The notes under the pieces are model-generated. The model was not told the DNA's origin. It searched no databases and was given only the letters and a program-made list of their open reading frames with translations. 49,221 nucleotides of DNA from Acidobacteriota bacterium (GTDB lineage Bacteria > Acidobacteriota > Vicinamibacteria > Vicinamibacterales > 2-12-FULL-66-21). This document shows positions 1 to 49,221 of the stretch, in pieces. Made by a program: the position numbers and the translations under genes. Location of the stretch: contig JACPDI010000046.1 in NCBI GenBank assembly GCA_016184105.1, forward strand, positions 1 to 49,221. The letters run 5' to 3'. Each line of letters begins with the position of its first letter. Position 1 is the first letter of the stretch.

Positions 1-484
1 CCAGGCTTTCGGTGCCGAGCTGCATCTTCCAGGCATCCTCGAACGTCGTGTCGGGGTAGACCTGACCCGCCTCGTTGCCCGCCTGAGCGGCCTGGGCCTT
101 CTGGAGGCCGGGAACTTTCGCATGCGCGACGATCTTTTTCGCGGCCGGCCGGAACACCGCGTTGCCGCCGGAGTGATCGCCATGGTGGTGCGTGTTGATG
201 AGCGCGTCGATCTGCCGCGGTGAGCGCTGTTTCAGACCGTCGAGACAGGCCTGGGCGGTGTCGGGAAACTGACTATCGATGACGACAACGCCGTCGGGCG
301 ACACGAACCACCCGATGGTGCCGCCGCGTCCGTTGAAGATCCCGACGCTGTCGCGAAGCGTCTCGAAACTCGTCTTCGTCGGCGGCGGCGCCGGCTGCTG
401 GCCGAAGATCGCAACCCGGGGCAGCACGCCTCCGGCGAAGGCCAGCGACGAGGTGAGCACGAACTGGCGGCGCGTGAGGGTCAT
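1..484 (-). CDS. MBL-fold metallo-hydrolase, partial (3' end off window)
   Basis: The frame opens at the ATG complementary to 482-484 and stays open to base 1, so the C-terminus lies outside the window (161 residues seen). The N-terminus [19 protein letters not shown] has a twin-arginine-like RRQF followed by a hydrophobic stretch, so export is likely. The motif [11 protein letters not shown] near residue 105 is the HxHxDH zinc signature of the metallo-beta-lactamase superfamily. A conserved IDSQFP segment before it ([11 protein letters not shown]) matches the usual core strand. Known: such exported MBL proteins in soil bacteria include many beta-lactamase-like hydrolases with undefined substrates. 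The substrate cannot be told from this fragment. It is divergent from the Rod operon. Confidence 0.85.
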
Positions 485-772
485 GGCGTCTGCTCCTGTC
501 AGAAAAAACCCCAGCGAAAGAAGGCGGATCTTATCACGGCCGGGACACGACGGCGTTGCGATCCGGTCGCCAAGAATGGGATCGCGGGCTACAGGATGGT
601 AATGCGGCCCGACCGCCCGCTACGCCGGCTCGGCCTCGTGACTCGCATTGCGGCCCGGAAAATCGACTCGCTCGACCGCGCGGGCGATCGGTATGAGACT
701 TGCGAAGCGCGTAATCGCCGGGGGGTCGCGGCAGTTCCGCCGAGGAAACACACGCGCGGCCCGGGAGACAGG
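485..772. other. Divergent gap between MBL hydrolase and mreB
   Basis: These 288 bases contain no ORF that resembles a protein family. An ATG at 596 and another at 693 open frames whose products show no recognisable sequence. The residues expected at the MreB N-terminus (a DLGTANT-type loop) are not encoded here in any forward frame. The segment should hold the promoters of the two divergent units, but I see no convincing -35/-10 pair. Confidence 0.5.
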
Positions 773-1696
<924 letters not shown>

Positions 1697-1726
1697 AGGC
1701 CGGCTACCAGAGGCCAGAGGCCAGGG
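1697..1726 (+). repeat. Degenerate heptamer repeat spacer
   Basis: The entire mreB-mreC spacer consists of 7-bp units: AGGCCGG, CTACCAG, AGGCCAG, AGGCCAG, then GG and the mreC ATG. It begins right after the mreB TAG. The last unit also supplies a purine-rich stretch where a ribosome binding site would be expected. Confidence 0.7.
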
Positions 1727-2584
1727 ATGCTCGACGTCCGCCAGCGCACCGGGTATCTGTTCCTCGTCGTGACCCTCGGGCACATCCTGCTCATCTCCGC
1801 GCAGGTCCAGTCGCAGTCCGGCGGGCGACTCCTCGAGACGGCGATCTTTTCGGCGTTCTCCGAGGTCCAGCGCGGCACCGGCGGCCTCATCGGCAGCGTG
1901 CGGAACATCTGGAGCCGCTACGTCGCGCTGCGGGGCCTCCGGGCGGAAAACGAGTCGCTGCGGGACCAGCTCGCGGAGGTGCAGGTGAAGCTGCAGCAGG
2001 AGCACGCGCTCGCACAGCGCACCGCGCGGCTGCAGCAGCTGCTCGATCTGCGCAGCCGCGTGGTGCTGCCCACGCTGGCCGCGGAAGTGATCGGCGGCGA
2101 CGCGTCGCCGGGGCTTCATACCGTCACGATCAACAAGGGGGAGGCGGACGGCGTCCGCGCGAATTTCGCGGTGATCTCGCCGCAGGGCGTCGTCGGACGC
2201 GTGCTCGACCGGCCGGCGGCACGCGCGGCGCGCGTGCAGCTCCTCATCAGCCGCAATGCCGGCGCCGGCGTCATGATCGAGCGCTCGCGCGCGGGGGGCG
2301 TGGTCGTGGGGGGCGGCGAGGACCCGCCGCTGCTGATGGAGTACGTCTCCAACCTCGCCGACGTGAAGGTGGGCGACCTGGTCGTGACCGCCGGCACGGA
2401 CGGGATCTATCCGAAGGGCTACCCGGTCGGCCGCGTCGAATCGGTGGAGCGCGGCGCCGGGCTGTATCGCCGGATCAGCGTCAGGCCCGTCGTGGACTTC
2501 TCGAGCATCGAAGAGGTCCTCGTCGTGATGGCGTCGCCCGCGCCGGAGGGGCTCCCGGCCGGCTCCCCGGAGCCGCGCCGGTGA
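1727..2584 (+). CDS. mreC: Rod shape-determining protein MreC
   Basis: 285 aa. MreC is the periplasmic scaffold that links MreB/MreD to PBP2 in the elongation complex. An N-terminal membrane anchor (RTGYLFLVVTLGHILLISAQ, about residues 7-26) is followed by a coiled coil at about 70-110 (LRAENESLRDQLAEVQVKLQ), then the beta-rich MreC core with the typical INKGEADGV and GVVGRV segments and the YPKGYPVG element near 225. Length is normal. The ATG at 1727 directly follows the heptamer spacer. The stop overlaps the GTG of mreD by 4 nt (GTGA), indicating translational coupling. Confidence 0.95.
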   Translation: MLDVRQRTGYLFLVVTLGHILLISAQVQSQSGGRLLETAIFSAFSEVQRGTGGLIGSVRNIWSRYVALRGLRAENESLRDQLAEVQVKLQQEHALAQRTARLQQLLDLRSRVVLPTLAAEVIGGDASPGLHTVTINKGEADGVRANFAVISPQGVVGRVLDRPAARAARVQLLISRNAGAGVMIERSRAGGVVVGGGEDPPLLMEYVSNLADVKVGDLVVTAGTDGIYPKGYPVGRVESVERGAGLYRRISVRPVVDFSSIEEVLVVMASPAPEGLPAGSPEPRR

Positions 2585-3096
2585 GGGGCGCACTCGTTCT
2601 GCTGATCCTCGCCGCGGCGATCACGCTGCAGACGACGGTCGCGCGGTTTTTCGTCGGGCGGATGACGATCGATGTCGTCCTGATCGCGGTGGTGTTCGTG
2701 GCGCTGTCGTTCGGCCCCGTGGCCGGACTGCTCGGCGGCAGCGTCGCGGGGCTGGCGGAGGACGCGCTGTCGGGGGGCGTCATCGGCATCGGCGGGCTGG
2801 CCAAGTCCATTGTCGGGTTCCTGGCCGGGACGATTGGATCGCAGTTCATCGTGTCGTCCGCGCTGCCGCGGTTCGTGATGTTCTTCGTCGCGACCCTCGT
2901 GCACACGGCGTGCTTTCTCGGCGTCCACGCGCTGCTGCCCGACGCGCGCTCGATCGCCGTGCCGTATGGCCGGACGGTCGTGCAGGCGGCGGCCAACGGC
3001 GTGGTTGGGCTGCTGATTTTCCAGACGATTGAAGGGCTGCCCGGGTTATTGCAGAGGCGGCGCATGAACCGCGCGTACAGGCGGCGGCGAGTTTAG
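2581..3096 (+). CDS. mreD: Rod shape-determining protein MreD
   Basis: 171 aa integral membrane protein in the mreD position. Hydrophobic segments are at about 4-20, 25-60, 75-90, 100-120 and 140-160, consistent with the 5-6 helices of MreD. It starts with GTG in a 4-nt overlap with the mreC stop. The C-terminus is basic (RRRMNRAYRRRRV), expected to be cytoplasmic. The name rests on topology plus synteny, because MreD is poorly conserved in sequence. mrdA begins 9 nt downstream. Confidence 0.85.
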   Translation: MRGALVLLILAAAITLQTTVARFFVGRMTIDVVLIAVVFVALSFGPVAGLLGGSVAGLAEDALSGGVIGIGGLAKSIVGFLAGTIGSQFIVSSALPRFVMFFVATLVHTACFLGVHALLPDARSIAVPYGRTVVQAAANGVVGLLIFQTIEGLPGLLQRRRMNRAYRRRRV

Positions 3097-3105
3097 ACTA
3101 CGACG

Positions 3106-4995
3106 ATGGCCCTGCACTACGACGACCGGCGCAGCGTGTCGCTGAGACTCTCGGCGATGCAGTACAGCGTCGCCGCGGTGTTTGCGATGCTGGCCGTCGC
3201 GTTCTGGATCTTCCAGGTCGCGCAGCACCGCAAGTTCGCGGAGATGGCCGAGAACAACCACCTCCGGACGCTGCCGATGCGCGCGCCGCGCGGGGTGCTG
3301 TTCGACCGTCACGGCAAGGTCCTGGTCGAGAACCGCTACTCGTTCACCATCGCGCTGGTGCGCGAGCAGACCGCGAACCTCGACGACACCATCCGCACGC
3401 TCGCGGCGGCCACGGGCATTGACGAAGATTCGATCCGCGAGGTCGTCCGGCGCCGCCGGCGCGAGCCGAGCTATCGCCCCATCGGCATCGTCGAGGACGC
3501 CTCGCTGGCGCAGGTGGCGGCGGTCACCGCGCGCAAGTACGAGCTGCCCGGCGTCATCGTCCAGCAGGTGCCGACGCGGCAGTATCCGTCCGATGACATC
3601 GCCGCGCACCTGTTCGGGTACGTCGGCGAGGTGACCGACGCGCAGTTGCGGCGCGCCGGCTACGAAGGGCTGCAGAGCGGCGCCATCGTCGGCCAGGCCG
3701 GCATCGAGCAGACCTACAACGCGCTGCTGATGGGGAAGGACGGCAGCCGCTACGTCGTGGTCAACAGCCTCGGCCGCGAGATCGAGGCGCTGCGCGAGCA
3801 GGAGCCCGTGGAGGGGCGCCGCCTCCAGCTCACGGTCGACTATGACGTGCAGCGCGCGGTGGAGGAAGGCTTCCGCAAGAGCGGGTACAACGGCGCGGCG
3901 GTGATCCTCGACCCGCGCAACGGGGAGGTGCTCTCGCTGGTGAGCCTGCCCGCCTACGATCCCAACCGCTTCGCGGTGGGCATCGATCGCGCGACGTGGC
4001 ACGCGCTGAATACCGACAAGCTCCACCCGCTTCAGAACCGCGCCATCCAGGGGCGCTACTCGCCGGGGTCGACCTTCAAGATCGTGATGGCCGTGGCGGC
4101 GCTCGAGGAGGGCATCGTCACGCCCGAGTTCAAGACGCACTGCTCCGGGGGCGCGTACTTCTACGGCCGGTATTTCCAGTGCCACCTGAAGCGCGGCCAC
4201 GGCACGGTGGACATGCGGCACGCCATCGAGCAGTCCTGCAACGTGTACTTCTACACGCTGGGCAGCCTGCTGAACATCGATCAGATCCACAAGTGGGCCA
4301 CGCGGCTCGGGCTCGGGGTCAAGTCGGAGGTCGATCTGCCCCACGAGATCGAAGGCCTCATGCCCTCCACCGAGTGGAAACGGAAGCGCTACAACGAGAA
4401 GTGGTACCCGGGAGAAACCATCTCGGTCGCGATCGGGCAGGGCCAGGTGTCGGTGACGCCGATCTCGCTCGCGCTGATGATGGCGACGGTGGCAAACGGC
4501 GGGACGCTCTTCAAGCCGCAGCTCCTCAAGGCGGTCGATGAAGGGCAGGGGTGGAAGCCGCTTCCGCCCGCCTCCGTGCGTTCGCTCGCGCAGATGAAGC
4601 CGTCGACGGTCGCGGCGCTTCACGACGGGCTCTGGATGGTGATCAACGCCGCCGGGACCGGCGGCCGCGGCCGCATCCCGGGACGCGACGTCGCGGGGAA
4701 GACCGGCACGGCGCAGGTGATCTCGCTGCAGGGAGGGAAGGCCGCCGCCGGGCGGACCGACAAGGACCTGCGCGACCACGGCTGGTTCGTGTTCTTCGCG
4801 CCGCGCGACAACCCGGAGATCGCCGGGGTCGTATTCGCGGAGCACTCCGAGCACGGCTATCTCGCGGCGCCGATCGCGAAATACGCGATGGAAACGTACT
4901 TCGCCAGGAAGGAAGGGCGCCCGCTGCCGGAATGGCCCGCGCCACGGCCGGCTCCCGCGGCGCAGGTGGCGGCCAACGCCGTCGGGATGCCCTGA
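3106..4995 (+). CDS. mrdA: Penicillin-binding protein 2 (Rod transpeptidase)
   Basis: 629 aa. PBP2 is the monofunctional transpeptidase that cross-links peptidoglycan during lateral wall growth with RodA. It has one N-terminal membrane helix (about 19-38), a dimerisation/pedestal domain (about 57-230), and a transpeptidase domain carrying all three catalytic motifs: SxxK with S322 (SPGSTFK), SxN at 377-379 (SCN) and KTG at 532-534. The C-terminal tail is Pro/Ala rich. Length and motif spacing are normal. rodA starts 1 nt after the stop, as in canonical Rod operons. Confidence 0.96.
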   Translation: MALHYDDRRSVSLRLSAMQYSVAAVFAMLAVAFWIFQVAQHRKFAEMAENNHLRTLPMRAPRGVLFDRHGKVLVENRYSFTIALVREQTANLDDTIRTLAAATGIDEDSIREVVRRRRREPSYRPIGIVEDASLAQVAAVTARKYELPGVIVQQVPTRQYPSDDIAAHLFGYVGEVTDAQLRRAGYEGLQSGAIVGQAGIEQTYNALLMGKDGSRYVVVNSLGREIEALREQEPVEGRRLQLTVDYDVQRAVEEGFRKSGYNGAAVILDPRNGEVLSLVSLPAYDPNRFAVGIDRATWHALNTDKLHPLQNRAIQGRYSPGSTFKIVMAVAALEEGIVTPEFKTHCSGGAYFYGRYFQCHLKRGHGTVDMRHAIEQSCNVYFYTLGSLLNIDQIHKWATRLGLGVKSEVDLPHEIEGLMPSTEWKRKRYNEKWYPGETISVAIGQGQVSVTPISLALMMATVANGGTLFKPQLLKAVDEGQGWKPLPPASVRSLAQMKPSTVAALHDGLWMVINAAGTGGRGRIPGRDVAGKTGTAQVISLQGGKAAAGRTDKDLRDHGWFVFFAPRDNPEIAGVVFAEHSEHGYLAAPIAKYAMETYFARKEGRPLPEWPAPRPAPAAQVAANAVGMP

Positions 4996-4996
4996 C

Positions 4997-6097
4997 ATGT
5001 TCGAACGCCGCCTCTACTTCCACATCGACTGGCTGCTGCTCGGCGCGATCCTGCTGCTCGCGGGGCTTGGGGTCGCGATGATCTACAGCACGACGTACGA
5101 CCCGGTGAGGGAAGTCGCGTCGCGCGAGGTCTACACGCAGCTCTACGCGCTCGCGCTCGGCGTCGCCGCCATGGCGGTCTGCATGTCGATCGACTACCGC
5201 CGTCTCGCGGAGCACTCGCTGCTGATCTACGGCTGCCTGATCGTGCTCCTCGTCTACGTGCTGCTCTTCGGGCTGACGCGCGGCGGGTCGCAGCGCTGGA
5301 TCAACCTGCGGGCGTTCAACCTGCAGCCCTCGGAGTTCGGGCGCATGGTCGTTGCGCTCGTCCTGGCGATGTACTTCGGCGAGAACCGCCGCGGCGCGCG
5401 CACCCCCGGCGACCTGCTCATCGGCGCCGCGTTCGTCTCGGTGCCGTTCGTGCTCGTGGCGAAGCAGCCTGACCTGGGCACCGCGGTGACGCTGCTGCCG
5501 GTGTTCCTCGGCATCGCCTACATCGCGGGCATGCGGCTGCGGCTGCTCGTCGTCGTCGCGATCGTCGGCGCCCTGATGGCGCCCGTGGCGTGGAAGTACG
5601 GCCTCAAGGATTACCAGCGCCAGCGCATGGAGACATTCGTCAGCCCCGAGCGCGACGCGCGCGGCGCCGGCTACCAGCAGATCCAGGCGCGGATCACCGT
5701 CGGCTCCGGCGGCCTGGCCGGCAAGGGATTCATGAAGGGCACCCAGGGACAATACAAGTTCCTGCCGGTCGCCCACAACGATTTCATCTTCTCGGTGCTC
5801 GCGGAGGAGCAGGGATTCATCGGCGTCCTCGTCGCGCTCGGGCTGTACCTCTTCATCATCCTCAGGTCGCTCGAAGCGGCGCGGCTCGCCAAAGACCGGC
5901 TCGGCGCGTATCTCGTCGTGGGAATCGTGTCGGGCTTCTCGTTCCAGGTGATTTACAACATCACGATGTCGGCCGGCCTCGCGCCGGTCAAAGGGCTGAC
6001 GCTGCCGCTTCTGAGCTACGGCGGATCGGCCGTCATTGCCACCCTTGCTGCGTTCGGGCTCGTGCTCAACGTCCGGATGCGGCGCTTCACCAATTAG
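4997..6097 (+). CDS. rodA: Peptidoglycan glycosyltransferase RodA
   Basis: 366 aa SEDS-family polymerase that builds glycan strands from lipid II together with PBP2. About ten hydrophobic segments are visible. Family hallmarks include GGSQRWINLRAFNLQPSEFG near residue 95, KQPDLGTAV near 155, the large extracellular loop with the QGQYKFLPVAHNDFIFSVLAEE segment near 250-270, and the C-terminal KGLTLPLLSYGGSAVIATL. Only one nucleotide separates it from mrdA, so co-translation is likely. Length is normal. Confidence 0.96.
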   Translation: MFERRLYFHIDWLLLGAILLLAGLGVAMIYSTTYDPVREVASREVYTQLYALALGVAAMAVCMSIDYRRLAEHSLLIYGCLIVLLVYVLLFGLTRGGSQRWINLRAFNLQPSEFGRMVVALVLAMYFGENRRGARTPGDLLIGAAFVSVPFVLVAKQPDLGTAVTLLPVFLGIAYIAGMRLRLLVVVAIVGALMAPVAWKYGLKDYQRQRMETFVSPERDARGAGYQQIQARITVGSGGLAGKGFMKGTQGQYKFLPVAHNDFIFSVLAEEQGFIGVLVALGLYLFIILRSLEAARLAKDRLGAYLVVGIVSGFSFQVIYNITMSAGLAPVKGLTLPLLSYGGSAVIATLAAFGLVLNVRMRRFTN

Positions 6098-6183
6098 CAT
6101 GGACATCCTGTTGTGCGCGATCGTGCCGGCCGGCCTGCTGCCGGGCGCCGTCCGCCTGCGGGGCGCCCTGCGGAGTTCCCTGC

Positions 6184-7764
6184 ATGAACAAGGAGATGAT
6201 CATCTCCTCGACCGGCCACGAAACGCAGGTGGCCATCCTCGAGGACGACCTCGTGGTCGAGATCTTCATCGAACGCGAGCATCAGCGCGGCGTGGCCGGC
6301 AACGTCTACAAGGGGCGCGTCTCCAAGGTCCTTCCGGGGATGCAGTCCGCCTTCGTGGATGTCGGCCTGGAGCGCGACGCGTTCCTGTATGTCTCTGACG
6401 TCCTCGCGCCGGACACCGACGACGAGGGGCTGGACACCGACGACGAGGACGGCGCCGAAAGAGCCGAGGGGAGCGCCGAGACGCCCCGCGGGGGCAACGG
6501 CCGTGGCGATCGCCGCGGCCGCGGCCGCCGCGACGACGAGCGGCCCGACGCCAAGATCGAAGACCTGCTGAAGGAAGGGCAGGAGATCCTCGTCCAGGTC
6601 GTCAAGGAGCCGCTCGGCACCAAGGGCGCGCGGATCACCTCGCACGTCACGATGCCCGGCCGGTTCCTGGTGTTCATGCCGACCGTCGATCACATCGGCG
6701 TGTCCCGCAAGATCGAATCCCGCGAGGAGCGCAGCCGGCTCCGCGGCATCGTCCGCGAGTTCCGCGAGCAGCACGGGTTCACGGGCGGCGTCATCATCCG
6801 CACCGCCGCATCCGGGCGCCCGAAGGACGACATCCTGAGCGACCTCGAGTACTTCCACCAGGCCTGGACCGAGATCCAGCAGAAGATGTCCGCCACGCGC
6901 GCCCCCGCCGTCGTGATGCGCGAGCAGAGCCTGGTGACGAAGCTGCTGCGCGACCTGCTGACCGACGAGTTCTCCACCATCCGGATTGACGACGAGCAGG
7001 AGCACCGGCGCGTCGTCGCGCTCGTCGAACGCATGATGCCGGCCCTGCTGCCCCGCGTGAAGCTGTACGCGAAGGACTTCCCGATCTTCGACGAGTACGG
7101 CGTGCAGCAGGAGATCGACAAGGCGCTGCGCAGCAAGGTCTGGCTCAAGTCGGGCGGCTACATCGTGATCAACCAGACCGAGGCGCTGGTCGCGATCGAC
7201 GTCAACACGGGGCGGTACGTCGGCAAGCGCACGGGGCGGCTGGAGGATACGATTCTCAAGACGAACCTCGAGGCCGTGAAGGAAATCGTCCGGCAGATCC
7301 GGCTGCGCGACCTGGGGGGCATCATCGTGCTCGACCTGATCGACATGGAGGAGAAGAAGAACCGCCAGAAGGTGTTCCAGGCGGTGGAGCAGGAGCTGCG
7401 CAAGGATCGATCCCCGTCGAAGGCGCTGCAGGTCTCCGACTTCGGGCTCGTCATCGTCACGCGCAAGCGCGTGAAGCAGAGCCTCGAGCGCCAGCTCACC
7501 GAGCCGTGCCCGTACTGCTCGGGGTCAGGGTTGATCAAATCGAGCGCGACAATCTGTCACGAGATCCTGTCGGAGCTGCAGAAAATCGCGCCGGAGCTGG
7601 ACGGCCACGACGTCCTGCTGCGCGTGAACCCGGAGATTGCCAAGACGCTGAAGGAAAACGGCGGGGTCGTGCTGAAGGATATCGAGCAGACGCTGGGACG
7701 CCAGGTCACCGTACGACCTGACGCCCAGCTGCATCACGAACAGTTCGACGTCATGGCACTTTGA
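6184..7764 (+). CDS. rng: Ribonuclease G/E family endoribonuclease
   Basis: 526 aa. RNase G/E cleaves single-stranded A/U-rich RNA for rRNA maturation and mRNA decay. The start is ATG 6184 with a GGAG about 8 nt upstream; the open frame extends much further upstream inside rodA but that part is a shadow. An N-terminal S1 domain (about 35-165) is interrupted by a low-complexity insert (about 76-120) that is first acidic (DTDDEG repeats) and then Arg/Gly-rich. The catalytic acidic motifs are AIDVNTG (D339) and VLDLIDM (384-387). The zinc-link CPYC is at 442-445. Rod genes followed by rng are a common arrangement. Its stop lies 3 nt from that of the convergent gene. Confidence 0.94.
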   Translation: MNKEMIISSTGHETQVAILEDDLVVEIFIEREHQRGVAGNVYKGRVSKVLPGMQSAFVDVGLERDAFLYVSDVLAPDTDDEGLDTDDEDGAERAEGSAETPRGGNGRGDRRGRGRRDDERPDAKIEDLLKEGQEILVQVVKEPLGTKGARITSHVTMPGRFLVFMPTVDHIGVSRKIESREERSRLRGIVREFREQHGFTGGVIIRTAASGRPKDDILSDLEYFHQAWTEIQQKMSATRAPAVVMREQSLVTKLLRDLLTDEFSTIRIDDEQEHRRVVALVERMMPALLPRVKLYAKDFPIFDEYGVQQEIDKALRSKVWLKSGGYIVINQTEALVAIDVNTGRYVGKRTGRLEDTILKTNLEAVKEIVRQIRLRDLGGIIVLDLIDMEEKKNRQKVFQAVEQELRKDRSPSKALQVSDFGLVIVTRKRVKQSLERQLTEPCPYCSGSGLIKSSATICHEILSELQKIAPELDGHDVLLRVNPEIAKTLKENGGVVLKDIEQTLGRQVTVRPDAQLHHEQFDVMAL

Positions 7765-7767
7765 ATC

Positions 7768-8289
7768 CTAGAGTCCCGCGACAGCCCCCGTCGGCAGGTG
7801 GATCAGGTAGTGCGTGCCCCCCCTGTTGATCCACACGCGCAGGTAGTCGTTCCCCTTGAGCAGTTCAACCTTCGAACTGCCGGGGCGCGGCGGCCTGCCG
7901 TCGGCGACCTGGCCGATCTCGGCGCCGGGGACGATGGACACGACTTCGCGCCCTTTCACCTGCCCGCGCTGCGTGAACTCGACCCAGCGCGAGAGCTTTT
8001 CGTCCTGGCCGGCGACGACTGGTTTGGCTTCCTCCGCGGTCAGGCGGACCTGGTAGTGTCCTGGCGCCAGCGGCTTTCCGTCGGCGGTCACCTTGCGGGT
8101 GATTCGCACCGTCCCCAGCGTCATCGCTCCCTCGGGCGCCGCCGCCGGCGTGGCGCGCTCGGTTTGGCCGCTCGTCGCGGCCGGCTGTGCGGGCGTTCCG
8201 GCTTGCGGCTGCGGCGCGGGCTGCTGCTGTGCCGCCACGCTGCCGGCGACCGACGCCGCCAGCATCGCCGCGAGAATCACACGCTTCAT
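7768..8289 (-). CDS. Small secreted protein of unknown function
   Basis: 173 aa with a clear signal peptide (MKRVILAAMLAASVAGSVAAQ, cleavage near 21). A Pro/Gln/Ala/Thr-rich linker spans about 22-60. The remaining roughly 110 residues look like a beta-rich domain (GTVRITRKVTADGKPLAPGH, then YLRVWINRGGTHYLIHLP). I do not recognise a family. It is the last gene of the long minus-strand run, 12 nt after a beta-barrel gene, so a cell-envelope role is plausible but not shown. Confidence 0.7.
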   Translation of the reverse strand: MKRVILAAMLAASVAGSVAAQQQPAPQPQAGTPAQPAATSGQTERATPAAAPEGAMTLGTVRITRKVTADGKPLAPGHYQVRLTAEEAKPVVAGQDEKLSRWVEFTQRGQVKGREVVSIVPGAEIGQVADGRPPRPGSSKVELLKGNDYLRVWINRGGTHYLIHLPTGAVAGL

Positions 8290-8301
8290 GTGTCTGCCTC
8301 C

Positions 8302-8844
8302 TTAGAAGTATTTCTTCAGCCCGATGCTCAGCGTGAGGCCGTGCGGGTCGGGCAGGACATCTGAACCGACGATCTGGTAGCGCGCCTCTCCCTTGAGGCT
8401 CACCGTGCGGCTCGTGAAGTACTCCAAGCCCCCGAACAGATTGAACCCCGCTTCGTTCTGCGAGTCGCCCGCCGATTCGTCGTTGTCTCGCGGCTGGAGG
8501 AAGAAGGCCCCGAGCCCGGCACCGACAAACGGGTGCGTCGTTCCACGCTCCCAATTATATGTAACGTCGAAGGTCACCCTCGTCATTCGTACCGAATCGT
8601 CGCCGCCCCGGCCGACGGAAGGGTTGGCCAGGCCGGCGCCGATCCGGAGGCCGACGCGCGGGGTGAGGTAGTACTCGCCGAATCCCTGCAGATCGAGGGT
8701 GTTGTCGTAGATCTCGTCGCGCGGGATGAAGGCGCCCAGGTCGGCCCCGACGGCCCACATGCCCATGGCGGGCACCTGCGCGTTGACGGGGGTGGACAGG
8801 AGAGTCAGGCCGAGCAGGGTGGCACCGAAGGTCAACAATCGCAT
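8302..8844 (-). CDS. Outer-membrane beta-barrel protein
   Basis: 180 aa with a signal peptide (cleavage after about residue 22, VNAQ). The mature part shows alternating amphipathic strands separated by charged turns (WAVGADLGAFIPRDE, VGLRIGAGLANPS, HPFVGAGLGAFFLQP) and ends in an aromatic residue (LSIGLKKYF), the usual recognition signal for outer-membrane assembly. This fits a small OmpA/OmpW-like barrel of about 8 strands. No specific function is visible. It is 72 nt downstream of the DUF4097 gene, the largest gap in this minus-strand run. Confidence 0.75.
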   Translation of the reverse strand: MRLLTFGATLLGLTLLSTPVNAQVPAMGMWAVGADLGAFIPRDEIYDNTLDLQGFGEYYLTPRVGLRIGAGLANPSVGRGGDDSVRMTRVTFDVTYNWERGTTHPFVGAGLGAFFLQPRDNDESAGDSQNEAGFNLFGGLEYFTSRTVSLKGEARYQIVGSDVLPDPHGLTLSIGLKKYF

Positions 8845-8916
8845 GTGGCGACAGGTAGCAAACGCAGTGCCGCCACGATGATCCCCGGCGCCTGTCGGGT
8901 TTGGGTGCTCGGGGGC

Positions 8917-9987
8917 CTACTTGGTGATGACGATATCGCCGCTGAAGGTGGTCAGCTCGATGATGGCGCCGCCGTCCTTGTAGGTGCCGCGAAACGTTGC
9001 GCGCCGCGGGATCCTGACACGGGCGCGCCCGGCGCCGGCCATCGCGTCCTCCTCCTCGAGCGCTTCGTTCTTGATCGGCAGGTCCGAGCGGATCCTGCCG
9101 CTGAACGAGTTCGCCTCCACGTCGAAGCCGCTGCCCCCGGTCACGGCCAGCCGGATGTCGCCCGAATGTGCCTTCAGCTCGTACCGTCCCGCCCGCGTGA
9201 TGGCACCGGCATACTCCACGCTGCCGCTGATCGTCTGCAGTTCGGCGCGCTGGCACGCCACATCCCTGACGACAATGTCACCGCTGATGGAGTTGAGATC
9301 CAGGTAACGCGCCTTGATCGCGCGGAGGGTCACGGTGCCGCTCATCGACGAAGCCGTCAGAGACTCGCCGGCGGTCAGGCCGGAAATCTCGACGTCGCCC
9401 GACACCGTCTTGGCCAGCGACACGCTGCCGCTGGTGTCCACGCGGATGTTGCCGCTCACCGACTCGAGCGCGAGATCTCCTTTCATCTTCGACGCGAAGA
9501 CGTTCCCCGAGATCGACTTCACCCGGACATGCGTGTGCGCGGGGGCGGTGACGCGGAAGTCCACCGACGAGCGGAAGTTGCGTTCCCGGGAGCCCGGCGG
9601 CACCGTGTAGCGGCTGCGGATCGTCCCCCGGCCGTCGGAGGTCACCGTCAACGTCACGTCGATCGTCTCGAGCTGCCGCCTGGCTTCTTCCGGCGTGTCG
9701 CCAAACCCCCGGCGCGTGTATTCGATGATCGCGTCGCGCCCGCCACCCGGCATCACGATGACATCGCCGGCGATGTTCGACAGGTCGATTTCGGCGGCGC
9801 CGGCCACCGTCAGCGTCTTGCGATCGTGCTCCTCGACCCGGCCGCGCTCGTGGCCCGGCTGCTCGACACGTGGCATCCTGGGGGCCCGGAGTGCCTGAGG
9901 GGCGGGCGGCGGCGCGGGCACCTGGCCGGCCGCCACGGTGGTGCCGAGTGCGAGCGACGCGATGACGGCGATGGTGTATGTGCGCAT
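8917..9987 (-). CDS. DUF4097-type beta-strand repeat protein, secreted
   Basis: 356 aa with a signal peptide (cleavage near 20) and a Pro-rich segment. From about residue 120 a repeated beta-helix-like unit recurs every 20-25 residues, with the signature S.SG.I/V (SISGNVFASK, SVSGNIRVDT, TVSGDVEISG, SMSGTVTLRA, SISGDIVVRD, TISGSVEYAG, AHSGDIRLAV, SFSGRIRSDL, TFSGDIVITK). This is the DUF4097 pattern. Its biochemical function is unknown. It starts 2 nt after the anti-sigma stop, and in many bacteria DUF4097 genes sit beside envelope-sensing regulators, so a surface-stress role is an inference. Confidence 0.85.
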   Translation of the reverse strand: MRTYTIAVIASLALGTTVAAGQVPAPPPAPQALRAPRMPRVEQPGHERGRVEEHDRKTLTVAGAAEIDLSNIAGDVIVMPGGGRDAIIEYTRRGFGDTPEEARRQLETIDVTLTVTSDGRGTIRSRYTVPPGSRERNFRSSVDFRVTAPAHTHVRVKSISGNVFASKMKGDLALESVSGNIRVDTSGSVSLAKTVSGDVEISGLTAGESLTASSMSGTVTLRAIKARYLDLNSISGDIVVRDVACQRAELQTISGSVEYAGAITRAGRYELKAHSGDIRLAVTGGSGFDVEANSFSGRIRSDLPIKNEALEEEDAMAGAGRARVRIPRRATFRGTYKDGGAIIELTTFSGDIVITK

Positions 9988-9989
9988 GA

Positions 9990-10760
9990 TTATGACTTGT
10001 TGCCTTCGACGATCCGTGCGGCGCCGGCCTGGTTGCCTTTCCGCATCTCGTTCATCAACGCGATGGTGTCCTGCAGGAGCCCGATCTTGCGGCGCAGCGC
10101 CTCGAAGAGGCTTTCACGCGCCGGCTGGTTCTGCGGCTCGGTGCTGAGCGCCGTTCGGCTTTCGGCGATTGCCCGGTCGATGACTTCCAGGTTGCGCTTC
10201 ACGGTCGCCGCGACCTGCGGGTCGAGCGAGCTTTGATCGCTCGCCGCGACCTGCTCGAGACCGCTGATCGCCCGCTCGTAGTGTTCCTCGGCCATCCTGA
10301 GCTCCGCCTCTACGCCTTCGACGGAGGCGCCGCCCCCTGCGTTGCCGGCCGCGGCCGGACGGGCGCCGGTCTCCGCGTGCCCGGCTTCCTGCGTGGCTGC
10401 CCCGGACGGTGCGGTCGGCAGCGCGGGGCGACGCGTCCAGGTCAGCATCAACGAGAGCCCCACCGCCGCGACGAGCATCGCGGCAATCGCGCCCCACTGC
10501 CAGAGCGCGGCGCGCGACGGCGCGCGGTCATCGCGCACGCCCTGCTCGCGCAGGCGTGCGGCGACGCGCGGCCAGAGCGAGTCGGGCAGCGGCGAACGCG
10601 GCAGCACGGACGCCTCGCGGCCGAGCGCCCGCAAGTCGTCGAGCAGCGCGCGACAGTCGTCGCAGGCCTCGATGTGCGCCTCGACGCGCGGCCGGTGCGC
10701 CGGGTCGAGCGACCCGTCAACCAGCGCGCTGATCGATTCGGCGAAATCGTCGCAGGTCAC
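9990..10760 (-). CDS. Membrane-bound anti-sigma factor with zinc finger
   Basis: 256 aa. The N-terminal anti-sigma domain has the ZAS/zf-HC2 pattern, C3 and then H29-x3-C33-x2-C36. One transmembrane helix lies at about 86-108 (WQWGAIAAMLVAAVGLSLML). The roughly 140-residue extracytoplasmic part is helical and charged and could act as sensor (AEEHYERAISGLEQVAA). The start ATG overlaps the sigma-factor stop by 4 nt, which is how cognate sigma/anti-sigma pairs are usually arranged. By family it sequesters its sigma at the membrane until an envelope signal releases it. Confidence 0.9.
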   Translation of the reverse strand: MTCDDFAESISALVDGSLDPAHRPRVEAHIEACDDCRALLDDLRALGREASVLPRSPLPDSLWPRVAARLREQGVRDDRAPSRAALWQWGAIAAMLVAAVGLSLMLTWTRRPALPTAPSGAATQEAGHAETGARPAAAGNAGGGASVEGVEAELRMAEEHYERAISGLEQVAASDQSSLDPQVAATVKRNLEVIDRAIAESRTALSTEPQNQPARESLFEALRRKIGLLQDTIALMNEMRKGNQAGAARIVEGNKS

Positions 10761-11359
10761 CGGTCCCCTCTCAAGCTTTCCCTCAGCCTCAGCCTCGCCT
10801 TGTGCAGCTGCGACTTCGACGTCCCTTCCGAGATCCCGAGCAGCTTCGCGATCTCGCGGTGCTCGAGGCCTTCCACGTCGTGGAGCACGAACACCGTGCG
10901 CCCGCCCTGGGGCAGGCGCGCGATCGCGCTCCTCAAGTCCATGCGCTCGACGACGCTGTCACGGCGCGCCCGGGGCTGCGGGGCGCCAACCGGCTCGTCG
11001 AGCGAATCGGTGGCCTGCCCCTCGCGCGCCGCGCGGCTCCGCAGCCGGTCCAGGCACTGGTTGACGGCCAGCTTGTAGAGCCACGTGCCCAGCGCCGCCT
11101 CACCACGAAACGAATCCAGGCGCCTATGCGCCGCGAGGAACGTGTCCTGAACGGCGTCTTCCGCGTCGGCGGTGCTGCCCAGCATGCGGACGGCGAGGTT
11201 GAACAGCCGTGCCGCGTGCTGCCCGTACAGCTCTTCGAACGCCCCCAGCTCGCCGCGCCGGCAGCGCTCGACGAGCGCGGCATCCGCGGCGCGGGCGGAC
11301 ACGATCGGATGCACCTCGGCCAGGCCGTCCACGCGCTTCGTCAAGTTAGACGGGGCCAT
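10757..11359 (-). CDS. ECF-type RNA polymerase sigma factor
   Basis: 200 aa sigma-70 family protein with only regions 2 and 4. Region 2 lies at about 25-95 (AFEELYGQHAARLFNLAVRM, then DAEDAVQDTFLAAHRRLDSF and LGTWLYKLAVNQCLDRLRS). Region 4 lies at about 140-195 and has the HTH LEHREIAKLLGISEGTSKSQ. It is coupled by a 4-nt overlap to its anti-sigma gene. ECF sigmas usually control their own operon; the GGAACTT-type box at 42189 is a candidate target elsewhere. Its start overlaps the end of the methyltransferase gene by 14 nt. Confidence 0.93.
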   Translation of the reverse strand: MAPSNLTKRVDGLAEVHPIVSARAADAALVERCRRGELGAFEELYGQHAARLFNLAVRMLGSTADAEDAVQDTFLAAHRRLDSFRGEAALGTWLYKLAVNQCLDRLRSRAAREGQATDSLDEPVGAPQPRARRDSVVERMDLRSAIARLPQGGRTVFVLHDVEGLEHREIAKLLGISEGTSKSQLHKARLRLRESLRGDR

Positions 11360-11696
11360 GGGGAACTCGAGTTGCCCGGGCGTATCGAATGTCCCGAAAG
11401 CCGCGGATCCGCCCGTTGGCGACGACGACCCCCTCCGCCTGCAGCAGGGCGCGCTTCAACCCCTCACTGCCACCGTAGCCGCCGAGCCGGCCGCCGGACG
11501 CAATCACGCGGTGGCACGGAACGCCCGGGTCGGTGCACGTGCGCATGATCGTTCCCACGGCGCGCCAGGCGCGGGGGCGCCCCGCGAGCCGCGCCACGTC
11601 GCCATAGGTGGCGACGCGGCCCACGGGGATGCGCCGCACCGCCGAGAGCACGCGCGCCCTGAACTCAGAACGCGATCCTGGCGCCGATACCCGCAT
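11346..11696 (-). CDS. ogt: Methylated-DNA--protein-cysteine methyltransferase domain protein
   Basis: 116 aa. The sequence is the DNA-binding/catalytic domain of O6-alkylguanine-DNA alkyltransferase, with an RARVLSAVRRIPVGRVATYG helix, the recognition-helix region AWRAVGTIMR, and the PCHRV active site with the acceptor cysteine at C61, followed by GGRLGGYGG. Because the Cys is present it is not an alkyltransferase-like (ATL) protein. The usual N-terminal ribonuclease-like domain is absent. The first in-frame ATG (11694-11696) lies inside the 3' end of the upstream beta-barrel gene, a 32-nt overlap; a GTG about 14 codons further in is an alternative start. Confidence 0.85.
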   Translation of the reverse strand: MRVSAPGSRSEFRARVLSAVRRIPVGRVATYGDVARLAGRPRAWRAVGTIMRTCTDPGVPCHRVIASGGRLGGYGGSEGLKRALLQAEGVVVANGRIRGFRDIRYARATRVPHGPV

Positions 11697-12420
11697 GCAA
11701 CCCGCCCGCGTCGATCTCTCTGACCTCGCGGCCCGTGGGGGCGAGGCTGACCGTTCCCTTCGAATAGCGCAGCAACCCGCCGACGCCGAACCTGCGGGTG
11801 AACATCCACCCGGCGTCCACCCCGGTGTTGACTCCCCATCCGGTGCCCTGCAGCACCTGGAGATTTGCGCTGGCGAAGGTTGCCGTGTCGAACGGATAGG
11901 ATTCGCTGGCCGTGACGGCGCTGACGACCTTCTGCTCGACGTTGAAATGGCTCGGCCCGCCGGAGAACGCGAAGTACAGGCGTTCGGTGGCCGCCACGCG
12001 ATATACGGCCTGCACGTGGATGCCGCGCTCGACGTGCCGTGCGGGAACGGCCCCTTCCACCTGTCGATGCGCGCCGATGAGCAGCGGGTGCGGGATCCGG
12101 GCGACGATTTCGACATCGTTCGTGCCATTCGCCATCGAGACGGATACACCGAGCCCGAAGTTCCCGGCCAGCCGTACCACCGCGCCGCCGTCAAAGAGCG
12201 CGCCGGTGGGAACCTCGTAGCGCGTTTCGACTGCCGCCTCCTCGCCGGGGATGTTGCCGGAGTTCGGGTGCAGGAAGGTGAGGTCATCCTCGAACGTGGA
12301 GGATGTCGCCTGGAACGCGCCGTTGAGGCTGATGGTGACGCGTCCAGGCCACGCCTGTGCGAGCCCCTGGTGGGGCAGGCCGGCCAGCGCGAGCAGCGTG
12401 AACGCGAGCATGCGTCGCAC
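11665..12420 (-). CDS. Outer-membrane beta-barrel protein
   Basis: 251 aa with a signal peptide (MRRMLAFTLLALAGLPHQG, cleavage near LAQA). The mature part is rich in amphipathic strands (FGLGVSVSMANGTNDVEIVA, RLYFAFSGGPSHFNVEQKVV, WGVNTGVDAGWMFTRRFGVG) and ends in Phe (HAGIGARIAF), as barrels do. No ligand or enzyme motif is visible. It follows the M4 protease gene by 7 nt and overlaps the alkyltransferase gene, so it belongs to the same transcription run. Confidence 0.75.
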   Translation of the reverse strand: MRRMLAFTLLALAGLPHQGLAQAWPGRVTISLNGAFQATSSTFEDDLTFLHPNSGNIPGEEAAVETRYEVPTGALFDGGAVVRLAGNFGLGVSVSMANGTNDVEIVARIPHPLLIGAHRQVEGAVPARHVERGIHVQAVYRVAATERLYFAFSGGPSHFNVEQKVVSAVTASESYPFDTATFASANLQVLQGTGWGVNTGVDAGWMFTRRFGVGGLLRYSKGTVSLAPTGREVREIDAGGLHAGIGARIAF

Positions 12421-12427
12421 GATGGCC

Positions 12428-14047
12428 TCAGTTCACTCCCACGGCGGACCACGCTTCGGCGACCGCCCGCTCAGCCGCGCTGCCGGCGCCGTACAGGTCC
12501 CTGGCGGCCTGGAGCGTCACGGCGCGCGCCGTCGCAAAGTTGGCGCTCGCGGGCATCAGCGCCGTGAACGCCCGGTAGAAAATCTTTTCAATCTGCCCAC
12601 GATTGGCCGCCCCGACACCGGTCACGGCCTGCCCGGAGGTCCGGTTTGTCCCACCCTCGATCGCGAGGAAAAAGGCGTGGCCGGGAATCGTGGCGTTCAG
12701 GTGCACGCCTCCGTTGTCGTCCGCGCCGGTGAATCGCCGCGAGTAGTGATCGGGGTCGTTGAATATCGACGGATTGGCCAGGTTACGGACGCCGCCGGGC
12801 CGGACGACGTCCTCGCCGATGCTGTAATCCGCCGTGCGCGGCCCGCTGCCCGGGGTCTGGAACATGAATTCGACGCCCACGGCCATCACGTCCGAGAAGG
12901 CCTCGTTGAGCGCTCCGGACTCGTTCTCGTACACCAGATTCGACGTGTAGTCGGTCACACCGTGCGTCAGCTCATGAGCGATCACGTCGAGCCCGGCGGC
13001 GAAAAAGTCCACCGTCTGCCGGAACGGCAGCAGGACGTATCCCGGGGGCAGCCCCTCGCCGTACACCATGACGCCGTCGCCGGCGTAGAACGCGTTCAGG
13101 TAAAAGAGCCCGATGATGTCGTTTGGCTGCGTCAGGAGGTCCTGGCGATTCACCGGGTGCACGATACTGAGCAACCGGATGTTGCGCCCGTCGAGCCCCG
13201 CGCGGTTGTGGCGTTTGAAAAAATAATCGTACGTGAACCCTGAGTACGCGTGGGCGTCGACCGTCGCGCCGTCCGTCCAGTCGTTGTCGGAATCCACCGC
13301 CACGTCGGAAAGATCGAGAGTCGCCTGGCCGTTGAGGAAGGCCAGCGTGCGCGCGATGTTTCCCCTCATGTTGAAGCTGATGATTTCCGGCGGCCTGAGG
13401 GCATCGATCGTGTAGTACTGGCCCAGGTTCGCTGACGCGCTGATCTTCTTCGTGTCGCCGAGCACGCCCGTGCCTTTGCCGACGGCCGACTGGGTCTTCA
13501 GGTCGCTCACCTGTTTCAGAACGGCGCCGCTCTTCGCGTCAACGAAGTACACCATCAGCGCGTCGTTTGTCATCACGCGCGCGCGCCACGCCAGCGCGTA
13601 GCCGCCGGCGTCGAGCGGCAGGATCGCCAGCACCGGCATCTTCGAGGCGCCGAGCGCCTGTCCTGTCAACTTCTCGAGCACCGCCGCCGCGTCTTCCGCC
13701 GTGATCGCCGGCGTGACATCCAGGTCGATCCCGTCGTAGAGCGTGCCGAAGACCGAGAGGGTCTGGCCCGCCGCGAGCTGGCGTGTCACGTCCGCGCCGT
13801 ACACGCGCACGCCCTTGTAATACTGCAGCGCGCGTTCGTGCGTCCGTCCGGGGACATCAACGTCCGCGATCATCCGTTCCACGCGCAGTTCGCCGCCGCG
13901 CTGCATCGCGTCCACGTGCTGATCCCATTGGCGCAGCTCGGGCACGCTTGCCGGCGCCACGCGCCGCATCCCCGGGTGTTGTTGCGCGTGGGCGGTTGCC
14001 GCGAGCGCTCCGCACGCCGCGAGGGCGATGAGCAGGTGCCTGGACAT
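12428..14047 (-). CDS. M4-family (thermolysin-like) secreted metalloprotease
   Basis: 539 aa with a signal peptide (cleavage near 22). It has an N-terminal propeptide of FTP/PepSY type (about 40-190) and then the peptidase domain. The zinc motif is HELTH at 358-362 and the third ligand is E382 in NEAFSD. The later segment NGGVHLNATIPGHAFFLAIE carries the transition-state histidine region expected for M4. By family it is an extracellular neutral protease activated by removal of the propeptide. It lies 8 nt downstream of the PafA-like phosphatase. Confidence 0.94.
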   Translation of the reverse strand: MSRHLLIALAACGALAATAHAQQHPGMRRVAPASVPELRQWDQHVDAMQRGGELRVERMIADVDVPGRTHERALQYYKGVRVYGADVTRQLAAGQTLSVFGTLYDGIDLDVTPAITAEDAAAVLEKLTGQALGASKMPVLAILPLDAGGYALAWRARVMTNDALMVYFVDAKSGAVLKQVSDLKTQSAVGKGTGVLGDTKKISASANLGQYYTIDALRPPEIISFNMRGNIARTLAFLNGQATLDLSDVAVDSDNDWTDGATVDAHAYSGFTYDYFFKRHNRAGLDGRNIRLLSIVHPVNRQDLLTQPNDIIGLFYLNAFYAGDGVMVYGEGLPPGYVLLPFRQTVDFFAAGLDVIAHELTHGVTDYTSNLVYENESGALNEAFSDVMAVGVEFMFQTPGSGPRTADYSIGEDVVRPGGVRNLANPSIFNDPDHYSRRFTGADDNGGVHLNATIPGHAFFLAIEGGTNRTSGQAVTGVGAANRGQIEKIFYRAFTALMPASANFATARAVTLQAARDLYGAGSAAERAVAEAWSAVGVN

Positions 14048-14055
14048 CGAACCTC

Positions 14056-15669
14056 CTAGGGCTGAACCGGCAGGACGCGGCCGTCAGGCGTGTCAAACCT
14101 GATCTGCGCGAGCCGCCCGAGCGTGGGTGCGATGTCCGCGGGGGTGGCGGGCTCGGCGAGCCGCGCCGCGCGTACCGATCCCCCGAAGAAGATGATCGGC
14201 ACGCGCTGATCGTAATCGTGCGGCGTGCCGTGCGTCGTCGCGGCGGCAGACGCAATCCAGAGACGTTTCGGCACGAGGATCAGATCGCCGCTGCGTCCCT
14301 TGAAGTATCCGAGCGCCGCCGCGCGCTGGAACGGATCGTCAGCGCGGACGCGGTGAAGCTCCGATGCCTCGAAGACGCGCTGCACGCCGCCAGAGGCCAG
14401 GATGGCCTGCTTCACCGCCTCGAGGGCCCTGGGCCGCTCGACAATCCGGTCCCAGGCGCCCGGCGCGAAATACAGATCGGTGTAAAGCACGGCGGCGACG
14501 TACTGGCCCGGCCCGAGCAGCGGCTGCAGCGCCGCGTCGACCGCGCGCGCCACGCCCCGCGTGTCGATCCGCCCGGCGTCGTGCCCCTCGCCCTTCATCC
14601 GTTCCGGAATGGGCGCGACGCCGTGGTCGGCCGTCAGTGCGAGCACGTAGTGTCCGCGCCCCACGCGCTCGTCGAGCCGCGCCAGCAGGGCGCCGATCGT
14701 CTGATCGAGGCGGGCGAGCATGTCCTGGATTTCGTGGCTGTCGGGACCGAACGCGTGGCCGACGATATCGAGCGCCGAGAAGCTGACGCTCAGGAAATCG
14801 GTTGCCGGCCCTTGTCCAAGCTTGTATCCGTCGATGGCGGCGGCGGCGAGCCGCTGCAGGTAGGCATCGGAGAGCGGGCTGGCCTGCCACGCCGCGAAGA
14901 ACTGCGGAATGTCGATCGGATGCGGGAACAAAGCGGTCCATCCGGCCGGCGGCTTCTCGCCCACGCCGTCGTCCGGGCCGGAATACGCGTCCTCGGGCAG
15001 CAGTTTCGTCCACGGCCCGGAGCTGCGCTCTGATGCGAGGGGAAACGCCGCCAGCGTGTCCCGTGCGAACGGTGGAAGCTCCTGTGCGAAGGCGGTCGAC
15101 GTGACGAACGTTCCGCCGGCGCCGAACCAGACCGTCGCGTCAGACTGCCGGCCCGCCGGCATGATGGCGGAACGCCCCTTGAGGGAGATCGTGACCACGC
15201 GACCGCCGGACGCCTTCACACGCCCGGCAAACGTGCTTCCCTGGAGCTTTGCGGCGCTGTCCCCTCCGGCGATGGAGCCGCCGGAGGTCACCGTCTGCAC
15301 GCGATCGTCCGCCGTGCACTCGACGACTCGGCCGCGCTCGCGCTCGAACCACGAGTTCATCACGATGCCGTGGCTCCGAGGGAAGCGTCCGGTCGAGATC
15401 GTGGCGTGGCCGGGACAGGTGACCGTGCTGGCGTACGGATACGCGCCGTTGGTGTACCACGCGCCTTCCTGCATCAGGCGCTTCAGCCCGCCGTTCCAGC
15501 GCGCGCTGTAGCGCTCGAGATAGTCAGCGCGCAATTGGTCCACGACGAGCAGCACCACGAGGCGCGGGCGCGGGGACGCCTGGGTGCCGGCGGCCGCCGG
15601 CGGGTGCGTCACACCCGCCGTCACGCACGCAGCGGCAGCCACGACGACAGCGAATCCTCTTCGGGTCAT
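14056..15669 (-). CDS. PafA-like alkaline phosphatase
   Basis: 537 aa, exported (hydrophobic start MTRRGFAVVVAAAACVTAGV). Alkaline-phosphatase superfamily residues are visible: D44 in VVDQLRADY, the Thr nucleophile T84 in TCPGH, N105, the K164-x-R166 pair (SLKGR) that marks PafA-type monoesterases, then LDIVGHAFG, LTADHGVAP and HGTPHDYD for the two-zinc site. By family it releases phosphate from organic monoesters. I chose ATG 15669 rather than the upstream ATG 15693 because it gives a 4-nt ATGA overlap with the preceding stop and a better signal sequence. Confidence 0.88.
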   Translation of the reverse strand: MTRRGFAVVVAAAACVTAGVTHPPAAAGTQASPRPRLVVLLVVDQLRADYLERYSARWNGGLKRLMQEGAWYTNGAYPYASTVTCPGHATISTGRFPRSHGIVMNSWFERERGRVVECTADDRVQTVTSGGSIAGGDSAAKLQGSTFAGRVKASGGRVVTISLKGRSAIMPAGRQSDATVWFGAGGTFVTSTAFAQELPPFARDTLAAFPLASERSSGPWTKLLPEDAYSGPDDGVGEKPPAGWTALFPHPIDIPQFFAAWQASPLSDAYLQRLAAAAIDGYKLGQGPATDFLSVSFSALDIVGHAFGPDSHEIQDMLARLDQTIGALLARLDERVGRGHYVLALTADHGVAPIPERMKGEGHDAGRIDTRGVARAVDAALQPLLGPGQYVAAVLYTDLYFAPGAWDRIVERPRALEAVKQAILASGGVQRVFEASELHRVRADDPFQRAAALGYFKGRSGDLILVPKRLWIASAAATTHGTPHDYDQRVPIIFFGGSVRAARLAEPATPADIAPTLGRLAQIRFDTPDGRVLPVQP

Positions 15670-16127
15670 CGTCGGAGAAGCGGGAAATAGCATATCGCGC
15701 CGACGAGCACATCGTAGACGGCGGACGCGATGAAGAACCAGCGGGGGCCGACGTCAGGACTGAGCCATCCGGGGCGGTGCGCGATGGCGATGAGCGCGTG
15801 TGCGGCGAAGCCACCTGCGAGCAGCATCAACGCCTGGCGCGGATCCCTGGTGAGGGCGACCGCGGCCAGTGCCACGAACCCGGCGGCAAACGTCACGTCG
15901 AGCGCGCCCGACGGAACGCCCTCGTAGGCGGCCGCCAGCCCCATGGAAGTTCCCGCGGTGACCGCGAGCAGGAGCGATGCGAGGCGCACGACGCGGAATT
16001 CCGCGATCAGCCGTTCCGGGGTGCCGCCGGGGACGGCCCCGGCGCGCGCCGCAAGCCAGGCGAGCGCGCCGCCCAGCGCGACAAACGCCGCGACCAGGGC
16101 GCGCAGGGTTTCGGTGCCCGGCAGCAT
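15666..16127 (-). CDS. Small integral membrane protein, function unknown
   Basis: 153 aa with about five hydrophobic segments (roughly 8-28, 45-65, 75-92, 98-118, 128-150) and short charged loops. The segment RWFFIASAVYDVLVGAICYF near the end is strongly membrane-like. I recognise no family. The ATG follows the amidohydrolase stop directly (TAGATG) and its own stop overlaps the phosphatase start by 4 nt, so it is almost certainly translated with both. Confidence 0.75.
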   Translation of the reverse strand: MLPGTETLRALVAAFVALGGALAWLAARAGAVPGGTPERLIAEFRVVRLASLLLAVTAGTSMGLAAAYEGVPSGALDVTFAAGFVALAAVALTRDPRQALMLLAGGFAAHALIAIAHRPGWLSPDVGPRWFFIASAVYDVLVGAICYFPLLRR

Positions 16128-17855
16128 CTACTCCGGCGCGCCCGCGCCGCCCGCCGGCGTCGCGCCCGCGTCGTAGACGATGCGGCCGCCGATGATCGTC
16201 TTGAGCACCGTGGTGGTCAGGATCTCGCGTTCGGGCACGGCCATCACATCGCGCGACAGCACGACGAGATCCGCGATCTTGCCGGCCTCGAGCGATCCCA
16301 GGTCCTTCTCCATGTGCGCCGCGTAGGCGGCATCGATCGTGAACGACTTGAGCGCTTCTTCACGCGACAGGCGCTGCCCGGGCATCCAGCCGCCGGCCGG
16401 GTGTCCCCGGGGATCCTGCCGCGTGATGGCGGCATACAGGCCGAGCATGGGATTGGGTTCTTCGACGGGAAAGTCCGAGCCGTTGGCCAGGACGGCGCCA
16501 GACCTCATCAGCTTCCGCCACACGTACGCCCCTTCCGCGGTGCGCTCGGGCCCGATGCGTGTCGGCACCCAGGGCATGTCGGACGTGGCGTGCGTGGACT
16601 GCATCGAGGCGATCACGTTCAGCTTCGCGAATCGTGGAATGTCCTGGGCGTCGAGGATTTGCGCGTGCTCGTCGCGCATCCGCAGCGCGCGCGCGCCCGG
16701 GACCTCCGACTGCACGCGCTCGAAGACGTCGAGCACCTCGCGGTTCGCGCGGTCGCCGATCGCATGGATGCACGTCTGGAAGCCGGCCTTCGAGGCTTCC
16801 AGCGTCTGCTGGTAGACCTCTTCGGGCGGCGTGGTCAGCAGGCCGCGCGTCTCGGGGCGATCGCTGTACGGCTCGAGCAGCGCCGCCCCGTACGATCCCA
16901 GCGCGCCATCAGCCGAAATCTTGATGGCGCGTACCGTGAGGTGGCCCTTTCCATAGTTGACGATCGGGCCGCGGTTGAAATACGGGCGCAGCCGCTCGAG
17001 CCGATCGCGGAGCATCACGTACAGCCGCGTCTGAAGGCGGCCGTCATCGACGAGCTGTTCATACGCCTCGACCAGGTCGCCGGAGACCCCCGCGTCGTGC
17101 ACCATCGTGAGGCCGAGGCGCCGGCACTCCCTGTCGGCGCGGAGGATCGCATCGATCGTCTGCTCGCGCGACGGGGCGGGGATCTTCTGCGCGACCAGCC
17201 GCTGCGCCGTGTCGATGAGGACGCCGGTCGGATTGCCCTCCTTGTCGCGGATGATCTCGCCGCCTGGCGGGTCGGGGGTGCCCCGTGTCACGCCGCCGAG
17301 GGCCAGCGCGCGGCGGTTCGCGAGCCCCGCGTGCCCATCCACCCGCGTCAGGTACACGGGGTTGGCGGGCGCCGCGGCGTCGAGCTTGCCGGCGGTCGGG
17401 AACGCCTTGTCCGTCCAGTCGTTCTGGTCCCAGGCGCGGCCGAGAATCCACTCGCCCGGCCGTGACTGCGCGGCGGCCTCGCGCACCATTTCCACGATCT
17501 GGTCGTAGCTGGTCGTGCCGCGAAAGTCGAGACGCTGCAGGCTTTGCCCGAGCCCCGTGAAATGGCCGTGCGCGTCCTGCAGGCCCGGCACGATGGTGGC
17601 GCCCCGCAGGTCGAAGATGCGGGTGGCGGGCCCGCGCAGCGCAAGCGCGTCGGCGCTGCTGCCGACGCGCAGGATCCGGTCACCGCGAATCGCGATGCCC
17701 TCGGCGCGGGGCCGGGCCGCATCGACGGTGTAGATGCGCGCATTGTGGAGGATGAGATCCGCGGGCGCCTGCGGCGCCGCCGGGGAAGAGGGCTGCGCGC
17801 CGGCAGAAGCCCCGGCCAGCGCGAGAACGAGGAGCGCCGCGACGTGTGTGCGCAT
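16128..17855 (-). CDS. Exported amidohydrolase (YtcJ/amidohydrolase-3 family)
   Basis: 575 aa with a signal peptide (cleavage near 20, SAGAQP). The metal-dependent amidohydrolase fold is shown by DAHGHFTGLG (first HxH), VDGHAGLANRRALAL, the later HAIGDRANREVL, and GSDFPVEEPNPM with the catalytic Asp. The N-terminal beta-sandwich segment (LILHNARIYTVDAARPRAEG) and the C-terminal AGKIADLVVLSRD are typical. The substrate of YtcJ-like proteins is generally not known. It starts 3 nt after the M14 peptidase stop. Confidence 0.9.
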   Translation of the reverse strand: MRTHVAALLVLALAGASAGAQPSSPAAPQAPADLILHNARIYTVDAARPRAEGIAIRGDRILRVGSSADALALRGPATRIFDLRGATIVPGLQDAHGHFTGLGQSLQRLDFRGTTSYDQIVEMVREAAAQSRPGEWILGRAWDQNDWTDKAFPTAGKLDAAAPANPVYLTRVDGHAGLANRRALALGGVTRGTPDPPGGEIIRDKEGNPTGVLIDTAQRLVAQKIPAPSREQTIDAILRADRECRRLGLTMVHDAGVSGDLVEAYEQLVDDGRLQTRLYVMLRDRLERLRPYFNRGPIVNYGKGHLTVRAIKISADGALGSYGAALLEPYSDRPETRGLLTTPPEEVYQQTLEASKAGFQTCIHAIGDRANREVLDVFERVQSEVPGARALRMRDEHAQILDAQDIPRFAKLNVIASMQSTHATSDMPWVPTRIGPERTAEGAYVWRKLMRSGAVLANGSDFPVEEPNPMLGLYAAITRQDPRGHPAGGWMPGQRLSREEALKSFTIDAAYAAHMEKDLGSLEAGKIADLVVLSRDVMAVPEREILTTTVLKTIIGGRIVYDAGATPAGGAGAPE

Positions 17856-17858
17856 GGA

Positions 17859-20543
17859 CTAATTAGGCGAAGGGGTCGTGCGGGCCGCGGGTTGGGCCGT
17901 GCTCGTCGCGAGGTACAGCGAGTTGAAGAACAGCTTGAACGTGCCCCAGGTCTGCGCGCGGTTCTGCACCCGGAAGGTGTGCATGATGATGCGGCCGCGC
18001 CCGGTCGTGAAGTCAATCGACGCGGCGCTGCCTCGCAGCTTCTCGTCGCCGATGATCCATCCGCTGCGCAGCAGCGGCTCCTGCGGGTACCGCGCCACGA
18101 CCGACGCCTGGGTCGCGGTAAAGGCCGGCAGCACGCGATAGCCGCCGTTGCTGATGAACATCGCATCGGCCGACTCCGGCATGCCGAAGCCGAGCGGGTG
18201 CCGGTTGTCCACCGCGATCTTCAGGATCGATCCCGGGCAGAAAAACGTGTCCTGGTCGAGCCCGCGCAGCACGTTTTCCGCGGGCACGCCGAGGTGCTCG
18301 ATGGCGAACTGCGCCGAGTTGCCGAGCGTCACGATCGTGCCGCCGGCGTTGACGAACTCGCGCAGGTTGCGGACGCCGTCCTCGCCGAGCCCCCCCTTGT
18401 GCTCCGGGTAGGCGCTGCGCGCGGTGATGCCGCGCATGATCTGCGCGACGCTCATCTCGGGAAACACGACGACGTCAAAGCGCGAGTGCAGGTTCGGCCG
18501 CCGCAGGTCGGCGGCGCGCGCCTGCGTGTAGGAGAAGTCGTGCTGCTCGAGCAGCCAGCGCGTCCACCCCGCGTCCATGTTGCCTCCCCAGGGCTCGAAC
18601 AGCGCGATGCGCGGCGCACGCACCGGCAGGGTGCGCGCGGAGACGGAGGCGGTGGCCTCGACGGCCAGCCCAAGCTCGCTGGACACCCTGGCGACCTGCT
18701 CGCGCGACGCGCCGCGGACGATGATTGCGCCGGGGCCGAAGCTCCGGCCATTCACCACGATGGGCTCGTGCGCCCACGCGACGTCCGCTCCGGCCTTCAG
18801 CAGCCGGTTGCTCGCGGTGACCGCGGCATCAGCCGCATGGTCCAGCACGAACGTTCCGCCGTTCCCGCTCACGCGCCCCAGCCTGGCGTCGAAGCCATCG
18901 GGAAGCAACGCGAGCCTGGCGTCGAACGGCGCGTCCACCTTGATCGTGTCCACCCCCATGAGCATCCCGAGCGACCAGGCGCTCACGTCATACGGGCGGT
19001 CGATGGGCGCGCTCGCGAAAGGCCAGCGGATGTCGGGATACTTCTGCGGTTCGAGCAGGTCCTTGATCCAGCGGCCGAACGGCTGCGAGAGCAGCGCGAC
19101 GTACGTGCCCGCGGGATACGTGCGCCCGTCGGCGGTGAACGGCGCCTCCGCACGCCGGACCTCCCCGGCTTCCGCCTGGATCAGCTGCACCAGCTTGACG
19201 ACGGCGCCGGGGTCGCGCTGGTCAGCGGGGATCACGTACGCGTACGGCGAGCCCTTGGCGTAGAGATCGATGGCGCGCCGGTTCATCAGGTAGAAGTTGC
19301 GCTTCAGGGTTTCTCTGTTGTTCGCGACTCCTTCGAGCAGTCCGAGCGCCGACGTGAACTGGTAGTCCACGACATCGGCCAGGCTCCACGAACCGCCCAG
19401 CCAAGGCTGGGTGTAGTTCATCCGGTACTGGACATCGGTTGGAGCGGGCACCGGCGCGCTCGGATCCCGGTCCGCGAATCCGCCTTCGCGGCCGGGGGCT
19501 TCGGCCGGCCGGGGCGGGCGGCTCGGGTCCGCCTTCTCCTGCACGAGCGTCGTGCCGAGGCGCGAGCTTGCCACCTCGGTGAGCAGCGCAATCATGTTGT
19601 GCCACCACGGGTTCGTGCTGTTCGCGCCCTGCCAGAACCCCGTGTACTGCTCGCCCCAGACGACGCCGGTCTTTCCCGCCTCCGCCAGCTTGGTCGCCAT
19701 CGACTGCCCGAGCAGGTTGGTCTCCGCCCACACGAGCGGATCGATGTTCGGATTGGGCGGGTTCTTGAAGGGCGGCACGAAGATCCGCGCGCGGTTCGAG
19801 CCCATCTGGTGCTTGTCGAGATACACCTCGGGCAGCCAGTCCTTGTACGTCACGCGCGTCAGGTGCTGCGTCTCGACCTGCGTGAGCATGTAGTTGTCGC
19901 GGTTGTTATCGTGGCCGATGTACTTGTGGTACAGCTCCGGCAGCGGCGCGTCCTCGTGCGGCGTGCCGACGTTCTTCATGTACCAGTCCGCCACCATCTG
20001 CTGCCCGTCCGGGTTCTGCGAGGGGATGAGCAGCAGGATGACGTTCTTCAGCACGTGGTCCACCCAAGGCGACTGCTCGGTGGCGAGTTTGTACAAAAGA
20101 TCGTTGACCATCTGGCTGTTGCCGATCTCGGTCGCGTGCACGTTGGTGCCGATGAGCAGCACCGCCTTGCCCTCGCGGGCGATGCGCGCGGCGTCCGCCT
20201 CGCTCGTCTTTCGCGGATCGGCGAGCTTCTTCTGCGCCTCCTGGTAGGCCCCCAGGCTCGCGATGGCATCGGGCGACGACACGATCGCCATGATGTAGGG
20301 CTTGCCCATCGTCGTCTTGCCGAGTTCCTGCACGACGACGCGGTCCGACGCCCGGTCGACGATCTGGAAGTACTCGACGATGCGGTTCCACGGCGCGAGC
20401 TTCTTTTCCGCGCCCATCTTGAAGCCGAAGAACTGTTCCGGCGTCGGCGCCTTCGCCGGTTGCGCCGGGGCGGCGGAGGACGCGAGCACGAGCAGGCAGC
20501 CGGCGACAACGGCGTGACGGAGCAGGCGGGAGTGCGTGTGCAT
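17859..20543 (-). CDS. M14-family zinc carboxypeptidase-like protein with GATase-like tail
   Basis: 894 aa counted from the ATG complementary to 20541-20543, which opens a good signal peptide (MHTHSRLLRHAVVAGCLLVL, cleavage near 28). The frame extends upstream into the previous gene, but that part is a shadow. The M14 catalytic domain (about 40-340) has the zinc ligands H136 and E139 (NVHATE), a later DKHQMGSNRAR histidine, an NNRDN substrate-arginine segment, and ALLTEVASSR holding a possible general base. A C-terminal segment (about 660-780) resembles a class I glutamine-amidotransferase-like or ThuA-like fold (FDVVVFPEM, FVNAGGTIVTLGNSAQ). Peptidase activity is likely; the substrate is unknown. 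It starts 11 nt after the HD-GYP stop. Confidence 0.85.
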   Translation of the reverse strand: MHTHSRLLRHAVVAGCLLVLASSAAPAQPAKAPTPEQFFGFKMGAEKKLAPWNRIVEYFQIVDRASDRVVVQELGKTTMGKPYIMAIVSSPDAIASLGAYQEAQKKLADPRKTSEADAARIAREGKAVLLIGTNVHATEIGNSQMVNDLLYKLATEQSPWVDHVLKNVILLLIPSQNPDGQQMVADWYMKNVGTPHEDAPLPELYHKYIGHDNNRDNYMLTQVETQHLTRVTYKDWLPEVYLDKHQMGSNRARIFVPPFKNPPNPNIDPLVWAETNLLGQSMATKLAEAGKTGVVWGEQYTGFWQGANSTNPWWHNMIALLTEVASSRLGTTLVQEKADPSRPPRPAEAPGREGGFADRDPSAPVPAPTDVQYRMNYTQPWLGGSWSLADVVDYQFTSALGLLEGVANNRETLKRNFYLMNRRAIDLYAKGSPYAYVIPADQRDPGAVVKLVQLIQAEAGEVRRAEAPFTADGRTYPAGTYVALLSQPFGRWIKDLLEPQKYPDIRWPFASAPIDRPYDVSAWSLGMLMGVDTIKVDAPFDARLALLPDGFDARLGRVSGNGGTFVLDHAADAAVTASNRLLKAGADVAWAHEPIVVNGRSFGPGAIIVRGASREQVARVSSELGLAVEATASVSARTLPVRAPRIALFEPWGGNMDAGWTRWLLEQHDFSYTQARAADLRRPNLHSRFDVVVFPEMSVAQIMRGITARSAYPEHKGGLGEDGVRNLREFVNAGGTIVTLGNSAQFAIEHLGVPAENVLRGLDQDTFFCPGSILKIAVDNRHPLGFGMPESADAMFISNGGYRVLPAFTATQASVVARYPQEPLLRSGWIIGDEKLRGSAASIDFTTGRGRIIMHTFRVQNRAQTWGTFKLFFNSLYLATSTAQPAARTTPSPN

Positions 20544-20554
20544 GGTGACCAATC

Positions 20555-21910
20555 CTACATGAACGTCAGGGGATCGATGCCGAAGTGCGCCGGGTCGAGC
20601 GGCGCGCTGACTGTCATAGGCTGACCGTGAGCGTCGACCGCGTCCCACAGGTTGCGGTCGAGCGGGACGTCGAGCCGCTCGCCGCCGGCATCCGCGATGA
20701 CGCGCACCCGCGGGCGGTACGGATCGGGTGCGTGGATCTTGACGACGACCGCCAGCTCCCCCGTGCTCAGGCGGACCAGGTTGCCGGGCGGGAAGATGCC
20801 CATCAGCTGCGCGAAGCGGCGCACGAGGTGCTGGTCGAAATGCGCGCCATCATCCTTCTTCAGGACGGCCAGGATGCGGTCCGAGGGAAACGCCTCCTGG
20901 TACGCGCGCTGCGATCGCATGGCGTCGTAGACGTCCGCGATGCTGCACAGCTGCGTGCCGACGTTGAGCGCGCTCCGCCGCACGCCGCCCGGATACCCCG
21001 TGCCGTCCACGCGAAGATGGTGCTCGAAGGCGACGATCGGCGCCAGGATCGGCATCTCCGGCGTGCGCCGCAGGATTTCCGCGCCCTCCACCGGGTGCCG
21101 CTTCATGATCTCGAACTCGCCGTCGGTGAGCTTCTCGGGCTTGTTGAGCACCTCTTTCGGCGTCCGCACCTTGCCGATGTCGTGCATCAGCGCCGAGAGG
21201 CCGAATTCCCGCAGCAGCCGGCCCTCGATCCCGAGGGCGCGCGCCTGACCCATCGTGAGGATCGACACGTTCACCATGTGCGTGAACGTGTAGTTGTCGT
21301 ACGTCTTCATCGCCGTCAGCGCGATCAGGGCGGTCCGGTTCTGCGTCACCGCCTCCGAAAGCCCTTCGACGGTCTGGAGCGCCAGCGCCACGTCCGGCTT
21401 GCCCTCGCTCTGCGCGCTGTCCCACACCGACTGCGCGCTGGTGACCGCGTTGGCATACAGCCGCCGGATCGCGGCCATGTCGCTCTGGATGCCCTCGGTC
21501 GATTCCTCCTGGCTCGTGATGCGCCCCACGCGGATGTGCGGCAACGACGCGAACTGATCGGCGTTTGCCGAGGTCGCGACCAGGCGCATGAACGCCTCCA
21601 GCTCCTCGCCGCCGATGCCGCGCTCGAACGACACGCGCTCGATCCCCTGTGACTGCAGCTTCTTGATCAGGTCGCCCATTTGCGCGCTGGCTTTCGCCAT
21701 CGGCGTGTCGGCGACGACGAGCTGCCCGCCGACGATGCCGGCCGTGAGCGACGGGTGAAGCCCGTGGAGCTGCCGGATGAGCGCGAGCAGCGCTTCGAGG
21801 TTGCGCGCGGTGAGCGGGTGGCCGGGCGCGTACAGCTGCGAGCCGCGAATGCCGGACGCGAGCTTGCGAAGCACGTCGTCGTAGAGCGCGACGCGGTCGA
21901 TGTCTGCCAC
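20555..21910 (-). CDS. HD-GYP domain protein (second copy), putative c-di-GMP phosphodiesterase
   Basis: 451 aa. The N-terminal module (about 8-135) contains SQLYAPGHPLTARNLEALLA and later IERVSFERGIGGEELEAFMR. A helical linker leads to the HD-GYP domain (about 215-400): H243-D244 in MHDIGK, KRHPVEGAEIL, the H297-H298 pair and the full signature DGTGYP (GYP at 305-307), then ADVYDAM. A roughly 70-residue beta tail follows (GNLVRLSTGELAVVV). All metal-site residues of the family are present, so hydrolysis of c-di-GMP is expected. It starts with GTG immediately after the TAG of the HEAT-repeat gene (TAGGTG). It is homologous along its length to the HD-GYP gene at 24118-25503. Confidence 0.9.
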   Translation of the reverse strand: MADIDRVALYDDVLRKLASGIRGSQLYAPGHPLTARNLEALLALIRQLHGLHPSLTAGIVGGQLVVADTPMAKASAQMGDLIKKLQSQGIERVSFERGIGGEELEAFMRLVATSANADQFASLPHIRVGRITSQEESTEGIQSDMAAIRRLYANAVTSAQSVWDSAQSEGKPDVALALQTVEGLSEAVTQNRTALIALTAMKTYDNYTFTHMVNVSILTMGQARALGIEGRLLREFGLSALMHDIGKVRTPKEVLNKPEKLTDGEFEIMKRHPVEGAEILRRTPEMPILAPIVAFEHHLRVDGTGYPGGVRRSALNVGTQLCSIADVYDAMRSQRAYQEAFPSDRILAVLKKDDGAHFDQHLVRRFAQLMGIFPPGNLVRLSTGELAVVVKIHAPDPYRPRVRVIADAGGERLDVPLDRNLWDAVDAHGQPMTVSAPLDPAHFGIDPLTFM

Positions 21911-24121
21911 CTACTTGCCCTGCCTTCCCAGTTCCATTCGTGCCGCGCGCCGCGCGCCGCGCGGGCCGGATGCCGCCGCCTCGCGCAGCGCCTGCAGCGC
22001 CGTTTCGCCGCCGATGCGCCCCAACGCTTCAACAGCCGCCCGACGGTGTTCCCGGGTCTGCCACGGCGACCAGAGATCGCCCTGGTAGAGCGCGTACTTG
22101 AGCGCCTCGACCGCCTCGGTGCCGCCGAAGCTGCCCAGGGCCTCGATGGCCGCGAGGAACAGGGGCCGCAACGCATGCCGATCGATCTTCGGCAGCAGGT
22201 ACGTGAGCAACGGCGCCGCGCGCTCGTCGTTCAGCGTCGTGAGTTCCCCGGCCAGGCTGGCGCGCGCGGGGCCGTCGGCGGAGAGCGCCTTGAGCACGGC
22301 CGCGTAGGCCAGCTCGTTTCCGCCAAGCAGCACCGTCCGGAGCGCCTCGCGCTGCACCCGCGGCTCGCGATCGGTGAGCAACGGCTCGAGCGTGTTGAGG
22401 TTCTCGCTGCCGCCGAACTCGCTCAGGAGGTACGCCGCCGTGCGCCGCACTTCCCAGTTCGAGGCGTTCAACAGCTGCTGGACCGCCTCGCGCCCGCGCT
22501 TTCCGAACATCACGAGCACTTCGCGCACCCGGCGGCGCGCCTTCGGGTCCGCCTCGCCCGCCAGCGCTTCGGCCAGCGGCGGGATGACGGCGGGCCCGAC
22601 CATGCCGGACAGCCGCTTGAAATACTCGAACTCGTCGTCGGTGGCGGTCCGGAGCATCTTGACCGCGTGCCGGAGCAGCGCGCCTCTCGCGAGCCGGTCG
22701 AGCGTGGGGCCGGCCTGTGCCGCGCGCGGCGACCCCTCCCGGCTTCCCTCAACGGCCACCAGTTCGGCCAGGCGGCGAGCCACCTCCAGCTGGCCGAGGC
22801 GCGCCAGGTCGTCGATGTGGCTCACAACCGTGTCCGCCAGGTCGCGCCAGCGCGCGGGGTCCTGCTCGACCGCCAGCAGGTCCTCCAGCAGCTGCAGGTC
22901 GAGATCGCGCATCGCCGCATCGCTGACGCTGCCCATCCACGCGGCGATGCGCTCCGGCGGGTCGTCGCTCGCCTTCTCGACGTCCACGGCACGCGACCGC
23001 GACCCGGACAGCTCGCGCCCGTAATCTTCGGACACGAACGACTCGTCGCTGTAGGTCGTCAGCATCTTCTCGACGCGATCCCACAGCTCCTCGAAGGTTT
23101 CCTCCCGGCCGATGGGAGACTGCGCGACTTGCTCCTCGGCCAGGGCGAGCAGCTGACGCTTGCGGTCCACGTCCGGGACGAGCGTCTCGAACGCCTGCGC
23201 GAGGCGCTCGCTCGCGCCGTGCTCCTCGATGACCGAGCCGGCGACGAATCCCGCGATTGCCGGATCGCTCATCCGGTCGACGACCGCCCCGACCACGTCG
23301 AGCGGGCCCGCCTGCGCCTCCTGCGTCATGCGCTGCGCGAGCAGGCTCACCATGGCGTCCGCGCTGAGCCGCCCGGCCGCGTCGGCCATCGTCTTCAGGA
23401 CGCCCTCGAGCTGGTCGGGCTGGTGTTTCGCGACGTACTCGGCGAGCCCTTTCAGCAGCTTCAGGAACGCCGTCGCGTGCGCCCCGTGCCCCTCGCTCTC
23501 GGCTGCCTCCTCCAGCTTTGCGACAAGCTCGCGGAGCCTGGCCGGATCGCCGACGACGCCGAGGAGCGCGCGCAGGGCTTCGTCGGTGACCTCGAGGCGA
23601 GGGGACCCTTTCAGGCACGCCGCCACGACGTCGTCGATGAGCGCCGCGGTCCCGGAGCGCTCGCGCAGGACCTCGGCGTAATCGACCTCGTGGATCTCGA
23701 TGCTCGATCCGCCGCTGCGGCTCCAGAGGTGCGCGATCCCTCCATCGGCCCGGTTTTCCTCGGGCGTGCGCGCGAGCAGCAGCAGGAAGGATCGCCACGT
23801 CTGCTCGTCGGCGCCGCCGTGCAGCACGATGCTGGCGATCGTCTGCTGGTGGAGGAGCTGCGCGAGCTCCGCGATCGCCGCGTCCGGCCTCGCCGCGGGT
23901 GCGCCGCCGACGAGGATGCTGTCCGGCCTGAGCTGCATCGCAAACGGCCCGGCCGCGGTGGCGCGCGAGGTGGCCTCCACCAGCTTCCCGAGGGTCGCGC
24001 CGATTGCGGGATGCGCCGCGGGGTACAGCGACACCGCGCGCGCCGCCGCCTTGCAGGCGCGCGCGAACTCCGTGAGCGCCTGCGTCATTTCCGGCGACAG
24101 CGGCTCGCGCGCGTCCGTCAA
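21911..24121 (-). CDS. HEAT-repeat protein (second copy) with LYPxxHP N-terminal module
   Basis: 736 aa. The N-terminal module (about 15-150) contains AVSLYPAAHPAIGATLGKLV and ends with IEIHEVDYAEVLRERSG. A long helical middle follows, and from about residue 480 come HEAT-type repeats (EALAGEADPKARRRVREVLV, NASNWEVRRTAAYLLSEFGG, TDREPRVQREALRTVLLGGN). There is no signal peptide and no enzyme motif. It starts with TTG in a 4-nt TTGA overlap with the upstream HD-GYP stop; an ATG 11 codons later is an alternative. A scaffold or partner role for the coupled HD-GYP protein is an inference. Confidence 0.85.
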   Translation of the reverse strand: MTDAREPLSPEMTQALTEFARACKAAARAVSLYPAAHPAIGATLGKLVEATSRATAAGPFAMQLRPDSILVGGAPAARPDAAIAELAQLLHQQTIASIVLHGGADEQTWRSFLLLLARTPEENRADGGIAHLWSRSGGSSIEIHEVDYAEVLRERSGTAALIDDVVAACLKGSPRLEVTDEALRALLGVVGDPARLRELVAKLEEAAESEGHGAHATAFLKLLKGLAEYVAKHQPDQLEGVLKTMADAAGRLSADAMVSLLAQRMTQEAQAGPLDVVGAVVDRMSDPAIAGFVAGSVIEEHGASERLAQAFETLVPDVDRKRQLLALAEEQVAQSPIGREETFEELWDRVEKMLTTYSDESFVSEDYGRELSGSRSRAVDVEKASDDPPERIAAWMGSVSDAAMRDLDLQLLEDLLAVEQDPARWRDLADTVVSHIDDLARLGQLEVARRLAELVAVEGSREGSPRAAQAGPTLDRLARGALLRHAVKMLRTATDDEFEYFKRLSGMVGPAVIPPLAEALAGEADPKARRRVREVLVMFGKRGREAVQQLLNASNWEVRRTAAYLLSEFGGSENLNTLEPLLTDREPRVQREALRTVLLGGNELAYAAVLKALSADGPARASLAGELTTLNDERAAPLLTYLLPKIDRHALRPLFLAAIEALGSFGGTEAVEALKYALYQGDLWSPWQTREHRRAAVEALGRIGGETALQALREAAASGPRGARRAARMELGRQGK

Positions 24122-25503
24122 TTCGCACCCTCCGTGTTCAGGTGGGACAGCGGGTCGATGTTCGCGGTCTCCGGATCCACCGCTTCCACCACGCCGCGGG
24201 CGTAGTCACCCTGCAGGTCCCGTTCCCACGTGTTGACGAGGACGGGAGATTCGAGGGGTTCCCCCCGCGCATCGCGGATGATCTTCACCTGAGGCCGGAA
24301 GGGATCGTGCGGGTGCTCGTGCGTGACGACGCCGAGTTCCTCGGTGCCGAGGCGCACCAGCGTGCCGACCGGGTAGAGGCCCATCAGGTTGATGAACCGC
24401 CGCAGCAGCGCGCGGTTGAACGCGGTGCTGTCCTGTTGCGCCATGATGGCCTTGACGCGCGCGGTGGGGAGCCCCTGCCGGTAGATGCGGTTGCTGCGCA
24501 GCGCATCGTACACGTCCGCGATGCTGACCACCATCGTGCACAGGTTGAGCCGCCGCGACCCGATGTTCTCCGGGTAGCCGGAAAGGTCCTGCTTCAGGTG
24601 ATGCTCGAAGGCGACGATGGGCGCAAGTGCCGGCATTTCGGGCGTGCGCCGGAGTATATGCGCGCCGTCGATCACGTGCCGCTTCATCACCTCGAATTCG
24701 TCCCTGGACAGCTTGTCGGGCTTGTTGAGGACGTCAACCGGGGTGTTCACCTTGCCGATGTCGTGCATCAGCGCCGCGAACCCGAATTCGCGCAGCAGCG
24801 GCCCCTGCACGTTGAGCGATCGCGCCAGCGCCATCGCCAGCACGGCGACGTTCACCATGTGCGTAAACGTGTAGTTGTCGTACTTCTTGAGCGCGGTGAG
24901 CGCCATCAGCGACGTGCGGTCCTGCGAGACCAGGCGCGCCAGGCTGTCGATAATCGTGCGCGCGGCCGCGGGATCCGGCTGGTCCCCGGCCTTCGCGGCG
25001 TCCCAGAGGGACTCGGCCGTGTCGACCGCCGTGCCATAGAGCTTCTTCGCCGCGACGAGGCCGACCGAGCCGCCCTCGTCTTCCGACACCACGATCCGGC
25101 CGACGGTGATTCCGCGCAGGGCGCTCCGCTCGAGCCGGCTCGCGAGCGGCTCGCGCGAGGTGTGGTCGCCGAGCGCCGCGACGAACGCGCGCACCTCCTC
25201 GCGCGTGACGCCGCGCGAGAAGGTGATCTTCTCCACCTCGCGCGCGCGCAGGTCGCGCACGAAGCCGACAAGCCCGGCCGCGCTCCGCGTGAGGCGCTGG
25301 CCGTCGACGACGACTTCATCGCCGACAAATCCGACGACAAGCTGGTCGGACGACTGCAGCGCGCGGGCGCACAACGCCGCGAGCGCGTCGGTCCCGCGCT
25401 GCACGAGCGGGTGGCCCGGCGCGTACAACGAGGATGCGCGGACGGCCGCCGCCAGGCGCCGGACGAGCTCCTCGGCGTGCGCCGCCCCAGTCATCGCCGT
25501 CAT
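24118..25503 (-). CDS. HD-GYP domain protein (first copy), GYP signature altered
   Basis: 461 aa from the ATG complementary to 25501-25503, which overlaps the HEAT-gene stop by 4 nt (ATGA); the longer open frame upstream is a shadow. The N-terminal module has ASSLYAPGHPLVQRGTDALA and VEKITFSRGVTREEVRAFVA. The HD-GYP domain has H247-D248 (MHDIGK), KRHVIDGAHIL, H301-H302 and ADVYDAL, but the signature reads HHLKQDLSGYP (GYP 309-311) instead of the usual HHxxxDGTGYP. It therefore probably still binds metal, while activity may differ from the second copy. The tail (GTLVRLGTEELGVVTHEH) matches the second copy. Confidence 0.88.
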   Translation of the reverse strand: MTAMTGAAHAEELVRRLAAAVRASSLYAPGHPLVQRGTDALAALCARALQSSDQLVVGFVGDEVVVDGQRLTRSAAGLVGFVRDLRAREVEKITFSRGVTREEVRAFVAALGDHTSREPLASRLERSALRGITVGRIVVSEDEGGSVGLVAAKKLYGTAVDTAESLWDAAKAGDQPDPAAARTIIDSLARLVSQDRTSLMALTALKKYDNYTFTHMVNVAVLAMALARSLNVQGPLLREFGFAALMHDIGKVNTPVDVLNKPDKLSRDEFEVMKRHVIDGAHILRRTPEMPALAPIVAFEHHLKQDLSGYPENIGSRRLNLCTMVVSIADVYDALRSNRIYRQGLPTARVKAIMAQQDSTAFNRALLRRFINLMGLYPVGTLVRLGTEELGVVTHEHPHDPFRPQVKIIRDARGEPLESPVLVNTWERDLQGDYARGVVEAVDPETANIDPLSHLNTEGAN

Positions 25504-27761
25504 TCCCGGCTCTCGCGAGACGGCCCGGCCGCCGCGATCTTTCTCACCAGACGATCGCCGCGCGCCGCCGCATCGGCGATCGCCCGCTGCGCCGCGGGCG
25601 TCCCGACCCGGCGCAGCGCCGTCACGGCGGTCTCGGCGAGCGCCCGCCGCTTCCGGCGGGCGAACCACCTGCGCCGGTGCATCAGGCCGGCCACCGTGCC
25701 GACCGCCGGATCCCCGACCATCGCGCCGAGCGTCCCGAGCGCGTTCAGCGTGTCGAGCACGACCGCGTGGTCCGCGCCGAGCGCGTCGCTTTCCGCCAGG
25801 ATGCGAGACAGCACCGGCACCACGCGCGGGTCCCGCTCCGCGGCGAGGGCGCCGACCACCGCCTGGCGCGCCTCCCCCGTGGCGGCGCGCAGCACGGTGT
25901 GAACCGCCCGTGCCGCCGCGGGATCCTCGATGTTCGACAGCGCGCGGACGGTCTGCCGAAGCAGGCGGGAATCGTGGCTGCGGAGCAACGGCTGCAGGAA
26001 GGGCACCGCCTCCGGCGAGCCGATCGCCTGGAACAGTTCACAGGCGTTGCGCTGCACGTGCCACCTGGGGTCCGCAAGCAGCGGCGCGAGCCGCGGGATG
26101 GCGGCGGCGCCGCACGCCACGATCATCGCCGACGCACGCGCCCGCGCTCGCGGGAGATGGCCATCGTCGAGCGTCATCACCTCGCGCAGCGCGTCCACGA
26201 CGGCGGCGCCGATCGCGCCGGCGAATGTCTCCACCTGTGCGAGCTGCGCGTCGTCCATGTCGTCGAGCAGCATCACCGTGTCGCGCACGGCCGGCGTGCG
26301 GGCCAACTGGTCGAGCGCGACGCGGCACGCCTCGCGAGTGGGCGCCGCGCGGTCGGCCGCGCGGCCGGCCATCGCGGCGCCGATGGCGGCGGCCGCCTCG
26401 TAGTCGCCCGCCATCAGCATGTCTTCGGCGAGCGCCGCCAGGTCGGCCGCGAGGGCGGGCGCGCGACCGGCGTCGCTTTCCAGGTTCAGCAGATCGATCA
26501 GCAGGGAGACCGACAGCCGGCGCACGTGATCCTGATCGAGCGTCTGCATCCACTCGCCCAGCTCCGGCGGCAGGTCCGCGGCGGCCGCCATGCGCGCGGC
26601 CCGCTCGCCGGCCTGATCCAGCCCGGCGCGGTATTCGGCGGAGACGAAGGGGCGCTCGTTGTAGTTGAGGAGCAGCTCCTCCATCGACTGCCACATGGCC
26701 TCGAACTCGCTCCGCCGGCCGAACTCGGTTTCGGCCATCAGCGTCCGCGTGAGGCGCAGCACGCGACGGCGGCGGTCTTCGTCCGGCGCGATCGTTTCGA
26801 ACACCGAGGCGAGCCGCGCCGACGCCTGTCCTTCGAGCGCCAGCGTGGTCGCCAGCAGCTGCGCGACCTTCACGTCGTCGAACGCCGCCGCGACGCCCGC
26901 CATCACCACCACTGAGGCAGCGTGTCCGGTTCCGGGCCGGCCGGCCTGCTCGTCCTGCGCGCCGCGCATCATCTGGAGCGCGACCCGCGGATCGAGCTCG
27001 GCGGTGGCTGCCGCCAGGTTCCGGACGATCTCGTCACGGCGTTCCGGCGCCAGCACCGTGACAATGTTGTGGAGGTGGTCGTAGGCGGCGACGATCGCCG
27101 CCGCCTGGGTGGTCACGAGCGGCGATCCATCCGGCGTGCAGTTGGGCGCCATGACGTCCTGCGCCAGCGCGCCGATCGCGTCGGTGCTGCCGGCGATTTC
27201 GAGCAGGCGGCGCTGCACGGCGTCGTCCAGGATCTTCTTGCGATCGAGCACGGACCGCACGATCGCCTGCCAGAGATCGTCGCGGCGCGAGGGGGCGGCG
27301 GCGGCCTCGCGCTCCTCGAGGACCTTGCGGTAGTCCACCTGCACGATGGCGATGCCGTGCAGCCCGGTGGTGCGCCACGCTTCGGCCGGGCCCCCGCGCT
27401 CGCGCAGCTGCGCCGGGTCGGACGCGATCAGCTCGACGAAGGCCTGCACGGGCTCCGGCGCGAGTTGCGGCGCGAAGACGATTCGAAGGACATCGCGCGC
27501 GTGCAGGAGCGCGGCGGCCTCGGCGCCCGGCCCGTGGTCGATCGGCGCGCCCTCATCGATGATGAGCGCGTCAGGCGTGACGCCGACGGCGAGCGGCCGC
27601 TCGCGCGCCGCCTCGTCCAGCGCGGACCGGAGCCGGGAGAGCGACGAGGCGACCGCCGGGTGTTCGGCCGGGTACAGCGCGCGGCTTCGCGCCGCCGCGA
27701 CGATGGCTCGCGCAAGGCCTTGCACCAGCCGCGGAATCTCGGAGGTGGCGGCGTTTGCCAT
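25500..27761 (-). CDS. HEAT-repeat protein (first copy) with LYPxxHP N-terminal module
   Basis: 753 aa from the ATG complementary to 27759-27761; the frame is open further upstream but the sequence there overlaps the divergent promoter. The N-terminal module contains [20 protein letters not shown] and ends with [16 protein letters not shown], matching the second copy (EVDYAEVLRER). HEAT-like repeats fill the C-terminal third ([40 protein letters not shown]). It has no signal peptide or catalytic motif. It is the first gene of the long minus-strand run and has a consensus TATAAT 18 nt upstream. Confidence 0.85.
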
Positions 27762-27779
27762 GTGGATGGTGACGCATGG

Positions 27780-27787
27780 ATTATACT
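27780..27787. promoter_or_regulatory. Overlapping divergent -10 elements
   Basis: On the minus strand 27785-27780 reads TATAAT, a perfect -10 consensus, 18 nt before the ATG of the first HEAT gene. On the plus strand 27782-27787 reads TATACT, 14 nt before the deoA ATG. Neither has a good -35 at 16-18 nt. Both would give very short leaders. This could be the promoter of the whole minus-strand run. Confidence 0.5.
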
Positions 27788-27801
27788 CAGCAAATCCCCG
27801 C

Positions 27802-29066
27802 ATGACCGCCGTCGACATCATCCGCCTCAAACGTGACGGTCACTCCCTCACCGAAGAACACATCGGCTGGTTTATCGCCGGCGTGACCGCCGGTACCATC
27901 CCGGACTACCAGGCCTCCGCGTTCCTGATGGCGGTGTTGCTGCGCGGCATGACCGACCGGGAGACCGCGTGGCTGACCCAGGCGATGGTGCGTTCGGGCG
28001 ATCGGGCCGACCTCTCGGATCTTCCCGGCGTCAAGGTGGACAAGCACAGTACCGGAGGGGTCGGCGACAAGGCCTCGCTGGTGCTGGCGCCGCTGGCGGC
28101 GGCGTGCGGCGCGATCGTGCCGATGATGTCAGGCCGCGGTCTCGGGCACACGGGCGGCACGGTGGACAAGCTGGAATCCATCCCCGGGTTCCGCCTCGAT
28201 CTGTCGCTCGACGAGATGCGTGCGGCGCTTCGCGCGACCGGCCTGGCGATGATCCAGCAGACCGCCCGCATCGCGCCGGCCGACAAGATCCTGTACGCCC
28301 TGCGCGACGTGACGGCGACCGTCGAGAGCATCCCGCTGATCTGCGGGTCCATCATGAGCAAGAAGATCGCCGAGGGGATCGACGCGCTGGTGCTCGACGT
28401 GAAGGTGGGCCGCGGCGCGTTCATGAAGACCGAGGCCGACGCGCGCGCGCTTGCCAACTCGCTGGTGGCCATCGGCCAGGCGTCCGGCGTGCGCACCGAG
28501 GCGCTGCTGACCGCGAGTCGATCGAGACGCTCAAGGGACGGGGTCCGGACGACCTCGAGCGGCTGTCGGTGGCGCTGGCCGCGCGCATGCTCGTGCTCGC
28601 GCGCATCAGTCCCACGATGGCTGACGCCGGCGCGCGCGTGCGCGGCGCGCTCGCCTCCGGCGCGGGGGTCGAGAAGTTCCGCGAGATGGTCGCGCAGCAA
28701 GGCGGGGATCCGCGCATCGTGGAGGACTACAGCCTGCTGCCGGTCGCCCCGGACACCTACGTGGTCGGCGCGCCGGTCGAGGGATACCTCGCCTCGCTCG
28801 ACGGCTTTGTGGTCGGCACCGCGTCGATGCTCCTCGGGGCGGGGCGCGAAAAAGCCTCCGACCGGATCGATCCCGCCGTCGGCATCACGGTGCGCGCCAA
28901 ACCCGGCGACGAGCTGGAGGCCGGAGAACCGATCCTCGAGCTGCACTACAGGGATGAATCCCGTCTGCGCGCCGCGATTCCCGTGGCCGGGCAGGCCATC
29001 GTGATGAGCGATCGCGCGCCCGCCGTTGCGCCGCTCATCATCGACACTATCGGCGAGTCCCGCTGA
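27802..29066 (+). pseudogene. deoA: Pyrimidine-nucleoside phosphorylase, internal out-of-frame deletion
   Basis: The protein splits pyrimidine nucleosides with phosphate. The first frame (27802 to about 28520) gives [31 protein letters not shown], and the family signature [17 protein letters not shown] near residue 110, up to GVRTEALLT. From about 28521 homology continues in another frame ([20 protein letters not shown] to the TGA at 29064-29066), covering the C-terminal alpha/beta domain. Between the two, the conserved D-M-x-x-P-L-G-x-x-x-G-N-x-L-E-V segment (about 17 residues) is absent. The frame change fits loss of 3n+1 bases, about 52. It is either a genuine pseudogene or an assembly deletion. 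Neighbours are other salvage genes. Confidence 0.85.
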
Positions 29067-29071
29067 TCCTT

Positions 29072-30457
29072 ATGAACGAGACGACCGCGTCATCCGCACC
29101 CGTCCCCCTGCGCAGTCCGTTCGAATATCGCGATCTCGTGGTGCTCGGCGCGGCGGCCGCGCTGGCCCTGGTCGCGGCGGTCGCGGCCCGCGCGCTCGGC
29201 GCGCCCAAGGTGCAGGCCATCTGCGGCCTGTTCGTGATCCTGGGCGTGGCCTATGCCTTCTCGAGCAACCGGCGGGCGATCGATCGGCGCACGGTCGCCT
29301 GGGGCCTGGTGCTGCAGGTGGTGTTCGCGCTGCTCGTCCTGAAGACGACGGCGGGGCAGCGGACCTTCGCTGTGCTCGGCGATGGCATCAACCGGCTGCT
29401 CGGTTTCGCGGGCATTGGCGCCTCGTTCGTGTTCGGGCCGCTCGGTGACAAGACCGTGTGGGGGCGCGTCATGACCTCCGCGCTCGGCGAGGGCGGAGCG
29501 GCGTATGCGGTCATCTTCGCCTTCCAGGTCCTGCCGACGATCATCTTCATCGCCGCGCTGTTCGCCATCCTGTACTACTTCGGCGTCATGCAGCTCATCG
29601 TCCGGCTGTTCGCGCTGGTGATGCGGCGCTTCATGCGCGCGAGCGGAGCCGAGTCGCTCAACGTCGCGGCCAGCATCTTCATGGGGCAGACGGAGGCGCC
29701 GCTGACCATCCGCCCGTACCTCCCGTCGATGACCTACTCCGAGCTGATGACGGTCATGACGTCGGGGATGGCGCACATCTCGGGCGGCATCATGGCCGCC
29801 TACATCCTCTTCGGGATCGAGGCCAAGCACCTGCTCACCGCCGTGATCATGACCGCGCCCGGCACGCTGCTCATGGCCAAGATGTTCGTCCCGGAGACGC
29901 AGACCCCGCTCACCATGGGGACCGTGAAGCTGGAGGTTGAGAAGACCGACGTCAACGTCATCGATGCGGCGGGGCGCGGCACGGGCGAGGGGTTGCACCT
30001 GGCGCTCAACGTCGGCGCGATGCTGATCTCGTTCCTGGCGCTGGTCGCGCTCGTCAACGCCCTGCTCGGCTGGCTCGGCGGCACGATACAGGTGGACCTG
30101 AGCCTGCAGCGGGTTTTCGGCTGGGTCTTCGCGCCCGTCGCGTGGTCGATGGGGGTGCCGTGGCGGGATGCGCCGACCATCGGCAACCTGTTGGGCACGC
30201 GCATGGTGCTCAACGAGTTCGTCGCCTACTCGCAACTCGGCCCCCTCAAGGACGCGCTCGATCCGCGGTCGTTCACCATCGCCACGTTCGCGCTGTGCGG
30301 CTTCGCGAACTTCAGCTCGATCGGCATCCAGATTGGCGGGATCGGCGCGCTGGCGCCGAACCGAAGGCACGACCTCGCGCGGCTCGGACTTCGCGCGATG
30401 CTGGCGGGCACGCTCGCCAACTTCGTGACGGCGACGATTGCCGGATTTCTCCTGTAG
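29072..30457 (+). CDS. Concentrative nucleoside transporter (CNT/NupC family)
   Basis: 461 aa integral membrane protein that imports nucleosides with Na+ or H+. CNT hallmarks are clear: SIFMGQTEAPLTIRPYLPSM (about 208), a GTRMVLNEFVAYSQL segment near 378, and CGFANFSSIGIQIGGIGALA near 410. The N-terminus has three to four helices, and the QVLPTIIFIAALFAILYYFG helix precedes the re-entrant loop region. It lies 5 nt after the deoA end and 2 nt before the purine nucleoside phosphorylase, so uptake and cleavage of nucleosides are encoded together. Confidence 0.93.
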   Translation: MNETTASSAPVPLRSPFEYRDLVVLGAAAALALVAAVAARALGAPKVQAICGLFVILGVAYAFSSNRRAIDRRTVAWGLVLQVVFALLVLKTTAGQRTFAVLGDGINRLLGFAGIGASFVFGPLGDKTVWGRVMTSALGEGGAAYAVIFAFQVLPTIIFIAALFAILYYFGVMQLIVRLFALVMRRFMRASGAESLNVAASIFMGQTEAPLTIRPYLPSMTYSELMTVMTSGMAHISGGIMAAYILFGIEAKHLLTAVIMTAPGTLLMAKMFVPETQTPLTMGTVKLEVEKTDVNVIDAAGRGTGEGLHLALNVGAMLISFLALVALVNALLGWLGGTIQVDLSLQRVFGWVFAPVAWSMGVPWRDAPTIGNLLGTRMVLNEFVAYSQLGPLKDALDPRSFTIATFALCGFANFSSIGIQIGGIGALAPNRRHDLARLGLRAMLAGTLANFVTATIAGFLL

Positions 30458-30459
30458 CC

Positions 30460-31284
30460 ATGGCGCCTGCGACCTACTTCGATCGCGTCCGGGAAGCCGC
30501 CGAAGCGCTCGAGGCGCGCGCGGGTGCGCCGGATGTGGCGGTGGTGCTCGGATCGGGCCTGGGCGACTTCTGCGAGCGCCTGCAGGACGCCGTCACCATT
30601 CCTTACGACGGGATACCGCACTGGCCCGCCTCACGCATCATCGGCCACGCGGGGCAGCTCGTCGCCGGATCGCTGCGCAGCCGGCGCGTCGCCGCGCTCT
30701 CGGGGCGCGTGCATTTCTACGAGGGGCACGACCTGCGCACCGTGACGTTCGCCACGCGCGTGATGGCGGCGCTGGGCGTGCGCACGCTGATCCTGACCAA
30801 CGCGGCCGGCGGCGTGAACACGGCGTTTCATCCGGGCGCGCTGATGGTGATCGACGACCACATCAACCTGCTCGGCGACAACCCGCTCGTCGGCGAGAAC
30901 GAGGACCGGTTCGGGCCGCGGTTTCCCGACATGACCGAGGTGTACTCGCGACGGCTGCGCGCCCTCGCGGACGAGGCGTCGCGCGCCACGGGCGTCCCCG
31001 TGGTCCACGGCGTCTACGCCGCGCTGCGCGGCCCGAGCTACGAAACGCCGGCCGAGATCCGGTACCTCCGGACGATTGGCGCCGACGCCGTCGGCATGTC
31101 GACCGTCCCGGAAGCCATCGCGGCGCGCCATGCGAAAGTCGAGGTGCTGGGCCTCTCGTGCATCTCCAACATGGCCGCGGGCGTGCTGCCTCAGCCCCTT
31201 GATCACCACGAAGTGATGGAGACTGCGCGCCGCGTGCGGAAGGCGTTCGGCGCGCTGCTGGAGGACGTCATTGGCCGGCTCTGA
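30460..31284 (+). CDS. punA: Purine-nucleoside phosphorylase (trimeric type)
   Basis: 274 aa. It cleaves inosine or guanosine with phosphate. The phosphate-binding VLGSGLGDF is near residue 28, followed by RIIGHAGQLVAG, GRVHFYEGHDL, LTNAAGGVNTAFHPG, the base-binding ALRGPSYETPAEIR near 190, VGMSTVPEAIAARH and LSCISNMAAGV. These are typical of the low-molecular-weight trimeric class. ATG 30460 lies 2 nt after the transporter stop. The gene end overlaps the cdd start by 14 nt. Confidence 0.95.
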   Translation: MAPATYFDRVREAAEALEARAGAPDVAVVLGSGLGDFCERLQDAVTIPYDGIPHWPASRIIGHAGQLVAGSLRSRRVAALSGRVHFYEGHDLRTVTFATRVMAALGVRTLILTNAAGGVNTAFHPGALMVIDDHINLLGDNPLVGENEDRFGPRFPDMTEVYSRRLRALADEASRATGVPVVHGVYAALRGPSYETPAEIRYLRTIGADAVGMSTVPEAIAARHAKVEVLGLSCISNMAAGVLPQPLDHHEVMETARRVRKAFGALLEDVIGRL

Positions 31285-31687
31285 CCGCGAGGCGGGCGAG
31301 CGCCGCCTGGTGGACGCCGCGCGCGCCGTGCGCGCGCGCGCCTACGCGCCGTATTCCGGCTTCCAGGTCGGCGCGGCGCTCGAAGCGGAGGACGGCACGA
31401 TCGAGGTCGGCTGCAACGTCGAGAACGCCACCTACGGGCTGACGATCTGCGCCGAGCGTTCCGCGATCTTCCGCGCGATTGCGGATGGGCACCGCGGGTT
31501 CACCCGCGTGGCCGTTGTGGCGGCCACCGATGACCCGACGCCCCCGTGCGGCGCCTGCCGCCAGCTGCTGTGGGAATTCTGCGGCGACATCGAGGTCGTG
31601 CTCGCCAACCTCGACCGCGTGACGGCGCGGTACCGGATGTCCGATCTGCTGCCCGCACCCTTCGACCGCAGATTGCTCGGAAAGTAA
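31271..31687 (+). CDS. cdd: Cytidine deaminase
   Basis: 138 aa homotetrameric-type enzyme converting (deoxy)cytidine to (deoxy)uridine. The zinc ligands are C60 (in CAE, with catalytic E62), C93 and C96 (PCGAC). The nucleoside-binding [13 protein letters not shown] and [20 protein letters not shown] are present. It starts with TTG 31271 within the end of the phosphorylase gene, which fits translational coupling. Its products feed the pyrimidine phosphorylase whose gene is broken upstream. Confidence 0.95.
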
Positions 31688-31690
31688 GAG

Positions 31691-31718
31691 TCCCTTTTCC
31701 CTTTTGCCTTTTTCCTTC
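31691..31718 (+). repeat. Degenerate heptamer repeat spacer
   Basis: Four 7-bp units (TCCCTTT, TCCCTTT, TGCCTTT, TTCCTTC) begin 3 nt after the cdd TAA. They are followed by a TATCAT box and the mtnA ATG. The sequence differs from the other heptamer spacers, but the period is the same. Confidence 0.65.
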
Positions 31719-31720
31719 GG

Positions 31721-31726
31721 TATCAT
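31721..31726 (+). promoter_or_regulatory. Possible -10 element before mtnA
   Basis: TATCAT ends 8 nt before the mtnA ATG (31735). No purine-rich ribosome binding site lies between them, so a leaderless or very short leader transcript is possible. No clear -35. Confidence 0.3.
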
Positions 31727-31734
31727 CACTCTTT

Positions 31735-32793
<1,059 letters not shown>

Positions 32794-32804
32794 GGCCTGA
32801 AGTT

Positions 32805-33905
32805 GTGAACGTCCTGGGCATCGAAACGTCTTGCGACGAAACGTCGGCGGCCGTCGTCGGTGAGACGGGCGACGCCGCTCGCCCGTGGGCGATCCGCTCG
32901 AACGTCATCGCCTCGCAGGTCGCCATCCACCGCGAGTGGGGCGGCGTGGTGCCCGAGCTGGCGTCCCGGCAGCACATCCGCGATATCTGCGGGGTTGTGG
33001 AGCGCGCGCTCGCCGACGCCTCGACTTCGTGGCCGGCCATCGACGCGATCGCGGTCACGCAGGGCCCCGGGCTCGTGGGCTCCCTGCTGGTGGGCGTGGC
33101 CTTTGCCAAGGCCGCCGGGTTCGCGCGCGACCTGCCTGTTGTTCCGGTCCATCATCTGGCCGGCCACATCGAGTCACTCTTCCTCCACAATGGCGTGCTG
33201 CCGCTGCCCGCCGCCGTGCTGGTGGTCTCCGGCGGTCACACCAGTCTCTACTCGGTGCCGCGCGCGGGGCAGTATCAGCTGGTCGGCCGCACGCGCGATG
33301 ACGCGGCCGGAGAGGCGTACGACAAGGTCGCGAAGATGCTGGGGCTCGGCTACCCGGGAGGGCCGGTGATCGACCGGCTCGCGGCGACCGGCAGCGACCG
33401 CGCGTTCGACCTGCCGGTGACCCGGATCACGCACCGCGATCGCGTGTCTCCAGCGGCAACGCCGCCGCCCGGCTTGCTGCCCAGGTCCGTGGAGCTTCAG
33501 ACTGATTTCAGCTTCAGCGGGCTCAAGACCGCGATGCTGCGAGAGGTGCGCCGCCTGGCGCCCGAGGGAAGCGACCCGCAGCGCATGCTCGCGCCGCAGC
33601 AGATCGCGGACCTCTGCGCGAGCTTTCAGCGCGTGGTCGTCGAAGCGCTGCTGGACCGGACGTTTGCCGCGGCGGCGTGGCTGGGTGCCAGCAGCGTGGG
33701 CATCGCGGGCGGCGTGTCCGCGAACAGCCGCTTGCGCGCCGATGCGCTGGCACGCGGTGCGGCCGCCGGCCTGCCCGTGTTCGTCCCCAGCCTTGCGCTC
33801 TCGACTGACAACGCGGCGATGATCGCCGCGGCAGGCCTGCGCAAGATGGAGGCCGGCGCGCGCGCCCCGCTCGACTTCAACGCGGAAGCCTCGCTCCCGC
33901 TGTAG
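32805..33905 (+). CDS. tsaD: tRNA N6-adenosine threonylcarbamoyltransferase TsaD
   Basis: 366 aa. It transfers the threonylcarbamoyl group to A37 of ANN-decoding tRNAs with TsaB/TsaE. It opens with the ASKHA nucleotide loop VLGIETSCDETSAAV; the GTG start at 32805 fits the family N-terminus exactly. The metal ligands are in HHLAGHIES near residue 115, followed by LVVSGGHTSLY, GEAYDKVAKMLGLGYPGGP and the C-terminal GGVSANSRLR and TDNAAMIAAAG. It is 11 nt downstream of mtnA. Confidence 0.97.
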   Translation: MNVLGIETSCDETSAAVVGETGDAARPWAIRSNVIASQVAIHREWGGVVPELASRQHIRDICGVVERALADASTSWPAIDAIAVTQGPGLVGSLLVGVAFAKAAGFARDLPVVPVHHLAGHIESLFLHNGVLPLPAAVLVVSGGHTSLYSVPRAGQYQLVGRTRDDAAGEAYDKVAKMLGLGYPGGPVIDRLAATGSDRAFDLPVTRITHRDRVSPAATPPPGLLPRSVELQTDFSFSGLKTAMLREVRRLAPEGSDPQRMLAPQQIADLCASFQRVVVEALLDRTFAAAAWLGASSVGIAGGVSANSRLRADALARGAAAGLPVFVPSLALSTDNAAMIAAAGLRKMEAGARAPLDFNAEASLPL

Positions 33906-33917
33906 ACGCCCGCGAGA

Positions 33918-34832
33918 ATGAACAAAGACCATCTGGACCGCGTTCGCGACTTCGTCCGTGCCTTCAACGCTGGAGACGCCGGCGCCGTGACGGCCTTCTA
34001 TTCGCCCGCGTGCGAGACCGACGGCGTCTTCCTCCTTCCCGATCCGCCTGGCGCGGCTCGCGGCCACGCCGGCACGGAAGCCTCCGTCCGCCGGTTCTTC
34101 GCGCGGTACCGTCCCGGGCTCGAAGGGAATCTCTTCGTACGCATCCGCACGCTGGCCCGCCTGGAGACCGGCCGCGGATGGGTGCACGCCGAATGGGTGG
34201 CTGGCTTTCGCGAGCCCGCCTCGGACGATTCCAGCGCGCACCACGTCACCGGCTATACGCATTTCTACCTCGGCGAGGGGGCGCTCATCGAGAAACAGCG
34301 CTCCGTCGTTCAGCCGGCGGGCCACGACGCGATGGCTGATGTGCCGGTTCCGACGGCCACGCCCCATCGCTCGCGGAAGTATCCTCCGCGCCCCATCGTC
34401 GGCGTCGGCGCCGTCATCGTCGCCGACTCGAAGGTCGTCCTGATCAAGCGCCGGTTCGAGCCGCTGGCAGGGCAGTGGAGCCTGCCGGGTGGAACGCTCG
34501 AAGTGGGTGAGACGCTGGAGGCGGGTACCGCGCGCGAGATTCTCGAGGAGACGGGGCTCATCGTGGAGGTCGGCCCCGTGATCGAAGTGTTCGATCGCAT
34601 CCTGCTCGATGAGGATCACCGGGTGCGGTATCACTTCGTGCTGATCGACTATCTGTGCCGCCCGCTTGGCGGGCGGTTGCAGCACGGCTCGGATGTCGCC
34701 GCCGCGGTGCTGGTCGAGCCCGATCAGTTGGAGGCGTTCGGGCTGACGCCGAAAGCCGCTGCGATCATCAAGCGCGGAGTGGAGATGCTGCGCCGCGACG
34801 GATGGCCGGAGCCGAGGAAGGAGCTCCTGTGA
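33918..34832 (+). CDS. SnoaL-like domain fused to NUDIX hydrolase
   Basis: 304 aa. Residues about 1-130 look like a SnoaL/NTF2-like nuclear-transport-factor fold (HLDRVRDFVRAFNAGDAGAV, FYLGEGALIEKQRSVV). Residues about 155-295 are a NUDIX hydrolase with the box starting at G191: GGTLEVGETLEAGTAREILE followed by ETGL, which keeps the Gx5Ex7REUxEExGU pattern. NUDIX enzymes hydrolyse nucleoside diphosphates linked to another moiety; the substrate here is unknown. The ATG is 12 nt after tsaD. The fusion order is unusual. The protein converges with the APC permease across a structured spacer. Confidence 0.85.
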   Translation: MNKDHLDRVRDFVRAFNAGDAGAVTAFYSPACETDGVFLLPDPPGAARGHAGTEASVRRFFARYRPGLEGNLFVRIRTLARLETGRGWVHAEWVAGFREPASDDSSAHHVTGYTHFYLGEGALIEKQRSVVQPAGHDAMADVPVPTATPHRSRKYPPRPIVGVGAVIVADSKVVLIKRRFEPLAGQWSLPGGTLEVGETLEAGTAREILEETGLIVEVGPVIEVFDRILLDEDHRVRYHFVLIDYLCRPLGGRLQHGSDVAAAVLVEPDQLEAFGLTPKAAAIIKRGVEMLRRDGWPEPRKELL

Positions 34833-34905
34833 ATGTGGGGATTTGGCGATTTGGTGACCGGCCCGCCTCAGCCGCATGCCGGGATGCTCGATCATCTCGA
34901 GGGGC

Positions 34906-34933
34906 GGACCGAGATGGTGCGCCATCTCGGTCC
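34906..34933. terminator. 12-bp perfect hairpin between convergent genes
   Basis: GGACCGAGATGG and CCATCTCGGTCC form a perfect 12-bp stem with a TGCG loop. The hairpin lies in the 269-nt spacer between the NUDIX and APC permease genes, so it could stop transcription from both sides. No T-run follows on either strand, so rho-independent termination is uncertain. The rest of the spacer has no gene. Confidence 0.5.
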
Positions 34934-35030
34934 CGCGCGGCCGCCATCGAGAAGACCGGACCCGTGGCGAACCGACGGGTCGAGCTGAAGAAGATTTCTT
35001 GAGCCACGACGGGTCCGAGGGTTTCACCAG

Positions 35031-35103
35031 AACCCTCGAACCTCCTCGAACCTTCTCGAACCTTCTCGAACCTCCTCGAACCTCCTCGAACCTCCTCGAA
35101 CCT
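35031..35103 (-). repeat. Decamer tandem repeat array 1
   Basis: Seven units of 10 bp (plus-strand CCTYCTCGAA, i.e. GGTTCGAGAA type on the minus strand) run in perfect register from 35031 and end in CCT at 35101-35103. The last bases overlap the TAG stop (35102-35104) of the minus-strand permease. The array occupies the 3' junction of a convergent pair. Confidence 0.9.
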
Positions 35104-36604
35104 ACCGCCTCCACAGAAAGTACACCGGCACTCCCGTGAGGATGATCGCCAGTCCCGGCCACGTCGTGGCGGTCTGGTACGTGAACAGCACGAGGAGGAT
35201 GCCGCTGGCGCCCAGGATGTAGATCGCCGGCAGCACCGGGTAGCCGAATGCCTTGTAGGGCCGCTCCGCGTCCGGGCGTGTGAAGCGCAGCCGGATCAGC
35301 CCGGAGATCGTCGCGATGTAGAAGAGCAGCGCGGCGGAGATGACGTAGGTCAGCAGGTCGTTGTACAGGTTCCCGTACGTGCCGGTCGCGGTGTTGTAGG
35401 TGCGTGGCAGCACGAGAGCCGCGGCCCAGATGCCCTGGATGACCAGCCCCCAGGCCGGCACCTTTTCTTCGTTGAGCGCGCCCGCGCGCCGGAAGAACAG
35501 CCCGTCACGCGCCATCGCGTAGTAGGCGCGCGCGCCTGCCAGGATCAGGCCGTTATTGCACCCGAAGGTCGAGATCATGATGCCGATGGCCATGATCATC
35601 GCACCCAGCCCCGGGAAGATGACCTCGAGCGTGGAGGTGGCCACGCGGTCGGCCGGCGCGGTCTGGATCGCGCCAAGCGGCAGCGTGACGAGGTACGCGA
35701 CGTTGGCGAGCACGTACAGCGTGATGACGATCACCGTGCCGAACACCAGCGCCAGCGGCAGCGTGCGCCGCGGGTCCTTCACCTCGCCGGCCGCGAACGC
35801 GATGTTGTGCCACGAGTCGGCCGAAAACATGGAACCCACCTGCGACACGGCGAGCGCCACGAGCAACCCGTACGTGGTTGCCGCGCTCACACCCGGCGCG
35901 ATCGGCGTGTACCCCCGCGGCGTCCAGAAGTCGCCGAAGTTCGTGCTCACCGCCAGCTCGTTCCAGCCGAAGAGCAGCCCCACCAGGATGAGCGCCACAA
36001 GGGCGCCGGTCTTGGCGGTCGTGAACACGTTCTGAATCACCTTGCCCCAGTCCAGCCCGCGCGTGTTCGTCCAGGTGAGAAAGGCGATCAGCACCAGGCC
36101 GAGGAGCTGCACGGTCGAGAGCGACACGGCATACCCCTGGGTAATGTGCATCGGCGGCACGAGATAGTTGGTTTCGGACAGCCAGGGCACCAGGTAGCCG
36201 GTGTACCGCGCGAAGGCGACCGCAACCGCGGCAATGGTCCCGGTCTGGATCACCATGAACAGCGTCCAGCCGTAGAGGAAGCCGGCCAGCGGAGAGAAAG
36301 CCTCCCGCAGGAAGACGTACTGCCCGCCGGACCGCGGCATCATCGCCGCCAGCTCGCCGTAGGACAGCGCGCCGGCGATCGTGAGCACGCCGGTCACCAC
36401 CCACGCGGCCAGCAGCCAGCCCGGGCTGCCGACCTGCCGCGCCATTTCCGCGGAGACGATGAAGATGCCAGATCCAATCATCGACCCGACGACGATCATC
36501 GTCGAGGCGTAGAGGCCGAGGCCGCGCTTGAATTCGGTGTCGAGTTGGACGAGCGTGCCCGTCCCGGAAGGCGCCGCGGCAGGGCCGCGCGTCATGTCAG
36601 CCAT
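35102..36604 (-). CDS. APC-superfamily amino acid permease
   Basis: 500 aa with about twelve hydrophobic helices. The N-terminal GLGLYASTMIVVGSMIGSGI is the conserved first helix of amino acid-polyamine-organocation transporters, with the unwound GSGIF substrate site. GELAAMMPRSGGQYVFLREA, the next conserved block, follows near residue 90. The sequence NEEKVPAWGLVIQG is typical of the loop before helix 9. The transported amino acid cannot be deduced. It diverges from gltS, another amino-acid carrier, across 70 nt. Its stop codon lies in the decamer array. Confidence 0.9.
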   Translation of the reverse strand: MADMTRGPAAAPSGTGTLVQLDTEFKRGLGLYASTMIVVGSMIGSGIFIVSAEMARQVGSPGWLLAAWVVTGVLTIAGALSYGELAAMMPRSGGQYVFLREAFSPLAGFLYGWTLFMVIQTGTIAAVAVAFARYTGYLVPWLSETNYLVPPMHITQGYAVSLSTVQLLGLVLIAFLTWTNTRGLDWGKVIQNVFTTAKTGALVALILVGLLFGWNELAVSTNFGDFWTPRGYTPIAPGVSAATTYGLLVALAVSQVGSMFSADSWHNIAFAAGEVKDPRRTLPLALVFGTVIVITLYVLANVAYLVTLPLGAIQTAPADRVATSTLEVIFPGLGAMIMAIGIMISTFGCNNGLILAGARAYYAMARDGLFFRRAGALNEEKVPAWGLVIQGIWAAALVLPRTYNTATGTYGNLYNDLLTYVISAALLFYIATISGLIRLRFTRPDAERPYKAFGYPVLPAIYILGASGILLVLFTYQTATTWPGLAIILTGVPVYFLWRR

Positions 36605-36620
36605 CGAATGTCCCCTGAAT

Positions 36621-36648
36621 TTTGTGCAGGCTGGCGCGAAAATATATC
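36621..36648 (+). promoter_or_regulatory. Weak candidate promoter for gltS
   Basis: TTTGTG (36621-36626) and TATATC (36643-36648) are separated by 16 nt in the only AT-rich part of the divergent spacer. Both boxes are imperfect. The same AT-rich run could serve the APC permease on the other strand. Confidence 0.3.
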
Positions 36649-36674
36649 ATGCAACCGCATTCCGTGGAGGCTTA

Positions 36675-37913
36675 TTGCCGAAGCTGATCGTCCGGCTGGA
36701 CATGATCCAGACGCTCGCCCTCGCGTCCGTCGTCCTTTTCGTCGGTTATGGCATCCGGCGGCGCGTCGGGATTCTCAATCGCTACAACATCCCGGCCCCG
36801 GTCGTCGGCGGGTTTCTCTTTGCGGCGGTTGCGCTGACGCTGCGGCTGCAGGGGGTCGTGGGGTTCGAGTTCGACGCCACGCTGCAGACCCCGCTCATGA
36901 TCGCGTTCTTCACGACGATCGGCCTCGGCGCGAGCCTGGGGCTGCTGAAGATCGGCGGGCCGCAGGTGCTGCTGTTCTGGGTCATCGCCAGCCTCATGGC
37001 GATTTTCCAGGATGCGGTCGGTGTCGGCCTCGCCAGGCTGCTCGGCGTCCATCCGTTTCTGGGGCTGATCGCGGGCTCGATCACGATGACCGGCGGCCAC
37101 GGCACCGGCGCGGCGTTCGGCAAGCTGATGGAAGATCAGTACGGCTTCCGCGCGGCCGTGACGCTGGCGATGGCCGCGGCGACCTTCGGGCTGGTCAGCG
37201 GGGGGCTGATCGGCGGGCCGATCGCCACGGCGCTCATCCGGCGTAACCATCCGAAGCACACCCCGGGGCACATCAGCCCGGCCGCGCAGGCGGCGGCGGC
37301 CCAGGTGGACGCGCTCGACGAGGAAATTGACACCGAGCCGGCGGGGGAGCCGGCGACCGCATACACGCTGCTGAAGGTCATCACGGTGATCCTCCTCGCG
37401 ATGTGGATGGGCGGGCTCCTCAGCCGCTGGCTGGGCCAGTACGTCACCCTGCCGGCGTACATCGGTGCGATGCTCGTCGCCGCCATCGCCCGGAACGCGG
37501 CGGATTTCACCGGCGTCGTGCGGATCGAGCCGCGCGTGGTCGACGACCTCGGCACCATCGCGCTGTCGCTGTTCCTCTCGATGGCGCTCATGAGCCTGCG
37601 GCTGTGGGAGCTGCTGGATCTCGCGCTGCCGATGCTCGTGATCCTGACCGTGCAGGTCGCGATGATGGGGACGTTCGCCTATTTCGCGACCTATCGCCTC
37701 ATGGGGCGCGACTACGATGCCGCGGTCATGGCCGGCGGCCACTGCGGGTTCGGCCTGGGCGCGACGCCGAACGCCGTCGCGAACATGGAGTCGATCGTCG
37801 AGAAGTTCGGGCCGGCGCCGCGGGCGTTTCTCGTCGTCCCCATGGTCGGCGCCTTCTTCATCGATTTCACCAACGCCATCATCATCACGACCTTCATCAA
37901 CCTGGTGCAGTAA
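36675..37913 (+). CDS. gltS: Sodium/glutamate symporter GltS
   Basis: 412 aa from TTG 36675, which has GGAGG at 36666-36670; the ATG at 36702 (MIQTLALASVVLFVGYGIRR) is an alternative that aligns better with known N-termini. Family features are YNIPAPVVGGFLFA, ITMTGGHGTGAAFG near residue 140 (first re-entrant loop), and AGGHCGFGLGATPNAVANME in the second repeat, giving the inverted-repeat topology of ESS transporters. A hydrophilic Ala/Glu-rich loop (about 200-225) separates the halves. It imports glutamate with Na+. The HD gene follows 2 nt after the stop. Confidence 0.92.
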   Translation: MPKLIVRLDMIQTLALASVVLFVGYGIRRRVGILNRYNIPAPVVGGFLFAAVALTLRLQGVVGFEFDATLQTPLMIAFFTTIGLGASLGLLKIGGPQVLLFWVIASLMAIFQDAVGVGLARLLGVHPFLGLIAGSITMTGGHGTGAAFGKLMEDQYGFRAAVTLAMAAATFGLVSGGLIGGPIATALIRRNHPKHTPGHISPAAQAAAAQVDALDEEIDTEPAGEPATAYTLLKVITVILLAMWMGGLLSRWLGQYVTLPAYIGAMLVAAIARNAADFTGVVRIEPRVVDDLGTIALSLFLSMALMSLRLWELLDLALPMLVILTVQVAMMGTFAYFATYRLMGRDYDAAVMAGGHCGFGLGATPNAVANMESIVEKFGPAPRAFLVVPMVGAFFIDFTNAIIITTFINLVQ

Positions 37914-37915
37914 GC

Positions 37916-38482
37916 ATGCTGAATCGAGACGCCGCGCTCGCCCTGATGCGGGAATGGACGCAGAACGACAACCTCCGGAAGCACATGCTCGCCGTCGAAG
38001 CCGCGGTCCGCCAATACGCGCGCTTGTTCGGCGAGGACGAGAACGACTGGGGCGTGGTCGCCATCCTCCACGACTTCGATTACGAGCGGCACCCGACGCG
38101 CGAGGAGCATCCCTACCGCGGCGTGGAGCACTTGCGGGCCCTCGGCTACCCCGAATGGGTGCTGCGCGCGATCCTCTCGCACGCCGACTACACCGGCGTG
38201 GCGCGCGAGTCGCGGCTGGAGAAGACGCTGTTCGCGTGCGACGAAATGGCCGGGTTCGTCACCGCGGCCTCGCTCGTGCGCCCCTCGAAGAGCGTGCTCG
38301 ACCTCGAGGCGTCGAGCGTGGTGAAGCGGATGAAGGACAAGGCGTTCGCGCGCGCGGTTCCGCGCGACGATCTCCGGAAGGGGGCCGAGGAGCTGGGCCT
38401 GCCTCTCGACCAGCACATCACGAACGTCATCGCCGGCATGCGCGAGCGCGCCGACGACCTCGGGCTGCGGGGAACGCTGTAA
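37916..38482 (+). CDS. HD-domain (HDIG-type) hydrolase
   Basis: 188 aa. The HD fold is shown by LRKHMLAVEAAVRQYARLFG (first His), ILHDFDYERHP (the HD pair near residue 51), an HPYRGVEHLRALGYPEW segment with further His, and ILSHADYTG. This is the HDIG/HDIX pattern of small stand-alone phosphohydrolases, whose substrates are often unknown. It is unrelated in architecture to the two HD-GYP proteins. It lies between gltS and the ABC genes with tiny gaps on the gltS side, so it may be co-transcribed. Confidence 0.85.
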   Translation: MLNRDAALALMREWTQNDNLRKHMLAVEAAVRQYARLFGEDENDWGVVAILHDFDYERHPTREEHPYRGVEHLRALGYPEWVLRAILSHADYTGVARESRLEKTLFACDEMAGFVTAASLVRPSKSVLDLEASSVVKRMKDKAFARAVPRDDLRKGAEELGLPLDQHITNVIAGMRERADDLGLRGTL

Positions 38483-38512
38483 GTGGTGGACACGTATAAG
38501 GAAAGTGAGCAG

Positions 38513-39463
38513 ATGGACCCCATCGTCACCCTCTCCCGCGTGACCGTCGCCTACGGGACCAACCGCGCCCTCAAGGACGTGACCGCGGCGTTCCAGCCGG
38601 GGGCCGTGGGGCTGCTTGGGCCGAACGGCGCGGGCAAGAGCACCATGCTCAAGGCGCTCCTCGGCTTCGTGAAGCCGGACGAGGGGGCGATGCGCGTGTT
38701 CGGCATGGATGTGGCCGACAAGCCGCTCGAGATTCGCGCGCGGCTGGGATACATGCCGGAGACCGATGCGCACATTCCGGGCATGAACGCCGTGACGTTT
38801 GTCGCCTACTGCGGCCGGCTCGCCGGCCTGGCGTTTTCCGATGCGATGCAGCGCGCGCACGAGGTGCTGTACTACGTCGGGCTGGGGGAGGCGCGTTACC
38901 GGAACGTGGAAACCTACTCCACGGGCATGAAGCAGCGCATCAAGCTCGCGCAGGCGCTGGTCCACGACCCCGACCTGCTGTTCCTCGACGAACCCACCAA
39001 CGGGATGGACCCGAAGGGGCGCGAGGAGATGCTCGAGCTCGTCCGCGACCTGGCGCACAACAAGCGCGTGAACCTGATTCTCTCCTCGCACCTCCTGCCC
39101 GACGTCGAGTACACGTGCGACCACGTCATCGTGATGGACAAGGCGACGGTCGTCGCGCAGGGGCCGATCGGCGAGCTGAAAGGGCCGGCCGGCCGCGTCT
39201 TCGAGCTGCGCGTCAAGTTCCCGGGCGGGACCCTTCACGGCTTCCTCGAGCGGCTGCACGAGGCCGGCCTCGAGACGCACAACACGGACGAGGACGTGAT
39301 TCGCGTCTTCGTTCCAGGCGCCGCCGCGCCGCGGCTCGGGGCCGCGAACGACCAGCAGGCCCTGTTCGCGCTGGCCGCGAAGCACGGCGTGCAGGTGCGC
39401 CACCTGAAGGCGAGCCTGCCGACGCTCGAAGACGTGTTCGCCAAGGCGGTCGGCGAAGACTGA
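38513..39463 (+). CDS. ABC transporter ATP-binding protein (first)
   Basis: 316 aa. Walker A is GPNGAGKST at 36-44; the signature YSTGMKQR, Walker B LLFLDEPTNGMDP and the switch-His segment LILSSHLLPDVE are all present. The DrrA/CcmA-like subfamily fits, with a C-terminal extension of about 100 residues. I chose ATG 38513 because AAGGAAAG (38498-38505) lies 7 nt upstream; GTG 38483 is in frame but poorer. It is followed by its permease after a 19-nt heptamer spacer. Confidence 0.92.
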   Translation: MDPIVTLSRVTVAYGTNRALKDVTAAFQPGAVGLLGPNGAGKSTMLKALLGFVKPDEGAMRVFGMDVADKPLEIRARLGYMPETDAHIPGMNAVTFVAYCGRLAGLAFSDAMQRAHEVLYYVGLGEARYRNVETYSTGMKQRIKLAQALVHDPDLLFLDEPTNGMDPKGREEMLELVRDLAHNKRVNLILSSHLLPDVEYTCDHVIVMDKATVVAQGPIGELKGPAGRVFELRVKFPGGTLHGFLERLHEAGLETHNTDEDVIRVFVPGAAAPRLGAANDQQALFALAAKHGVQVRHLKASLPTLEDVFAKAVGED

Positions 39464-39482
39464 CCTGAGACGCGAGACCCGA
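39464..39482 (+). repeat. Degenerate heptamer repeat spacer
   Basis: CCTGAGA, CGCGAGA, CCCGA fill all 19 nt between the ATPase TGA and the permease ATG (39483). The period is 7, as in the other plus-strand spacers. Confidence 0.55.
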
Positions 39483-40322
39483 ATGCCTATTCACGATCAG
39501 AGTTACCGCCGCTACGCCGGGAAGCGCGACCAGCCGGGCAAGGCGTGGACGGTCATCGCGGCGGCGGGGATCCGCAACATGATCGGCCGGAAGATGTTCC
39601 TCGGCCTGCTGCTCCTCGCGTGGCTCCCGTTCGTCGTCCGGGCGGTGCAGATCTACATCGCGTCGAACTTCCCGCAAGCCGCTCTGCTCGCGCCCACCGC
39701 GGAGACGTTCCGTGAGTTCATGGACCAGCAGGGGCCGTTCGTCTTCTTCGTGACGATTTACGCCGGCGCCGGGCTCATCGCCAACGATCGCCGCGCCAAC
39801 GCCCTGCAGATTTACCTGTCCAAGCCCCTGATGCGCGCCGAATACATCGCCGGCAAGCTGGCGATCCTCGCCGTCTTCCTGGCCCTGGTGACCTTCGTGC
39901 CGGGCATCCTGCTGCTGCTGCTGCAGATTGCGTTCGCCGGGAGCTTCGAGTTCGCGAGAAAGAACATCTTCCTCTTTCCGGCCATCACGCTCGCGGGGCT
40001 CGTCCAGGTGCTCGTCGCCAGCTTCACGATGCTCGCGCTCTCGTCGCTCTCGAAAAGCGCGCGGTACGTCGCGATCCTCTACGCCGGACTGCTGTTCTTC
40101 ACCAAGGCGATGTTCGGCGCGCTGGCGCTCATCACGGGAGGCACCCGTGTCGCCTGGGTGTCGTTCAGCGACAACCTCATTCAAGTGGTGGACGTGATCT
40201 TCCGGCTCAAGCCGCGGTACGAGGTGCCGTGGATCGTGTCCCTTCTCGTCATCATCGGCCTGATCGTCGTGTCCGCGTCCGTCCTCGAGCGGCGGGTGCG
40301 CGGCGTGGAAGTGGTGACGTAG
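39483..40322 (+). CDS. ABC-2 type transporter permease (first)
   Basis: 279 aa with six predicted membrane segments (roughly 38-58, 78-96, 120-142, 155-178, 190-212, 243-262). The pattern FFVTIYAGAGLIANDRRANA followed by LQIYLSKPLMRAEYIAGKLA is characteristic of ABC-2 permeases (the elbow-helix region between helices 2 and 3). It lies between two ATPase genes; its TAG overlaps the GTG of the second ATPase by 1 nt. The substrate is unknown. Confidence 0.85.
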   Translation: MPIHDQSYRRYAGKRDQPGKAWTVIAAAGIRNMIGRKMFLGLLLLAWLPFVVRAVQIYIASNFPQAALLAPTAETFREFMDQQGPFVFFVTIYAGAGLIANDRRANALQIYLSKPLMRAEYIAGKLAILAVFLALVTFVPGILLLLLQIAFAGSFEFARKNIFLFPAITLAGLVQVLVASFTMLALSSLSKSARYVAILYAGLLFFTKAMFGALALITGGTRVAWVSFSDNLIQVVDVIFRLKPRYEVPWIVSLLVIIGLIVVSASVLERRVRGVEVVT

Positions 40323-41245
40323 TGGCGCCGCTCATTACCGCCGAGCAGCTGTCGAAGTGGTACGGACAGGTCATCGGCCTCAACGACGTCACGGTGTCGG
40401 TGCCGCCCGGCGTCACCGGCCTGCTTGGCCCCAATGGCGCCGGCAAATCGACGTTCCTGAAGCTGATTACCGGCCAGTTGAAGCCGAGCAAAGGCTCGAT
40501 CCGCGTCCTCGGGGCGCCGATCTGGGATAACCCGCCGCTGTACGGGCGGATCGGGTTCTGCCCGGAGCAGGACGCCTTCTACGACCGGATGACCGGCCTC
40601 GAGTGGGTGACCGCCCTCGTGCGGCTGAACGGCCTGGACAACGGATCCGCCGATGCGGCCGCCCGCCGCGCGCTCGAACAGGTCGACCTCATGGACGCGG
40701 CGAACAAGAAGATCGGCGCCTACAGCAAGGGCATGCGGCAGCGCGTGAAGCTCGCACAGGCCATCGTCCACGACCCGGAGCTGCTGATCCTGGACGAGCC
40801 GCTCTCGGGCATGGATCCGCTCGCGCGCCGCAAGACGATCCGCTTCATCCGCGACTGGGCGCGCGCCGGCAAGAGCGTCGTCGTCTCGAGCCACATCCTG
40901 CACGAGATCGAGTCGATGACGTCGAACATCCTCCTGATCAACAACGGGCGGATCCTCGCCGAAGGGGACGTGCACCACATCCGCGATCTCATCGACGAGC
41001 ATCCACATACCGTCTACATCCGGGGCGCCGACCCGCGCGGGCTCGCCCGCGAGTTCCTCACGCGCGACGACGTGCTCAGCATGCGGTTCGAGGAAGGCGC
41101 GGTGGTGATCGAGACCGCCAGGCCGGATGCGTTTTACGCGCGGCTGACCGAGATGGCCGCATCCGGCGAGTTCGGGCGGATAGACGAGGTGACGTCGCCT
41201 GACGACAACCTGCAGGCGGTGTTCAAGTATCTGGTCAAGCAGTAG
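40322..41245 (+). CDS. ABC transporter ATP-binding protein (second)
   Basis: 307 aa starting at GTG 40322, overlapping the permease stop by one base. Walker A GPNGAGKST at 36-44, signature YSKGMRQR, Walker B LLILDEPLSGMDP and the switch segment VVVSSHILHEIES are intact. It resembles the first ATPase closely in layout (same Walker A position, same C-terminal extension), which suggests an ancient duplication of an ATPase/permease pair. The product should energise one or both permeases nearby. Confidence 0.92.
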   Translation: MAPLITAEQLSKWYGQVIGLNDVTVSVPPGVTGLLGPNGAGKSTFLKLITGQLKPSKGSIRVLGAPIWDNPPLYGRIGFCPEQDAFYDRMTGLEWVTALVRLNGLDNGSADAAARRALEQVDLMDAANKKIGAYSKGMRQRVKLAQAIVHDPELLILDEPLSGMDPLARRKTIRFIRDWARAGKSVVVSSHILHEIESMTSNILLINNGRILAEGDVHHIRDLIDEHPHTVYIRGADPRGLAREFLTRDDVLSMRFEEGAVVIETARPDAFYARLTEMAASGEFGRIDEVTSPDDNLQAVFKYLVKQ

Positions 41246-41246
41246 G

Positions 41247-41274
41247 CACCGGGCACGAGGCACGAGGCACGAGG
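41247..41274 (+). repeat. Degenerate heptamer repeat spacer (CACGAGG)
   Basis: One unit CACCGGG and three exact units CACGAGG fill the gap between the second ATPase TAG and the permease ATG at 41276. The same heptamer recurs at 45827-45847. Confidence 0.8.
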
Positions 41275-41275
41275 G

Positions 41276-42154
41276 ATGAAGATGGACACCGAGAGCACCC
41301 CTGGCACGCAAAGCACCGGGAGCACCCGCGGCGGTTCGCCCAGCCTGTTCTCGTCCGCGGTCCGTGTGTTCGACATCTCCGTGGGCGAGATGCTGTGGTC
41401 GCGGCGCACGATCTTCATGGCGCTCGTCGTCGGCGGGCCCGTGGTGATCGCGCTGGCCGTTCGGGCCGCGCTCTTCCTGACCGGGCGCGTCGGGCGGGTG
41501 GATGGCGTCGCGATGACGGGCCAGGCCATGTTCGGCATGATGATCTGGTTCTTCTACCTGCGCTTCACCGTGCCGGTGCTGGGCGTGTTCTACGGCACCG
41601 CGCTCATCGCCGACGAGGTCGAGGACAAGACGCTGACATACCTGTTCACGCGGCCCGTCCGCCGCGGCGCCGTGCTGCTCGGGAAATACCTGGCGTATTT
41701 CGCCGTCACGTCGCTCGTCGTGCTGCCATCGGTCATGATCGTGTGGCTGCTCATCGCGCCGATCGGCGGCACCGGCCTGGCGGTGTCGTTCATCCCGCTC
41801 CTGAAAGATCTCGCGCTGCTCGCCATCGGCCTGGGCGCCTACGGGGCGTTGTTCGCCTTCATCGGGGCCAAGTTCAAGCGTCCCCTCCTGACCGGCCTGA
41901 TCTTCGTGTTCGGATGGGAGCAGGCAGCCCTGATGATTCCCGGCTACCTGAAGAAGTTCACGATCGCCTACTACGTCCAGGCGCTCGTTCCGCACGCCAT
42001 GCCCCAGGAGGGGGTGATGAGCCTCATCCAGGGGCTCTTCCGCGATACGCCCAGCCTGCCGGTAAGCCTGCTGTGCCTGGCGATTATCTGGTTCGGGTTC
42101 TTATGGTTGGCGGCGCGGACGGTGGAGCGGAAGGAGTACGTGCTGGAGCAGTAG
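41276..42154 (+). CDS. ABC-2 type transporter permease (second)
   Basis: 292 aa. A hydrophilic Ser/Thr/Gly N-terminus (about 1-25) precedes six hydrophobic segments. The block GVFYGTALIADEVEDKTLTY followed by LFTRPVRRGAVLLGKYLAYF matches the equivalent ABC-2 permease region in the first permease (ANDRRANALQIYLSKPL). It starts directly after the CACGAGG spacer and ends next to an 8-bp hairpin. It probably pairs with the ATPase just upstream. The substrate is unknown. Confidence 0.85.
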   Translation: MKMDTESTPGTQSTGSTRGGSPSLFSSAVRVFDISVGEMLWSRRTIFMALVVGGPVVIALAVRAALFLTGRVGRVDGVAMTGQAMFGMMIWFFYLRFTVPVLGVFYGTALIADEVEDKTLTYLFTRPVRRGAVLLGKYLAYFAVTSLVVLPSVMIVWLLIAPIGGTGLAVSFIPLLKDLALLAIGLGAYGALFAFIGAKFKRPLLTGLIFVFGWEQAALMIPGYLKKFTIAYYVQALVPHAMPQEGVMSLIQGLFRDTPSLPVSLLCLAIIWFGFLWLAARTVERKEYVLEQ

Positions 42155-42174
42155 GCTGTCCGCTTCCGGACAGC
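42155..42174 (+). terminator. Hairpin directly after permease stop
   Basis: GCTGTCCG, loop CTTC, CGGACAGC form a perfect 8-bp stem starting at the base after the TAG. It is followed by TAAGTCCCTTAAA, not by a T-run, so termination is plausible but not certain. It closes the ABC gene block. Confidence 0.5.
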
Positions 42175-42188
42175 TAAGTCCCTTAAAC

Positions 42189-42218
42189 GGAACTTTTTAG
42201 CGTCGACCTCGTTATACT
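42189..42218 (+). promoter_or_regulatory. Candidate ECF-like promoter
   Basis: GGAACTT (42189-42195) resembles the -35 box of many ECF sigma promoters, and GTTATACT starts 15 nt later, including the -10-like TATACT at 42213-42218. It lies upstream of the 360-aa membrane-anchored protein. A link to the ECF sigma at 10757-11359 is only a guess. Confidence 0.35.
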
Positions 42219-42237
42219 CAGACAGAGGTTCATGCCC

Positions 42238-43320
42238 ATGACCAAGCGGACCCGGTACTTCATGGCTGGCGCGGCAACGGTGCTTGCCCTCGGCCTTTGC
42301 ACGGGCCTCGTGGCCTATTACGGCGGCCTTCCTGCGCTGTCGGCGTCGCGGACCGGACCAGACGAGCTGAGTTATGTGCCGGCCGATGCCGCCGTCGTGG
42401 CGTACGCCGACATCCAGACCGTCATGAACTCGCAGTTCCGGCAGAAGCTCCGCGAAGCGATTCCGATGAAGGAGAACGAGCGGAACGAGTTCGAGGAGAA
42501 GACCGGGATCGACGTCGAGCGCGACATCCAGTACATCATCGCCGCGATGAGTCCGGACGCGGCCAACGGCGGCAGCAGAGTCGTGCTGGCGCGCGGCACC
42601 TTCAACCAGGGGCGCCTGGAGGCTCTGGCACGCGAGCACGGCGGCCAGATCCAGGAATATCGGGGCGCGCGAATCCTGTCGCGCATGGTGGCGAAGGCCA
42701 CGGAAGAGTCGACCGAGCCCCGCGTCCGCCGTCACGGCGGGAAGCACCCGGCGCTTGCCTTCGTGGACACAGGTCTGGTCGCGATCGGCGATGAGGCGGG
42801 TCTCAAGAAAGCCATCGATGCCCACCACACCGGGCAGAGCATTTCCGGCAACGAAGAGATGATGCGCCTGGTCGGCGACATCGAGGCGGGCAGCAACGCG
42901 TGGGCGGTCGGCCGCTTTGACGCGCTGCGCAACCACGAAAAACTTCCCGCGCAGGTCCACAACCAGCTCTCCGCGGTGAAGTGGTTTGCCGCGACGGGCC
43001 ACGTCAACGGCGGCGTGTCTGGCAGCCTCCGGGCCGAGGCGCGCGACGACGCGGCGGCGGAAAACCTGCGCGACGTGGTCCGTGGCCTGCTGGCGCTGGC
43101 GAAGCTGCAGGGCGGCAGCGATCCGCGCGCGGCGGCGCTCGTCCAGTCGCTGCAGCTTGGAGGCACTGGCAAGACGGTGATTCTCTCCTTTGCCGTGCCG
43201 GCCGAAGTGGTGGATCTGATTGCGAAGAGCGCCCGGCACCACACGGAGATGGAGCGCGGTGAGGCGCCGGAACCCCCCGAGCCGCCCCGCCCGCCGATGC
43301 CGCCGGTGCCGGACCGGTAA
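42238..43320 (+). CDS. Membrane-anchored protein of unknown function (DUF3352-like)
   Basis: 360 aa from ATG 42238; I prefer it to ATG 42232 because AGAGG (42224-42228) is 9 nt away instead of 3. An N-terminal hydrophobic segment (about 8-28) looks like an anchor or uncleaved signal. The rest is soluble, with a typical opening LSYVPADAAVVAYADIQTVM, then alternating helices and strands (YIIAAMSPDAANGGSRVVLA, LAFVDTGLVAIGDEAGLKKA). This resembles DUF3352-type proteins, which have no known function. The C-terminus is a Pro-rich tail. A strong terminator follows. Confidence 0.7.
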   Translation: MTKRTRYFMAGAATVLALGLCTGLVAYYGGLPALSASRTGPDELSYVPADAAVVAYADIQTVMNSQFRQKLREAIPMKENERNEFEEKTGIDVERDIQYIIAAMSPDAANGGSRVVLARGTFNQGRLEALAREHGGQIQEYRGARILSRMVAKATEESTEPRVRRHGGKHPALAFVDTGLVAIGDEAGLKKAIDAHHTGQSISGNEEMMRLVGDIEAGSNAWAVGRFDALRNHEKLPAQVHNQLSAVKWFAATGHVNGGVSGSLRAEARDDAAAENLRDVVRGLLALAKLQGGSDPRAAALVQSLQLGGTGKTVILSFAVPAEVVDLIAKSARHHTEMERGEAPEPPEPPRPPMPPVPDR

Positions 43321-43343
43321 CGAAGCGCGCGCCGGACGTATCG

Positions 43344-43376
43344 AAGGGCGACCCCCCGGGGTCGCCCTTTTGTTTT
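43344..43376 (+). terminator. Rho-independent terminator
   Basis: AAGGGCGACCC (43344-43354) pairs with GGGTCGCCCTT (43359-43369), an 11-bp GC-rich stem with a 4-nt loop, followed by a T-rich tail TTGTTTTT-like to 43377. It ends the transcript of the 360-aa protein gene. It is the clearest intrinsic terminator in the window. Confidence 0.9.
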
Positions 43377-43425
43377 TGACTCAGGGTGCGGTCGATCCTA
43401 CACTTCCGAAGCTCTCGTTCCCGCT

Positions 43426-43827
43426 ATGCCTGAGCTCGTTTTCTTCTACGGCACGCTGATGACCGGCTTCGATCGCCGGCGGCGGGCCGGTATCGACGAG
43501 CACATCGAGTACTTCGGGCGGGGCACGATCGCCGCCGACCTGTTCGATCTGGGGATCTATCCTGCGGCGGTGCCGGCGCCGGACGGGCGGGTGTGGGGCG
43601 AAGTGTACGCGGTGAAAGACCGGGACAAGGCACTTGGCGGCCTCGACGACATCGAGGGCTACCGCCCGGACGATCCCGACCGCAGCCTCTACATCCGCAC
43701 CCAGGTGGACGTCGCGCTCACGGACGGTCGCCACGAGAGAGCCTGGGTGTACTTCTACAACGCGCCACTCGGGCGCGCCGAGCGAATCCCCTCGGGGGAC
43801 TATCTGGCGCACATCAAGGTTCGATAG
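43426..43827 (+). CDS. Gamma-glutamylcyclotransferase-like (AIG2/GGCT fold) protein
   Basis: 133 aa. The N-terminal FFYGTLMTGFD is the substrate-loop motif YGTL of the GGCT/AIG2 family. GVRVWGEVYAV-like residues (RVWGEVYAVKDRDKALGGLD), then DIEGYRP with the family's acidic residue region, and AWVYFYN complete the fold. Members cleave gamma-glutamyl amines or peptides to 5-oxoproline, but many bacterial ones are uncharacterised. The TAG stop is formed by the first unit of the decamer array. Confidence 0.85.
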   Translation: MPELVFFYGTLMTGFDRRRRAGIDEHIEYFGRGTIAADLFDLGIYPAAVPAPDGRVWGEVYAVKDRDKALGGLDDIEGYRPDDPDRSLYIRTQVDVALTDGRHERAWVYFYNAPLGRAERIPSGDYLAHIKVR

Positions 43828-43930
43828 GGTTCGAGGGGGTTCGAGGGGGTTCGAGGGGGTTCGAGAAGGTTCGAGAAGGTTCGAGAAGGTTCGAAACGGT
43901 TCGAGAAGGTTCGAGAAGGTTCCGGGGGGT
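43818..43930 (+). repeat. Decamer tandem repeat array 2
   Basis: About eleven 10-bp units of type TCGAGAAGGT or TCGAGGGGGT run from 43821, with one TCGATAGGGT at the left end and TCGAAACGGT inside. The left end provides the stop codon of the cyclotransferase gene and the right end touches the stop (43930-43932) of the minus-strand four-helix-bundle gene. It has the same repeat as array 1 but in inverted orientation on the chromosome. Confidence 0.92.
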
Positions 43931-44340
43931 CACCTCGCTTCGTCGCGGCTGAGGATTCTTACCACATTTCGCCTCGCGCGTTTCGATCGCAGGTAGCGCT
44001 GCAGGCGGCCCACGGCAATTCCGGCTCTGACCTGAAGGTCTTGAGCCCGTGCGGCCTGTTCGGCCGTCCAGAAGCGCCGCGCCAGTCCGTCCTCGATCAG
44101 GTCCCCGACTTCGCAGTTCGAGGATGCGGAATATCGCGCGTATTGCGCGAACTCGCGCGGATTGAACCTGGCAAAGCCTTCCGCGAGATTGCGGCACGTC
44201 GAACTGGCCGCATCTTCCGCCTGGGAGCGGAAACGCAGATCCGCTGCCGCGAGTCCGCCGGAGATCAGCGAGTAGATCTCGCGGCGCAGAGCGTCAGCGA
44301 GCTGCCACGCAATCAGCTCCTTGTGCGATTTCGCGCCCAC
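43930..44340 (-). CDS. Four-helix bundle protein (S23 / rRNA intervening-sequence family)
   Basis: 136 aa from a GTG complementary to 44338-44340, giving MGAKSHKELIAWQLADALRR, which fits the family N-terminus (xxFxxLxxWQxAxxLxxxVY). Helices continue with FRSQAEDAASSTCRNLAEGF, EFAQYARYSASSNCEVGDLI and a terminal Arg-rich helix. The family occurs as an ORF inside 23S rRNA intervening sequences and also as stand-alone genes; its function is unknown. No good ribosome binding site is visible and the frame is open upstream, so the start is uncertain. It is flanked on both sides by the same decamer in inverted orientation. Confidence 0.8.
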   Translation of the reverse strand: MGAKSHKELIAWQLADALRREIYSLISGGLAAADLRFRSQAEDAASSTCRNLAEGFARFNPREFAQYARYSASSNCEVGDLIEDGLARRFWTAEQAARAQDLQVRAGIAVGRLQRYLRSKRARRNVVRILSRDEAR

Positions 44341-44459
44341 GCGTGAAGGCAAAGCACCGAGCGTGCCGAGGCCGTTTACCGGCCTTTTCTTGAAGCTGGC
44401 GTGCTCCAGAGTGCCGTGGCTGCGTACTCGGAAAGCCGTTGGCGAGGCGATTTTTGCAC

Positions 44460-44476
44460 CGAACCCCCTCGAACCT
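44460..44476 (-). repeat. Two decamer units upstream of the M28 peptidase gene
   Basis: CGAACCCCCTCGAACCT is the exact reverse complement of a stretch of array 2 (AGGTTCGAGGGGGTTCG). It sits between the four-helix-bundle gene and the M28 peptidase start, just before a TATATT box. Confidence 0.75.
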
Positions 44477-44481
44477 TGCGC

Positions 44482-44487
44482 TATATT
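44482..44487 (+). promoter_or_regulatory. Possible -10 element of a leaderless M28 gene
   Basis: TATATT ends 6 nt before the ATG at 44494, so a transcript started from it would begin at or near the start codon. Between them there are only pyrimidines (CCCCCC) and no ribosome binding site. A -35 at normal spacing is not visible. Confidence 0.35.
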
Positions 44488-44493
44488 CCCCCC

Positions 44494-45825
44494 ATGCTTC
44501 GCACCTTTCTCGTCTCGTTCACGTTGTGGGCCGTCGTCTCGCCCGTCGCGCACGCCCAGGCCACCGATCTCGATCCCAGGATTCAGAAACTGATTGCCGC
44601 CGTGTCCGAGCAGCGGCTCGAGCGGCTTCTGACGAAGCTTTCCAGCTTCGAAACGCGCAACACCATGGCAACCGCCGACGCGCCCACGCGGCCGTTGGTC
44701 GCGGCCCGCCAGTGGATGTTCGATGAGTTGAAGAACGCGAGCCCGCGGTTGCAGGTGACCTTCGACACGTACCAACTGCCCAGGCAGGGGCAGCGGATTC
44801 TTCGCGACGTCGAGCTGAGCAACGTGATGGCGGTCCTGCCCGGCAAGTCGGCGCGACGCATCTACATCAGCGGCCACTATGATTCCCTCGCGCGCAGCCC
44901 GAGGGCGGCGCAGGAGCAGTCCTTCGACTGGCTGAATGCCGACAACCGCGCCCCCGGCGCCAATGACGACGGCAGCGGCACGGTGCTGACGATGGAGCTG
45001 GCGCGCGTGTTTGCCGGGAGCGGTATCGAGTTCGACGCGACGCTGGTGTTCATCGCGTTTGCCGGCGAAGAGCAGGGGCTCGTCGGGGCAAAGGCGCACG
45101 CGCAGAAGGCCGCGGCGGAGAAGGCCGCGATCGAGGCCGTGCTGAACAACGACATGGTAGGGAACAGCCGCGGCGGCGCGAACGGCGCCATCGACAGCGA
45201 GTCGATGCGGGTATTCGCGGAAGGCCCCGAGGATTCCCCTTCGCGGCAAATCGCGCGCTTCATCCAGCGCTGGGCGACGCGCTACTACCCCTCGCACCAG
45301 GTCCGGCCGATTGCCCGTCACGATCGGTTCGGCCGCGGCGGCGATCACACCGCGTTCAACCAGAACGGATATGCCGGCGTGCGCCTGACCGAATCGAACG
45401 AGAACTACGCGCGGCAGCACAGCGTGGACGACACGGTCGACGGCGTGGACTTCACCTACCTCGCGCGCAACGCGCGCGTGAACGTGGCGGCGGCTGCCGT
45501 GCTGGCCCTCGCGCCGCCGGCGCCGCAGGTGAACGGGCCTCGCGGTCCTCTGCTCGGGCGGCAGCCGAGCGGCTACGACGCGCGCCTTCGCTGGGACGCC
45601 TCGCCCGGCGCCGCCGGGTATCGCATCTTCTGGCGCCGCGCCTGGGCGCCGGACTGGGAGCACGAGCTTGCCGTCGGCAACGTGACGGAGCACGTGCTCC
45701 AGGACGTGTCGATTGACGATTACGTGTTCGGCGTCGCCGCCATCGGGCCGGGGGGGCACGAGAGCCTGGTCTCGGCGTACGTGAACCCGCCACGGGCGGA
45801 CGAGAGGGTCATCACCAGAGAATAG
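44494..45825 (+). CDS. M28-family secreted aminopeptidase
   Basis: 443 aa. ATG 44494 opens a signal peptide (MLRTFLVSFTLWAVVSPVAH, cleavage near HAQA); the frame extends upstream but without signal. The two-zinc exopeptidase site is visible: H128 and D130 in GHYDS, NDDGSG with the bridging Asp, GEEQGL with the catalytic Glu pair, NNDMVG, and GGDHTAF with the last His. A C-terminal fibronectin-III-like domain (about 345-440, YRIFWRRAWAPDWEHELAVG) follows. It is likely an exported aminopeptidase. It shares the plus strand with PilZ and ALDH genes but each has its own repeat spacer. Confidence 0.92.
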   Translation: MLRTFLVSFTLWAVVSPVAHAQATDLDPRIQKLIAAVSEQRLERLLTKLSSFETRNTMATADAPTRPLVAARQWMFDELKNASPRLQVTFDTYQLPRQGQRILRDVELSNVMAVLPGKSARRIYISGHYDSLARSPRAAQEQSFDWLNADNRAPGANDDGSGTVLTMELARVFAGSGIEFDATLVFIAFAGEEQGLVGAKAHAQKAAAEKAAIEAVLNNDMVGNSRGGANGAIDSESMRVFAEGPEDSPSRQIARFIQRWATRYYPSHQVRPIARHDRFGRGGDHTAFNQNGYAGVRLTESNENYARQHSVDDTVDGVDFTYLARNARVNVAAAAVLALAPPAPQVNGPRGPLLGRQPSGYDARLRWDASPGAAGYRIFWRRAWAPDWEHELAVGNVTEHVLQDVSIDDYVFGVAAIGPGGHESLVSAYVNPPRADERVITRE

Positions 45826-45826
45826 G

Positions 45827-45882
45827 CACGGGGCACGAGGCACGAGGGACAAGGCGCACTGCCCACTGGCCACCGGCCACTG
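45827..45882 (+). repeat. Eight-unit degenerate heptamer array
   Basis: Eight 7-bp units follow the M28 TAG after one base: CACGGGG, CACGAGG, CACGAGG, GACAAGG, CGCACTG, CCCACTG, GCCACCG, GCCACTG. The sequence drifts from the CACGAGG type to a GCCACTG type while keeping period 7. It is the longest heptamer run in the window. Confidence 0.8.
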
Positions 45883-45890
45883 TCGTTTGC

Positions 45891-45896
45891 TACTAT
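45891..45896 (+). promoter_or_regulatory. Possible -10 element before the PilZ gene
   Basis: TACTAT ends 12 nt before the ATG at 45909. No Shine-Dalgarno sequence lies between, so a short leader is implied. No -35 is evident because the heptamer array occupies that position. Confidence 0.3.
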
Positions 45897-45908
45897 CCCG
45901 CAATCCTC

Positions 45909-46262
45909 ATGGCCGTTGAAGACGACGACAAGCGGGAACGCGAGCGGGTTCCCATCCTCGGCGAGCTGCGGGGCGAGGTCATGGTGTTTCAACCCATGAA
46001 CATCCTCGACATCAGCGCCGGAGGGGCGCAGATCGAGACGGCCTTCCCGCTCCAGCTCGACTCGCTCCACGATTTCCGCCTGACCCTCGGCGACCGCTCG
46101 ATCGTGGTCAAAGGGCGGGTGGCGCACTGCCACATCGGGGACCTCGACGAGGAGCGCATCGGCTACCGGACCGGCGTCGAATTCATCGACCCCCCCGAGC
46201 ACGTCCGCAGCGCGATCAAGGACTTCGTCAGCACGCTCAAGGCGGCGAGGCGGGTGGACTGA
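45909..46262 (+). CDS. PilZ-domain protein, putative c-di-GMP receptor
   Basis: 117 aa single-domain PilZ. The RxxxR c-di-GMP-binding motif is R9-ERE-R13, followed by DISAGGAQIE (the DxSxxG motif) near residue 34. The beta-barrel continues through FRLTLGDRSIVVKGRVAHCH to YRTGVEFIDPPEHVRSAIKD. Both ligand-binding motifs are intact, so c-di-GMP binding is expected. What it regulates is unknown. It is the only visible c-di-GMP effector in the window; the HD-GYP proteins are 20 kb away. Confidence 0.88.
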   Translation: MAVEDDDKRERERVPILGELRGEVMVFQPMNILDISAGGAQIETAFPLQLDSLHDFRLTLGDRSIVVKGRVAHCHIGDLDEERIGYRTGVEFIDPPEHVRSAIKDFVSTLKAARRVD

Positions 46263-46283
46263 CCCTGAACCCTGAACCCTGAT
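46263..46283 (+). repeat. Heptamer repeat spacer (CCCTGAA)
   Basis: CCCTGAA, CCCTGAA, CCCTGAT start on the base after the PilZ TGA and fill most of the 32-nt gap to the aldehyde dehydrogenase ATG. A TATCTT at 46283-46288 lies 6 nt before that ATG, again without a ribosome binding site. Confidence 0.75.
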
Positions 46284-46294
46284 ATCTTCGGTGT

Positions 46295-47803
46295 ATGCCG
46301 ACCGCGCTTACCGCAACCACCTACTACAACTACATCGACGGTCAGTGGACCCCGTCCAGCTCCGGTCAGCTCTTCGAGAACCGCAACCCGGCCAACACCG
46401 GCGACCTGATCGGCGTCTTCCAGAAGTCGACGCGCACGGACGTGGAGGCGGCGGTCGAGGCCGCGCGGCGGGCCTACGACCGCTGGCGGCTCGTGCCGGC
46501 GCCGCGCCGCGCCGAGATCGTCTACAAGGCGGCGCAGATCCTCGTCGCGCGCAAGGAACAGTTCGCGCGCGACATGACCCGCGAGATGGGGAAGGTGCTC
46601 GCCGAGACGCGCGGCGACGTGCAGGAAGCGATCGACATGTCCTTCCTGTACGCCGGCGAGGGGCGGCGCATGTTCGGCCAGACGACGCCGTCCGAGCTTC
46701 CGAACAAGTTCGCGATGTCGGTCCGCCAGCCGATCGGCGTCTGCGGCGTCATCACGCCGTGGAACTTCCCGATGGCGATCCCGTCGTGGAAGATCATTCC
46801 CGCGATCATCTGCGGCAACACCGTCGTCTTCAAGCCCGCCACGCTGACTCCGCTCTCGGCGGTGAACTTCGTGAAGGTCCTGGAGGAGGCCGGCCTCCCG
46901 AAGGGGGTCGTGAACATCGTCACCGGTGGCGGGGAGGAAGTCGGCGACTCGATTCTGGACAACCCGCACGTGCGCGTCGTGTCGTTCACCGGGTCCACCC
47001 TCGTGGGGCGGCACGTCAACGAGGCGTGCGCGCCGGCGTTCAAGAAGGTCCACCTCGAGATGGGCGGCAAGAACGTCATCATGGTGATGGACGACGCCAA
47101 CATCGAGCTGGCGGTTGACGGCGCCCTTTGGGGTGGCTTCGGGACGACGGGGCAGCGCTGCACGGCGGCCAGCCGCGTGGTCGTGCACGAGAAGGCGTAT
47201 ACGCCGTTCCTCGACGCCTTTGTGACGCGCGCCAGGTCGCTCGTCGTGGGCGACGGCCTGGACGAGAAGAACCAGATGGGGCCGGCGGTCAGCGAGAGCC
47301 AGTTGAAGACCGACATGGACTACGTCGCGATCGGCAAGGGCGAGGGGGCGAAGCTGGTGTGCGGCGGCCACCGGCTCGACAAGGGGGCGCACGCGAGGGG
47401 GTACTTCCACGAGCCGACGATCTTCGCCGACGTGGATTCGAAGATGCGCATCGCGCGCGAGGAGATTTTCGGGCCGGTCGTGTCGGTGATTCCCTGCACG
47501 TCGCTCGACCAGGCGATTGAGATCGGCAACGGCGTGGAGTATGGCCTGTCGGCGTCGATCTACACGCAGGACATCAACCGCGCGTTCACCGCGATGCGCG
47601 AGCTGTACACCGGCATCTTCTACGTGAACGCGCCCACCATCGGCGCGGAGGTGCACCTGCCGTTCGGCGGCACGAAGAGCACCGGCAACGGCCACCGCGA
47701 ATCGGGCGTCGCCGCGCTCGACCTGTTCTCGGAGTGGAAGTCGATCTACATCGACTACAGCGGAAAGCTGCAGCGGGCGCAGATCGACACGGAACAGGTC
47801 TAG
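46295..47803 (+). CDS. Aldehyde dehydrogenase (NAD(P)+-dependent)
   Basis: 502 aa. It oxidises an aldehyde to the acid. The conserved [20 protein letters not shown], the FKPA and FTGSTLVG nucleotide motifs, general base E255 (LEMGGKN) and nucleophile C289 (GQRCTA) are all present, and [11 protein letters not shown] is the usual C-terminal block. The [20 protein letters not shown] segment is like that of alpha-ketoglutarate semialdehyde or related dehydrogenases, but the substrate cannot be fixed by eye. It is preceded by a CCCTGAA spacer and ends next to a long hairpin. Confidence 0.94.
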
Positions 47804-47805
47804 GC

Positions 47806-47867
47806 AAGGCCGAAGGACGAAGGGCAAAAGCGTCGGGAGACGTTTTCCGCATTTGTTCTTTGGCCTT
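47806..47867 (+). terminator. Long stem-loop after the aldehyde dehydrogenase, built on heptamers
   Basis: 47806-47821 (AAGGCCGAAGGACGAA) pairs with 47852-47867 (TTTGTTCTTTGGCCTT) over 16 positions with three G-U wobbles. Inside the loop AAAA-G-CGTC pairs with GACG-TTTT around GGGA, with one bulge. The left arm is itself a heptamer run (AAGGCCG, AAGGACG, AAGGGCA, AAAGCGT). It follows the stop by 2 nt and is followed by AGTTTTATC. A termination role is likely; in RNA it would form one extended hairpin. Confidence 0.6.
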
Positions 47868-48176
47868 CCAAGTTTTATCAACCCGTGCTTAACTCTACGG
47901 GCTGTAAAAGAGGTGGATCGGCGTGGCTATCGCGTGAGGTTCTCTCTTTAAGGGAAGCCTGCAAACCCAGGCTCGAAGTCGTCCGCTCGACCTCGATACC
48001 CCCGGCAGGACTTCGATTGCGCGGTGGGGTGACCGAACTCACTTCAGCTTGCGTCTCGACGCTCCACATCGGCGCAACGTCACGAAGCGGCATTCGCTCA
48101 AGGTGCGGCGTTAACTCAGGGCAATGTGCCACATTGCCCTCCCCGCCCCTACACTAATCTTCCTCGGGAGGTTGTC
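47868..48176. other. Gap with no recognisable gene
   Basis: About 300 bases with several frames open on both strands but no recognisable protein. A minus-strand frame reads GGIEVERTTSSLGLQA, a peptide-like string of the sort produced by chance or by degraded sequence, which I did not call. The only structured element is the hairpin at 48118-48140. Base composition is lower in GC than the genes to the left. Confidence 0.4.
48118..48140. terminator. 10-bp hairpin
   Basis: AGGGCAATGT, loop GCC, ACATTGCCCT. It lies in the poorly coding region and is followed by CCCCGCCCC, with no T-run. It could terminate the minus-strand reading from 48177 or be a remnant of a regulatory RNA or mobile element. 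Confidence 0.35.
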
Positions 48177-48620
48177 TCACGGATTATTGGCACAGGGGGA
48201 GAAGAGACAGCCACTCAGTGCATGAACAATCCTTTCAAGTTGCTCGCGCTGTGACTTTGAGGCGTGAACGAGTAGCTCTCGTAAGGCCTGGGCGCATTGA
48301 ATGAAGTCGCCGTGAGTGATGTCCGGACGGATCAGCGTCCTTGTGATCAGCTTGGCCACTTGTGGCGCGGCGGTGCGTGCAGCCGATCTGTCCGCAGTCG
48401 TGTCCGGCGGTGTCTGTGGTTCGGAGACTGGCAACTGCCGCGGCACGAGCCGTACGACGCCGTGCGAAAGCGATGCCACTCCTGAGTGGCTGGCACAGGA
48501 CCTACCTGGTCTCACGTTGTAGGACAGACACCTACGAAGAGATGCCGGTCGTCCGGCGGGGAATTGCGGAAAACCGGTAACGCTGGCGGACCCTGTGATC
48601 GTTGCCGCAGATTCGTTCAA
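48177..48620 (-). CDS. Doubtful ORF, possible hypothetical protein of foreign origin
   Basis: 147 aa if read from the ATG complementary to 48618-48620. The first 85 residues look like random Ser/Arg/Pro-rich sequence. The last 60 (KLITRTLIRPDITHGDFIQC, then ALRELLVHASKSQREQLERI) look like two plausible helices, and a GTG start just before them is possible. Third codon positions are clearly less GC-rich than in neighbouring genes, suggesting acquired DNA or chance. No family recognised. Confidence 0.3.
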   Translation of the reverse strand: MNESAATITGSASVTGFPQFPAGRPASLRRCLSYNVRPGRSCASHSGVASLSHGVVRLVPRQLPVSEPQTPPDTTADRSAARTAAPQVAKLITRTLIRPDITHGDFIQCAQALRELLVHASKSQREQLERIVHALSGCLFSPCANNP

Positions 48621-48797
48621 TGGGGACTCTCGGTGGCGGAGCTGAGCAATTCTGCGGTTCTTGGTTCAGATCTTCACCGAACCGACAGCGTAGTCCACCA
48701 ATGGCGACTCGGTGCGCCGCGCGACTGCTAGTATGAACACCCGCGATGAACCCTCGTGGTGTATCGTCGCCAACCTTCGTGTTGAACCAACGCTGCG
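48621..48797. other. Gap upstream of the doubtful ORF, downstream of the PIN gene
   Basis: No gene, repeat or clear hairpin seen. GC content is lower than in the main gene blocks. This is the far end of a roughly 1-kb stretch that lacks the tight packing seen elsewhere. Confidence 0.4.
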
Positions 48798-49221
48798 CTA
48801 TCGTCGAGCCTTGAGCAACGCGACGAACTCCGTCGGCGTTTCCACGCGAATGCCGTGACGGAGCGCGGCCAGAAAGTGGCGACGGTTGGCGGTCACGATC
48901 ACTCCCGCGCCGGCGGCGCGCGCGATTTCCGCGATATGCGCATCGTAGATGCGGCCGCCGGCGACCCGTTCCTGCGCGGCATTTCGAAGGAGCGCAAGCC
49001 GATCCTTCGAAGGTAAATCGCACACCTCCATCCGGCGGAACACTTCTTCGTGGACCAACAGGCAGGCGTCGGCAGGCGTCAGCCGGAATTCGGCCGGAAG
49101 TCGCGTCGCGACTGAGAAGAACTCCAGACAGCAATGCCATGCGGTCCCTGGAGAAGACACGGTCTTCACTGCGATCGCATGCATAAGTGACTGTGCCGAG
49201 GCGCTCTGCGGGCCCAAGTCA
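48798..49221 (-). CDS. PIN-domain (VapC-like) ribonuclease, 5' end off window
   Basis: The frame is open to the right window edge; a TTG at 49215-49217 is a chance start and the real N-terminus, with the first catalytic Asp, is outside. Visible PIN elements are AWHCCLEFFSVATRLPAEFR (with the central acidic Glu), GRIYDAHIAEIARAAGAGVI (the third acidic Asp) and VTANRRHFLAAL, the typical PIN C-terminal block. Such proteins are usually VapC toxins paired with an antitoxin; the partner would be upstream, off the window. Function is inferred from fold only. Confidence 0.8.
   Translation of the reverse strand, partial: DLGPQSASAQSLMHAIAVKTVSSPGTAWHCCLEFFSVATRLPAEFRLTPADACLLVHEEVFRRMEVCDLPSKDRLALLRNAAQERVAGGRIYDAHIAEIARAAGAGVIVTANRRHFLAALRHGIRVETPTEFVALLKARR

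Follow-up and report, generated by a model that had tools for sequence, protein, structure and literature searches.

HD-GYP enzymes are usually controlled through sensor or receiver domains fused to them. In the GAF-HD-GYP protein PmGH (PDB 4MCW) the roles of the metal ligands have been assigned, K317 contacts guanine, and K317A and GYP substitutions have little effect (PMC4159591). Dinuclear HD-GYP centres have been linked in a review to one-step hydrolysis (PMC8177086), and in DvhD the HD-GYP domain, part of a dedicated multi-gene cyclic-dinucleotide module much as in the locus considered here, acts as a pure receptor (PMC13090378). V-cGAP3 (PDB 5z7c) and PmxA are HD-GYP proteins active on 3',3'-cGAMP, and no HEAT partner is described for either in the literature found. 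On the HEAT side, the described proteins that come closest are HEAT_PBS or NblB-like proteins, which share HEAT repeats (Pfam HEAT_2) with the C-terminal part of the HEAT proteins of this locus. The latter differ in their length (about 740–750 aa), their LYxxxHP N-terminal domain and their coupled HD-GYP gene, and their NCBIfam NblB match is below the cut-off.

The window analysed here, a stretch of 49,221 nucleotides (contig C46), belongs to a 4.24 Mb genome of an Acidobacteriota bacterium from soil/groundwater. The named genomes closest to it are Acidobacteriota MAGs, several of them labelled Vicinamibacterales, and the top matches of a contig scan were all near kin. It carries two successive pairs of genes, each specifying a HEAT protein and an HD-GYP protein. 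Both kinds of protein are already known, but the coupled, duplicated pair is apparently not: no description of such a pair with an unnamed N-terminal domain, copied as a unit, was found in the literature covered, which consisted of titles and abstracts and few subscription papers. The module is real and ancient, a variant of HD-GYP signalling that is apparently undescribed.

Layout of the cassette and its surroundings

The earlier note read the locus as four minus-strand genes in the order HEAT1-HD1-HEAT2-HD2 (27761..20555), joined by an ATGA overlap, a TTGA overlap and a zero-gap TAG-GTG, and the ORF coordinates bear out the order as well as all three junctions at the places claimed (Table 1). 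The ATGA junction is by itself weak evidence, since in this GC-rich DNA an A precedes 26% of TGA words. Among relatives, a possible start lies at -4, -1 or 0 in 64 of 100 HEAT>HD junctions, and an ATG at -4 in 45/100. The note was also right to regard the two pairs as homologous. HD1 and HD2 share 46% identity over 447 aa (E 2e-139), and HEAT1 and HEAT2 30% over 751 columns (E 7e-59), so that, judged by E values and alignment spans, the similarity in each pair extends over the full length and is much too strong to be due to chance. The Pfam domains scoring over the cut-off are HEAT_2 in the HEAT proteins and HD/HD_5 in the HD proteins. The repeats of the HEAT proteins are all-helical in the AF2 model, which resembles designed alphaRep/HEAT solenoids.

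Table 1. Features of the cassette in the window, and HEAT genes of related loci that carry the N-terminal domain (N-domain) and lack an HD-GYP gene.
Feature	Coordinates	Strand	Basis
HEAT1, type-1 N-domain + HEAT alpha-solenoid protein, 753 aa, ATG start	25500..27761	-	ORF; Pfam HEAT_2 7e-19; type-1 clade
N-domain of HEAT1	27300..27731	-	A5 profile E 1.2e-28
HD1, type-1 N-domain + HD-GYP protein, 461 aa, ATGA overlap with HEAT1	24118..25503	-	ORF; Pfam; tree
N-domain of HD1	25066..25485	-	A5 profile E 5e-49
HD1 HD-GYP core, approximate residues 209-370, type-1 signature HHLKQDLSGYP ... RIYR	24394..24879	-	
HEAT2, type-2 N-domain + HEAT protein, 736 aa, TTG start, TTGA overlap with HD1	21911..24121	-	ORF; Pfam; tree
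N-domain of HEAT2	23648..24085	-	A5 profile E 1.7e-38
HD2, type-2 N-domain + HD-GYP protein, 451 aa, GTG start, zero gap (TAG-GTG) after HEAT2, in frame	20555..21910	-	ORF; Pfam; tree
N-domain of HD2	21476..21895	-	A5 profile E 3.9e-43
HD2 HD-GYP core, residues ~205-366: D205, H211, H243/D244, K247, H272, H297/H298, D302-G-T-G-Y-P307, D326, R335, Q338	20813..21298	-	
Divergent 40-bp spacer, HEAT1 to deoA-like gene	27762..27801	.	sequence
N-domain HEAT, PF01966 gene directly upstream, L141	3782-6825		
N-domain HEAT, PF01966 gene directly upstream, L142	6028-8981		
N-domain HEAT, PF01966 gene directly upstream, L146	5509-8552		
N-domain HEAT, PF01966 gene directly upstream, L191	2135-5133		

The cassette site is conserved, fixed beside a deoA-like (pyrimidine-nucleoside phosphorylase) gene that lies divergently next to it in most or nearly all loci with room for it. 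In the window this gene (27802..29066, plus strand) is broken over two reading frames near 28510, by either a frameshift or an assembly error. The spacer holds a perfect TATAAT (minus strand, 27785..27780) about 20 bp 5' of the HEAT1 start, and no good -35 was found with it there. At the other end, an M14 peptidase gene with its likely start at 20543, 11 bp past HD2, is followed by an amidohydrolase gene on the same strand (20543..16128, minus). The gene directly 3' of the cassette varies among relatives and is often subtilase-like or another predicted hydrolase.

Conservation and duplication of the pair

When profiles of the HEAT and HD families were run over 396 Acidobacteriota genomes, at least 92 genomes were found to have a HEAT/HD pair. 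A HEAT match lies directly 5' on the same strand at 123/150 HD places among those listed, and no HEAT-HD fusion protein was noticed among them. The 27 apparent exceptions are an upper bound, the HEAT search having scored two candidates per genome; in the seven that were read (G001, G050, G167, G175, G182, G091 and G134) a HEAT frame lies upstream in every case, and nine others begin less than 1.7 kb from a contig start. The pairing is therefore not confined to close relatives, which by the earlier note's own criterion would have refuted it, but is present in many families of the phylum. Obligate pairing, of which the same note spoke, applies in the cases checked to HD-GYP proteins that have the N-domain; it fails for the HEAT partner, which is also found alone or next to other signalling genes.

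Among 74 loci of named genomes, the exact arrangement HEAT-HD-HEAT-HD occurs in 28 and a single pair in 27, while about a dozen more have the fourfold arrangement in part, cut by contig ends or split frames. Trees of the HD and of the HEAT proteins were built separately, by quick searches, and each contains two clades, type 1 (29 first copies, 5 singles) and type 2 (29 second copies, 23 singles), with SH-aLRT support of 98–100 for these branches and no mixed-type pairs. The concordance of the two trees indicates a single duplication of the whole pair that predates the divergence of these genomes, and the duplication of the pair as a unit, proposed from the window, is upheld. The copies arose in tandem long ago, and pairs were afterwards lost as units. 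Contig ends account for some of the single-pair loci. In most type-2 singles the deoA-like gene is found immediately upstream, so the type-1 pair is truly missing there.

Catalytic cores and a shared N-terminal domain

The catalytic cores resemble PmGH and HD-GYP domains generally (profile E 2.5e-44). The H..HD..H..HH..D metal ligands are invariant in 86 proteins of both types, apart from one gap at the last D (D326 of HD2), and the same pattern was read in an alignment (A1) of 17 diverse members. The GYP triad and K247 are present in 86/86; a few distant members elsewhere in the phylum, among them L018 and L032, have a changed GYP. Altogether, the seven dinuclear ligands, GYP and the equivalents of PmGH K225, D308 and R314 are kept in all 86, one gapped row aside, and D205, the equivalent of PmGH D183, in 85 of 89 rows. 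They differ from PmGH at the position of its eighth ligand, E185, which is Tyr in 86/86; this places them outside the trinuclear subgroup and predicts a dinuclear centre. Further differences from PmGH are HHL for HHE, Q or R at K317, an N-terminal domain that is not GAF and for which no Pfam family was found, and the HEAT partner gene. V-cGAP3, the second-best PDB match, also has Y at the E185 position, and its RPYR is as in type 1.

The two types show fixed differences beside the nucleotide pocket, type 1 having D-L-S-GYP with RxYR and type 2 D-G-T/S-GYP with RxYQ. At the K317 position type 1 has R (33/33) and type 2 has Q (52/52), and the DGxGYP glycine is kept in 51/52 type-2 proteins and replaced by L or R in type 1. 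Because these changes lie near the nucleotide-binding site, the copies probably differ in substrate preference or regulation; since K317A is nearly without effect in PmGH, a change of specificity is no more than a hypothesis. The substrate of HD1 and HD2 would be c-di-GMP or, alternatively, 3',3'-cGAMP. A cyclic-dinucleotide network is present in this genome, as indicated by eight GGDEF matches (one weak) and four PilZ matches. On the contig of the cassette there is a PilZ domain match, a possible c-di-GMP receptor (45933..46229, plus strand).

All four proteins begin with a homologous domain of about 140 aa, which the earlier note did not mention. When the N-termini of HD and HEAT proteins are compared pairwise by BLASTP the match is suggestive (E 8e-5 to 0.055), and comparison of the HD-N profile with the HEAT-N profile by hhalign gives 98.9% (E 2.7e-17, 136 columns), the same HD profile scoring below 3% against each of four other HEAT segments used as controls. 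The Tyr, His and Pro of its LYxxxHP motif are invariant across 97 sequences of the HEAT and HD kinds. In an AF2 model of HD2 residues 1–150 (pLDDT 90, pTM 0.81) the topology is alpha-alpha-beta-beta-alpha-beta-alpha-beta. A Pfam search of the 97 domains found no family common to more than three members, Foldseek gave no match at E <0.1, and the best Z in a VIA structure comparison (7.4) is inside the range of unrelated rows, so that neither method provides a confident PDB relative for the fold. The proteins do not have the DUF3391-HD-GYP architecture: DUF3391 scores 13.7 bits on HD2 against a cut-off of 27.8 and is absent from the matches of the 97 domains at E 0.1. The domain merits a family entry of its own.

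In the genome of the window (G000) the domain occurs exactly four times, every one in the cassette, and in a phylum sample of 149 genomes 66 of its 89 occurrences make up 33 adjacent same-strand pairs. The atypical carriers examined end in HEAT repeats or HD-GYP, with the exception of one 200-aa frame. A plasmid search with a related HD protein returned ordinary HD-GYPs, the N-terminal region being barely matched in the rows shown.

Partner specificity and competing explanations

Partial distance correlations were calculated over the 28 doubled genomes with the distances of the other two genes removed, using a simple Mantel-type permutation test on genomes that are related. Cognate partners correlate (HEAT1-HD1, r 0.71; HEAT2-HD2, r 0.43) and the cross-pairs do so negatively (HEAT1-HD2, -0.23; HEAT2-HD1, -0.29), despite the direct adjacency of HD1 and HEAT2. 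HEAT1-HEAT2 (r 0.73) and HD1-HD2 (r 0.43) also correlate, as rate effects common to a protein type would give. This partner-specific co-divergence would favour matched pairs, HEAT1 with HD1 and HEAT2 with HD2, and is supportive rather than proof; that both partners start with the same domain likewise suggests that they work as a matched pair. Each cassette may then specify a two-protein module that pairs a HEAT solenoid with an HD-GYP phosphodiesterase for cyclic dinucleotides, in which the N-domains of the HEAT protein and its own HD-GYP protein most likely associate as a hetero-oligomer and the solenoid would control or localise the hydrolase; what we infer here is the physical contact, which partner controls the other, and the substrate. 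Taken whole, a matched pair docked through its N-domains, with the solenoid controlling or placing the hydrolase, seems to us on balance probable, and the conserved HEAT/HD-GYP pairing by itself is far more certain.

Alternatively, each protein could use its N-domain separately, for sensing or homodimerisation, the HEAT and HD-GYP proteins being co-expressed in one pathway (one signal, two outputs) and forming no complex. An N-terminal alpha/beta domain of an HD-GYP protein stands in the usual place of a sensor, and the phylum has HEAT homologues without HD-GYP, with the N-domain on HEAT proteins that have no HD-GYP neighbour, which counts against a complex. The in-frame TAG-GTG was exploited solely to build a HEAT2-HD2 chain read through the stop for AF2 modelling (six in-frame paired rows, no linker), and this model has good local and poor global confidence (pLDDT 84.6, pTM 0.42) and gives no confident interface. 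Direct contact, however, fits better with the co-divergence of cognate partners, the neighbouring but non-cognate HD1-HEAT2 being negative, and with the loss of cassettes as whole pairs, and separate use of the domain is considered rather unlikely. Less likely again is a main role for the HD-GYP proteins as receptors of cyclic dinucleotides or as trigger enzymes, or a reaction on some other nucleotide tied to the nucleoside-salvage neighbours, in place of control over bulk c-di-GMP levels. Such roles would suit the replacement of the guanine-contacting lysine by Q or R, the type-1 L/R for the DG glycine and the conserved deoA-like gene, and DvhD is a precedent for a pure receptor (PMC13090378), but DvhD has lost its metal ligands whereas the cassette proteins keep every dinuclear one, the PmGH substitutions at K317 and GYP matter little (PMC4159591), and the salvage genes are divergent and may be mere synteny. 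Chance adjacency of an ordinary HD-GYP gene and a HEAT gene, plus a recent duplication at the locus, would be compatible with the window taken alone. It is hardly credible beside a homologous N-domain on both proteins, and was rejected because the HEAT>HD order is kept over the phylum and the type-1/type-2 split is deep.

Control seems here to rest with a separate solenoid that has the enzyme's N-terminal domain in common with it, the whole unit having been copied and retained. It is conceivable, though we would not expect it, that this is an undescribed cyclic-dinucleotide system of one Acidobacteriota order, in which a pair-specific domain holds an HD-GYP enzyme and a HEAT scaffold together and two insulated paralogous copies have split substrate preference (e.g., c-di-GMP versus 3',3'-cGAMP). 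The four genes offer a ready test of insulation between paralogous signalling pairs, and of whether the fixed pocket-side changes alter messenger specificity.

HEAT genes with the N-domain also occur in other settings. In four genomes of one family (f30) a small HD-domain gene (PF01966, not HD-GYP) overlaps or abuts such a gene directly on its 5' side (Table 1), and one of these loci has two N-domain HEAT genes in tandem (L191, 2281-7543) with no HD-GYP found in the stretch. In G005 and G020 the HEAT gene adjoins a STAS or STAS-like gene, with parAB-like genes nearby. The loci with a STAS gene beside an N-domain HEAT gene are L144 (7991-8332, Pfam-tested) and L145 (4489-4830, a look-alike), and parAB-like and bactofilin-like genes are found near them.
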